This document shows positions 1-38,785 of a stretch of 38,785 bases of DNA, piece by piece. Each line of letters starts with the position of its first letter. Positions within the stretch are counted from its first letter, which is position 1. A model generated the notes under the pieces. That model searched no databases. It saw only the letters and a program-made list of their open reading frames with translations, and was not told where the DNA came from. The position numbers and the translations under genes were made by a program. The stretch comes from Alphaproteobacteria bacterium (GTDB lineage Bacteria; Pseudomonadota; Alphaproteobacteria; Micavibrionales; Micavibrionaceae). The stretch covers positions 1 to 38,785 of the forward strand of contig JAGNKE010000007.1 of assembly GCA_018000295.1 (NCBI GenBank), given 5' to 3'.

Positions 1-123
1 ATTTCCAATTGTTCCTGAAAGAGTGTGAATGGAGGTTCAATTATCGCCCCTCAAGCAATCTCTTGAAAATTTTACTTGAGTGGGCTAACAAGTAATCTCT
101 TCACCCTTATCTATGTCAGCCCC
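1..123 (+). mobile_element. Right end of an IS1595-family (ISXO2-like) insertion sequence, partial
   Basis: Frame 3 is open from the window edge to a TAA at 93-95 and encodes the last 30 residues of a protein containing FLKECEWRFNYR. That is typical of the C-terminus of IS1595/ISXO2-like transposases (recalled family pattern, not searched). Just after the stop, 115-123 reads GTCAGCCCC; read inward from the other strand this is GGGGCTGAC, like the terminal inverted repeats of this family. The element would therefore end near 123, and the AT-rich bases from 124 could hold the target duplication. The rest of the element lies outside the window, so it is unknown whether it is intact. Confidence 0.6.
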
Positions 124-157
124 AAATATTTAAATTTGATAGTAGCGAATAGACACT

Positions 158-829
158 TTATTTGAGAAATAAGAGTGAGAAAACTTCACAAAATGTTTTT
201 ATTGAGGGAATACTAAAAAAATAAAAACCTACTGTGTATAAAATAATCAAAGACCATCTTGTTTTTGTATAATCACAATTAAGCATATTATAAAAAAGAC
301 TCAATCCTGCTCCCTTATTGTTCTGAATTTTGTCATACATACTTGGCCATTTACCATCATAAGAAACCAAATTACGGTCGTTTGCTGACATATAATCAAA
401 TTCTTCATCAAAATAATGGTGTTTATTTTCGTCGATGTATTCAGCAATTTGAGCAATCTGATACTCAGTTAATAAATCTTGTTCCCCCAAGAGATATTCT
501 GTAGAAGATCCATACTTTTTAATCTCTAGGGGACAACGTATTTGGTAGAGTAGAGAACCAAGTGCGATAAGAGATAAACCGAAGTAAGCCTGTAAAATAT
601 GTGTTGGTATTTTAATATTTTTCCCTGTATCAAAACCATTAGAAAACGCGTCACTAAAAGCACCGTGCAGGTCAAAATAAGGCAATAAACTCTGATTAAA
701 TACTATCCAATACCCCAAAAAAGGGATCAATATAGTAGATTTCATGATTTGTGCATTGCTAAGGCCGCGAAAAGTTGTCCATACAAGCTTCTGATCCATA
801 CGTCTTAAGAAATTTATAAAAATATGCAC
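158..829 (-). CDS. Hypothetical membrane protein, AT-rich
   Basis: A 223-residue protein that I do not recognise. Three hydrophobic stretches look like membrane segments: about residues 31-52, 82-102 and 192-213. Between the second and third is a charged, probably cytoplasmic region of about 90 residues. The start is a GTG at 829, preceded by AAAGGG at good spacing; an ATG at 799 is possible but has a poor ribosome-binding site. Base composition is very AT-rich (13 G/C in the 60 bases 241-300), unlike the GC-rich Sco/thiC genes beside it. It directly adjoins the IS1595-like end, so it is probably horizontally acquired. It has no recognisable catalytic motif. Confidence 0.6.
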   Translation of the reverse strand: MHIFINFLRRMDQKLVWTTFRGLSNAQIMKSTILIPFLGYWIVFNQSLLPYFDLHGAFSDAFSNGFDTGKNIKIPTHILQAYFGLSLIALGSLLYQIRCPLEIKKYGSSTEYLLGEQDLLTEYQIAQIAEYIDENKHHYFDEEFDYMSANDRNLVSYDGKWPSMYDKIQNNKGAGLSLFYNMLNCDYTKTRWSLIILYTVGFYFFSIPSIKTFCEVFSLLFLK

Positions 830-869
830 GTTGGTGCCCTTTTAAATGTCTTTTACTAGGGTTCAGACG

Positions 870-1574
870 CTAAATCTTCCCCTTCAAATCCTCCGCAATC
901 TGCTCCGCAGTGTCCTTCGCCGGATAGATCGCAAGGTTCGCCCCGTCCGGCCCCATGAGATAGGTAAAGGCGGAATGATCCATCATGTACCCATCCATCC
1001 CCTCCATCTGCACCTTTGAGGCATAAACGCGGTAAGCCTTTTTCACCGCCTCGATCTGCTCCGCCGTCCCCGTGAGCCCGACCAGCTTCGGGTGAAACTC
1101 GGCGACATAAGCCTTAAGCGCCTCGGGCGTATCCCGCTCGGGATCGACCGTGATAAAGATCGGCTGGATTTTCGCCGCCTTCTCCGCGCCCAGAATCTCC
1201 AGCGCCCGCGCCATCTTCTGCAGCTCGGTCGGGCAGACTTCGGGGCAGCTCGCGAACCCGAAGAAGACGAGGGTGTAAGAGCCCGCATAATCCTTCTCCG
1301 TCACCGCCTTACCGTTATGATCGGTCAGGCTGAACGCCCCGCCGATCTGCACCCCCGGCATGGCGGGGTCTGGCGTGGTTTCGGCGGGTTTGAGGATCGT
1401 CGCCGCGCTGTCTTCGCCGGCTTCGGCATCGCCGCTGGCGGTGGAGAGCGAGGAAATCTCCTGCTCCTGCTCGATATCCTGCTCCATGTTCTGGTTTTTC
1501 TTGTAATTGACGATGGCAAACCCGATCACAAGACCGATGGCCAGAAACGTGACAAGGCGGATGGCGCGCATCAT
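870..1574 (-). CDS. SCO1/SenC family copper chaperone
   Basis: A 234-residue, membrane-anchored thioredoxin-fold protein of the Sco family, which delivers copper to the CuA site of cytochrome c oxidase or acts as a periplasmic thiol reductase. One N-terminal membrane helix (about residues 5-22) and an acidic, low-complexity linker (about 30-75) precede the Sco domain. The copper ligands are all present: Cys110 and Cys114 in a CPEVCP motif and His200 in the DHSAFTYL motif. The frame is open up to 1703, but I chose the ATG at 1574: AAGGAG lies 7 bases upstream, and a good promoter (-35 at 1640-1645, -10 at 1617-1622) would start transcription near 1610, inside the longer frame. It is divergent from thiC. 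No cytochrome oxidase gene is in view. Confidence 0.9.
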   Translation of the reverse strand: MMRAIRLVTFLAIGLVIGFAIVNYKKNQNMEQDIEQEQEISSLSTASGDAEAGEDSAATILKPAETTPDPAMPGVQIGGAFSLTDHNGKAVTEKDYAGSYTLVFFGFASCPEVCPTELQKMARALEILGAEKAAKIQPIFITVDPERDTPEALKAYVAEFHPKLVGLTGTAEQIEAVKKAYRVYASKVQMEGMDGYMMDHSAFTYLMGPDGANLAIYPAKDTAEQIAEDLKGKI

Positions 1575-1616
1575 ATGAAAGCTCCTTAGGTGCGAATGAA
1601 CGGCGGAAACCGCTCC

Positions 1617-1645
1617 TTTATAAAACCTTCGATCCTTCTTGACAA
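1617..1645 (-). promoter_or_regulatory. Sigma-70-type promoter for the Sco gene
   Basis: On the minus strand, TTGTCA (1640-1645) is followed after exactly 17 bases by TATAAA (1617-1622). This predicts a transcript start near 1610 and a leader of about 36 bases before the ATG at 1574. Confidence 0.6.
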
Positions 1646-1681
1646 TTCCTTTCAATCCGCCCACCTTGGGGCCATTCAAGT

Positions 1682-3624
<1,943 letters not shown>

Positions 3625-3626
3625 GC

Positions 3627-3986
3627 ATGACCGATAACACACTCCCCCCCTGCCCGAAATGCGGCTCAGCCTATACCTACGAAGACGGACCGCTGCTCAT
3701 CTGCCCCGAATGCGCGCATGAATGGAGCGCCGCAGGAGGAGGGGACAGCGAAGGCGGCGACGAGTCAGTGATCAAGGATGCCGTCGGCAACATCCTGCAG
3801 GACGGCGATAATGTGACGGTCATCAAGGATCTGAAATATCGCGGCGGCGTCGTAAAGGTCGGCACGAAGGTGAAGGGCATCCGCCTCGTCCCCGGCGCGT
3901 CGGACGGGCACGATATCGACTGCAAAATCCCCGGCATCGGGCAAATGGGCCTGAAATCGCAATTCGTGAAAAAACAGGTGGATTGA
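3627..3986 (+). CDS. yjdM: PhnA/YjdM family zinc-ribbon protein
   Basis: A 119-residue protein with the usual two-part PhnA layout. The N-terminal zinc ribbon has Cys9-x2-Cys12 and Cys26-x2-Cys29. The C-terminal domain (about residues 48-119) carries the family pattern [19 protein letters not shown] and [10 protein letters not shown]. Once linked by name to alkylphosphonate use, YjdM/PhnA is a small, conserved protein whose role in phosphonate metabolism is not established; no other phn gene is present here. It starts two bases after the thiC stop, suggesting co-transcription under the riboswitch, though a functional tie to thiamine is unproven. Confidence 0.9.
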
Positions 3987-4008
3987 CCGCAAGCATAAAG
4001 GGGGCGGA

Positions 4009-4560
4009 ATGTTCAAAACCAAGGAACGTTCGCAAAAACTCAGGGAGGCATTAAAGACGCACCTCTTCCCCGCGCTCGTCAAACGCGGCTTCACCGCGCA
4101 GAAACACTCCTCCCTGTTTTATAATTTTTTCCGCGTTGAGGAAAAACGCGTCACCGGAATTTGTGTGCAGTGGGACCATTATCACCGCCCCAAATTCGTG
4201 GTGAATTTCCACTTCGCGCCGCTGGTGAAAGATGCCGCCGGTCGCCCCGGCTTCATCCCCCTGAGCGGCGAGCAGATGGGGAAGTGGCAGGAGGCGGAGA
4301 AAATCACGAAAGTCTATGGCGTTCCTTCCGGCCGCCTGCACGCCGGAACGGGTTATGAGCGTTGGTTCAAATGCCCGTTTCTGGCTTATACCCTCAATAA
4401 AAGCGTCTGCGAAAAAGTGGCGCAGGATTGCGCCGCTCTCCTCCCCTGTATGGAGGAATGGATCGCGGCGGCGGATGATGAACGCCTTTCGCGTGAATGG
4501 TTCAAGGATCATATTTCCTACTTCCCGCCGTTGGGAGTAAAACAAGAGGCGGAGGAGTGA
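4009..4560 (+). CDS. Hypothetical protein (possibly DUF4304-like)
   Basis: A 183-residue soluble protein. It has no signal peptide or membrane segment. Residues about 8-75 (KLREALKTHLFPALVKRGF, then an aromatic-rich beta region with QWDHYHRPKFVVNF) loosely resemble DUF4304-type proteins, but this is a weak recollection. It is GC-rich like the thiC region and lies 22 bases after yjdM, so it could be the last gene of that transcript. Its stop codon TGA overlaps an ATG (TGATG) that opens a 44-codon frame broken by the AT-rich ATPase insertion, so a translationally coupled partner may once have followed. Confidence 0.65.
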   Translation: MFKTKERSQKLREALKTHLFPALVKRGFTAQKHSSLFYNFFRVEEKRVTGICVQWDHYHRPKFVVNFHFAPLVKDAAGRPGFIPLSGEQMGKWQEAEKITKVYGVPSGRLHAGTGYERWFKCPFLAYTLNKSVCEKVAQDCAALLPCMEEWIAAADDERLSREWFKDHISYFPPLGVKQEAEE

Positions 4561-4694
4561 TGGACACCGAGCGGCCCGTTCAAGAAAAATTGATCGGGAA
4601 GGATTGGAGGGTGTGGTATTTTAGTGCAATCCGAAGATCACCAGCATGTAGCGTAGTTTGGGAAAAAAAGGTGGAGATATTTCATGACTCATAA
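4560..4694 (+). CDS. Small ORF, possible remnant of a gene cut by the insertion
   Basis: A 44-residue frame begins at the ATG that overlaps the preceding stop as TGATG, the usual layout of translational coupling. It runs into the beginning of the ATPase gene in another frame, ending at 4694. The first 50 or so bases have the local GC-rich composition; after about 4610 the DNA turns AT-rich. I read it as the head of a native gene truncated when the ATPase region inserted, but it could equally be non-coding. No family recognised. Confidence 0.25.
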   Translation: MDTERPVQEKLIGKDWRVWYFSAIRRSPACSVVWEKKVEIFHDS

Positions 4695-6477
4695 ATTAAC
4701 AAAAATCTCTATAAAGAGTCATTTTATCCCTGATTTTAGTTGGGAATCTATCCCCGCTTTGTCTGTTATTACAGGAGTAAATGGCTCAGGAAAAACGAAG
4801 CTATTAGAAGCAATAGATTTAACCATAAGAAAACAAGAAGAGAATATTAAACTGAATTATACAGTCGAATTAGAACAACAAATAAACCCAAAAGAATTTG
4901 GATATATTCCTTGGCAAAGAAATTTTTCCGGCCTGGAAGGCGCATTTTATGCTGAATTCCAAAGCGAATTGCAAAATTTCATTGCAAACGCAAAGCAAAA
5001 TTCAATAAGACATAACAACGATAGAAATTTATACAACATACAAGAAGAATTAAGAAAAATTTTAAATCAAGAAGTTCAAGGTAGGCCAGAAACCTTCTAT
5101 GAAGATGAAGTATTTCTTGAAGCTTTTGAAAAAGCTTGGATAAGCGTAAAAGACATCGTCCAAAATCAACAAATAGGAAGACTATTTCTAAGTTATCAAA
5201 AGCGCAAAGAGAAATTAATTCTCACGGCATTTGACGAAAAAAAACAAACTGACGAGGCTCAAATAAAAGACATTATAGGAGTTCCGCCATGGGATGCAAT
5301 TAATGATCAATTTAAAAAGTATAATTTTAAATATGAAATTAATAGACCAAAGGAATCCCAAAGTAGATACGAAGTCAAATTTACGCTTATAAGTAATCCT
5401 GATAATAATGTACACTTCAGCAATCTTTCATCAGGTGAGCAAATGATAGTTATGCTCATACTGTGGTCATTTAATGAAGAGTTGGCACAAGTAAAAAAAT
5501 TACTTTTGTTAGACGAGCCAGATGCTCACCTGCATCCTGAAATGGGGCTAATGTTTAAGGAAATTATTTCCGAAATAATCGTAAAAAAATTTGGGGTTCA
5601 AGTCATCATGACCACACATTCTCCAACCACTTTATGTTGGTTTGAGGAGGAAAATATTTTCTTAATGGATAAATACAAGGGGATCATAAAATCAAATAAA
5701 CAAGAAGCAATGAGCAAGCTAACTTCAGGCCTTGTTTTTGTTCATCAGAATTTTAAAATTGTCGTTGTTGAAGACGAAGATGACCGCAAATTTTACCAAA
5801 AAATATTTGATAACCTATTGCTTAACAATTTTTTAAGTAAAACAGACAGGCTTGTGTTTCGTTCAGTGAACTCAAAAAAAGAAGGAGGAGGAAAAACAAA
5901 AGTAATTGAAATTGGAAGACAATGGAAGGAATTGTCTGTTAACACCGAGATCGCCAATTTAATATGCGGTTTAGTAGACAAAGATAATGATAGTAATGAA
6001 GATTTGCCGCAAAATGTAAAGGTGTTAAGTAGTTATTGTTTTGAGAACTTCTTAGCTGACCCATTGCTTATTTTTGCTTTGCTTGTCCAAGAGGGCGAAC
6101 CAAGTATCACGAAATTTTCACATGATAAAATTGGGTACCAACACGGTGAAGAATATCGTTTCAAAAACGGGGAAATAAGAGAAGCACAAAAAATCATAAA
6201 CTTTATCTTAGAAAAACTTTTACAAAATGCAGAATGCAATATAACTCAAGAACCCTTTCAGAATAAAAAATCCATCGAATATATAAACGGTTTAAGTGTC
6301 GAGCTACCGGAAATGCTACTTACTGAAAGTGGAAAAGACAAAATTTTATCTCTATACAAAAAGGCTTTTGCATCTAAAGCATCGAATATTAACAAAAATA
6401 CACTCACCGACATGATGATAAAAACTCATCTAATTCCTAAGGATCTTGTTGACATTTATAGACAGCTTCTTAATTAA
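4684..6477 (+). CDS. AAA/ABC-type ATPase fused to a DUF4435 (TOPRIM-like) domain; candidate PARIS-like defence protein
   Basis: A 597-residue two-domain protein. The N-terminal half is an SMC/ABC-like ATPase: Walker A GVNGSGKT (31-38), a helical insertion (about 45-225), signature LSSGEQ (248-253), Walker B LLLLDEPDAHLHP (273-285) and switch His312 in TTHSP. The C-terminal half (about 358-597) has an acidic pattern expected of DUF4435/TOPRIM folds: VVVEDEDD (360-367), GLVDKDND (429-436) and CFENFL (452-457). In the two-gene PARIS system AriA is such an ATPase and AriB a DUF4435 effector, and fused versions are known; OLD-type nucleases share a similar plan and are the main alternative. The ATG has GGTGGAG 7 bases upstream. 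Composition is AT-rich (19 G/C in 4861-4920) between GC-rich neighbours, which indicates transfer. No partner gene is present, so it is probably self-contained. Confidence 0.8.
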   Translation: MTHKLTKISIKSHFIPDFSWESIPALSVITGVNGSGKTKLLEAIDLTIRKQEENIKLNYTVELEQQINPKEFGYIPWQRNFSGLEGAFYAEFQSELQNFIANAKQNSIRHNNDRNLYNIQEELRKILNQEVQGRPETFYEDEVFLEAFEKAWISVKDIVQNQQIGRLFLSYQKRKEKLILTAFDEKKQTDEAQIKDIIGVPPWDAINDQFKKYNFKYEINRPKESQSRYEVKFTLISNPDNNVHFSNLSSGEQMIVMLILWSFNEELAQVKKLLLLDEPDAHLHPEMGLMFKEIISEIIVKKFGVQVIMTTHSPTTLCWFEEENIFLMDKYKGIIKSNKQEAMSKLTSGLVFVHQNFKIVVVEDEDDRKFYQKIFDNLLLNNFLSKTDRLVFRSVNSKKEGGGKTKVIEIGRQWKELSVNTEIANLICGLVDKDNDSNEDLPQNVKVLSSYCFENFLADPLLIFALLVQEGEPSITKFSHDKIGYQHGEEYRFKNGEIREAQKIINFILEKLLQNAECNITQEPFQNKKSIEYINGLSVELPEMLLTESGKDKILSLYKKAFASKASNINKNTLTDMMIKTHLIPKDLVDIYRQLLN

Positions 6478-6486
6478 TTTAAACCC

Positions 6487-7116
6487 ATGACCTCAACCCA
6501 ACTCCTCCTCGCGGCGCTGCCGTTTTTCTCCTTCTTCCTCGTTGCCTCCATCACGCCGGGGCCGAACAATTTCATGCTCGCCGCCTCGGGCATGAATTAC
6601 GGCTATCGCCGCACCGTGCCGCATATGCTGGGCGTGGCGGTGGGCTTCTGCTCGCTCATGCTGCTCTGTATGCTGGGCGTCGGTGCGGTGTTCCAGACCT
6701 TTCCGGCGCTGCAATTCGCGTTAAAGACCTTCGCCGCCCTCTATCTTCTCTATCTCGCCTATCAGATGGCGCGGGAGGCGCTCTCCCAACCGTCCGCCGT
6801 GGACGGCACAAACGAAAATCCGGCCCGCAAGCCGATGAGCTTCACACAGGCCGCGCTCTTTCAATATATCAACCCGAAAGCGTGGGTGATGGGCATCACC
6901 TCCACCGCCACCTTTCTGCCCGCCGCCGCGCTGCTCTCGGAAAAAACCGCCTTGATCGTGCTGGCCGTGCTGTTCATCGGCGTGCCCTGCATTATCATCT
7001 GGACCCTGTTCGGAACGGTCATGGCCGTTCTTTTTACCTCCGATAAGACCCGCAAGCTCGTGAATTTGACGCTCGCCCTCCTGCTGGTCGCCACAATCCC
7101 GATGATGGTGCTGTGA
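6487..7116 (+). CDS. LysE/RhtB family amino-acid exporter
   Basis: A 209-residue inner-membrane protein with about six hydrophobic helices. The N-terminal SITPGPNNFMLAASG block (about residues 21-35) is the hallmark of the LysE/RhtB family, which exports amino acids or related compounds; the substrate cannot be read from sequence. It starts 9 bases after the AT-rich ATPase gene and returns to local GC-rich composition, so the insertion boundary is close to 6478-6486. Its stop overlaps the start of the small lipoprotein gene (TGATG), suggesting coupled translation. Confidence 0.88.
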   Translation: MTSTQLLLAALPFFSFFLVASITPGPNNFMLAASGMNYGYRRTVPHMLGVAVGFCSLMLLCMLGVGAVFQTFPALQFALKTFAALYLLYLAYQMAREALSQPSAVDGTNENPARKPMSFTQAALFQYINPKAWVMGITSTATFLPAAALLSEKTALIVLAVLFIGVPCIIIWTLFGTVMAVLFTSDKTRKLVNLTLALLLVATIPMMVL

Positions 7117-7328
7117 TGCGTTTTTTTCTTCTTCCCTCCTTGCTGCTCCTGTGCGCCTGTGTGACGGACGATATCCGCGCCCCGTCCCTCTCCGGCAACC
7201 CGTCGAAGATGAGCGCCGATACCCTGTGCTACCGCGCCGCCTACGCAAAGGAAGACCCGGCCTTGATCGAGGAGGTCAAGGCGCGTAATCTCGACTGCGG
7301 GGCGATACTGGACTCCCAGCCCTTCTAG
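7116..7328 (+). CDS. Small predicted lipoprotein
   Basis: A 70-residue protein with a lipoprotein signal: a short basic start, a leucine run and the lipobox L-C-A-C with the modified cysteine near residue 15. The mature part is about 55 residues, with cysteines at CYRAAY and LDCGA that could pair. I take the ATG at 7116, overlapping the exporter's TGA, rather than the GTG one codon earlier. Function unknown; it may simply travel with the LysE-type gene. Confidence 0.65.
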   Translation: MRFFLLPSLLLLCACVTDDIRAPSLSGNPSKMSADTLCYRAAYAKEDPALIEEVKARNLDCGAILDSQPF

Positions 7329-7347
7329 AAACAAAGGACCGCGCGGC

Positions 7348-7677
7348 ATGGATGAGGAATTGCAAATGGAACAGGAAGCCGAAGCCCCCGCCGCCCCGTG
7401 GCGCTGGGATCAGGGGCCGAACGCCCCCGCGCTCACCACCTATCATGTGCTGAACGGCTCGCCCATCCTGCGCGTCACGCACTACGCGGACGATAGCTCA
7501 TGGGCTTTTCTGTGCGGCAAGACTGACGACATCGCCGAGGCGCTGCTCGTCCCCATGGAACGCGCCGTCAGCCTCGACCCCACATTGGCGGCGGTCAACG
7601 ATCTGCAGCCCGGCTGGTCCGCATACCGCTCCGCGATCGGCAGCCCGTGGTCCCGCGAAAAGAACGATTTCGAGTGA
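7348..7677 (+). CDS. Small conserved hypothetical protein (DUF2185-like?)
   Basis: A 109-residue soluble protein. The middle and end (SSWAFLCGKTDD, DPTLAAVNDLQPGWSAYR) resemble a family of short proteins, related in my recollection to DUF2185, found beside unrelated genes in alphaproteobacteria. An AAGGA lies about 10 bases before the ATG. It is 19 bases downstream of the lipoprotein gene, on the same strand, and ends 11 bases before the end of the convergent MFS gene. No catalytic motif is visible. Confidence 0.6.
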   Translation: MDEELQMEQEAEAPAAPWRWDQGPNAPALTTYHVLNGSPILRVTHYADDSSWAFLCGKTDDIAEALLVPMERAVSLDPTLAAVNDLQPGWSAYRSAIGSPWSREKNDFE

Positions 7678-7688
7678 GCGGTAAGCGC

Positions 7689-8924
7689 CTAGGTCTCAAT
7701 CCGGATCGCCCGGAACTTCGGTGACAGGGCCGCCACAGCCCCAACGACGGCCATCGTCCCCAGCCCGCCGAGAATGATCGACGGCACAAGCCCGAACAGT
7801 GTGGCCGCCGCGCCGCTTTCAAACGCGCCGATCTCGTTGGAGGAGATGATGAACATCGAATTCACCGCCGAGACCCGCCCCCTCATATGTTCGGGCGTCA
7901 GAAGCTGCATCAGCGTCCCGCGGATCACCATCGAAACGCTGTCGAACGCCCCCGATAGCGCGAGGAAAAAGACCGCCGCCAGAACGCTGGTCGAAAGCCC
8001 GAACCCGACCATCGAAACCCCGAACCCGCCCACAACGATCAGCAGCCGCCGCGCTGTAACAATCTTAAGCGGCCGTCCCGCGAAATAAAGAGCGGTCAAA
8101 ATCGCCCCCATCGCCGGAGCCGAGCGCAGGAACCCCAACCCCACCGGCCCGGTATCCAGAACCTGATCGGCGAACGCTGGCAAAATCGCTACCGCCCCGC
8201 CGAACAAAACGGCCAGCATATCCAAAGACATGATGGAGAGCAGCGTGCGGTTCTCAAGCAAAAACGCCCAGCCTTCGCGGATGCTTTGCATGACCGGGGG
8301 GCGGTCGGATTGATCCTTCGCCGGAACATCGGCCTGTAAAAGCGTCACCATAACCACCGCCAGCCCCATCATCAAAACCGGAAACATCCACGCCCCCGAC
8401 GCCCCCGCCACCGCATAAATAAGCCCCGCCAGCGTCGGTCCGCCGATCGCCGCAACCTGAAACGCCGCCGTCTGCCACGAGGAGGCGGAGGAGATACCCT
8501 CGCGGTTGACGATCCGTGGGAGGAGGGCGAAAGCGCACGGCATGATAAAGCTCCGCGCCAGCCCGGAAATAAAAATCCCGCTATAGATCACGACCAAAAG
8601 CGCTGTTTTTTCCAGCGCGATAAACCCGCCGGCGGTCGCCAGCAGCATCAGCGTATTCAAAAACAGCCCGGCCAGACACAGCCGATAGATACGGCGCGGC
8701 GAACTGACATCCACAATATGCCCGGCATAAAACGCGCAAGCGATAGCGGGCACGGCCTCGGCCAGACCGGTCAGGCCGAGCATCCACGCGCTGCCCGTCA
8801 GGGAATAAACCTGCCAGCCGACGATGATCGCCTGCGCCTGCATGGCCGTCACCGCGCACATCCGCGTCAGCACCAGCAGCCGGAAATCCCGGTTCTTCAG
8901 GAGAGAGAAATCATAACCTTTCAC
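7689..8924 (-). CDS. MFS transporter, MFS_3 (EntS-like) family
   Basis: A 411-residue inner-membrane protein with about twelve hydrophobic helices. The block RGTLMQLLTPEHMRGRVSAV followed by SNEIGAFESG is typical of the MFS_3 branch, which includes the enterobactin exporter EntS and many drug or metabolite exporters. No siderophore genes are nearby, so the substrate is unknown. It is divergent from the peroxiredoxin gene across a 129-base gap that contains a large inverted repeat. Confidence 0.88.
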   Translation of the reverse strand: MKGYDFSLLKNRDFRLLVLTRMCAVTAMQAQAIIVGWQVYSLTGSAWMLGLTGLAEAVPAIACAFYAGHIVDVSSPRRIYRLCLAGLFLNTLMLLATAGGFIALEKTALLVVIYSGIFISGLARSFIMPCAFALLPRIVNREGISSASSWQTAAFQVAAIGGPTLAGLIYAVAGASGAWMFPVLMMGLAVVMVTLLQADVPAKDQSDRPPVMQSIREGWAFLLENRTLLSIMSLDMLAVLFGGAVAILPAFADQVLDTGPVGLGFLRSAPAMGAILTALYFAGRPLKIVTARRLLIVVGGFGVSMVGFGLSTSVLAAVFFLALSGAFDSVSMVIRGTLMQLLTPEHMRGRVSAVNSMFIISSNEIGAFESGAAATLFGLVPSIILGGLGTMAVVGAVAALSPKFRAIRIET

Positions 8925-8960
8925 GCGCTCACCCCGCTTGCGTAAACCTCTTTTTTAGAC

Positions 8961-9009
8961 CGAAGCGGCCCAAATGTATACGCACCATTTTTGCGTGAAA
9001 GCCGCTTCG
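8961..9009. repeat. Nested inverted repeat in the MFS/peroxiredoxin intergenic region
   Basis: CGAAGCGGC (8961-8969) and GCCGCTTCG (9001-9009) are perfect inverted copies. Inside them ACGCA (8980-8984) pairs with TGCGT (8992-8996). There is no T-run on either side, so it is not an intrinsic terminator. It lies between divergent promoters and could be an operator or leader hairpin. Confidence 0.5.
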
Positions 9010-9053
9010 CTTCGTGCTATGAATCCGGAGGTTTCAAGCAAAGGGGAAGTTCC

Positions 9054-9539
9054 ATGACCATCAAGATCGGCGATAAAATTCCGTCCATTAACCTCAAGCG
9101 CCTCGGCGAGGGCGGAATGGAAGACTTCAATATCGCGGACTATATCGCGAAAAAGAAAGTCGTGATCTTCGCCGTCCCCGGCGCCTTCACGCCCGCCTGT
9201 TCGCAAAAACACCTCCCCGGCTATATCGAGAGCGCGAAGGACATCAAGGCCAAGGGCGTGGATGAAATCATCTGCATCGCCGTCAACGACCCCTTCGTGA
9301 TGAAGCACTGGGGCGAAACCGCAGGCGCCAAGGACAAGGTCACGATGATCCCCGACGGCAACGGCGAATTCACCAAGGCCATCGGCCTCGATTTCGACGG
9401 CTCCGGTTACGGCCTCGCCACCCGCTCGAAACGCTATTCGATGATCGTCGAGAACGGCAAGATCACCAAGCTCAACGTCGAAGCCAAACCCGGCGACGTC
9501 GAACTCTCCGGCGCCCAGGCCTGTGTGGTTAGTTTGTAA
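9054..9539 (+). CDS. Peroxiredoxin, Prx5 type
   Basis: A 161-residue thiol peroxidase that reduces hydrogen peroxide and organic peroxides in the cytosol. The peroxidatic cysteine is Cys49 in the motif VPGAFTPACS, and the following KHLPGY is typical of the Prx5 branch. A further cysteine near the C-terminus (about residue 157) could act as resolving residue. There is no glutaredoxin fusion. The ATG at 9054 follows AAGGGGAAG at 9042-9049; a frame extension up to 8991 lacks such a site and is rejected. Confidence 0.93.
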   Translation: MTIKIGDKIPSINLKRLGEGGMEDFNIADYIAKKKVVIFAVPGAFTPACSQKHLPGYIESAKDIKAKGVDEIICIAVNDPFVMKHWGETAGAKDKVTMIPDGNGEFTKAIGLDFDGSGYGLATRSKRYSMIVENGKITKLNVEAKPGDVELSGAQACVVSL

Positions 9540-9542
9540 CCC

Positions 9543-10037
9543 TCAATACCTGTTAATCCACAAACAATCCCCGCCCGCGGTCAGCATCTGCCCAGGCACG
9601 CAGGGGAAAGACCCGCCCGTCCGTGTCTGTAAACTCAACGCGGACGCCAGCAGAATCATGCTCAGCGCCCCGGCGGTAAACACCAGAAGATGCACGCGGT
9701 ATTCCTGCAGGGCGTCGTAAACAAACACGAGCGCATTAAAAATTCGGTCCCCCGCCAGAACAAGAATGGCCACGACATAAAACCCGTGAGTAACAAACAG
9801 GTCTTGAGTGGCTCGAAAGAAGGGCCAGACAAGGCCGCTCCAAAGACCATGCGCCAGAAACCCGAACGGATCGGGCGAACTGTAAGACGCCACACGGTAC
9901 CCCGTAACCAGAAAATACATACTGAGCATCCCGCACAAAAACACCCCGCACGCGACTGCCGAGATCAACGCGACCTGCGAGGCGGCAATTTTAGGGATTT
10001 TCTCCTCGGCGGCGCTCTCCTCCATGTCCATCATCAT
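9543..10037 (-). CDS. Hypothetical membrane protein
   Basis: A 164-residue protein with three or four hydrophobic segments (about residues 22-47, 62-82, 88-108 and 118-136) and a final tail with two cysteines (FPCVPGQ and GGDCLW). I do not recognise the family. Three ATG codons in a row open the frame; GGGAG is best spaced for the third (10031), so the first two residues may not be made. It converges on the peroxiredoxin gene with 3 bases between stops and is divergent from the DUF2946-like gene. Confidence 0.6.
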   Translation of the reverse strand: MMMDMEESAAEEKIPKIAASQVALISAVACGVFLCGMLSMYFLVTGYRVASYSSPDPFGFLAHGLWSGLVWPFFRATQDLFVTHGFYVVAILVLAGDRIFNALVFVYDALQEYRVHLLVFTAGALSMILLASALSLQTRTGGSFPCVPGQMLTAGGDCLWINRY

Positions 10038-10179
10038 GCTCTCCCTGCTTAAAAAGACGGTTCTTCATTAAAGCATTTCAGAGCGGGGAAACTGTCAAAA
10101 CCCCGTGAAAATTGTGCAAAATCCTTGTAAAAAAGCACTCTGGAAAATCCCCGCAAAACCGTGTAAGAGATAGGGTAAG

Positions 10180-10575
10180 ATGAAAGCAATTCCGTCAAAA
10201 GCCCTGCATCTTTTTTTCATTCTGGCCTTCGTGCTGGCCGGGATTTCCCCCGCCTGTAAATTCATCTCCGGCGAAAAGTCCTTTATGGAGATCTGCTTTT
10301 CCGACGGCAGCCTGAAACGCATCGAAGTCCCCACCGAATACAACGCTCTTCTCGCCAAGGCCGGGCAGACGCAGAAAAAACAGGACAGCCATCACAAAAA
10401 CGCAGATTGCGCGTTCTGTTTTGCCCAATCCAGCATGACCAAAAACACCGCCTCTTCGCCAGTCATCCTGATGACCCCGCCGGGGCAAATCCTCGCGCTG
10501 GGCGCCGGCACCTTCACCATTAGGGGCGCCGAACACTCGCCTTTCCAGTCGCGCGGCCCGCCCGCTCTGTCCTGA
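10180..10575 (+). CDS. DUF2946-like small exported protein
   Basis: A 131-residue protein with an N-terminal hydrophobic segment (about residues 8-25) and a central His-His-x4-Cys-x2-Cys motif (His71, His72, Cys77, Cys80). This layout matches DUF2946 proteins, which are small exported proteins often found beside copper transport or copper chaperone genes; that association is family knowledge, the match is by eye. A Sco-like gene follows two genes downstream, which supports a copper or other metal role. A perfect 9-bp hairpin separates it from the next gene. An AGGG precedes the start. Confidence 0.65.
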   Translation: MKAIPSKALHLFFILAFVLAGISPACKFISGEKSFMEICFSDGSLKRIEVPTEYNALLAKAGQTQKKQDSHHKNADCAFCFAQSSMTKNTASSPVILMTPPGQILALGAGTFTIRGAEHSPFQSRGPPALS

Positions 10576-10597
10576 TTTCCGATCAAACTTAATCGTT

Positions 10598-10626
10598 CTG
10601 CACGGACCTAAAAAAAATCCGTGCAG
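10598..10626 (+). promoter_or_regulatory. Perfect hairpin between the DUF2946-like gene and the next gene
   Basis: CTGCACGGA (10598-10606) pairs perfectly with TCCGTGCAG (10618-10626) around an 11-base A-rich loop. No T-run follows on either strand. It lies 32 bases before the ATG at 10659 and could be an mRNA processing or stability element, or an operator. Confidence 0.45.
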
Positions 10627-10658
10627 CTCAGGACAATACTCAATACGGGACAAATACA

Positions 10659-11180
10659 ATGGCAGACGCCGCAGACATGGCCGATTTCGGTCAACCCAAG
10701 GAAACGCTGAGTCAGAAATTCAACAAGCTCAACCACCTCCGCCACACGATCATGGATTTCAGTATGCTCTTCGTGGCCATCGGCGCGGTGGTCGCGGGCG
10801 CGGGGCCGCTGGTCGGCATCCTCGATCCGATCACGCCCTTCATCAAGATGCATTTTCAGGGCTGGTTGATGGCCCCGGACGTGCTGTCCAACTTCATCCC
10901 TGATGCAATGAGCAATCTGGATGCGGGCACCTGGCTCTCGGGCATCGACGCAGCGCCCATGCATGAAATGCATGGCATGGTCTCCTCGGCGGGGGCGGCG
11001 GACACGCTCGGCCACGCCGCGCATATGGGCATGGAGGCGCAAGGCGCGCAGTTCGCCGACTGGGTCAACGGCATGTCGCCGGAGCAGCTCTCGGAAATCA
11101 GCGCCGAGGCGAAGGATGTTTATGGGATGTCGCTCAGCGAATACCACCGCTCAAATTTCCTCAACCACGCCGGACCGTAA
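10659..11180 (+). CDS. Hypothetical membrane protein with Met/His-rich motifs
   Basis: A 173-residue protein of no family I recognise. One clear membrane segment (about residues 33-55) is followed by a domain with two Met/His-rich patches: MHEMHGM (101-107) and HAAHMGM (119-125). Such patches are common in copper- and silver-binding periplasmic proteins. There are no cysteines. It lies between a DUF2946-like gene and a Sco-like gene, 12 bases before the latter, so the three are probably one transcript for copper handling. The metal role is inference. The start has only a weak GGGA upstream. Confidence 0.6.
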   Translation: MADAADMADFGQPKETLSQKFNKLNHLRHTIMDFSMLFVAIGAVVAGAGPLVGILDPITPFIKMHFQGWLMAPDVLSNFIPDAMSNLDAGTWLSGIDAAPMHEMHGMVSSAGAADTLGHAAHMGMEAQGAQFADWVNGMSPEQLSEISAEAKDVYGMSLSEYHRSNFLNHAGP

Positions 11181-11192
11181 CGAGGGCAAACA

Positions 11193-11891
11193 ATGAAAAG
11201 ACAAGACTTATTCGCCCTCAGCCTCGCCGCCGCCATGAACATCGCCTCTGCGGATTCCGCGCAGGCGCAGGACGGCAGAGGCTTCAGGTTTTGGCAGGAA
11301 AAGCCCCCCGTGGTGAATTCTCTGGTTCTGCCGGGCAGCGAAAGGGTCGGCGGCTCCCTCAGCGCGTTGACCCGCAACGGCCAGCCGGTAGGCAATGCCC
11401 TCAACGGAAAATATCTGCTGGTCTATTTCGGCACGCCCTACCGCCTGCCCAACTGTTCGGCGGACCTCGGCGTCATCAACGAAGGACTCAAAATGCTCGA
11501 GCAGCGTTACGGGCGGGAGGTCGCCGCGCGCGTGACCCCGGTCTTCATCTATCCCCCGCACGATCCTGCCCGACAGCCGCCAGCAAGCAACCTGAGCGGT
11601 TACATCAACGCGCCAGGTTCGCGCTATGTCGGCCTGACCGGAACCCGTGAGCAGGTGATGGAGGTCGCCCGCCATTACCGCGCCCGCTACATGGACGGCG
11701 ACGGGGCGCAGGGCGGCACCTTCGGCAACCATACGCGCTTTACCTATCTGATGGCGCCGGATGGTAAAAACCTCGCCATCTTCCCCGGTGATACGCCCTA
11801 TATCTTCATCGCCGATCAGCTGGCCTTGAACCTGACCCGCGACGGGATCATCCGCCCGCAGGCGGGCAACACGCCCGGGGCGGAGCGTTGA
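11193..11891 (+). CDS. Sco-like protein lacking the first copper cysteine
   Basis: A 232-residue exported protein with a signal peptide (probable cleavage after Ala25) and a thioredoxin-like Sco fold. It aligns by eye to the Sco protein at 870-1574: LVYFGTPYRLPNCSADL against LVFFGFASCPEVCPTEL. The first ligand cysteine is replaced by Arg84, while the second (Cys88) and the ligand histidine (His180, in NHTRFTYLM) remain. It is not membrane-anchored after cleavage. With one cysteine it cannot be a standard CxxxC copper chaperone; it may bind copper differently or have another redox role. It is the third gene of the 10180-11891 cluster, with GAGGG upstream. Confidence 0.75.
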   Translation: MKRQDLFALSLAAAMNIASADSAQAQDGRGFRFWQEKPPVVNSLVLPGSERVGGSLSALTRNGQPVGNALNGKYLLVYFGTPYRLPNCSADLGVINEGLKMLEQRYGREVAARVTPVFIYPPHDPARQPPASNLSGYINAPGSRYVGLTGTREQVMEVARHYRARYMDGDGAQGGTFGNHTRFTYLMAPDGKNLAIFPGDTPYIFIADQLALNLTRDGIIRPQAGNTPGAER

Positions 11892-12221
11892 TAGACCACG
11901 GTCATCCCCGCCAACCAGATTTTAGATCAAAGAAAATAGAAGCTTTCACGTAGTAAGCCACAGATGAAGTTCAATTTTAACAAGATATTATTTGCTTTTA
12001 TTGTACTGGCTGCAATAGACTGCCCCTAACCTGCCTTGTTAGAACTAATTATGGAGAAGATGATGAAAAGAAATATTCTCAGTATCGGTTCAAAACATAA
12101 AGTTTTGTCTCGTTGCCCGTTTTTTGTAGCCCTTTAGAGACACTTTTTCCTCAGCACAAAGACGAAAGATATGGAAGACATACGCAAGTATGTCTAAAAA
12201 CTTTTTTTTAAGGAGATAAAA
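11892..12221 (+). other. Intergenic leader region upstream of the DapB-like gene
   Basis: This 330-base, AT-rich stretch contains no gene I can confirm. It holds two tiny frames: 11964-12029 (21 codons, like a truncated lipoprotein signal, Lys-Phe rich) and 12051-12137 (28 codons, with five lysines, starting MEKMMKRN). The second could be a leader peptide, because a terminator-like hairpin follows at 12176-12208. TGTCTC (12106-12111) can also pair with GAGACA (12137-12142). Confidence 0.35.
12176..12208 (+). terminator. Terminator or attenuator hairpin just upstream of the DapB-like gene
   Basis: AGACATAC (12176-12183) and GTATGTCT (12188-12195) form a perfect 8-bp stem with a GCAA tetraloop. 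A run of seven T follows at 12202-12208, six bases after the stem. The Shine-Dalgarno AAGGAGAT of the next gene begins at 12210. The position, inside the leader, suggests attenuation rather than simple termination of the distant Sco-like gene. Confidence 0.55.
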
Positions 12222-13022
12222 ATGGATATCGGCTTGATGGGCTTCGGCAAAACAGGACGCGCTGTTGCCTCTATTCTGCTGGAAAGCAAGGAAACAACCC
12301 TGCAATGGGTAATAAGAAATTCAAAAAATCTTGAACACAGATCAGTCCCGGAGTTTCTCGGTGTGGAATCTTGCGAACCAGGCTTTATTTATTCAAGAGA
12401 CGAGTTTTCTGCCGAAGAACTGATTGATAATAATCCAGTAGAGGCGATTATTGATTTTTCTTCCGAATCTGGAATTGAGTATTACGGAGAAGAGGCAAGA
12501 AAGCGCAGAATTGCAATCATTACAGCGATCTCATCCTACAACCCTGAAAAAATGGAGTATCTAAAAGAGATATCGAAAGATACGCAGGTGGTTTGCTCAC
12601 CAAACATTACAATAGGCATAAATTTTCTTATTATCGCCGCCAAGATTCTTAAAAACATTGCGCCCTACACAGATATAGAAATTATAGAGGAACACTTCAA
12701 AGACAAGCCGGAAATTTCGGGCACGGCGAAACGCATTGCCGATAGCCTTGAGTTACCGGAAGATTCCATAAAAACGGTCAGGGCAGGCGGGATTATCGGC
12801 GTCCATGAAATTCTTTTCGGATTTCCGCATCAGACAGTCCGCCTGAAACATGAATCAATTTCAAGGGAGGCTTTCGGGAATGGCATTCTGTTCATTGCCA
12901 GACACATTCGGGATAAAAAAAATGGTTTCTACACAATGGAGGATTTGCTCTTGCCCTATTTCAAGATCAACACGCCCGCAGAAGAGTCTGCCAACAAGCC
13001 TTGGTGGAAAGTCTGGAATTGA
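12222..13022 (+). CDS. Divergent dihydrodipicolinate reductase (DapB)-like protein
   Basis: A 266-residue protein with the DapB plan: an N-terminal nucleotide-binding domain with GFGKTGRAV (7-15), SPNITIGIN (126-134), and a C-terminal substrate domain with EEHFKDKPEISGTA (156-169) and RAGGIIGVHEILF (187-199). DapB reduces 4-hydroxy-tetrahydrodipicolinate in lysine and diaminopimelate synthesis. Here key blocks differ: the HH pair is His158-Phe159, the DAPSGT block is PEISGT, and the GTTG loop is lost (TAISS). Lys162 and the Ser-Gly-Thr are kept. It is likely a paralogue with changed substrate or reduced activity. Its leader has an attenuator-like hairpin; composition is less GC-rich than the neighbours. 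AAGGAGAT precedes the ATG. Confidence 0.75.
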   Translation: MDIGLMGFGKTGRAVASILLESKETTLQWVIRNSKNLEHRSVPEFLGVESCEPGFIYSRDEFSAEELIDNNPVEAIIDFSSESGIEYYGEEARKRRIAIITAISSYNPEKMEYLKEISKDTQVVCSPNITIGINFLIIAAKILKNIAPYTDIEIIEEHFKDKPEISGTAKRIADSLELPEDSIKTVRAGGIIGVHEILFGFPHQTVRLKHESISREAFGNGILFIARHIRDKKNGFYTMEDLLLPYFKINTPAEESANKPWWKVWN

Positions 13023-13028
13023 AATAAA

Positions 13029-13101
13029 GAACAGCCCGCACTTTTTTACGTTGAAGAAAAAACTAAAAATAACAACGTAGAAGGAAGTGTTATGGCTGTT
13101 C
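13029..13101. repeat. Nested inverted repeats between the convergent DapB-like and phoH genes
   Basis: GAACAGCC (13029-13036) pairs with GGCTGTTC (13094-13101), and inside it TACGTTG (13047-13053) pairs with CAACGTA (13073-13079). The region between stops holds no gene. It may be a two-way transcription end structure or the remains of a small element. Confidence 0.4.
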
Positions 13102-13118
13102 TGTATTAAAGCACATAA

Positions 13119-13859
13119 CTACAAAACCTCGAGCATCTCCGCCACCAGCGGGTGCCGCACGATATCCCCGTGCGAGAGCTTGCACACGGCCACGTTGGGA
13201 AGCGCCTCCAGCCGCCGGGAGATATCCCGCAGGCCGGAGATTCCCTCCAGCAGATCCGACTGGTCCGGGTCGCCCGTTACCACCATCGTCGAATGCCAGC
13301 CGAGCCGCGATAGGATCATCTTGAGCTGGGCATAGGTGCAGTTCTGCGCCTCGTCGATCACCACGAAGGAGTTATTGAGCGTCCGCCCGCGCATATAGCC
13401 GATCGGCGCGATCTCGATCGTACCGTCATCAATATAGGACCGCACGCGCTTGCCGCCCATCCGGTCGCCCAGCGCATCGTAAAGCGGGCGCAGATAGGGC
13501 GCCATCTTCTCATGCATATCGCCGGGCAGGAAGCCGATGGATTCCCCGGCCTCCATCGCGGGGCGGGAGAGAACGATCCGCTCGATCTTCCCCTGTTCCA
13601 AAGCCTCGACGGCGGCGGCAATCGCAAGATAAGTCTTGCCCGTGCCCGCCGGGCCGATGGCGAGGGTCAGGTTATAGCTTTTGATCGCCTTGACGAGCTG
13701 CTCCTGCCCCTCCGACCGCGGTTTGATGTTTTTGACATATTTCTGGTCGCGCCGCCCGTCGATTTCGGCATCGAGCGGGTGCCAGCCGTGATTGTCCTGA
13801 ACGGCGGGTGCAGAAAGCATATGAACGTTGCGGTGGGATTTACGGGACTTTTTAGACAT
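13119..13859 (-). CDS. phoH: PhoH family ATPase
   Basis: A 246-residue P-loop ATPase of the PhoH family, related to the helicase core and implicated in RNA metabolism and phosphate stress. Walker A is GPAGTGKT (69-76), Walker B VVIDEAQN (166-173), and the motif TGDPDQSDL follows. The short N-terminal extension is basic. It lacks the KH-like N-terminal part of YbeZ and is not next to ybeY, so it is the stand-alone type. AAGGAGCC precedes the ATG. It converges on the DapB-like gene. Confidence 0.9.
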   Translation of the reverse strand: MSKKSRKSHRNVHMLSAPAVQDNHGWHPLDAEIDGRRDQKYVKNIKPRSEGQEQLVKAIKSYNLTLAIGPAGTGKTYLAIAAAVEALEQGKIERIVLSRPAMEAGESIGFLPGDMHEKMAPYLRPLYDALGDRMGGKRVRSYIDDGTIEIAPIGYMRGRTLNNSFVVIDEAQNCTYAQLKMILSRLGWHSTMVVTGDPDQSDLLEGISGLRDISRRLEALPNVAVCKLSHGDIVRHPLVAEMLEVL

Positions 13860-14210
13860 GGGACGAAGGCTCCTTTTCCGTGGATGGGGGTTAAGAGAAG
13901 AAGGGTGTCTAGTCTGGTTTAAGGGAGTGTTTGTAAGGCAGGCAGAAAGAAACGCAGTGCATGAAAATCACTCGTTAACAAAAGGACAGGGATGGAGGAA
14001 GGTTAAAGAAATCGGGTCAATCGGAGCGGATTGAGGGGGGGAATAAGCCGAAACTACGCGTTGACCAGCCATTTCAAGGGAAAGAATATCAAAATTGCCC
14101 GACCTAGCCAAATAAATACGGGCCGCCAGCCATTCTTATACCATTTTGCAAATATCAGAGAAAAGAGTTATGATAAAACCTGTTTCTAGGATGATAACGG
14201 AACAATCGGA
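13860..14210. other. Intergenic region between divergent phoH and a secreted-protein gene
   Basis: A 351-base gap with no convincing gene. It must hold the phoH promoter on the minus strand, which I could not place. On the plus strand a good promoter at 14146-14174 serves the gene at 14211. The stretch turns AT-rich from about 14080. Confidence 0.5.
14146..14174 (+). promoter_or_regulatory. Sigma-70-type promoter for the gene at 14211
   Basis: TTGCAA (14146-14151), a 17-base spacer and TATGAT (14169-14174) make a strong-looking promoter with a transcript start near 14181, about 30 bases before the ATG. Confidence 0.55.
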
Positions 14211-14651
14211 ATGACAAGAAAATTGCTGCTTTTGGGATTTATGACCTTAGGTTTTGGCAGGGTATTCTCCTTCGGTCACGCCTATGCCGTAAACTACACG
14301 GCTCTCCCCGGAGAATCATTAAAATCAGAAAAGTCGAGGGAGAAAGACTCCGAGAATACTCAGAAACAAGGCGCATATGAGGATAAGTGCAGCGAAAAAG
14401 ACATAAAGAATATTAGGAAGTACGATAAAAAGTTTAAAAACTTTGTTGAGGATCAGGATGACCTTATAAAGGGTGCGGGTATAGAAACACTGGACTCCGA
14501 TGCATCTAAAAGATCGGACCTTGAACAACTATTCGAATCTTTTACCGAATACCTGACATCTGAGGAACACGAGGCGGTTGTAGCAAGCTACAAGGAGTGT
14601 AAGCTCGAAATGCCGATACTTCCTGATCAGAGGCCATTCTGGTTGCCTTGA
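14211..14651 (+). CDS. Hypothetical exported protein
   Basis: A 146-residue protein with a signal peptide (probable cleavage after AYA near residue 26). The mature part is highly charged, rich in Lys, Glu and Asp, and probably helical. Its two cysteines (in DKCSEKD and KECKLE) could form a disulfide. I do not recognise the family. It has its own promoter at 14146-14174 but only a weak ribosome-binding site. Composition is lower in GC than the flanking phoH and threonine dehydratase genes. Confidence 0.6.
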   Translation: MTRKLLLLGFMTLGFGRVFSFGHAYAVNYTALPGESLKSEKSREKDSENTQKQGAYEDKCSEKDIKNIRKYDKKFKNFVEDQDDLIKGAGIETLDSDASKRSDLEQLFESFTEYLTSEEHEAVVASYKECKLEMPILPDQRPFWLP

Positions 14652-14720
14652 TAAAATTTGTAATCGTTCAAACCCGTGCTCTATCAAAACCATTGCCATA
14701 AACTCTAAACCTCTGTACGT

Positions 14721-14744
14721 TACCCCTTTGTTTTTCAAGGGGTA
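14721..14744 (+). promoter_or_regulatory. Hairpin covering the Shine-Dalgarno of the threonine dehydratase gene
   Basis: TACCCCTT (14721-14728) pairs perfectly with AAGGGGTA (14737-14744) around an 8-base loop. The right arm is the ribosome-binding site, 6 bases before the ATG at 14751. Folded, it would block translation, so this may be a translational switch or thermosensor. Confidence 0.55.
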
Positions 14745-14750
14745 AAATCC

Positions 14751-15962
14751 ATGGCCGTGACATTCGAAGATGTCGTGAAAGCCCGCGAGGCGATCAGAAG
14801 CTCGACGATCCTGACGCCGACCGTCAAGGCCGTGCGCCTGTCCCTTCACATGGGCATTAGCCTCTACCTCAAACTCGAAAATCTCCAGCATACCTGCGCT
14901 TTCAAGGCGCGCGGAGCCCTCAACAAGCTGCTCACCCTGACCGAAGAGCAGAAACAGCGCGGAGTCATTGCCTGTTCCGCCGGAAACCACGCGCAGGGCG
15001 TGGCCTATCACGCCACGCGGCTGGAAATCCCCTCGATCATCGTGATGCCCAACCTGACCCCTTTCAACAAGATCAAGAAAACCGAGGATTTTGGTGCGAA
15101 AGTCATGCTTTACGGGAACAGCTTCGATGAATCCGTGGGCGAGACCATGCGTCTGGCGCAGGAAAAGGGCATGACTTTCATCCACCCGTTCGACGACGAA
15201 GCCGTCGTGGCCGGGCAGGGAACATTGGGTCTGGAGATGCTCGAACAACGCCCGGATCTGGACGTTGTTGTGGTCCCCATCGGCGGCGGCGGCCTCATCG
15301 CGGGCGTGGCTACGGCGGTTAAGGGTCTGAAGCCCGAAATAGAAGTGATCGGAGCACAATGCGACTCCTACGATGCGGTAAAAGCCCGCCGCGAAGGTCG
15401 CAATTTTCAGGGGGGCGGCGCCACGCTGGCTGAAGGCATCGCGGTTCGGGAACCTTCAGAAAACAATATAAAAATCATCGACAAGCTGGTCTCCCGGATC
15501 GAATCCGCCTCCGAATACGAGATCGAAGCGGCCATATTCGATCTTTTGAGCGACGAAAAATTGGTCGCCGAAGGCGCGGCGGGCGCAGGTCTGGCCGTCA
15601 TCCAGAAAAACATAGAACATTTCCGCGGTAAGAAAGTCGGCCTCGTTCTTTGCGGTGGGAATATCGACTCCCGCCTGCTCTCGACTCTGATCCTGCGCGG
15701 CCTAGTCCGCGACGGCCGCATCACAAGACTGCGCTTCGAGATTGACGATACGCCCGGCCAGCTCTCCGATATCTCCCGCATCATCGGCGAGGCCCGCGCC
15801 AACGTCATCGAGGTGATCCACCAGCGCATGATGCAGGCGATTTCCCTCAAACGGGCAGAACTCGACGTGGTGATCGAGGCCCGCGACGCCCAGCACGTCG
15901 AGGAAATCGTGAAAACCCTTGAATCCAAGGGCTTTAAGGTTGACGCCACCCGCGACGTATAA
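14751..15962 (+). CDS. ilvA: Threonine ammonia-lyase with C-terminal ACT domain
   Basis: A 403-residue PLP enzyme that deaminates threonine to 2-oxobutanoate, the first step from threonine to isoleucine. The PLP lysine is Lys52 in QHTCAFKARGA; the usual TGSFK is TCAFK here. The phosphate-binding glycine loop is IGGGGL (about 178-183). A C-terminal ACT domain (about 325-403) implies allosteric control. The length fits the single-ACT type often called ilvA or tdcB in alphaproteobacteria; biosynthetic and catabolic roles cannot be told apart from sequence. A hairpin hides the ribosome-binding site AAGGGG. No other branched-chain gene is adjacent. Confidence 0.92.
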   Translation: MAVTFEDVVKAREAIRSSTILTPTVKAVRLSLHMGISLYLKLENLQHTCAFKARGALNKLLTLTEEQKQRGVIACSAGNHAQGVAYHATRLEIPSIIVMPNLTPFNKIKKTEDFGAKVMLYGNSFDESVGETMRLAQEKGMTFIHPFDDEAVVAGQGTLGLEMLEQRPDLDVVVVPIGGGGLIAGVATAVKGLKPEIEVIGAQCDSYDAVKARREGRNFQGGGATLAEGIAVREPSENNIKIIDKLVSRIESASEYEIEAAIFDLLSDEKLVAEGAAGAGLAVIQKNIEHFRGKKVGLVLCGGNIDSRLLSTLILRGLVRDGRITRLRFEIDDTPGQLSDISRIIGEARANVIEVIHQRMMQAISLKRAELDVVIEARDAQHVEEIVKTLESKGFKVDATRDV

Positions 15963-16007
15963 CCGCATCCCGCATCCGTTTTCCCGCAAAAACCTTTCTA
16001 ATCTTCT

Positions 16008-16036
16008 TTCGCACTTGCAGCATTTCTGTATATAGT
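16008..16036 (+). promoter_or_regulatory. Possible promoter for the histidine phosphatase gene
   Basis: TTCGCA (16008-16013), 17 bases, then TATAGT (16031-16036). The predicted start near 16043 would fall just after the ATG at 16039, which favours the later TTG start at 16069 or a leaderless message. Confidence 0.35.
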
Positions 16037-16038
16037 GA

Positions 16039-16719
16039 ATGAATAAAGTCCACGATGAGGAAAACGGCTTGGACACAGCCCCCAGCATAGTCGGCGTGGC
16101 CGAAGACGCCTTTAAGGGAGCGCAGCCCGGTCTGGGTTCGCAAAAACGCCTGATCCTCATGCGCCACGGCAATCCCGACAGCCGTGAGGAACTGGGCAAT
16201 CAGGTCGCTCATAGTCTTGCGGAGCTTTTTGCGGCCTACCCTGACCAGAAGTTCGATGCCGTTCTTTATTCACCTGTAAAACGGACAGTCATGACCGCCG
16301 CAGCCGTATACAATCAGCATGTCGATAAAGCGCAGGTAGAACGGCCCGGTTTCGCCTTTCCGTTTGAGAAACAGCCATGGCTGAAGGATAATGCCGGAGC
16401 GGAACTGGGGTATGAAGGATTGCTGGACAAAGTCAGGGAACTCGATGACTCTTGGAACACGGTCCTTTTGGTCACGCACTCCACGGTTGCACCTCTTCTC
16501 GCCAAGGTTTTAAAAGCCCCGGCAACGGATAAAGAATTGGTCTTTACCATGTCGGACTATGCCTCCGTGCTGGTTCTGGACATACAATCAGACAGCTGGG
16601 CGGATGCCGGCTTGACGCCGGCACGGATTAGTAAGGTGATTTCGCAAACCCAGACGCTGGACGCCGCCCAACTCGGAACAGCCACCGACAATTTTATGCA
16701 GAGCCTGCGGACGCCCTGA
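16039..16719 (+). CDS. Histidine phosphatase superfamily protein (SixA/phosphoglycerate-mutase-like)
   Basis: A 226-residue protein with the phosphohistidine signature LMRHGNPDS (Arg42, His43, Gly44), the second arginine in LYSPVKRT, and the second histidine in VTHST. This is the histidine phosphatase clan, which includes SixA and phosphoglycerate mutases; the substrate is not clear. The start is uncertain: the ATG at 16039 has no Shine-Dalgarno and may precede the transcript start, while a TTG at 16069 has GAGGAAAA about 7 bases upstream and would trim 10 residues. It follows the threonine dehydratase by 76 bases. Confidence 0.8.
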   Translation: MNKVHDEENGLDTAPSIVGVAEDAFKGAQPGLGSQKRLILMRHGNPDSREELGNQVAHSLAELFAAYPDQKFDAVLYSPVKRTVMTAAAVYNQHVDKAQVERPGFAFPFEKQPWLKDNAGAELGYEGLLDKVRELDDSWNTVLLVTHSTVAPLLAKVLKAPATDKELVFTMSDYASVLVLDIQSDSWADAGLTPARISKVISQTQTLDAAQLGTATDNFMQSLRTP

Positions 16720-16751
16720 AAAAACCAGCGGTAGATGTCTAAATGACTTAT

Positions 16752-18173
16752 TTAGGCCGCTTTCGCCCGTTCTTTCTCCGCCGGAAGAAACACAGGAATG
16801 TCCTTGCTGTGTTTTTGCGCGTAAACCTCGCGGTCATACTCAACGGCGGTCTCCCCGTGGAGCGCAAGGTCGAGTCCGTGATATTCCACGCGGGCATCGA
16901 CACGCAGCCCCATCGTCGCCTTGATGATCGCCAGCAGCACGAACGTCGCGGCGCCAGAATAGGCGCAGACCACGACAATCGACAGCGCCTGCGCGATCAA
17001 CTGCGTTTCGCCGCCGTAAAGCGTTCCGGCAACACCGCCGATCTGAGGGTTCGCGAGAAATCCGGTCAGCAGAGCCCCGGCGATACCGCCGACACCGTGC
17101 AGGCCGAAAACATCCAGCGAATCGTCGTACTTGAACCATATTTTGAGGTAGGCCACGGAGACATAGCACACCGCCGCAGAAGCGATACCAATCACCAGTG
17201 ATCCGGCGAAATCAACGAACCCGGCGGCAGGCGTAATCGCTACCAGTCCGGCGACAAGCCCCGACAGGGTGCCCTGAACACTGGCCTTGCCCTTATGCAT
17301 CAGTTCGATAATCATCCACACGGTCGCGGCCATGCCGGCGGCTGTATTCGTGACCAGCATCGCGTAGCCCGCTGAACCTCCGGCCGTCAGAGCCGACCCA
17401 GCGTTGAACCCGAACCAGCCCACCCACAGAAGTCCCGCGCCGATAACGCTCAGGATCAGGTTGTTGGAGGTGGAGGGGTCTTTATCCGCCTTCAGGCTGC
17501 GCCCGAGAATGATTGCGGCCACAAGTCCGGCCACCCCGGAAGCGATATGAACGACAAGTCCTCCCGCAAAGTCGATCGCCTTGCCCATGCCGAGCAGGCC
17601 GGTATAGTCGCTCATGCCCACCCCGCCGATGAAACCGCCCGGCCCCCAGACCCAATGCGCGATCGGGGCGTAGACGAAAAGAACCCAGAGCGGCGTGAAG
17701 ACCATAAGTGAAGTGAACTTGATCCGGTCGGCAACCGCACCGACCAGCAGCGCGGTGGTGATGATCGCAAACGTCATCTGGAACATGATGAAGACGGTTT
17801 CGGGAATCGTCCCGCTGGCCGAGGAGGGGGTAACCCCGTTGAGCATGGCCTTATCCAGTCCGCCGATAAAACTGTTCCCCTCGCCAAAGGCGAGCGTATA
17901 GCCGATCACAGGCCAAAGGACGCTGACAATTGCGCAGATCGCCAAGGATTGCATGAGCGTTGCCAGCACGTTATCGCGCTTGACCAGCCCGCCGTAAAAC
18001 AGCGCCAGCCCAGGCACGGTCATCATCAGCACAAGGAGAGAGGAGACCAGCATCCACGCCGTATCCCCGCTGTTGAAGGCAGGAGGCGGGGTCGCAGAAA
18101 CCTCCTCGGCGAAGGCTGTCCCTGCTGTCAAAAGGCCACACACAACTATTAGAAAAAATGCTTTTCTATTCAT
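16752..18173 (-). CDS. amtB: Ammonium transporter, Amt family
   Basis: A 473-residue inner-membrane channel for ammonium/ammonia. A signal peptide (cleavage after about residue 22, AFA) is followed by eleven hydrophobic helices. The two pore histidines are in VVHIASGVAG and GLHGVGGIAG. The cytoplasmic tail GLRVDARVEYHGLDLALHGE is the part that PII proteins bind. The usual glnK partner gene is absent on both sides. No -24/-12 (sigma-54) promoter was seen upstream. A small inverted repeat lies in the leader at 18199-18220. Confidence 0.95.
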   Translation of the reverse strand: MNRKAFFLIVVCGLLTAGTAFAEEVSATPPPAFNSGDTAWMLVSSLLVLMMTVPGLALFYGGLVKRDNVLATLMQSLAICAIVSVLWPVIGYTLAFGEGNSFIGGLDKAMLNGVTPSSASGTIPETVFIMFQMTFAIITTALLVGAVADRIKFTSLMVFTPLWVLFVYAPIAHWVWGPGGFIGGVGMSDYTGLLGMGKAIDFAGGLVVHIASGVAGLVAAIILGRSLKADKDPSTSNNLILSVIGAGLLWVGWFGFNAGSALTAGGSAGYAMLVTNTAAGMAATVWMIIELMHKGKASVQGTLSGLVAGLVAITPAAGFVDFAGSLVIGIASAAVCYVSVAYLKIWFKYDDSLDVFGLHGVGGIAGALLTGFLANPQIGGVAGTLYGGETQLIAQALSIVVVCAYSGAATFVLLAIIKATMGLRVDARVEYHGLDLALHGETAVEYDREVYAQKHSKDIPVFLPAEKERAKAA

Positions 18174-18198
18174 CGAAGACTCCCTGTTCTGTTCAATC

Positions 18199-18220
18199 GC
18201 TGCGATTTTCGCACCGCAGC
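18199..18220 (-). promoter_or_regulatory. Small hairpin in the amtB leader
   Basis: GCTGCG (18199-18204) and CGCAGC (18215-18220) are inverted copies 10 bases apart, 26 bases upstream of the amtB ATG. It could be an mRNA leader hairpin or a weak operator. Confidence 0.3.
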
Positions 18221-18300
18221 ATTATTTTCTTTATAACTAGGTTTACGAATATGAAAACACAAGCATTTTTTGCATCGCAACAAAATAAATCCAAAAAAAT

Positions 18301-18327
18301 CCGCCAGCATAAACCTAATGCTGGCGG
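18301..18327 (-). terminator. Intrinsic terminator of nrdB
   Basis: CCGCCAGCAT (18301-18310) and ATGCTGGCGG (18318-18327) form a perfect 10-bp stem with a 7-base loop. On the minus strand it is followed at once by ATTTTTTTGG. It lies 25 bases past the nrdB stop. Confidence 0.9.
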
Positions 18328-18351
18328 AAAAAAATACAGGATCGACGAAAA

Positions 18352-19425
18352 TTAAGCCGCCTCGCTCTCATCCTTGGGCGCGGCCACCACCCCGCCGATC
18401 TTCTTGCCGTAATTCCCGGCGAAGACCTCTTCGGAGAAAGCGGCTTCCCATGAACCCTGCGTCGAAGCCTTGGCGTATTCCGTCGCGCGGTTTTCGAAGA
18501 AGTTCGTATGTTCGGCTCCGTTCAGCATCTGGTCCATCCACGGCAGCGGGTTTTTGTCCGTCCCGTAGATCGGCTCAAGATTGAGCTGCTGCAGGCGGCG
18601 GTCGCCGATATAGCGGATGTAATCCTTGACCTCCTGCGCCTCCAGCCCCTCAATGCCGCCCATCTCGAAGGCCAGGTCGATAAACGCGTCCTCGAATCCG
18701 ATAATCTTGCGGCAGGAATCTGTGATCTCGTTCTTCAGCTTCGAATCCCAGATATCAGGATTTTCCTGCACGAACGCGTTAAACAGCCGGATCATGGAAA
18801 TACAGTGCAGCGTCTCGTCCCGCACCGACCACGTCACGATCTGCCCCATCCCCTTCATCTTGTTAAAGCGCGGGAAGTTCATCAGGATCGCGAACGAAGC
18901 AAAGAGCTGCAGCCCTTCGGTAAACGCGCTGAACAGCGCCATCGTCTTGGCGATATCGCGCCGCGAATCCATGCACGCCGTCTGCATATAATCGTACTTG
19001 TCCTTCATTTCCTTGTATCGCATGAAGGCCTGATACTCGATCTCCGGCATCCCGATCGTATCCAGAAGGTGAGAGTAGGCGGCAATGTGGATCGTTTCGA
19101 TATTCGCGAAGGCGCCGAGCATCATCTGCACCTCGACCGGCCCGAACACGCGGGAATAATGCTTCATGTAGCAGTTATTGACCTCCACGTCCGCCTGTGT
19201 AAAAAACCGGAAAATCTGCGTCAGCAGGTTGCGCTCGGAGGGGGTGAGCTTTTTCTTCCAGTCACGCACGTCCTCGGCCAGCGGCACTTCCTCGGGCAGC
19301 CAGTGGATCCGCTGCTGCGTCAGCCACGCCTCATAACACCACGGATAAAGGAACGGCTTGTAGACGTGCCGCTCCACCAAAAGGGGGGACTTGGCATTTT
19401 CGAGATCGTTGGCGGGTTTGGCCAT
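18352..19425 (-). CDS. nrdB: Class I ribonucleotide reductase, beta subunit (NrdB)
   Basis: A 357-residue radical-generating subunit that, with NrdA, reduces ribonucleoside diphosphates to deoxy forms. All expected metal ligands are seen: Asp79, Glu110, His113, Glu170, Glu204 and His207, with the radical Tyr117 in HIAAYSHL. There is no N-terminal ATP-cone. AAGGAGT precedes the ATG, and a strong terminator follows. The nrdA gene is on the same strand but 2.5 kb upstream, beyond msrB, a transporter and an oppositely oriented gene, so nrdB has its own promoter. A half NrdR-like site (TATAGTGT, 19459-19466) lies upstream, but not a full box. Confidence 0.96.
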   Translation of the reverse strand: MAKPANDLENAKSPLLVERHVYKPFLYPWCYEAWLTQQRIHWLPEEVPLAEDVRDWKKKLTPSERNLLTQIFRFFTQADVEVNNCYMKHYSRVFGPVEVQMMLGAFANIETIHIAAYSHLLDTIGMPEIEYQAFMRYKEMKDKYDYMQTACMDSRRDIAKTMALFSAFTEGLQLFASFAILMNFPRFNKMKGMGQIVTWSVRDETLHCISMIRLFNAFVQENPDIWDSKLKNEITDSCRKIIGFEDAFIDLAFEMGGIEGLEAQEVKDYIRYIGDRRLQQLNLEPIYGTDKNPLPWMDQMLNGAEHTNFFENRATEYAKASTQGSWEAAFSEEVFAGNYGKKIGGVVAAPKDESEAA

Positions 19426-19573
19426 GGGATGGTACTCCTTGGGAAAGAATCGGTTTAGTATAGTGTAGAGCGATCCCCGCCCGTGCCGAGTCTTTTCAGC
19501 ACACGGCCTTGGGGAAAGCGGGGATAGTTCGTGAACACTTAAGAAAATCTACATTTAGTAGATACAAAGAAAA

Positions 19574-20062
19574 ATGACACAACATATTGTAGCTTGCAAG
19601 ATGAATTCTCAATATTTTTCACAAAACTTTTTTCTGAATTTTTGCAAGGCTTTAAACCGAGCCTTTTTGACGATGGCGTTTATGATCCTTTGTAGCGTTC
19701 CCGCCCGTGCAGGAGAATCGGGCGTTAGGCACTTCACCGTCTTCCTCAACAACATCCCCCACACCGCCAGCGGCACGGTGCGCCCCTGCACCCCTCTGAT
19801 GGCGCGCTTCGAGCACCCGGATACCGCCGTCACCCGCGTACGGATGCGCTACCCCCACAACCACAACCTCTTTATGTTTTTTCCCATGAATGAGGAGGTG
19901 AATATAAGCCTGCACGAGGATTACATGGAAAAGGGGGAATGGAGCCTGAGCGACTTTATCGCCGAGGATGAATCCGCAAGAGCCTATGGCCAGATGACCC
20001 TGACCTTCCAGCCTCTCGACCCGCTGAATAAAGGTCTGTGCGAATCCTTTCCCGATTCCTGA
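19574..20062 (+). CDS. Hypothetical exported protein
   Basis: A 162-residue protein with a signal-like N-terminus, likely cleaved after ARA near residue 46; the true start may be the ATG at 19601, since neither has a good ribosome-binding site. The mature part looks like a small beta-rich domain with two cysteines (VRPCTPL and GLCESF) that could pair. It has no recognisable family. It lies between nrdB (divergent) and a transporter gene (convergent, 2 bases between ends). The first 100 bases are AT-rich and the rest is GC-rich. Confidence 0.55.
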   Translation: MTQHIVACKMNSQYFSQNFFLNFCKALNRAFLTMAFMILCSVPARAGESGVRHFTVFLNNIPHTASGTVRPCTPLMARFEHPDTAVTRVRMRYPHNHNLFMFFPMNEEVNISLHEDYMEKGEWSLSDFIAEDESARAYGQMTLTFQPLDPLNKGLCESFPDS

Positions 20063-20064
20063 AG

Positions 20065-20490
20065 CTACTTATTTACGACAAGAAAGACGGCAACAAACGA
20101 AAGGACCAGCCCGAGAATTTGGGTCATCTTCAGTGTTTCATGAAAATAAAAAACACCAAGAATGACGGCCAGAACGGCGGGCAGAAAACGGGCGATCGGC
20201 GTCGCCAGAGACATCGGCGCCCCCGCCTTGAACATATAAAATATGCCTAAGTGCGCGAGCATGATGCACGCCCCGACCAGCATATAAAGCACCGGCCCCT
20301 TGCCGAAATTTATATTTTTAACCAGACCGTCCTGCGCCAGAGGCAACAGGCATAAAGACAAAAGGAAAGCCGTAGCGGTCGTGATCACCAGCGCGATGAT
20401 CGGATCGACCGTGTCTTTCGCAAGCTGCGAAAAAAAATGAATCCCCGTGGCAGAGAAAACGACGAGCGCAGTGAAAAACGACCAGTGCAT
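20065..20490 (-). CDS. EamA-domain transporter, five-helix BAT type
   Basis: A 141-residue inner-membrane protein with five hydrophobic helices and a single EamA domain. This is half the size of ordinary drug/metabolite transporters and fits the small bacterial/archaeal transporter (BAT) type, which probably works as a dimer. The substrate is unknown. GGGG lies about 7 bases before the ATG. It is 64 bases downstream of msrB on the same strand and could share its transcript. Confidence 0.8.
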   Translation of the reverse strand: MHWSFFTALVVFSATGIHFFSQLAKDTVDPIIALVITTATAFLLSLCLLPLAQDGLVKNINFGKGPVLYMLVGACIMLAHLGIFYMFKAGAPMSLATPIARFLPAVLAVILGVFYFHETLKMTQILGLVLSFVAVFLVVNK

Positions 20491-20554
20491 GGACCAACCC
20501 CAAAAGGTAAAAGGAAAGTCCAGCTATAACGGAATTGAACGGCGTACCGAATAA

Positions 20555-21148
20555 CTATTTTTTAGGCTCTGCGGATTTTTCGCCCGTGCCATGCCCCTCA
20601 AACAGTTTCAAAAACTCCCCGTACCCTTCCTTCTCAAGATCGGCCAGCGGAATAAAGCGCAGCGCCGCCGAGTTGATGCAATACCTCATCCCGCCCTTAT
20701 CCTTTGGCCCATCATCGAATACATGGCCCAGGTGAGAGTCCGCGCTCTTTGAGCGGACCTCCGTGCGCGGCACCCAGAGTTTGGTATCGGTATGTTCCTT
20801 CACAGTCTCCTGCTGGATCGGTTTGGTGAAGCTCGGCCAGCCCGTGCCGGAATCGAATTTATCGAGCGAGGAAAACAGCGGCTCGCCTGAAACCACATCG
20901 ACATATATTCCAGGCTCCTTGTTGTCCCAATACTCATTGTCGAACGCGGGTTCCGTGCCGTCATGCTGGGTGACATATTTTTGCATCTTGTTGAGATGAT
21001 CTTTTTTCATGGCCTCTGTCCCTTCCTGAGCCTGTGCTGCCTGATCCTCCGCCTGCACGCCGGAGGTTGCGTTTAAAAAAATCCCGCCCGCAACCAGCAG
21101 GGCGCAAGAGAGAATAAGCGATAAAGCCGGAAAACCCTGTTTGTCCAT
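20555..21148 (-). CDS. msrB: Exported peptide-methionine (R)-S-oxide reductase MsrB
   Basis: A 197-residue enzyme that repairs oxidised methionine (R form) in proteins. An N-terminal signal (cleavage after VQA near residue 33) places it in the periplasm. The MsrB domain has GTGWPSF (Trp104), [14 protein letters not shown] (His139, His142) and the catalytic Cys157 in [11 protein letters not shown]. The two CxxC zinc motifs of many MsrB proteins are absent (VVSGEPLF), so this is the zinc-free form. The ATG at 21148 follows AAGGAAAAGG; an upstream TTG at 21172 is rejected. No exported MsrA is nearby. Confidence 0.94.
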
Positions 21149-21228
21149 GGTCTTGCCTTTTCCTTGGTTCAAAAGTTTAACATAAGCCTATTCGCTGGTC
21201 GGTAAGGGGGCGTTACACCTCCCAAAAG

Positions 21229-21256
21229 AAAAGAGGCCCGCAAGGGAGCCTCTTTT
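21229..21256 (-). terminator. Intrinsic terminator after the nrdA operon
   Basis: AAAAGAGGC (21229-21237) and GCCTCTTTT (21248-21256) form a perfect 9-bp stem. On the minus strand it runs into CTTTTGG. It ends the nrdA-89aa-DUF2188 transcript, about 90 bases past the last stop. Confidence 0.8.
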
Positions 21257-21347
21257 CATTACACAGATGAAGACTGAACGCAGTAAAAAAAGCTGTAAGT
21301 CTTACGCAGTCTACACAGGGTACGCAGTGAAACCTTTCACACTAAAG

Positions 21348-21587
21348 TTAGTTTTTTTTATCACGCGGGGGGAAAGGATCATTTCCTGGTGCGACAGTAT
21401 CTGAGTCGCGCCAGCGGCCATCACGTCCCTGTATCCGCACTTCCCCACCGCCAAGATTTCTAACAACATCTTTCGCAGATTTTTCAGCATCGCTTTGTTT
21501 ATCAAAAACTCCGCTAGCTTTTTGCCCTGCACCCTTAACAGCCCAACCATCAGGGTGCTTAACAACATATCTATCGTTTTTACCCAT
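21348..21587 (-). CDS. DUF2188 domain protein
   Basis: A 79-residue protein matching the DUF2188 pattern along its length: YVVKHPDGWAVKGAG, then VFDKQSDAEKSAKDV, then EVRIQGRDGR and the DPFPP ending. The domain is small, alpha/beta and of unknown function, widespread in bacteria. It is the third gene of the nrdA operon, 25 bases after the 89-residue protein, and a terminator follows. A link to nucleotide reduction is unproven; it may be a passenger. Confidence 0.88.
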   Translation of the reverse strand: MGKNDRYVVKHPDGWAVKGAGQKASGVFDKQSDAEKSAKDVVRNLGGGEVRIQGRDGRWRDSDTVAPGNDPFPPRDKKN

Positions 21588-21612
21588 AAACTTCTCCTGT
21601 TTCCAAACTTGC

Positions 21613-21882
21613 TTAATAGATAAGTTTCTTAGCCCTCGCCTTGGCTATAGCCAACTTTCCAGAGGCAGTAACAACCAAACCACCCAGACCTTGCCGAACC
21701 AAGTCCATATCCAAAAATTTCTGAAGATTCTCATTTGAAACGCTTCGGTTTAGCATCGTAGTAAGACGACGCAGATCACAAGCCTCAGCTTTGCTCAAAT
21801 CAGGTGCACGAGCCAATAAAGCCAAACGTCTCTTTCGGCGATCATCGTAAACAAAATCTTCCCGTTTTTCTTTATTAGCCAT
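21613..21882 (-). CDS. Hypothetical small basic protein
   Basis: An 89-residue, basic, helical protein of no recognised family. It contains regular Arg/Lys and Leu spacing (RRKRRLALLARAP, DLRRLTTMLNR), which might suggest nucleic-acid binding or a helical bundle; this is only composition. It sits 23 bases after nrdA and 25 before the DUF2188 gene, so the three form an operon. It is slightly less GC-rich than nrdA. Confidence 0.6.
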   Translation of the reverse strand: MANKEKREDFVYDDRRKRRLALLARAPDLSKAEACDLRRLTTMLNRSVSNENLQKFLDMDLVRQGLGGLVVTASGKLAIAKARAKKLIY

Positions 21883-21905
21883 CCTAAAACTCCATATCTA
21901 AATTC

Positions 21906-23756
21906 TCACTGACAGGCCAGACATTCGTCATATTTGCCGGATTCGTTAAAGCTGCCCTGTTTGGCTTCCGCAGCAGCAGCAGCTTCCGCTGCAGGCACTT
22001 CAGCTTGCGAACGCTTCCACGACGCATCGCTCTCCGCACGTTGGATGGATTTGGAGCGGCAGTAATAAAGCGACTTCACGCCCTTCTGCCACGCTTCCCA
22101 GTGGATGCGGTGCAGATCCGATTTATCAACGGTGGCAGGCAGGAAGATATTCAGCGACTGCGCTTGACAGACGAACGGGGTGCGGTCCGCCGCATGTTCG
22201 ATCAGCCAGCGCTGGTCGATCTCGAACGCGGTCTTGAAAACATCCTTCTCCTCGGGCGTCAGGAAATCGAGATGCTGCACGGAACCTTCGTTGGTGAAGA
22301 TCGAGGACCAGATATCTTCGTTATTCTGTCCGCGCTCTTCCAGAAGATTTTCAAGATACTTGTTCCGCACGGCGAACGATCCCGACAGCGTCTTGTGCGT
22401 GAAGGCGTTCGCGGCATTCGGCTCGATGCCGGGGCTGGTCCCACCGCAGATGATCGAAATGGATGCGGTCGGCGCAATCGCCATCTTGTTGGAGAAACGC
22501 TCCATGATCCCGTAATCGGCGGCATCGGGACATGGCCCGCGCTCATGCGCCAGCTTGACGGACGCATCGTCCGCCTGCCGCTTGACGTGCTGGAAGATTC
22601 TCCGGTTCCACACCTTCGCCATGACACCCTCCATCGGGATCATCTTGGACTGCAGGAACGAATGGAACCCCATGACGCCAAGCCCCACCGAACGCTCGCG
22701 CATCGCGGAATATTTGGCGCGCTTCATTGAATCAGGAGCCTTCTGGATGAAATCGCTCAGCACGTTATCGAGGAATCGCATGATATCCTCAATGAAGGTC
22801 GGATGACCCTGCCACTCTTCGAACTTCTCAAGATTGAGAGAGGACAGGCAGCACACGGCCGTCCGGTCGTTGCCCAGATGGTCGCGGCCCGTAGGCAGCG
22901 TGATCTCGGAACACAAATTCGACATCTTGACGTTCAGGCCGGCCATCTTGTGGTGGTCGGGAATGGCGTCATTCACATGATCGACAAAAATAAAGTAAGG
23001 CTCACCCGTCTCGATCCTTGCAGTCAGCAATCGGATCCAGAGATCGCGGGCGCTCACGCGGTCTACGACGTGACCGTCTTTCGGCGATTTCAGCGCCCAC
23101 TCCTCGTCGTTGCGGACGGCCTCCATGAAGCGGTTGGGAATCAGGACGCCCTGATGCAAATTCAGCGCCTTGCGGTTCGGATCGCCCCCGGTTGGGCGGC
23201 GGATTTCGATGAACTCCTCAATCTCCGGATGCCAGACAGGCAGGTAGATGGCCGCAGAACCGCGCCGCAAAGAACCTTGCGAAATCGCCAGCGTCAGCGA
23301 GTCCATGACGCGGATGAAGGGAACGATCCCGGAGGTCTTGCCGTTGCGCCCGACCTTCTCGCCGATCGAACGCACGTTCCCCCAGTACGAACCGATGCCC
23401 CCGCCCAGCGAGGCCAGCCAGACATTCTCGTTCCACAGTGAAACAATATCTTCAAGAGAGTCATTTGTTTCGTTCAGAAAACAGGAAATCGGCAAGCCGC
23501 GGTTTGTTCCGCCGTTCGAAAGAACGGGAGTCGCCGGCATGAACCACAGGTTCGAGATATAATCGTAAAGGCGCTGCGCGTGGGCACTGTCATCGCCGTA
23601 ATACATCGCCACGCGGGCGAACAGATCCTGATACTGCTCTTCAGGCAGCAGGTAACGGTCGGTAAGCGTGGCTTTTCCGAAGGAGGTGAGATAAGAGTCG
23701 CGGTTCCGGTCGATGCGGACGCGATTTCCCCTCTCCATTTGCGCGATGTCAAACAT
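21906..23756 (-). CDS. nrdA: Class I ribonucleotide reductase, alpha subunit (NrdA), short form
   Basis: A 616-residue catalytic subunit. Active-site residues are visible: Cys92 (ISCFLNETN), Asn280/Cys282/Glu284 (SNLCSEI), Cys302 (VCCLSSLNL), the radical-path pair Tyr564-Tyr565, and the C-terminal reducing pair Cys612/Cys615 (CLAC). It begins directly in the barrel-proximal region and has no ATP-cone, the regulatory domain of about 90 residues found in most NrdA; the paired NrdB also lacks one. An alanine-rich linker precedes the tail. Upstream are two palindromes that fit NrdR boxes and a possible promoter. It heads an operon with two small genes. Confidence 0.96.
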   Translation of the reverse strand: MFDIAQMERGNRVRIDRNRDSYLTSFGKATLTDRYLLPEEQYQDLFARVAMYYGDDSAHAQRLYDYISNLWFMPATPVLSNGGTNRGLPISCFLNETNDSLEDIVSLWNENVWLASLGGGIGSYWGNVRSIGEKVGRNGKTSGIVPFIRVMDSLTLAISQGSLRRGSAAIYLPVWHPEIEEFIEIRRPTGGDPNRKALNLHQGVLIPNRFMEAVRNDEEWALKSPKDGHVVDRVSARDLWIRLLTARIETGEPYFIFVDHVNDAIPDHHKMAGLNVKMSNLCSEITLPTGRDHLGNDRTAVCCLSSLNLEKFEEWQGHPTFIEDIMRFLDNVLSDFIQKAPDSMKRAKYSAMRERSVGLGVMGFHSFLQSKMIPMEGVMAKVWNRRIFQHVKRQADDASVKLAHERGPCPDAADYGIMERFSNKMAIAPTASISIICGGTSPGIEPNAANAFTHKTLSGSFAVRNKYLENLLEERGQNNEDIWSSIFTNEGSVQHLDFLTPEEKDVFKTAFEIDQRWLIEHAADRTPFVCQAQSLNIFLPATVDKSDLHRIHWEAWQKGVKSLYYCRSKSIQRAESDASWKRSQAEVPAAEAAAAAEAKQGSFNESGKYDECLACQ

Positions 23757-23827
23757 GAGTAGTGTCCTAACTCTTTATTGGTGTTTAGTAATGAACTAGA
23801 ATTGGGTTGAAGCGAGACTATGAAAAA

Positions 23828-23875
23828 CCACTAGACCTAGCGGTTAATCTCAGGTGAAAATACTATATCCGGTAT
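23828..23875 (-). promoter_or_regulatory. Tandem NrdR-like boxes upstream of nrdA
   Basis: Two imperfect palindromes lie 72-119 bases upstream of the nrdA ATG. Read on the minus strand they are ATACCGGATATAGTAT (23860-23875) and CCGCTAGGTCTAGTGG (23828-23843). Each matches about ten of the sixteen positions of the NrdR consensus, including the TAG-T core. Centres are 32 bp apart, about three helical turns, the usual spacing of NrdR box pairs. The upstream box overlaps the candidate -10, consistent with repression. Confidence 0.6.
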
Positions 23876-23926
23876 TGGGAGCCAAATTGAATTTATTCCT
23901 ACCCGACTCCGATTAAATCAAAAACC

Positions 23927-23952
23927 GTCTGTTTTATCTTCTTAAAACAGAC
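23927..23952 (-). terminator. Perfect hairpin with T-run upstream of nrdA
   Basis: GTCTGTTTT (23927-23935) and AAAACAGAC (23944-23952) pair over 9 bp. On the minus strand GGTTTTTGATTT follows. It looks like an intrinsic terminator facing nrdA, although no minus-strand gene lies upstream; it may block antisense transcription from the pyk side. Confidence 0.45.
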
Positions 23953-24115
23953 ATATCCCGTTTTTTATCCCCCGGTGAAAAAATCAAAAATTGAAAGAAT
24001 ATTACGCAAAAATGCGCTCCCCCTGTACCCTCATTAAACGAGTCTTAGAGGCTTTCCATTAGAGTAAAAAGTAGGGAAGATATTGGAATCTAATACAAAA
24101 AATCAGAGAATCGCC

Positions 24116-25531
24116 ATGAAAAAAAATCGGCAGACGAAAATCATCGCCACATTGGGTCCGGCGACCGCAAGTCCGGAAATGATCGAAGCCTTGCTGGAGG
24201 CAGGAGTCGATGTCTTCCGCATGAATTTCTCGCACGGCACCCATGAAGGCCATAGGCAGGTTTTAGACCGGATTCGGGCCGCCGAAGCCAGAAGAGGCCG
24301 ACCCATCGGCGTGATTGCGGACCTGCAGGGGCCGAAGCTGAGGATCGGCACATTCCAAAACGGCAAGATTTTTCTTATCAAGGGCCAGAGCCTTCGATTC
24401 GACCTCGATCCGGCCCCCGGCGATGAAACCCGCGTCTGCCTGCCGCACCCCGAAGTGATTCAAGTCATTGAAGCTGGCGGAAAAATTCTTCTCGATGATG
24501 GCAAGGTAAGGGTACGGATCGTGGAGAAAGGCGAGGGATGGCTGCGCGGGGAGATCAAAACCGGAGCGGAACTCAGTGATAAGAAAGGCTTTAATGTCCC
24601 GGGCATCGTCCTGCCCATCCCGGCCTTGACCGAAAAGGACCGTAAGGATCTGGCCGCCGCGCTTGATATGGGCGTGGACTGGATCGCCCAGAGCTTTGTG
24701 CAGAAGCCCGAGGACGCGAAGGAGGCGAGGGAGCTGATCGCCGGCCGTGCCGCCCTCATGATCAAGCTTGAAAAACCCTCCGCCCTGGCCCGTTTGACGG
24801 AGCTTCTGGAATATGCCGATGGCGTGATGATTGCCCGCGGCGATCTCGGTGTCGAAATCCCGCCCGAGGACGTCCCCCCCGCGCAAAAGCGGATCATCCG
24901 GCAGGTCCGCGAGACCGGAAAGCCCGTGGTCGTCGCCACCCAGATGCTCGAATCGATGATTCAGAACGCACGGCCGACCCGCGCCGAAGCCTCCGATGTC
25001 GCCACGGCCGTTTATGACGGCGCCGACGCGGTGATGCTGTCTGCTGAAACGGCCACAGGCGAATACCCCGTGCAGGCCGTGGAAATGATGGACCGCATCG
25101 CCCGCAAGGTGGAGGAGGACGAAAACTATCAACTCATGATGGAGGCCGAGCGCCCCGACGCCATCAACAGCAGCGCCGATGCGATCTCGACCGCCGCCTA
25201 TTATGTCGCGCAGGACGTCGATGCCGTCCTGATCGTGAACTACACCATGTCCGGTTCGACCTCTTTACGGACGGCGCGGCAAAGGCCTGAGGTTCCCATT
25301 CTTTGTCTGACGCCCAACCTGAATGTCGCCCGCCGCCTCAAGCTCTCTTACGGTGTCTTTCCGGTCCACGAGGACGAAAACCTGGACGATTTCACCGGCC
25401 CGGCCCGCCACGCCGCCGAAATCGCCATGAAATACGGCTTCGTGGAAAAAGGCCAGCGCTTCGTCATGACGGCGGGCGTCCCTTTCGGCAAGCCGGGAAC
25501 GACCAATATCCTGAGAATAGCGAAGGCTTAA
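24116..25531 (+). CDS. pyk: Pyruvate kinase
   Basis: A 471-residue glycolytic enzyme that makes ATP and pyruvate from phosphoenolpyruvate and ADP. Typical blocks appear in order: TKIIATLGPAT (about 7-17), the substrate-binding FRMNFSHGT (about 34-42), the active-site MIKLEKPSA, the signature MIARGDLGVEIP and KPVVVATQMLESM, and the C-terminal allosteric domain (about 345-471). I take the ATG at 24116; a TTG at 24083 has AGGGAAG but at short spacing and cannot be ruled out. It stands alone and is divergent from nrdA. Confidence 0.96.
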   Translation: MKKNRQTKIIATLGPATASPEMIEALLEAGVDVFRMNFSHGTHEGHRQVLDRIRAAEARRGRPIGVIADLQGPKLRIGTFQNGKIFLIKGQSLRFDLDPAPGDETRVCLPHPEVIQVIEAGGKILLDDGKVRVRIVEKGEGWLRGEIKTGAELSDKKGFNVPGIVLPIPALTEKDRKDLAAALDMGVDWIAQSFVQKPEDAKEARELIAGRAALMIKLEKPSALARLTELLEYADGVMIARGDLGVEIPPEDVPPAQKRIIRQVRETGKPVVVATQMLESMIQNARPTRAEASDVATAVYDGADAVMLSAETATGEYPVQAVEMMDRIARKVEEDENYQLMMEAERPDAINSSADAISTAAYYVAQDVDAVLIVNYTMSGSTSLRTARQRPEVPILCLTPNLNVARRLKLSYGVFPVHEDENLDDFTGPARHAAEIAMKYGFVEKGQRFVMTAGVPFGKPGTTNILRIAKA

Positions 25532-25614
25532 GGATAAAAATTTGTGGCGAAAATGTGTCTAAAATGTGTTAATATCAGAAGCAGAAACATTGTGTATTAG
25601 AGACAGGCTTTGTA

Positions 25615-26247
25615 ATGATTAGTTATAGGAATCTCAGGCTGTGGGCACTTTTCGCCATCATATTTTCTCTCTCATTCCCGAATGCCCAGGCGCACGGGAA
25701 AAGAAGCAGTCAACCGCCCGCTCAGTACACAAAGCTATACACGGTAGAGGAAGCCTATGCGTTTTTTAATCACGAACGCACACCCTTTGATCCTAAAAAA
25801 TCGAAATTGACGCAATACGAGGTAGCCTATCTTGAACATTACTTTGAGTTGACGGACAGGGCTATGGAGCTACGCACAAATATGATGCAATATTACTTCG
25901 CAGGCACTCAGGCCCACAAAAAACAACTGGCCGCGTACATAACGGAAATAGAGAAAGTGATCGATGGTTTCGCCTTTGTCCGTGCGCCCACGAAGGATTT
26001 GAAGGACATTGAGAACCTTACAGCCCTGGCGATCGGAGAACAGAGGGACTTTTTCAGGGCTTGGTCAAGCGCAAATGGTCGGGATTTCCTTAAGCTGAGG
26101 AAAACCTACAATCAGCACGAACTCATCCAGTCTTCGCACCTTAAACTGCAAAGCGCATATACTCAGTTAATGCTAATATTCCCACACGAAGACGATTATA
26201 ACCAAAAGGCCTTCTATAACCATCTTTGTGCCCTGGACTTCATATAA
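25615..26247 (+). CDS. Hypothetical exported protein
   Basis: A 210-residue protein with a signal peptide (cleavage near residue 26, AQA). The mature part is hydrophilic and mostly helical by composition, rich in Tyr, Phe and Lys, with a single cysteine near the C-terminus (HLCALDF). No family recognised. It is 83 bases after pyk; that gap carries two copies of AAAATGTGT. Its own ribosome-binding site is weak. GC content is below that of pyk. Confidence 0.55.
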   Translation: MISYRNLRLWALFAIIFSLSFPNAQAHGKRSSQPPAQYTKLYTVEEAYAFFNHERTPFDPKKSKLTQYEVAYLEHYFELTDRAMELRTNMMQYYFAGTQAHKKQLAAYITEIEKVIDGFAFVRAPTKDLKDIENLTALAIGEQRDFFRAWSSANGRDFLKLRKTYNQHELIQSSHLKLQSAYTQLMLIFPHEDDYNQKAFYNHLCALDFI

Positions 26248-26337
26248 TTTAACCTCGGCTTTCTTATTCAGTTTGCCTTTTAAGCACGGCATGGGCTAGA
26301 GTGCAGCGGTGTTTAGACGGAAATAAGGCAAAACCAG

Positions 26338-26985
26338 ATGCTCGGGCCGGATTTAATCCCCTTTGTCAAATCAATCGGATATTTGGGGATTCTCATCTCT
26401 ATTATTCTGGAAAACGGGGTTATTCTGTTTTTCTTCATGCCCAGCGACAGCCTGCTGTTCGTTACGGGTTTCCTGGCCTCGCAGGGCTATCTTGATCTTT
26501 GGCTCGTCATTCTGATCTGCTTTGTTGGCTCGATCATCGGCTATTGCGTCGGCTACTGGCTGGGCGAAAAGGCCGGACCGGCGATCCGGGCGGGCAAGGC
26601 CGGCAAGCATATGGACGCCGAAATGCTCGACCAAGCCAAGGAGTTTTACAACAAATACGGCAGTTGGGCGCTTGTCATCGCGCGCTTCTTCCCGATCCGC
26701 GGCTTCGTCAGTCTTCTGGCCGGCGCCTCTGAAATGTCCTACCGCACCTTTATGGTCTATAACGTCATCGGCGGCGCCATCTGGTCCGTCAGCCTGACCC
26801 TGCTGGGTTATTACTGCGGCGAATTTCTCGCGCCCGAGGATCTGGATAAATTCTTTATCGTCATCTTTATCGGTTTCCTGCTGACCCTCGGGGCCATGCT
26901 GACCTTCCTGCACATCCGCAAGGCGAAAATCGACAAGGCCAAAAAGGCCGCCGCCGCCGTCTCCCCCCGCAGCAGCGCGGAATAA
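26338..26985 (+). CDS. DedA family membrane protein
   Basis: A 215-residue inner-membrane protein of the DedA/VTT family, thought to act as lipid flippases or transporters needed for envelope homeostasis. Family blocks are clear: ILENGVILFFFMPSD, GSIIGYCVGYWLG, and the ARFFPIRGFVSLLAGASEMSYRTFMVYN segment with its two arginines and conserved glycine. A basic tail of about 25 residues ends the protein. The ATG follows a weak AAGG. It is probably independent of its neighbours. Confidence 0.9.
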   Translation: MLGPDLIPFVKSIGYLGILISIILENGVILFFFMPSDSLLFVTGFLASQGYLDLWLVILICFVGSIIGYCVGYWLGEKAGPAIRAGKAGKHMDAEMLDQAKEFYNKYGSWALVIARFFPIRGFVSLLAGASEMSYRTFMVYNVIGGAIWSVSLTLLGYYCGEFLAPEDLDKFFIVIFIGFLLTLGAMLTFLHIRKAKIDKAKKAAAAVSPRSSAE

Positions 26986-27019
26986 TTCGAGTCCTGAGGA
27001 CTTGTGGGAGCTATAACCC

Positions 27020-27649
27020 ATGAATGAAGCAATAATTTTCGCAGCGGGGTCTCTGTTGGTGATGATGCTTGTCGCATTTTCTTTCACCGGCGATCTGAAA
27101 AATGCCTCAAGGGAAACAAACGCGACGCCAGCTTACTGCATCGAATCCCACCCCGATTATGACCCAAAAAAGTGTGAAGTCCTTCACAACTGGTGGCGCT
27201 TGAAGGAAGAGTTGGTGCTAAGAACATCAGAATGGGCTTGGGAATGCAAATGCCCAAAAAAACAGGAAAAGAGTACAGAAAAACCTGAACAGACTCTTGA
27301 AAGAGAACTTTGCGAAGAAGTTTGCGGCGCAGACCACGGGCTGCAATCATCTTTGGAAAAAGTGTGCGACCCTGAAAGCGCAGATTTTAGCACTGGGGAG
27401 TGCAGCAACAACTCCCTTTACAAATGGCTCAATGGCTCGGCATGGACACTACAACAAGAAGAAGACCCGCTGCACGAATGGCGGCGGTTGCAAGAGGAGC
27501 GCGTTGCAAGAGAAGAAAAACTAGAGGGAATAGAGTGCACATGCTTGCATCCCATAGAAAATGAAGACCCTGAAGATCCTCTGCACAAATGGCGAAGACT
27601 GCAATGCGAAAGGGTTTGCAAAGACACGAACAAACCTAAACAGGATTGA
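27020..27649 (+). CDS. Cys-rich membrane-anchored protein with LHxWxRL repeats
   Basis: A 209-residue protein of unknown family. One N-terminal membrane segment (about residues 4-22) is followed by an exported-looking domain with twelve cysteines (40, 52, 76, 78, 98, 102, 116, 128, 173, 175, 196, 200). A 14-residue motif occurs three times: EVLHNWWRLKEELV (53-66), DPLHEWRRLQEERV (149-162) and DPLHKWRRLQCERV (186-199), with a partial copy near 133. Cys pairs spaced x1 (CKC, CTC) recur with the repeats. It may be a repeat-built binding protein. GGGAG precedes the ATG. Its end overlaps the convergent HAD gene by 14 bases. Confidence 0.6.
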   Translation: MNEAIIFAAGSLLVMMLVAFSFTGDLKNASRETNATPAYCIESHPDYDPKKCEVLHNWWRLKEELVLRTSEWAWECKCPKKQEKSTEKPEQTLERELCEEVCGADHGLQSSLEKVCDPESADFSTGECSNNSLYKWLNGSAWTLQQEEDPLHEWRRLQEERVAREEKLEGIECTCLHPIENEDPEDPLHKWRRLQCERVCKDTNKPKQD

Positions 27650-28316
27650 TCTTCGCGATCGCTTCCCCCATCTCCCCAAATACCCAATTCGCCCCCGCTT
27701 GCCAGAGCGCCTTCTCCTGTTCCTCCGGCGCGTGATGCGTCCCAGTAAAGCCCCAGACGGCGGCCCCAGACGCCACGCCCGCCGTCACGCCCACCACGGA
27801 ATCCTCAAGGATCAGCGTGTCCGCCGCAACCCCGCCCAGCTTCGCCATCGCCAGCAGGTAAAGGTCCGGCGCGGGCTTGGCCGCCGCCATCAGCCCCGTG
27901 AAAATCTCCTCGTCCTTGAAATAGCGCCGCAGCCCGGTCATCTCCAGCGCGGATAAAACATTATTCCGCTCACCGTTCGAAACCACGCCGCATTGAAAAC
28001 GTGAAACCGCAGCCTGCACCAGCTCCTCCGCCCCGGTGACTTTTTTCATATGCGTGGGCGCCAGCCTGCGAACGGCGGAGAGATAACCCTGTGCAGCATC
28101 GGGCGGAAACACATAACCCGTGTCGCGGTGGATGTTTTCGAGAATCTGGCTGAACCGCAGCCCCGTGAAATGCGCGATGGCATAATCGAGCGTATATTGC
28201 GCCAGCCCGAACCCCTGCAGCACCTCCACCATCGCCATATTGTTGAGCAGCTCGCTGTCCACCAGCGTCCCGTCGCAATCGAAAAGCAGGAGTTTTATGG
28301 GAAAAATTTCTGTCAT
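27636..28316 (-). CDS. HAD superfamily hydrolase (phosphatase/phosphomutase-like)
   Basis: A 226-residue cytosolic hydrolase with all four HAD motifs: FDCDGTLVDS (Asp13, Asp15), VVSNG, the lysine in AAKPAPDLY, and LILEDSVVG. The cap domain type fits the family of phosphoglycolate phosphatase and beta-phosphoglucomutase; the substrate cannot be stated. The ATG at 28316 lacks a clear Shine-Dalgarno; an upstream TTG at 28355 is possible but unlikely. It overlaps the end of the Cys-rich repeat protein gene by 14 bases, tail to tail. Confidence 0.88.
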   Translation of the reverse strand: MTEIFPIKLLLFDCDGTLVDSELLNNMAMVEVLQGFGLAQYTLDYAIAHFTGLRFSQILENIHRDTGYVFPPDAAQGYLSAVRRLAPTHMKKVTGAEELVQAAVSRFQCGVVSNGERNNVLSALEMTGLRRYFKDEEIFTGLMAAAKPAPDLYLLAMAKLGGVAADTLILEDSVVGVTAGVASGAAVWGFTGTHHAPEEQEKALWQAGANWVFGEMGEAIAKINPV

Positions 28317-28367
28317 CCTATAGAGTGTGGTATTATAAAGATCGCTAAAACACAACAGAAAGCCGCC

Positions 28368-28697
28368 ATGCCGGAAAATACAGGAGACATCGCGAACCTT
28401 CGCTTCGTACCTGGCGATTTATACAGGGGTTTCCGCCATCAGGCGGAAAACAACCAAACGGCGTTAGTGGGCGAAACCGGAACCGCAATATTAGGGCCGG
28501 TGGGCTTTGCGATGCTGAACCACGCCGTCGATTGGGGACAGCAATGGGCCGCAGACGATAAAACCGGCGCGGCCATTTTAACGCTCACCGCTATGGCCTT
28601 TGTAACCGCACCGATCGCCGCCTTGAACCAGATGCGTCAGGCCGGACAGGAAGTCAGGATCGAAAGAAACGAAGAGTTGGTCAAAACCTTCGACTAA
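28368..28697 (+). CDS. Hypothetical small protein with hydrophobic segments
   Basis: A 109-residue protein with two moderately hydrophobic stretches (about residues 32-51 and 65-84) separated by a polar DWGQQWAADDKTG loop. The frame is open upstream to 28050, antisense to the HAD gene; I take the ATG at 28368 because it lies in the gap and avoids that overlap. No family recognised. It is divergent from the HAD gene and converges on fabG with 11 bases between stops. Confidence 0.5.
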   Translation: MPENTGDIANLRFVPGDLYRGFRHQAENNQTALVGETGTAILGPVGFAMLNHAVDWGQQWAADDKTGAAILTLTAMAFVTAPIAALNQMRQAGQEVRIERNEELVKTFD

Positions 28698-28708
28698 AGG
28701 CCTGCAAA

Positions 28709-29446
28709 TCAAATCATCGCCATGCCGCCATTGACGTGCAGAGTCTGCCCGGTCACGTAAGAAGCTTCCGCGCTGGCCAGAAACGCCGCCGCCGCCGCGA
28801 TATCCTCGGACGATCCCATACGCCCCATCGGGATATTCGCGTTGATCTTGGCTTTCTGCTCGTCGGTCAGCACCTCCGTCATCGGCGTAGCGATAAACCC
28901 CGGCGCGATACAGTTCACGGTGATGTTCCGGCTGGCGATCTCCGCCGCCATCGCCTTGGTCCAGCCGATCATCCCCGCCTTGGAGGCCACATAATTGCAC
29001 TGCCCCGGATTACCCGTGACCCCGACCACGGAAGAAATATTGATAATCCGCCCCCAGCGCCGCTTCATCATCCCGCGCTGCACCGCCTGCGCCAGTCGGA
29101 ACGGCGCGGTCAAATTCACATCCAGCACGTTCTGCCAGTCCTCACGGCTCATCCGCATCGAAAGCCCGTCCTTCGTCAGCCCGGCGTTATTCACAAGAAT
29201 ATCGATCTGCCCCATGGCCTCCTCGGCGCGTTTGACCAAATCCCCGATGGCTTCATCATTGGAGAGATCGGCGGGCAGAACATGGACCCGCTCGCCCAGA
29301 ATCTTGGCCAGTTCGGCCAGCTTGTCCCCGTTGCGCCCGGACAGCCCGACCTCGGCCCCCTGCGCGTGCAAAGCCCGCGCAATCGCTGCCCCGATTCCCC
29401 CCGTGGCTCCGGTCACAAGCGCTTTTTTTCCATTTAAATCAAACAT
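28709..29446 (-). CDS. fabG: 3-oxoacyl-[acyl-carrier-protein] reductase FabG
   Basis: A 245-residue short-chain dehydrogenase that reduces 3-oxoacyl-ACP with NADPH in fatty-acid elongation. The cofactor loop TGATGGIG (12-19), NNAG, and the catalytic Ser139, Tyr152, Lys156 are present, with the C-terminal VTGQTLHVNGGMAM typical of FabG. fabD lies upstream on the same strand but is separated by about 830 bases and an opposing gene. The usual next genes acpP and fabF are not here. The ribosome-binding site is weak (AGAAAGA). Confidence 0.95.
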   Translation of the reverse strand: MFDLNGKKALVTGATGGIGAAIARALHAQGAEVGLSGRNGDKLAELAKILGERVHVLPADLSNDEAIGDLVKRAEEAMGQIDILVNNAGLTKDGLSMRMSREDWQNVLDVNLTAPFRLAQAVQRGMMKRRWGRIINISSVVGVTGNPGQCNYVASKAGMIGWTKAMAAEIASRNITVNCIAPGFIATPMTEVLTDEQKAKINANIPMGRMGSSEDIAAAAAFLASAEASYVTGQTLHVNGGMAMI

Positions 29447-29861
29447 ATAACGATCTTTCTCATTAAGGCGTATTTCACCTTATGTCTAAAGCCTCCAAAT
29501 AATCTTGTAAAGGCCGTTGGATTGGAGCAATATGGTGCCGCCACGAAAAAAGAATGGAAAACGATAACTGCGAATGGGTTGAAGGCGCCTGAGGCGCAAA
29601 GAAGTGGATAGATTTATCGCTTTACCTCTGCCCGTTCCAAAGCTACATTTTAGTTAAAATGCGTTATAGAATTAAGCATTTGGAGAAAAAATACGGGTAA
29701 ACTGTAGATCATGATCTCCGCAGCAGAAGTAAAGCAGACCTTCTTTTTGGCGTCCTTGAGCGACTTAAGTTTGCACAAACGCCCGACGGTCGCTATAGAT
29801 ATGAGAGTATTGATGTACGTCTTCGGTCCGGCGAAAAGACTTATTTCAGAGGGCTATTACG
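29447..29861. other. Intergenic region between divergent fabG and the gene at 29862
   Basis: A 415-base stretch with no confirmed gene. One small frame (29711-29872, 53 codons, ATG start, no Shine-Dalgarno) overlaps the start of the next gene and is of doubtful reality. The promoter of fabG should lie here; I could not place it with confidence. Confidence 0.3.
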
Positions 29862-30269
29862 ATGGCAGATGAACAAAATCTCCGTGAATTGGTTGAAACA
29901 GTGCGTCAGGCGGTTGTTGAAGCCTTCTCCCGCGAACACCACCCGGAGGAAGCCGAGCGGCGCTCTGCTCTGGTCAACGCCCTGCAGGGCATAGTCGAGA
30001 AATCTGAACCGAACGCCCAGAACAAGGCGGACATTGATTTTGAAGACCTCTTCGTTCTCGTTCAGCACCGTGAAGCCCTGATTGATGCGGCGCATCTTCA
30101 TGAGCGTCACTTCGGAAATACCGCCGTCGGGCAGGTTTTAAAACAGGTCGCCGAGCGCATTGATACGGCCCAGAAATTTCTCTGGCAGCCGAAAATGGAT
30201 GGCCTGCATATCGAGCACGACCTCGACCGCGACGAAGAGCCGCAGCACACCGCAGCCGCCTCCCTCTGA
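29862..30269 (+). CDS. Hypothetical soluble protein
   Basis: A 135-residue, charged, mostly helical protein without signal peptide, membrane segment or cysteine. It has several histidines (REHHPEE, QHREALIDAAHLHERH, HIEHDLD), but no arrangement I recognise. It lies between fabG and fabD in the opposite orientation and converges on fabD with 6 bases between stops. Composition is GC-rich like its neighbours, so it may be long resident rather than recent. Confidence 0.6.
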   Translation: MADEQNLRELVETVRQAVVEAFSREHHPEEAERRSALVNALQGIVEKSEPNAQNKADIDFEDLFVLVQHREALIDAAHLHERHFGNTAVGQVLKQVAERIDTAQKFLWQPKMDGLHIEHDLDRDEEPQHTAAASL

Positions 30270-30275
30270 TTATCC

Positions 30276-31223
30276 CTAGCTTGTTTTAATTTGCTCCAGC
30301 AGGACGTCGATATCCTGCGGAGTTTCCACATTCCGGCAAACGATGTTTTTATCGATCCGTCTTACAAGACCGCTGAGAACCTTACCGGCCCCCAATTCCA
30401 CAATCTCCGTTACACCTTGCGCCGCCATCCACAACACCGACTCGCGCCATCGCACCGTTCCGGTGATCTGCTCCACCAGTAAAGTCCGCAGCCGATCCGG
30501 GTCGCTCTCGGCTTGCGCGGTGACATTGGCCACGACCGGAAGGGAAGGGGGAGCGAAGACCGTTTGCGCCAGTGCCTCTTTCATGGCCTCAGCGGCAGGC
30601 GCCATTAGGGCGCAGTGGAACGGCGCACTGACAGGCAGCATCACGGCCCGTTTGGCACCGCGCGAAGTCGCTAAAGCAACAGCCCTCACGACAGCCTGCT
30701 TATGGCCGCTCACCACCACCTGCCCATCTGAATTATCGTTGGCGGCCGCGCAGACCTCCGCTCCGGCAGCTTCAAGGGCAATCGCCTGAACCTCGGGCAT
30801 AGTGAGTCCCAGAATCGCCGCCATCGCGCCGATTCCGACCGGAACCGCTTTCTGCATCGATTCGCCCCGCAGCTTGAGAAGCTTGGCCGTATCCTCGATC
30901 CGCAGCGTCCCCGCCGCCGTCAGCGCCGAATATTCGCCCAGCGAATGTCCGGCGACATAAACCCCGGTCTTGGCAAGATCGACCCCTTGGCCCTTCAGCA
31001 CATTGACCACCGCCATCGAGACCGCCATCAGCGCCGGCTGGGTGTTTTCGGTCATATTAAGGTCTGCTTCCGGCCCCTCGAAGATCAGCGCACTCAGTTT
31101 GCGTGCAAGCGCATCATCTACAGCTTCAAAAGTTTGGCAGGCTTCGGGGAAGGTCTCGGCAAGGACTTTGCCCATCCCGACGAATTGCGATCCCTGTCCG
31201 GGGAATACATAGGTACGTTTCAT
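30276..31223 (-). CDS. fabD: Malonyl-CoA:ACP transacylase FabD
   Basis: A 315-residue enzyme that loads malonate onto acyl carrier protein at the start of fatty-acid synthesis. The FPGQGSQ motif (7-13), the nucleophile Ser94 in AGHSLGEYSA, Arg119 in KLRGESMQ and the catalytic His203 in APFHCALM are all seen. It is the normal upstream partner of fabG, but here the two are separated by an opposing gene, so they are unlikely to share a transcript. Confidence 0.96.
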   Translation of the reverse strand: MKRTYVFPGQGSQFVGMGKVLAETFPEACQTFEAVDDALARKLSALIFEGPEADLNMTENTQPALMAVSMAVVNVLKGQGVDLAKTGVYVAGHSLGEYSALTAAGTLRIEDTAKLLKLRGESMQKAVPVGIGAMAAILGLTMPEVQAIALEAAGAEVCAAANDNSDGQVVVSGHKQAVVRAVALATSRGAKRAVMLPVSAPFHCALMAPAAEAMKEALAQTVFAPPSLPVVANVTAQAESDPDRLRTLLVEQITGTVRWRESVLWMAAQGVTEIVELGAGKVLSGLVRRIDKNIVCRNVETPQDIDVLLEQIKTS

Positions 31224-31525
31224 GATCGTCCTGAAGAAGAGATAAGGTTCATCGCAGCATTAAATGAAGTTCCGCGGTCCGCCTGTCAATACAAATTCCA
31301 TCCACAGGAAGGCGCACAGAAAAAAGGCCTTGCGCTGCTCCGCAACACACGAAAAGTTTGCAATTTGTGGCAATTTTGTGCAACCATGAACGTCTGCGTG
31401 TCCGTAAACGTAGGTTTTTGAACACACAGAACTAGGCCAAACTGAGGCCAACCGTGTGGAGAAGGTATAGTACTTAAATGTATTTTGACAAGTGATTTTT
31501 TAGGTATTTGAGGGGAATTTCTGAC
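31224..31525. other. Divergent region between fabD and the gene at 31526
   Basis: A 302-base gap without a gene. It contains a tandem direct repeat, GCAATTTGTG (31360-31369) and GCAATTTTGTG (31370-31380), and a TTGACA at 31485-31490 that has no good -10 at normal spacing. The fabD promoter was not placed. Confidence 0.4.
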
Positions 31526-31840
31526 ATGATGACCAAGATAGACGACTCGATGCACAGCGAGGTTCTTCATATTATTGAAGAGACCAGTGCCGCCTACCAC
31601 TCCTTCTCCCAGCACGACTATACCAACTCGGACTATGCCGATTTCGCGGCCATGGCGCTCTCCCAGTTCAAGAACGCCTTGCGCGACCCCGGTCTGACCC
31701 GAGAGCAACTGGAAAAAATCCTCCGCAAGGGCATGAAAAAGCACCGCGCTCTGGACCCCGAATCCAGCTGGTCGGCCTTTATGGCGTCCTATGTGACCCG
31801 GGCCACCAACGGCAACCCCCCTGTGGAAAGCGGCCATTAA
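31526..31840 (+). CDS. Hypothetical small protein
   Basis: A 104-residue soluble helical protein that I do not recognise. It has no signal peptide, membrane segment or cysteine. GAGGGGA at 31510-31516 is well spaced for the ATG at 31526 (a second ATG follows at once). It lies just upstream of the rpsF operon promoter and has local GC-rich composition. Confidence 0.6.
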   Translation: MMTKIDDSMHSEVLHIIEETSAAYHSFSQHDYTNSDYADFAAMALSQFKNALRDPGLTREQLEKILRKGMKKHRALDPESSWSAFMASYVTRATNGNPPVESGH

Positions 31841-31878
31841 GCCGCAAGACCCGCTGAATTGCGATTTTACAAAAAACC

Positions 31879-31907
31879 TTGCATTTCCCCCTGAAATGCA
31901 CAATAGT
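31879..31907 (+). promoter_or_regulatory. Promoter of the rpsF operon with an internal palindrome
   Basis: TTGCAT (31879-31884), 17 bases, AATAGT (31902-31907) is a plausible promoter. Between and overlapping these, TGCATTTC (31880-31887) and GAAATGCA (31893-31900) are perfect inverted copies five bases apart. No T-run follows, so an operator is more likely than a terminator. Confidence 0.45.
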
Positions 31908-31930
31908 GCGCCCACATTGAAACCAACCTC

Positions 31931-31996
31931 GCTGGCGGCAAGCCCGTCAGCTAAGCTTCGGGAAAGGGCGATCTGGTTTTGCCCGGCCTTTGAAGC
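31931..31996 (+). promoter_or_regulatory. Structured 5' leader of rpsF; candidate S6:S18 autoregulatory RNA
   Basis: Two stems are visible: GCTGGCGG (31931-31938) with CCGTCAGC (31944-31951), one G-T pair, and a bulged stem in which GCTTC (31955-31959) pairs with GAAGC (31992-31996) and AAAGG (31963-31967) with CCTTT (31987-31991). Many bacteria carry an S6:S18-binding RNA in this position. I cannot match its conserved core with certainty. Confidence 0.35.
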
Positions 31997-32017
31997 GTAA
32001 ACCGAGAGGAAACACAA

Positions 32018-32401
32018 ATGCCTTTTTACGAAACCGTGTTTATTGCACGGCAGGATCTCAGCGACACGCAAGTCAAGGATCTGATCGCGCAATTCTCCAA
32101 AATCATCACCGATAACGGCGGAAAAATCCACAAGACCGAGCATTGGGGTCTGCGGACGCTCGCCTACCGCATCAAGAAAAGCCGTCGCGCCCATTACGCG
32201 CTGATCGAGTCGGACGCCCCGGCCCCGGCCATTCATGAGATGGAACGCCGGATGCGCCTCAACGAGGAAGTCCTGCGCTATCTCACCGTGCGCGAGGAAG
32301 CCCTCTCGACCGGACCGTCCGCGATCCTTGACCGGGGTGGCCGCGAAGACTACGCCGAAACAACTGAAACTCCGACAACAGATGACAAGGAGGCCGCATA
32401 A
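32018..32401 (+). CDS. rpsF: 30S ribosomal protein S6
   Basis: A 127-residue small-subunit protein that binds 16S rRNA with S18. The core [34 protein letters not shown] and [17 protein letters not shown] is canonical; the C-terminal 30 or so residues are the usual variable acidic tail. GAGAGGAAAC precedes the ATG. Its stop overlaps the rpsR start (TAATG), indicating coupled translation. Confidence 0.97.
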
Positions 32402-32673
32402 TGAGCGCCGATGTACCCGCAGTAAAACGTCCATTTTTCCGCCGTCGCAAGACCTGCCCGTTCACGGGACCGAAGGCGCCGACCATAGATTGGAAAGATG
32501 TAAGGCTCTTGAGCCGCTATATCTCTGAGCGCGGCAAGATGATCCCCAGCCGGATCACTGCCGTATCCCAGACGAAGCAGCGCGAACTGGCTCAGGCCAT
32601 CAAGAGGGCACGCTACATGGCGCTGTTGCCCTACGTACGTAACGAGTCGGACGGTCCGACAGGCCGCCGCTAA
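32401..32673 (+). CDS. rpsR: 30S ribosomal protein S18
   Basis: A 90-residue basic protein, the partner of S6 on the small subunit. The body [29 protein letters not shown] and [20 protein letters not shown] is standard for the family. It begins inside the rpsF stop and is followed by rplI after 26 bases. Confidence 0.97.
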
Positions 32674-32699
32674 GGAAAAAATGTAAGGAGATTCATGAT

Positions 32700-33434
32700 A
32701 TGTCCGCAACAAAACTGATTTTGCTGGAGCACGTGGAAAATCTGGGGGAGATGGGCGACGTTGTGACCGTCAAGCCCGGCTATGCTCGCAACTTCCTCCT
32801 GCCGCAGAAGAAAGCTCTGCGCGCAAGCAAGGAAAACGTGGCCTATTTCGAAGCGCAGAAAAAGCATCTCGCCGCCGAGAACGAGAAGCGCAAGAAGGAA
32901 GCCGAAAAACTGGCGAAAAAGATCGAAGGATTGAAAGTCCCTTTGATCCGTCAGGCCTCCGAAGGTGGCCAGCTTTACGGGTCAGTGAACGCCCGCGACA
33001 TCGCTGACGCTATAAACGCGGAATCCAAAGCCTCCATTCAGCGCAACATGGTGCGCTTGAACCAGAACTTCAAGTCTCTGGGACTCTTCCCCGTGGATAT
33101 TATGGTTCACCCGGAAGTCAAGGTGACGGTGACCATCAATATCGCCCGCTCGCTCGAAGAAGCCCAAACCCAGGCCAGAACCGGTCAGGCACTGGTCGCT
33201 TCTGAAACCGGCCAGCGGGGCGGCACGGAAGAAATCCAGTCCGAGGAGGCGTTAAAGCAGCTTCTTGATGAGGAGGGCTTGGAAGCCCAAAAAGCCAGAA
33301 AGGCGCACGAGGACGAAGAACAGGCCGATGAAGGCGAACGCGCCGAAAAATCCAAGGAACGCGCCGCCAAAAAAGCCAAAAAGCCGAAAAAGGAAGAATC
33401 CGCAGCGGATGAATCCGAAGAGGGCGGCGAATAA
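32700..33434 (+). CDS. rplI: 50S ribosomal protein L9 with long charged C-terminal extension
   Basis: A 244-residue large-subunit protein. The N-terminal domain with LLEHVENLGEMGDVVTVKPG and ARNFLLPQKKALRA, the connecting helix and the C-terminal domain (to about residue 150) are normal. Beyond that lie about 90 extra residues rich in Glu, Lys and Ala, ending in a Lys-rich then acidic stretch; alphaproteobacterial L9 often has a shorter extension. AAGGAG at 32685-32690 sets the start at 32700. Confidence 0.95.
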   Translation: MSATKLILLEHVENLGEMGDVVTVKPGYARNFLLPQKKALRASKENVAYFEAQKKHLAAENEKRKKEAEKLAKKIEGLKVPLIRQASEGGQLYGSVNARDIADAINAESKASIQRNMVRLNQNFKSLGLFPVDIMVHPEVKVTVTINIARSLEEAQTQARTGQALVASETGQRGGTEEIQSEEALKQLLDEEGLEAQKARKAHEDEEQADEGERAEKSKERAAKKAKKPKKEESAADESEEGGE

Positions 33435-33520
33435 GCGCCAAATCCTCTCTATCCCCGTGATTCACACGGCCAAACATTCTAGGAGCTAGCGGATGCCTAA
33501 GGCGTTTGCTATCTTTCTTC

Positions 33521-35014
33521 ATGGCCCTAGAAAAACTCCTCGACCCTACCAGACTGAAAAAGAATCAGCATGAGCAGGAAACTCAGCGTCCCTTCCGCGT
33601 TCTCCCTTTTAATGAGGAGGCCGAACAAGGGCTGCTGGGTGCACTTCTGATCGACAACCGTGTCCTTGAAAAAATAAGCGATTACCTGAAATTCGAGCAT
33701 TTTTATACCCCCGCGCATCAGCGTATCTACCGCGCAATCAGCACGTTGATCGACCGGGGGCAAACCGCAACGCCCGTAACCCTCAAGGGCTATTTCGAAA
33801 AAGATCAGGATCTGGTGAATGTGGGCGGGGCCGAGTATCTCGCCGAACTCGCCGCCAGCATCGTCAGCACAATAAATGCCAGCGATTACGCCCGCACGAT
33901 CTACGATCTTTTTCTGCGCCGTGAGCTGATTACTCTTGGAGAGGAGGTCGTGAACGAGGCCTTCGACCAGCGTCTGGAAGTCGAGGCGCAGGATATGATC
34001 GAAGCCGCCGAGGCACGCCTGTTTTCGCTGGCGGAAACGGGCCAGATTCAAGGCGGTTTTGTCACCCTGCGCGATTCGGTTCTCACCGCCATCGACTTGG
34101 CTGAAAAGGCCTTCAAGACGGAAGGCAGCGTCACGGGCGTGACCTCCGGTCTGCGTGATCTCGACAAGCTTCTGGGCGGCTTGCAGAAATCCGACCTCCT
34201 GATTCTTGCGGGACGCCCTTCGATGGGAAAGACGGCCTTGGCCACCAACATAGCCTTCAACGCCGCAAAAGCCTATGCCGAAAATAAGGGGGATCAGGGC
34301 GCCCGCGTCGGCTTCTTTTCTCTGGAAATGTCGGCGGACCAGCTGGCGACGCGGATTTTGGCCGACTGTTCGAACATCTCCGGCGATGCCATCCGCAAAG
34401 GCAATATCAAGCAGGAGGATTTCCGCGCCTTCGTCGAGGCTAGCCAACGCCTGAGTCAGGTGCCATTGTATATTGACGATACACCCGCCCTCTCGATCAG
34501 CGCGGTCCGCACCCGCGCCCGAAGACTCAAGCGCCAGCACGGTCTGGATATGCTGGTGGTGGATTACTTGCAACTCCTGCGCGGCAACGGCTCCCGTCAG
34601 GGGCAGGAAAACCGTGTGCTTGAAGTCTCTGAAATCACAAGGGGGTTGAAGGCGATCGCCAAGGAGCTTGAAATCCCCGTCATGGCGCTCTCGCAGCTTT
34701 CGCGGGCAGTCGAGCAGCGTGAGGACAAGCGCCCCATGCTCTCGGACCTTCGCGAGTCCGGCTCCATTGAGCAGGACGCCGACGTGGTCATGTTCGTCTT
34801 CCGTGAGGAATATTACCTCTCGCGGGCCGAACCGGAACCCGGCACCGAAAAGCATATGAAGTGGCAGGAAAGCATGGAACGCGCCCATAGCATCGGCGAA
34901 TGCATCATCGCCAAGCAGCGCCACGGACCCATCGGCTCCGTGCGGATGCACTTCGACGGCCGCCTGACCCGCTTCCGCGACCTTGATCAGATTCACAGCC
35001 CGCAGGATTATTAA
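33521..35014 (+). CDS. dnaB: Replicative DNA helicase DnaB
   Basis: A 497-residue hexameric helicase that unwinds DNA at the fork. The N-terminal domain starts at PFNEEAEQGLLGALL (about 29-43). The RecA-like domain has Walker A GRPSMGKT (about 229-236), the DnaB box FSLEMS, the Walker B VVDYLQLL, and the arginine-rich KQRHGPIG near the end. No intein or insertion is seen. The ATG at 33521 has no nearby Shine-Dalgarno; a TTG at 33506 is no better. A small hairpin (ATGCC/GGCGT, 33493-33505) lies just upstream. It follows rplI by 86 bases. Confidence 0.97.
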   Translation: MALEKLLDPTRLKKNQHEQETQRPFRVLPFNEEAEQGLLGALLIDNRVLEKISDYLKFEHFYTPAHQRIYRAISTLIDRGQTATPVTLKGYFEKDQDLVNVGGAEYLAELAASIVSTINASDYARTIYDLFLRRELITLGEEVVNEAFDQRLEVEAQDMIEAAEARLFSLAETGQIQGGFVTLRDSVLTAIDLAEKAFKTEGSVTGVTSGLRDLDKLLGGLQKSDLLILAGRPSMGKTALATNIAFNAAKAYAENKGDQGARVGFFSLEMSADQLATRILADCSNISGDAIRKGNIKQEDFRAFVEASQRLSQVPLYIDDTPALSISAVRTRARRLKRQHGLDMLVVDYLQLLRGNGSRQGQENRVLEVSEITRGLKAIAKELEIPVMALSQLSRAVEQREDKRPMLSDLRESGSIEQDADVVMFVFREEYYLSRAEPEPGTEKHMKWQESMERAHSIGECIIAKQRHGPIGSVRMHFDGRLTRFRDLDQIHSPQDY

Positions 35015-35032
35015 GGATTATAAACGCAGACC

Positions 35033-36139
35033 ATGGGCGCAATGACCGGAAATCTGGTGATCGACCTCTCTGCCGTGCGCTGCAACTACGCCATTCTGGA
35101 TTCATTATCGGCGCAATCCTGCGAGACCGCCGCCGCCGTCAAGGCCAACGCCTACGGTCTGGGAATCGGCCCCATCGCAAATACCCTTCAAGAAGCAGGT
35201 TGCCGAACCTTTTTTGTCGCCACGGTGGAGGAGGCGATTGAACTGCGCGCCGCCATAGGTAAGGCGGGCGCGATTGCCGTCCTGCACGGCTATGATCCTA
35301 CCTACGAAACCGAATACCGCAAATTCGATTTGATCCCCGTCCTCAATTCATTGAACCAGATCGCCGAATATCGGAAAGCTGCGGGAAAAGGGGAAACGCA
35401 ACGCCGCGCCATTCTGCATTTCGATACGGGAATGAATCGAATCGGAATCGAGGGCAAGGAAGACGAAAAATTAAATCAGAACAAAGACCTGCTGACAGGA
35501 TTGGAGATTGTGCTGATCATAAGCCACTTCATTTCTTCGGAAGAGGATAGCCCACTCAACCCTCTACAGCATGAAATATTTATAAAAATCGCCAAGGCCT
35601 ATAAGGGAGTCAGGCGGTCCATCTGCAACTCCTCGGGCATTTTCCGCTCGAAGGAGTATCATCTGGACCTCACCCGCCCCGGCATGGCCCTCTATGGACT
35701 CAATCCGCAACCCGGAAAGGCCAACCCGATGCGGCCTGTCGTGAATTTGACAGTCCCCGTTTTGCAGGTCCGCGATGCGCAGGCAGGCGAAACGGCCGGG
35801 TACAACGCAACGCACCGCTTTAACAAAAAAACAACACTGGCCGTGGCCGCGCTCGGATACGCCGACGGGTTTTTCAGAAGCCTCGGCAATCGCAGCGCCC
35901 TGTATTGGAAAGGCCGCCCCCTGCCGATCCGTGGACGCGTCTCCATGGACCTGGTCATCTGCGATCTTGAAAATCTTCCCGAAAAAGATTGGCCGACCCC
36001 CGGCGATGCGCTCGAAGTCCTCGGCCCGAACCAGAGCGCCGATGATCTCGCCGCCGCCGCCGGAACCATCGGCTACGAAATCCTGACCGCTCTAGGGAAA
36101 AGATATAAAAGACATTACAAAAAGAAGCTGCAGCCTTAA
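35033..36139 (+). CDS. alr: Alanine racemase
   Basis: A 368-residue PLP enzyme that interconverts L- and D-alanine for peptidoglycan. The PLP lysine is Lys37 in AAVKANAYGLG, the opposing tyrosine Tyr257 in AGYNATHRF (usual GYG replaced by GYN), and the substrate loop RGRVSMDLVICDL is present. ATG codons at 35033 and 35042 are both possible; AAGGA lies 14 bases upstream of the first. It follows dnaB by 18 bases, as in many alphaproteobacteria, and the VanX-type dipeptidase at 37609 acts on related D-Ala compounds. Confidence 0.94.
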   Translation: MGAMTGNLVIDLSAVRCNYAILDSLSAQSCETAAAVKANAYGLGIGPIANTLQEAGCRTFFVATVEEAIELRAAIGKAGAIAVLHGYDPTYETEYRKFDLIPVLNSLNQIAEYRKAAGKGETQRRAILHFDTGMNRIGIEGKEDEKLNQNKDLLTGLEIVLIISHFISSEEDSPLNPLQHEIFIKIAKAYKGVRRSICNSSGIFRSKEYHLDLTRPGMALYGLNPQPGKANPMRPVVNLTVPVLQVRDAQAGETAGYNATHRFNKKTTLAVAALGYADGFFRSLGNRSALYWKGRPLPIRGRVSMDLVICDLENLPEKDWPTPGDALEVLGPNQSADDLAAAAGTIGYEILTALGKRYKRHYKKKLQP

Positions 36140-36152
36140 TAAGAGGCCGCAG
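36128..36152 (-). terminator. Probable terminator for the gene at 36177-37418
   Basis: CTGCAGCC (36128-36135) pairs with GGCCGCAG (36145-36152) with one mismatch. On the minus strand CTTCTTTTTGT follows. It overlaps the last bases of alr and lies 25 bases past the stop of the converging gene. Confidence 0.5.
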
Positions 36153-36176
36153 AAAAAAATAAACTCGACGCCCCTG

Positions 36177-37418
36177 CTAACGAGGAGCGGCAGCAACACT
36201 GGCAGTCAGAAAACGTTCGACACCATTTTGCGCTACTGACTGGCGCTGCTCCGCGTTCATGGCATCAAAATTAGGAACCATGACATTTATGGATATGGGG
36301 TCATTACGAATATCAGACCACTGAGTGCTTCTTGCTCCCCCGGCCGTCCTCAGCTCTCTCTCAGTAGTAATGAAATGATTCGCTGCGCGGTTGCTAAGAT
36401 TAGCGATTTCCTGCGTCCGCGCATCATAGCCTTGGCTGACTTTTAAGTCTTCAAGAGCTTTTAAACCGGCGCGACGCATTTCGGTTTCGCGTGCGTCATC
36501 ATTTAACTCCAACCAACCAACTTCGGCATAAATTTTATTCCATGTCGTGGTCATACTCCCACCGGCAACATTAATTGTTATGGGCATATCTTTAATCCTC
36601 TCTAGCAGCCGCGCATTTTCAGTACGCAGGTTTCCTGCTTGACGGAACATGTCTGTTTGGTCTTGTCCACGAGTGTTGAAAGTATTAAGAGCTTTTTTGA
36701 ACCTGTCATCGACAGCAGAAAAGCCTTTCTCTCCTGAATACTTCGCCCACTGCTGATCCCAGACCTTTAGAACAGCCAACTCTTCTGCGGTCTTGTTAGT
36801 GCGCTGTTTCAGTTCTTGAATTTGATCATAGGAATATGAAAGAGAAACCCGTTTCATCGGTACTTCGGGTACAGCTGTAGGCTGCGCGGCTGCAGGGGCG
36901 GGCGGTGTCGCAGCAGCAGGCTGCGGAGAAGCTGTGCCGCTTCCAGCCTGCTGGAACAAAGCGGTCAAGGGGCGGGCAGCCGGAACGGCAGCCGTCTTGC
37001 TCGTTCCGCGCAACAACGCTTCATTCTGCATCCGGAAAAGCGCCAGATCAGTTCCGCCCATAACGTATTGCTGGTCGAAAACCGATTTCTGCTGGCCGCT
37101 GGTGACTGTGTCCAGCGCCTGTATGGTTCCGGTGAAAAGATCGTTTCTATCCTGACCGACGCCTCGGTCCTTCATGTACTGCCGCACCAGAGCGATATTG
37201 GCTTCGGAATACCCGCGGGTGGTGTTATCCTCGGTGCGTCCCGCATGAAGCTGCGCCAAAAGCACCAACTGCTCAAGAGCCTCACTCATTCCGGCATTAA
37301 TTGGACCACTGGAGCTGGGCGCTCCGATACCGTCTCTGGAAACCGTAATACCAAGGCGCTCACGCTCGGCGAGCAGAACATTGCGGAGATTCTTAAAATG
37401 ATCGGCGTTGGTCGTCAT
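36177..37418 (-). CDS. Hypothetical 413-residue protein
   Basis: No family recognised. No signal peptide or membrane segment and no cysteine. Regions: a helical N-terminal part (1-145), a Pro/Ala-rich linker (about 143-186), then a helical C-terminal part in which a short phrase recurs: DMPITINV (about 285-292) and NDPISINV (about 371-378), each after a helical stretch, suggesting two related modules. It sits between alr and mlaE, which are normally adjacent, in the opposite orientation, so it was probably inserted. It has its own promoter (37505-37533), a leader palindrome and a terminator. It could be an effector or structural protein; I cannot say. Confidence 0.65.
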   Translation of the reverse strand: MTTNADHFKNLRNVLLAERERLGITVSRDGIGAPSSSGPINAGMSEALEQLVLLAQLHAGRTEDNTTRGYSEANIALVRQYMKDRGVGQDRNDLFTGTIQALDTVTSGQQKSVFDQQYVMGGTDLALFRMQNEALLRGTSKTAAVPAARPLTALFQQAGSGTASPQPAAATPPAPAAAQPTAVPEVPMKRVSLSYSYDQIQELKQRTNKTAEELAVLKVWDQQWAKYSGEKGFSAVDDRFKKALNTFNTRGQDQTDMFRQAGNLRTENARLLERIKDMPITINVAGGSMTTTWNKIYAEVGWLELNDDARETEMRRAGLKALEDLKVSQGYDARTQEIANLSNRAANHFITTERELRTAGGARSTQWSDIRNDPISINVMVPNFDAMNAEQRQSVAQNGVERFLTASVAAAPR

Positions 37419-37460
37419 ATCACACCCTATATTTTCTTAACTATGGCCCGTATTTTCTAA

Positions 37461-37488
37461 TATGTTAAGACTGCCAAGAATTAACATA
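37461..37488 (-). promoter_or_regulatory. Palindrome in the leader of the 413-residue protein gene
   Basis: TATGTTAA (37461-37468) and TTAACATA (37481-37488) are perfect inverted copies 12 bases apart, just downstream of the predicted transcript start. It may be an operator or a leader hairpin. Confidence 0.45.
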
Positions 37489-37504
37489 AACGTCATTTTT
37501 CCCC

Positions 37505-37533
37505 ATTCTAGTCGAGATTCCATATTATTGCAA
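37505..37533 (-). promoter_or_regulatory. Sigma-70-type promoter of the 413-residue protein gene
   Basis: On the minus strand TTGCAA (37528-37533), 17 bases, TAGAAT (37505-37510). The predicted start is near 37498, giving a leader of about 80 bases before the ATG at 37418. Confidence 0.5.
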
Positions 37534-37608
37534 GTTTTTCGGCAAGAATGTTACAAACTCTAACCCCTTAAAAAACAATATAAATCAGTTATTTAAGATA
37601 TAAAGAAT

Positions 37609-38268
37609 TCAAAGAAGCCGAAGATCCGGGGGCAGATTAGCCTCGGAAAGCGGTGCATATTGACTGAAAAATTCGGTCGGCAGCCGATAATCCCACCATT
37701 CCTGAGGAAGCGGAAAAAGCACCCGTCCGGCTTTCTTCGCCCCCTCCAACATCACCCGATCCAGAATATCCCGGTGGGTCTGAACCGCTTCGGTCTGCGG
37801 ATGGTCGCGGTGGGCGGGATTATGGGCAGCATCGGGATTTTCGGCCAGAAAATCGAAAACAGTCCCCATATCTAAAGCCTGCCCATAAGTATCAAGCAGA
37901 CTTACATCGACCGCCATGCCCCGCGGATGCCCCCCCTCGCCGGGTCGGGACAGCAGGCGCGGAATATTCTCCACCCAATGCGGATTCTCCTTCACCCGCC
38001 GCGTCTCAAGCATCCTTTGTTGCGCCTCCACGGTCCGCAGCCCGTCATAAAGCACAAGCGTCAAGCCGTGTCTCTGAAACGCAAGTTCTGCAGCGTGGAC
38101 GACAACATCGGCCAGAAACGAGTGGAGATAAAGCTGGGCGTCTGTCCGGTAGAGTCTCTCCCCGAACAAAAAATTGTCAGCCCGCGCATAAGCCAGATCG
38201 ACGCGCAAAGGAACCTGCGCCGCCAGCGCATCCATGCAAACCAGATCCTCGGGCTGGATAATTTTCAT
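37609..38268 (-). CDS. ddpX: D-alanyl-D-alanine dipeptidase (VanX/DdpX, peptidase M15D)
   Basis: A 219-residue zinc peptidase that splits D-Ala-D-Ala. Seen motifs: YDGLRT (Arg78), GGHPRGMAVDVSL with ligands His114 and Asp121, and QEWWDYR with the catalytic Glu190. In VanX the third zinc ligand is the histidine of EWWH; here that position is Asp193. It has no signal peptide, so it acts in the cytosol, probably in recycling of wall D-Ala-D-Ala rather than drug resistance: no vanH/vanA-type genes are present. It lies in the inserted block between alr and mlaE. Confidence 0.88.
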   Translation of the reverse strand: MKIIQPEDLVCMDALAAQVPLRVDLAYARADNFLFGERLYRTDAQLYLHSFLADVVVHAAELAFQRHGLTLVLYDGLRTVEAQQRMLETRRVKENPHWVENIPRLLSRPGEGGHPRGMAVDVSLLDTYGQALDMGTVFDFLAENPDAAHNPAHRDHPQTEAVQTHRDILDRVMLEGAKKAGRVLFPLPQEWWDYRLPTEFFSQYAPLSEANLPPDLRLL

Positions 38269-38375
38269 CGGCTAAGTTTTGGTGGTTCAGGAAGAAATGT
38301 AAACCGTTTTTTAGGCAAGTTTGCGTCTGGACGTCAAAAGTCATTTCCTCTAGTGTTTTCCGCTTGAGAGGAAAA

Positions 38376-38785
38376 ATGTCGGCGCCCGCGCAACAGTTTG
38401 AGTCAAGTCAAGGCACGGAAGGGAAAAATCCCCTCACGCTGCTTCTGAACTTCTGCCAGTATCTGGGCGGGGGTATTCTGGCCTTCACGGAGGCGATCGG
38501 CAATCTGACTTTTTTCATGATCCGGGCGCTGGGCCATTGTTTCTCCCCGCCCTTTTTCCCATCGCAGATGGCGCGGCAACTCATTGACATCGGTTATTAT
38601 TCGCTTCCCGTTGTGGGCATGACCGCCCTCTTTACCGGGATGGTTCTGGCCCTGCAGAGTTATACGGGCTTCACCCGCTTCAACGCCGAAAGCGCAATAG
38701 CAGGGGTCGTTGTCCTCTCGATCACGCGTGAACTGGCCCCCGTTCTGGCGGGCCTGATGGTCGCCGGACGCGTCGGTGCCTCCAT
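38376..38785 (+). CDS. mlaE: MlaE family ABC transporter permease, partial
   Basis: The first 136 codons of a membrane permease run off the right edge. The part seen has the MlaE core: GMTALFTGMVLALQSY, then SITRELAPVLAGLMVAGRVGAS. MlaE is the inner-membrane permease of the Mla system that moves phospholipids between the membranes of Gram-negative bacteria. AGAGG at 38367-38371 precedes the ATG. Its ATP-binding partner should follow outside the window. In many alphaproteobacteria it directly follows alr; here two opposing genes lie between. Confidence 0.9.
   Translation, partial: MSAPAQQFESSQGTEGKNPLTLLLNFCQYLGGGILAFTEAIGNLTFFMIRALGHCFSPPFFPSQMARQLIDIGYYSLPVVGMTALFTGMVLALQSYTGFTRFNAESAIAGVVVLSITRELAPVLAGLMVAGRVGAS

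What the first reader, a model, noticed from the sequence alone, without database searches (positions are those of the whole stretch)
4684..6477. Single-gene ATPase-DUF4435 fusion: candidate PARIS-like anti-phage defence on an AT-rich island
Seen: intact Walker A, LSSGEQ, Walker B and H-loop in the first half, and an acidic VEDEDD/VDKDND/FENFL pattern in the second; AT-rich DNA bounded sharply by GC-rich native genes. Known: PARIS uses an AriA ATPase and an AriB DUF4435/TOPRIM effector, and fused forms exist. Inference: this is a self-contained, horizontally acquired defence gene of that type. The pattern differs from the usual EG-x-D start of OLD TOPRIM domains (ED-x-DD here), so it may be a distinct branch.
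Basis: partly seen in the sequence, partly recalled or inferred. Interest (0 to 1): 0.75.

Follow-up and report, generated by a model that had tools for sequence, protein, structure and literature searches.

The report
Single-protein PARIS-like phage defence gene
One protein on a foreign-looking, AT-rich stretch of this bacterial genome joins an ATPase to a nuclease-type domain whose predicted fold best matches the tRNA-cutting AriB toxin of the PARIS phage-defence system; it likely acts as a self-contained phage-triggered suicide switch, but no activity has been tested.

The parts
4684..6477 (+). ATPase-DUF4435 fusion gene, 597 aa, GC 0.32
4684..5706 (+). N-terminal ABC/OLD-type ATPase half (residues 1-341)
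4774..4797 (+). Walker A GVNGSGKT (residues 31-38)
   Evidence: translation; G31, N33, G34, G36, K37 invariant in 69 of 69
5425..5439 (+). ABC signature LSSGE (residues 248-252)
   Evidence: L248, S249, G251, E252 invariant in 69 of 69
5500..5517 (+). Walker B LLLLDE (residues 273-278)
   Evidence: D277, E278 invariant in 69 of 69
5617..5619 (+). H-loop H312
   Evidence: invariant in 69 of 69
5707..6474 (+). C-terminal DUF4435/AriB-type TOPRIM half (residues 342-597)
5767..5784 (+). TOPRIM acidic motif VEDEDD (residues 362-367; E363, D367)
   Evidence: E363 and D367 in 69 of 69, D364 in 62 of 69
5974..5991 (+). TOPRIM DxD motif VDKDND (residues 431-436; D432, D434)
   Evidence: both in 69 of 69; also invariant in 9 of 9 with eight stand-alone DUF4435 proteins
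6040..6054 (+). DUF4435 motif FENFL (residues 453-457; E454)
   Evidence: E454 in 69 of 69, 9 of 9
6328..6339 (+). SGKD motif (residues 549-552), also in the stand-alone DUF4435 proteins of L094-L096
   Evidence: G550 invariant in 69 of 69
4009..4560 (+). 5' flanking hypothetical gene (75% identical in G001); left edge of the cargo site
6487..7116 (+). 3' flanking LysE-type exporter gene (71% and 74% identical in G001 and G002); right edge of the cargo site

Best explanation
The gene encodes one protein that joins an ABC/OLD-type ATPase to a DUF4435 domain with a predicted AriB-type TOPRIM fold, and it likely works as a self-contained, PARIS-like abortive-infection defence carried as cargo at a variable chromosomal site. 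The architecture, the conserved catalytic-type residues and the changing cargo of the site are shown by sequence; the fold is predicted. Inferred steps: the ATP-bound ATPase half would hold the nuclease half inactive in an oligomer; a phage protein (trigger unknown; in PARIS, anti-restriction proteins such as Ocr) would bind the ATPase half; the nuclease halves would then pair while still tethered, because a covalent fusion cannot release a free AriB; and the paired site (E363, D432, D434 with metal) would cut RNA, most likely host tRNA, stopping translation and phage growth.
Against: The full-length Pfam scan did not list DUF4435 at E<=1; it appears when the C-terminal half is scanned alone, barely over cut-off and over 100 of 238 positions. 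The match to the AriAB model is partial, 81 bits over 295-532 of 694 positions, against 364 bits over 2-681 for a canonical AriAB. The ATPase half does not discriminate (PtuA, SMC, AriA tied), and by sequence its first PDB hit is an OLD nuclease with AriA tied behind (E 1e-4 and 1.5e-4). TM-scores to AriB are low (0.29-0.33). Other relatives sit among housekeeping genes (L093; L011, by eye). No HSDR_N match over cut-off was found in this genome (22.5 vs 25.1 bits), so no type I restriction enzyme for it to guard was found. Five other ORFs of the cargo interval have no PADLOC match. The viral-contig association is partly built in, since that collection holds viral contigs.
Confidence: 0.68

Rival explanations
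1. A class 1 OLD nuclease: a single-gene ATPase-TOPRIM that cuts DNA rather than tRNA, with or without a role in defence.
Confidence: 0.15
2. An effector of a retron of the ATPase-TOPRIM type that works with a reverse transcriptase and msDNA.
For: Second-best PADLOC model ATPase-Toprim_I-B (75.8 bits; that this label means retron type I-B is from recall). A reverse transcriptase of 436 aa lies on the same contig.
Against: That reverse transcriptase is the only one found in the genome and lies about 58 kb away; no retron RNA at gathering thresholds in the window or in the 10 kb around the reverse transcriptase; no reverse transcriptase among the neighbours scanned.
Confidence: 0.04
3. A mobile-element maintenance or conflict gene: a toxin-like ATPase-nuclease that kills on loss of the element or in competition, with phage defence a side effect.
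For: Found as cargo at a site of changing content; relatives on plasmids and viral contigs. A commentary counts PARIS itself among toxin-antitoxin systems (PMC11455837, whole text).
Against: No element genes among the neighbours scanned here; a complete sensor ATPase conserved in 69 of 69 fits triggered activation (inference).
Confidence: 0.08

Closest known systems
PARIS single-gene fusion AriAB (canonical; here L106, 692 aa)
   Same: Order ATPase then DUF4435/TOPRIM in one protein; AriAB is the best PADLOC model for the query; YCFEN(F/Y)L motif shared.
   Different: Query matches about a third of the AriAB model (81 bits vs 364 bits for L106); 26% identity over 255 columns; Walker A to signature 217 residues vs 278; separate branch whose join to AriAB is unresolved.
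Two-gene PARIS (AriA + AriB)
   Different: Fused, so AriB cannot be released; Walker A to signature 217 residues vs 324-364 in the four AriA-like proteins where both motifs were found (L094, L095, L096, L103), though other AriA-like proteins (L098, L104, L107) are only 355-386 aa long; 17-20% identity over the nuclease domain.
OLD nucleases (class 1 T. scotoductus 6p74; class 2 TOPRIM domains 6nk8, 6njv)
   Same: ATPase plus TOPRIM in one protein.
Retron OLD-type effectors and Gabija GajA
   Same: ATPase plus TOPRIM in one protein.
   Different: No adjacent reverse transcriptase, retron RNA or helicase among what was scanned.

Membership tests
PARIS (AriA/AriB, fused AriAB) | AAA_15/AAA_21 ATPase over Pfam cut-off | tested here: met
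   AAA_21 66.5 vs 27; AAA_15 47.7 vs 32.1 bits
PARIS (AriA/AriB, fused AriAB) | DUF4435 (PF14491) domain over cut-off | tested here: met
   27.8 vs 27 bits on the C-terminal half; marginal, and not listed in the full-length scan
PARIS (AriA/AriB, fused AriAB) | AriB-like TOPRIM fold | tested here: met
PARIS (AriA/AriB, fused AriAB) | Conserved TOPRIM acidic residues | tested here: met
   E363, D432, D434 in 69 of 69 and 9 of 9; D367 in 69 of 69 but not in all nine; a residue match to E. coli AriB E26 was not obtained
PARIS (AriA/AriB, fused AriAB) | Match to the fused AriAB profile over its length | tested here: inconclusive
   81.3 bits over 295-532 of 694 vs 363.8 bits over 2-681 for L106; PADLOC cut-offs are not shown and no DefenseFinder profile was on hand
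PARIS (AriA/AriB, fused AriAB) | Triggered by a phage anti-restriction protein; nuclease activated; tRNA cleaved | not testable with these tools
   needs experiment
Class 1 OLD | OLD-type TOPRIM domain | tested here: inconclusive
Gabija (class 2 OLD) | Adjacent UvrD-like helicase GajB | tested here: not met
   neighbours scanned: ThiC, YjdM, a hypothetical, LysE, a hypothetical, an MFS transporter; no helicase
Retron, ATPase-TOPRIM type | Adjacent reverse transcriptase and ncRNA | tested here: not met
   only reverse transcriptase found is about 58 kb away; no retron RNA at gathering thresholds

The most novel reading that the evidence does not exclude
This clade is a separate class of ATPase-AriB fusions whose nuclease is never released: the trigger makes tethered AriB domains pair inside one oligomer, and in the query's own part of the clade a compact sensor does the work of the longer AriA. 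It would settle whether fused AriAB works differently from two-gene PARIS and from class 1 OLD.
Probability: 0.28. Interest if true: 0.62.

Novelty: new variant of a known kind. Interest (0 to 1): 0.42.

Why it matters
The solved PARIS mechanism depends on release and dimerisation of free AriB. A fused protein cannot release it, and the OLD review held here calls it unclear whether fused AriAB is its own class (PMC10568477, passages). A single-gene, well-bounded family with intact catalytic-type residues makes that question testable with one gene and two point mutants, and gives another candidate tRNase with an unknown trigger. The site between the hypothetical gene and lysE in this genus is a place to look for further accessory genes.

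Tried and rejected
Motif argument for a distinct branch (ED-x-DD): rejected; VED occurs in the two-gene DUF4435 proteins of L095 and L096 (IED in L094), and 4 of 69 in the family have VEG.

Compact sensor as a mark of the whole clade: weakened. Walker A to signature is 153-224 residues in 68 of the 69 aligned sequences, but 260, 267 and 303 in three further clade members (L002, L039, L040), and some two-gene AriA-like proteins are short too.

Retron effector and Gabija: considered and rejected for lack of partners. Class 1 OLD kept as the main rival.

A residue match to the E. coli AriB in PDB: four PDB sequence searches (the query's C-terminal half, a profile of three stand-alone DUF4435 proteins, and two other such proteins) found no AriB; so the match of E363 to AriB E26 is inferred from fold and family alignment, and the tRNA-contact lysines K60 and K64 of AriB could not be checked.

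ATPase half as a discriminator: rejected; PtuA, SMC and AriA tie. Viral structure library: nothing at E<=0.001. 50,697 phage records: no tblastn match at E<=1e-5; PHROGs gave seven families on the ATPase side, six of unknown function. No direct repeat pairs the two edges, no tRNA in the window; how the cargo is exchanged is unknown. Promoter and terminator scans were at chance level.

Whether fused clades form one group: not resolved; AriAB L106 and OLD-like L109 are long branches that meet.

No DefenseFinder profile was on hand. The two Nature papers on PARIS structures were not held. A search for Micavibrio with antiphage or defense systems listed no paper that names Micavibrio among the eight shown.

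Full report
What is there. It is AT-rich: GC 0.32, against 0.55 for the ORF before it and 0.60 for the one after; among 40 largely non-overlapping ORFs of 90 aa or more taken in the window only this one and 158-829 (-) are that low (profile).

Conservation. In 69 aligned sequences (others 28-70% identical to the query) E363, D367, G429, D432, D434, E454, D459, P460 and G550 are invariant, with the main Walker A, signature, Walker B and H-loop residues. Position 364 is D in 62, G in 4, A in 2 and S in 1 of 69. I aligned the query's half with eight stand-alone DUF4435-type proteins found in other genomes of the phylum, each next to an ORF of 355-476 aa taken as its AriA; only the L096 pair was checked with PADLOC (AriB 75.9, AriA 114 bits), and two of the eight (L107, L108) are below the DUF4435 cut-off. 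E363, G403, D432, D434 and E454 are invariant in 9 of 9; D367 is not. L094-L096 also carry SGKD near the C-terminus, as the query does, and L095 and L096 have VED. So the VED motif does not set this protein apart.

Place among relatives. A protein search scored 7,997 candidates and returned 539 at E<=0.001, the best 120 listed; the closest with a source name is a Micavibrio protein at 53%. PADLOC's best model is AriAB (81.3 bits, positions 295-532 of 694), then ATPase-Toprim_I-B (75.8) and AriA (67.3). As a yardstick, a canonical fused protein, L106 of 692 aa, scores 363.8 bits over 2-681 of that model. A tree of 32 rows (17 of this family, 1 canonical AriAB, 6 other fused proteins, 7 two-gene systems joined end to end, 1 OLD-like) gives this family as one side of a branch with 100/100 support and the six other fused proteins as another with 100/100; the two-gene group is weak (57/83), and AriAB and the OLD-like protein are long branches whose place is unsure. 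The distance from Walker A to signature is 217 residues in the query, median 210 (153-224) in the 68 of 69 aligned sequences where both were found, 217 in L011, but 260, 267 and 303 in the clade members L002, L039 and L040; it is 278 in L106 and 324, 345, 364 and 331 in the AriA-like proteins L094, L095, L096 and L103. So the query's part of the clade has a compact sensor; the wider clade varies.

Cargo site. Of 57 relatives searched besides the own genome, none of the 36 of the same genus or family has a homologue along the length; G014 and G026 have short partial matches (at most about 160 residues). One genome of another family in the order (G040) has a member of the clade. In an even draw of 385 genomes of the class, 3 including the own one match at E<=1e-60, with only 3 candidates scored per genome, so this is a lower bound. 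In the same-genus genome G001 the flanking hypothetical gene (75%) and lysE gene (71%) are kept, and the space between them holds a different gene of 263 aa in a stretch of GC about 0.33-0.38. In G002 yjdM and the hypothetical gene are not in the interval, and a 242-aa and an 82-aa ORF lie between thiC and lysE. In G008 the interval is longer and holds yjdM and other ORFs. Five ORFs of these intervals were scanned with PADLOC: no match at E<=0.001. Nine were scanned with Pfam: three had a match at E<=0.01 (DUF3658, Thioredoxin_4, and RNase H below its cut-off), six none. So the site changes content; its other cargo is not recognisably defence.

Contexts elsewhere. Of seven plasmid records with a match I looked at five. 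The Croceicoccus gene follows type I restriction genes. The Caballeronia gene lies between two TIR-domain genes (a small hypothetical gene on one side) with an integrase near. The Planktothrix, Rhizobium and Citrobacter genes do not lie beside clear defence genes, though toxin-antitoxin genes are within each stretch, and the Citrobacter one is only a partial relative. Of 47 viral-contig loci I took ten ORFs from five (L045, L047-L050): each of the five has at least one phage-type gene, such as integrase, terminase, baseplate or virion protein; that collection is chosen for viral contigs, so this is weak. L093 sits among housekeeping genes (amidase, DNA polymerase I, DprA, topoisomerase I), and L011 does so by eye. 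The family looks more like a loner than an island gene.

How it most likely works. Known for PARIS: an AriA hexamer holds three AriB; Ocr and other trigger proteins make AriA release AriB, which dimerises and cuts tRNA-Lys and some other tRNAs, as a likely two-metal enzyme; the E26A mutant is inactive (PMC11455837, whole text; PMC12409363, passages). PARIS occurs as a two-gene cassette or a single-gene fusion (PMC9122126, passages), and OLD-type ATPase with TOPRIM modules were described earlier as conflict systems and recur beside BREX (PMC12839542, passages). The query has the parts of this machine in one chain. I infer that it is held inactive by its ATPase, triggered by a phage protein, and cuts tRNA. 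Because the parts are joined, release cannot be the switch; pairing of tethered nuclease domains is my best guess. In this genome no HSDR_N match passes its cut-off, so what trigger it would answer to is open.

Verdict. An intact, acquired-looking, PARIS-like single-gene ATPase-nuclease of a distinct branch: a new variant of a known kind. The Pfam-based rules of the 2022 PARIS paper for fused forms (AAA_15 or AAA_21 with DUF4435; passages) may already have caught some of its relatives. Four literature searches listed the PARIS paper and reviews; none of the titles and abstracts shown describes this branch, and subscription papers are mostly not held.

Noticed in passing
window 158-829 (-): A second AT-rich ORF (GC 0.32, 223 aa) with no Pfam or PADLOC match and one weak NCBIfam hit far below its cut-off; possibly further foreign cargo.
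   Followed up: partly
G000 contig C29, about 64.2-65.5 kb (locus L116 4163-5473): A 436-aa reverse transcriptase (RVT_1 78.6 bits) with YADD and a VTG stretch, which from recall resembles retron reverse transcriptases; no retron RNA found by Rfam. About 58 kb from the finding.
   Followed up: partly
L097, L099, L100, L101, L102, L110: A second, fully supported clade of fused ATPase-DUF4435 proteins (533-559 aa), separate from this family in the tree.
   Followed up: partly
L033 (G001 contig 68) 2385-3176: A 263-aa AT-rich gene at the same site in a same-genus genome; no Pfam or PADLOC match.
   Followed up: partly
window 1676-1774 (+): TPP riboswitch (61.3 bits) just before thiC, as expected for ordinary thiamine regulation.
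   Followed up: no
L037 4267-8610 and 11923-16323: Two large TIR-domain genes flank the clade member on a Caballeronia plasmid, next to an integrase: a likely defence cluster.
   Followed up: no
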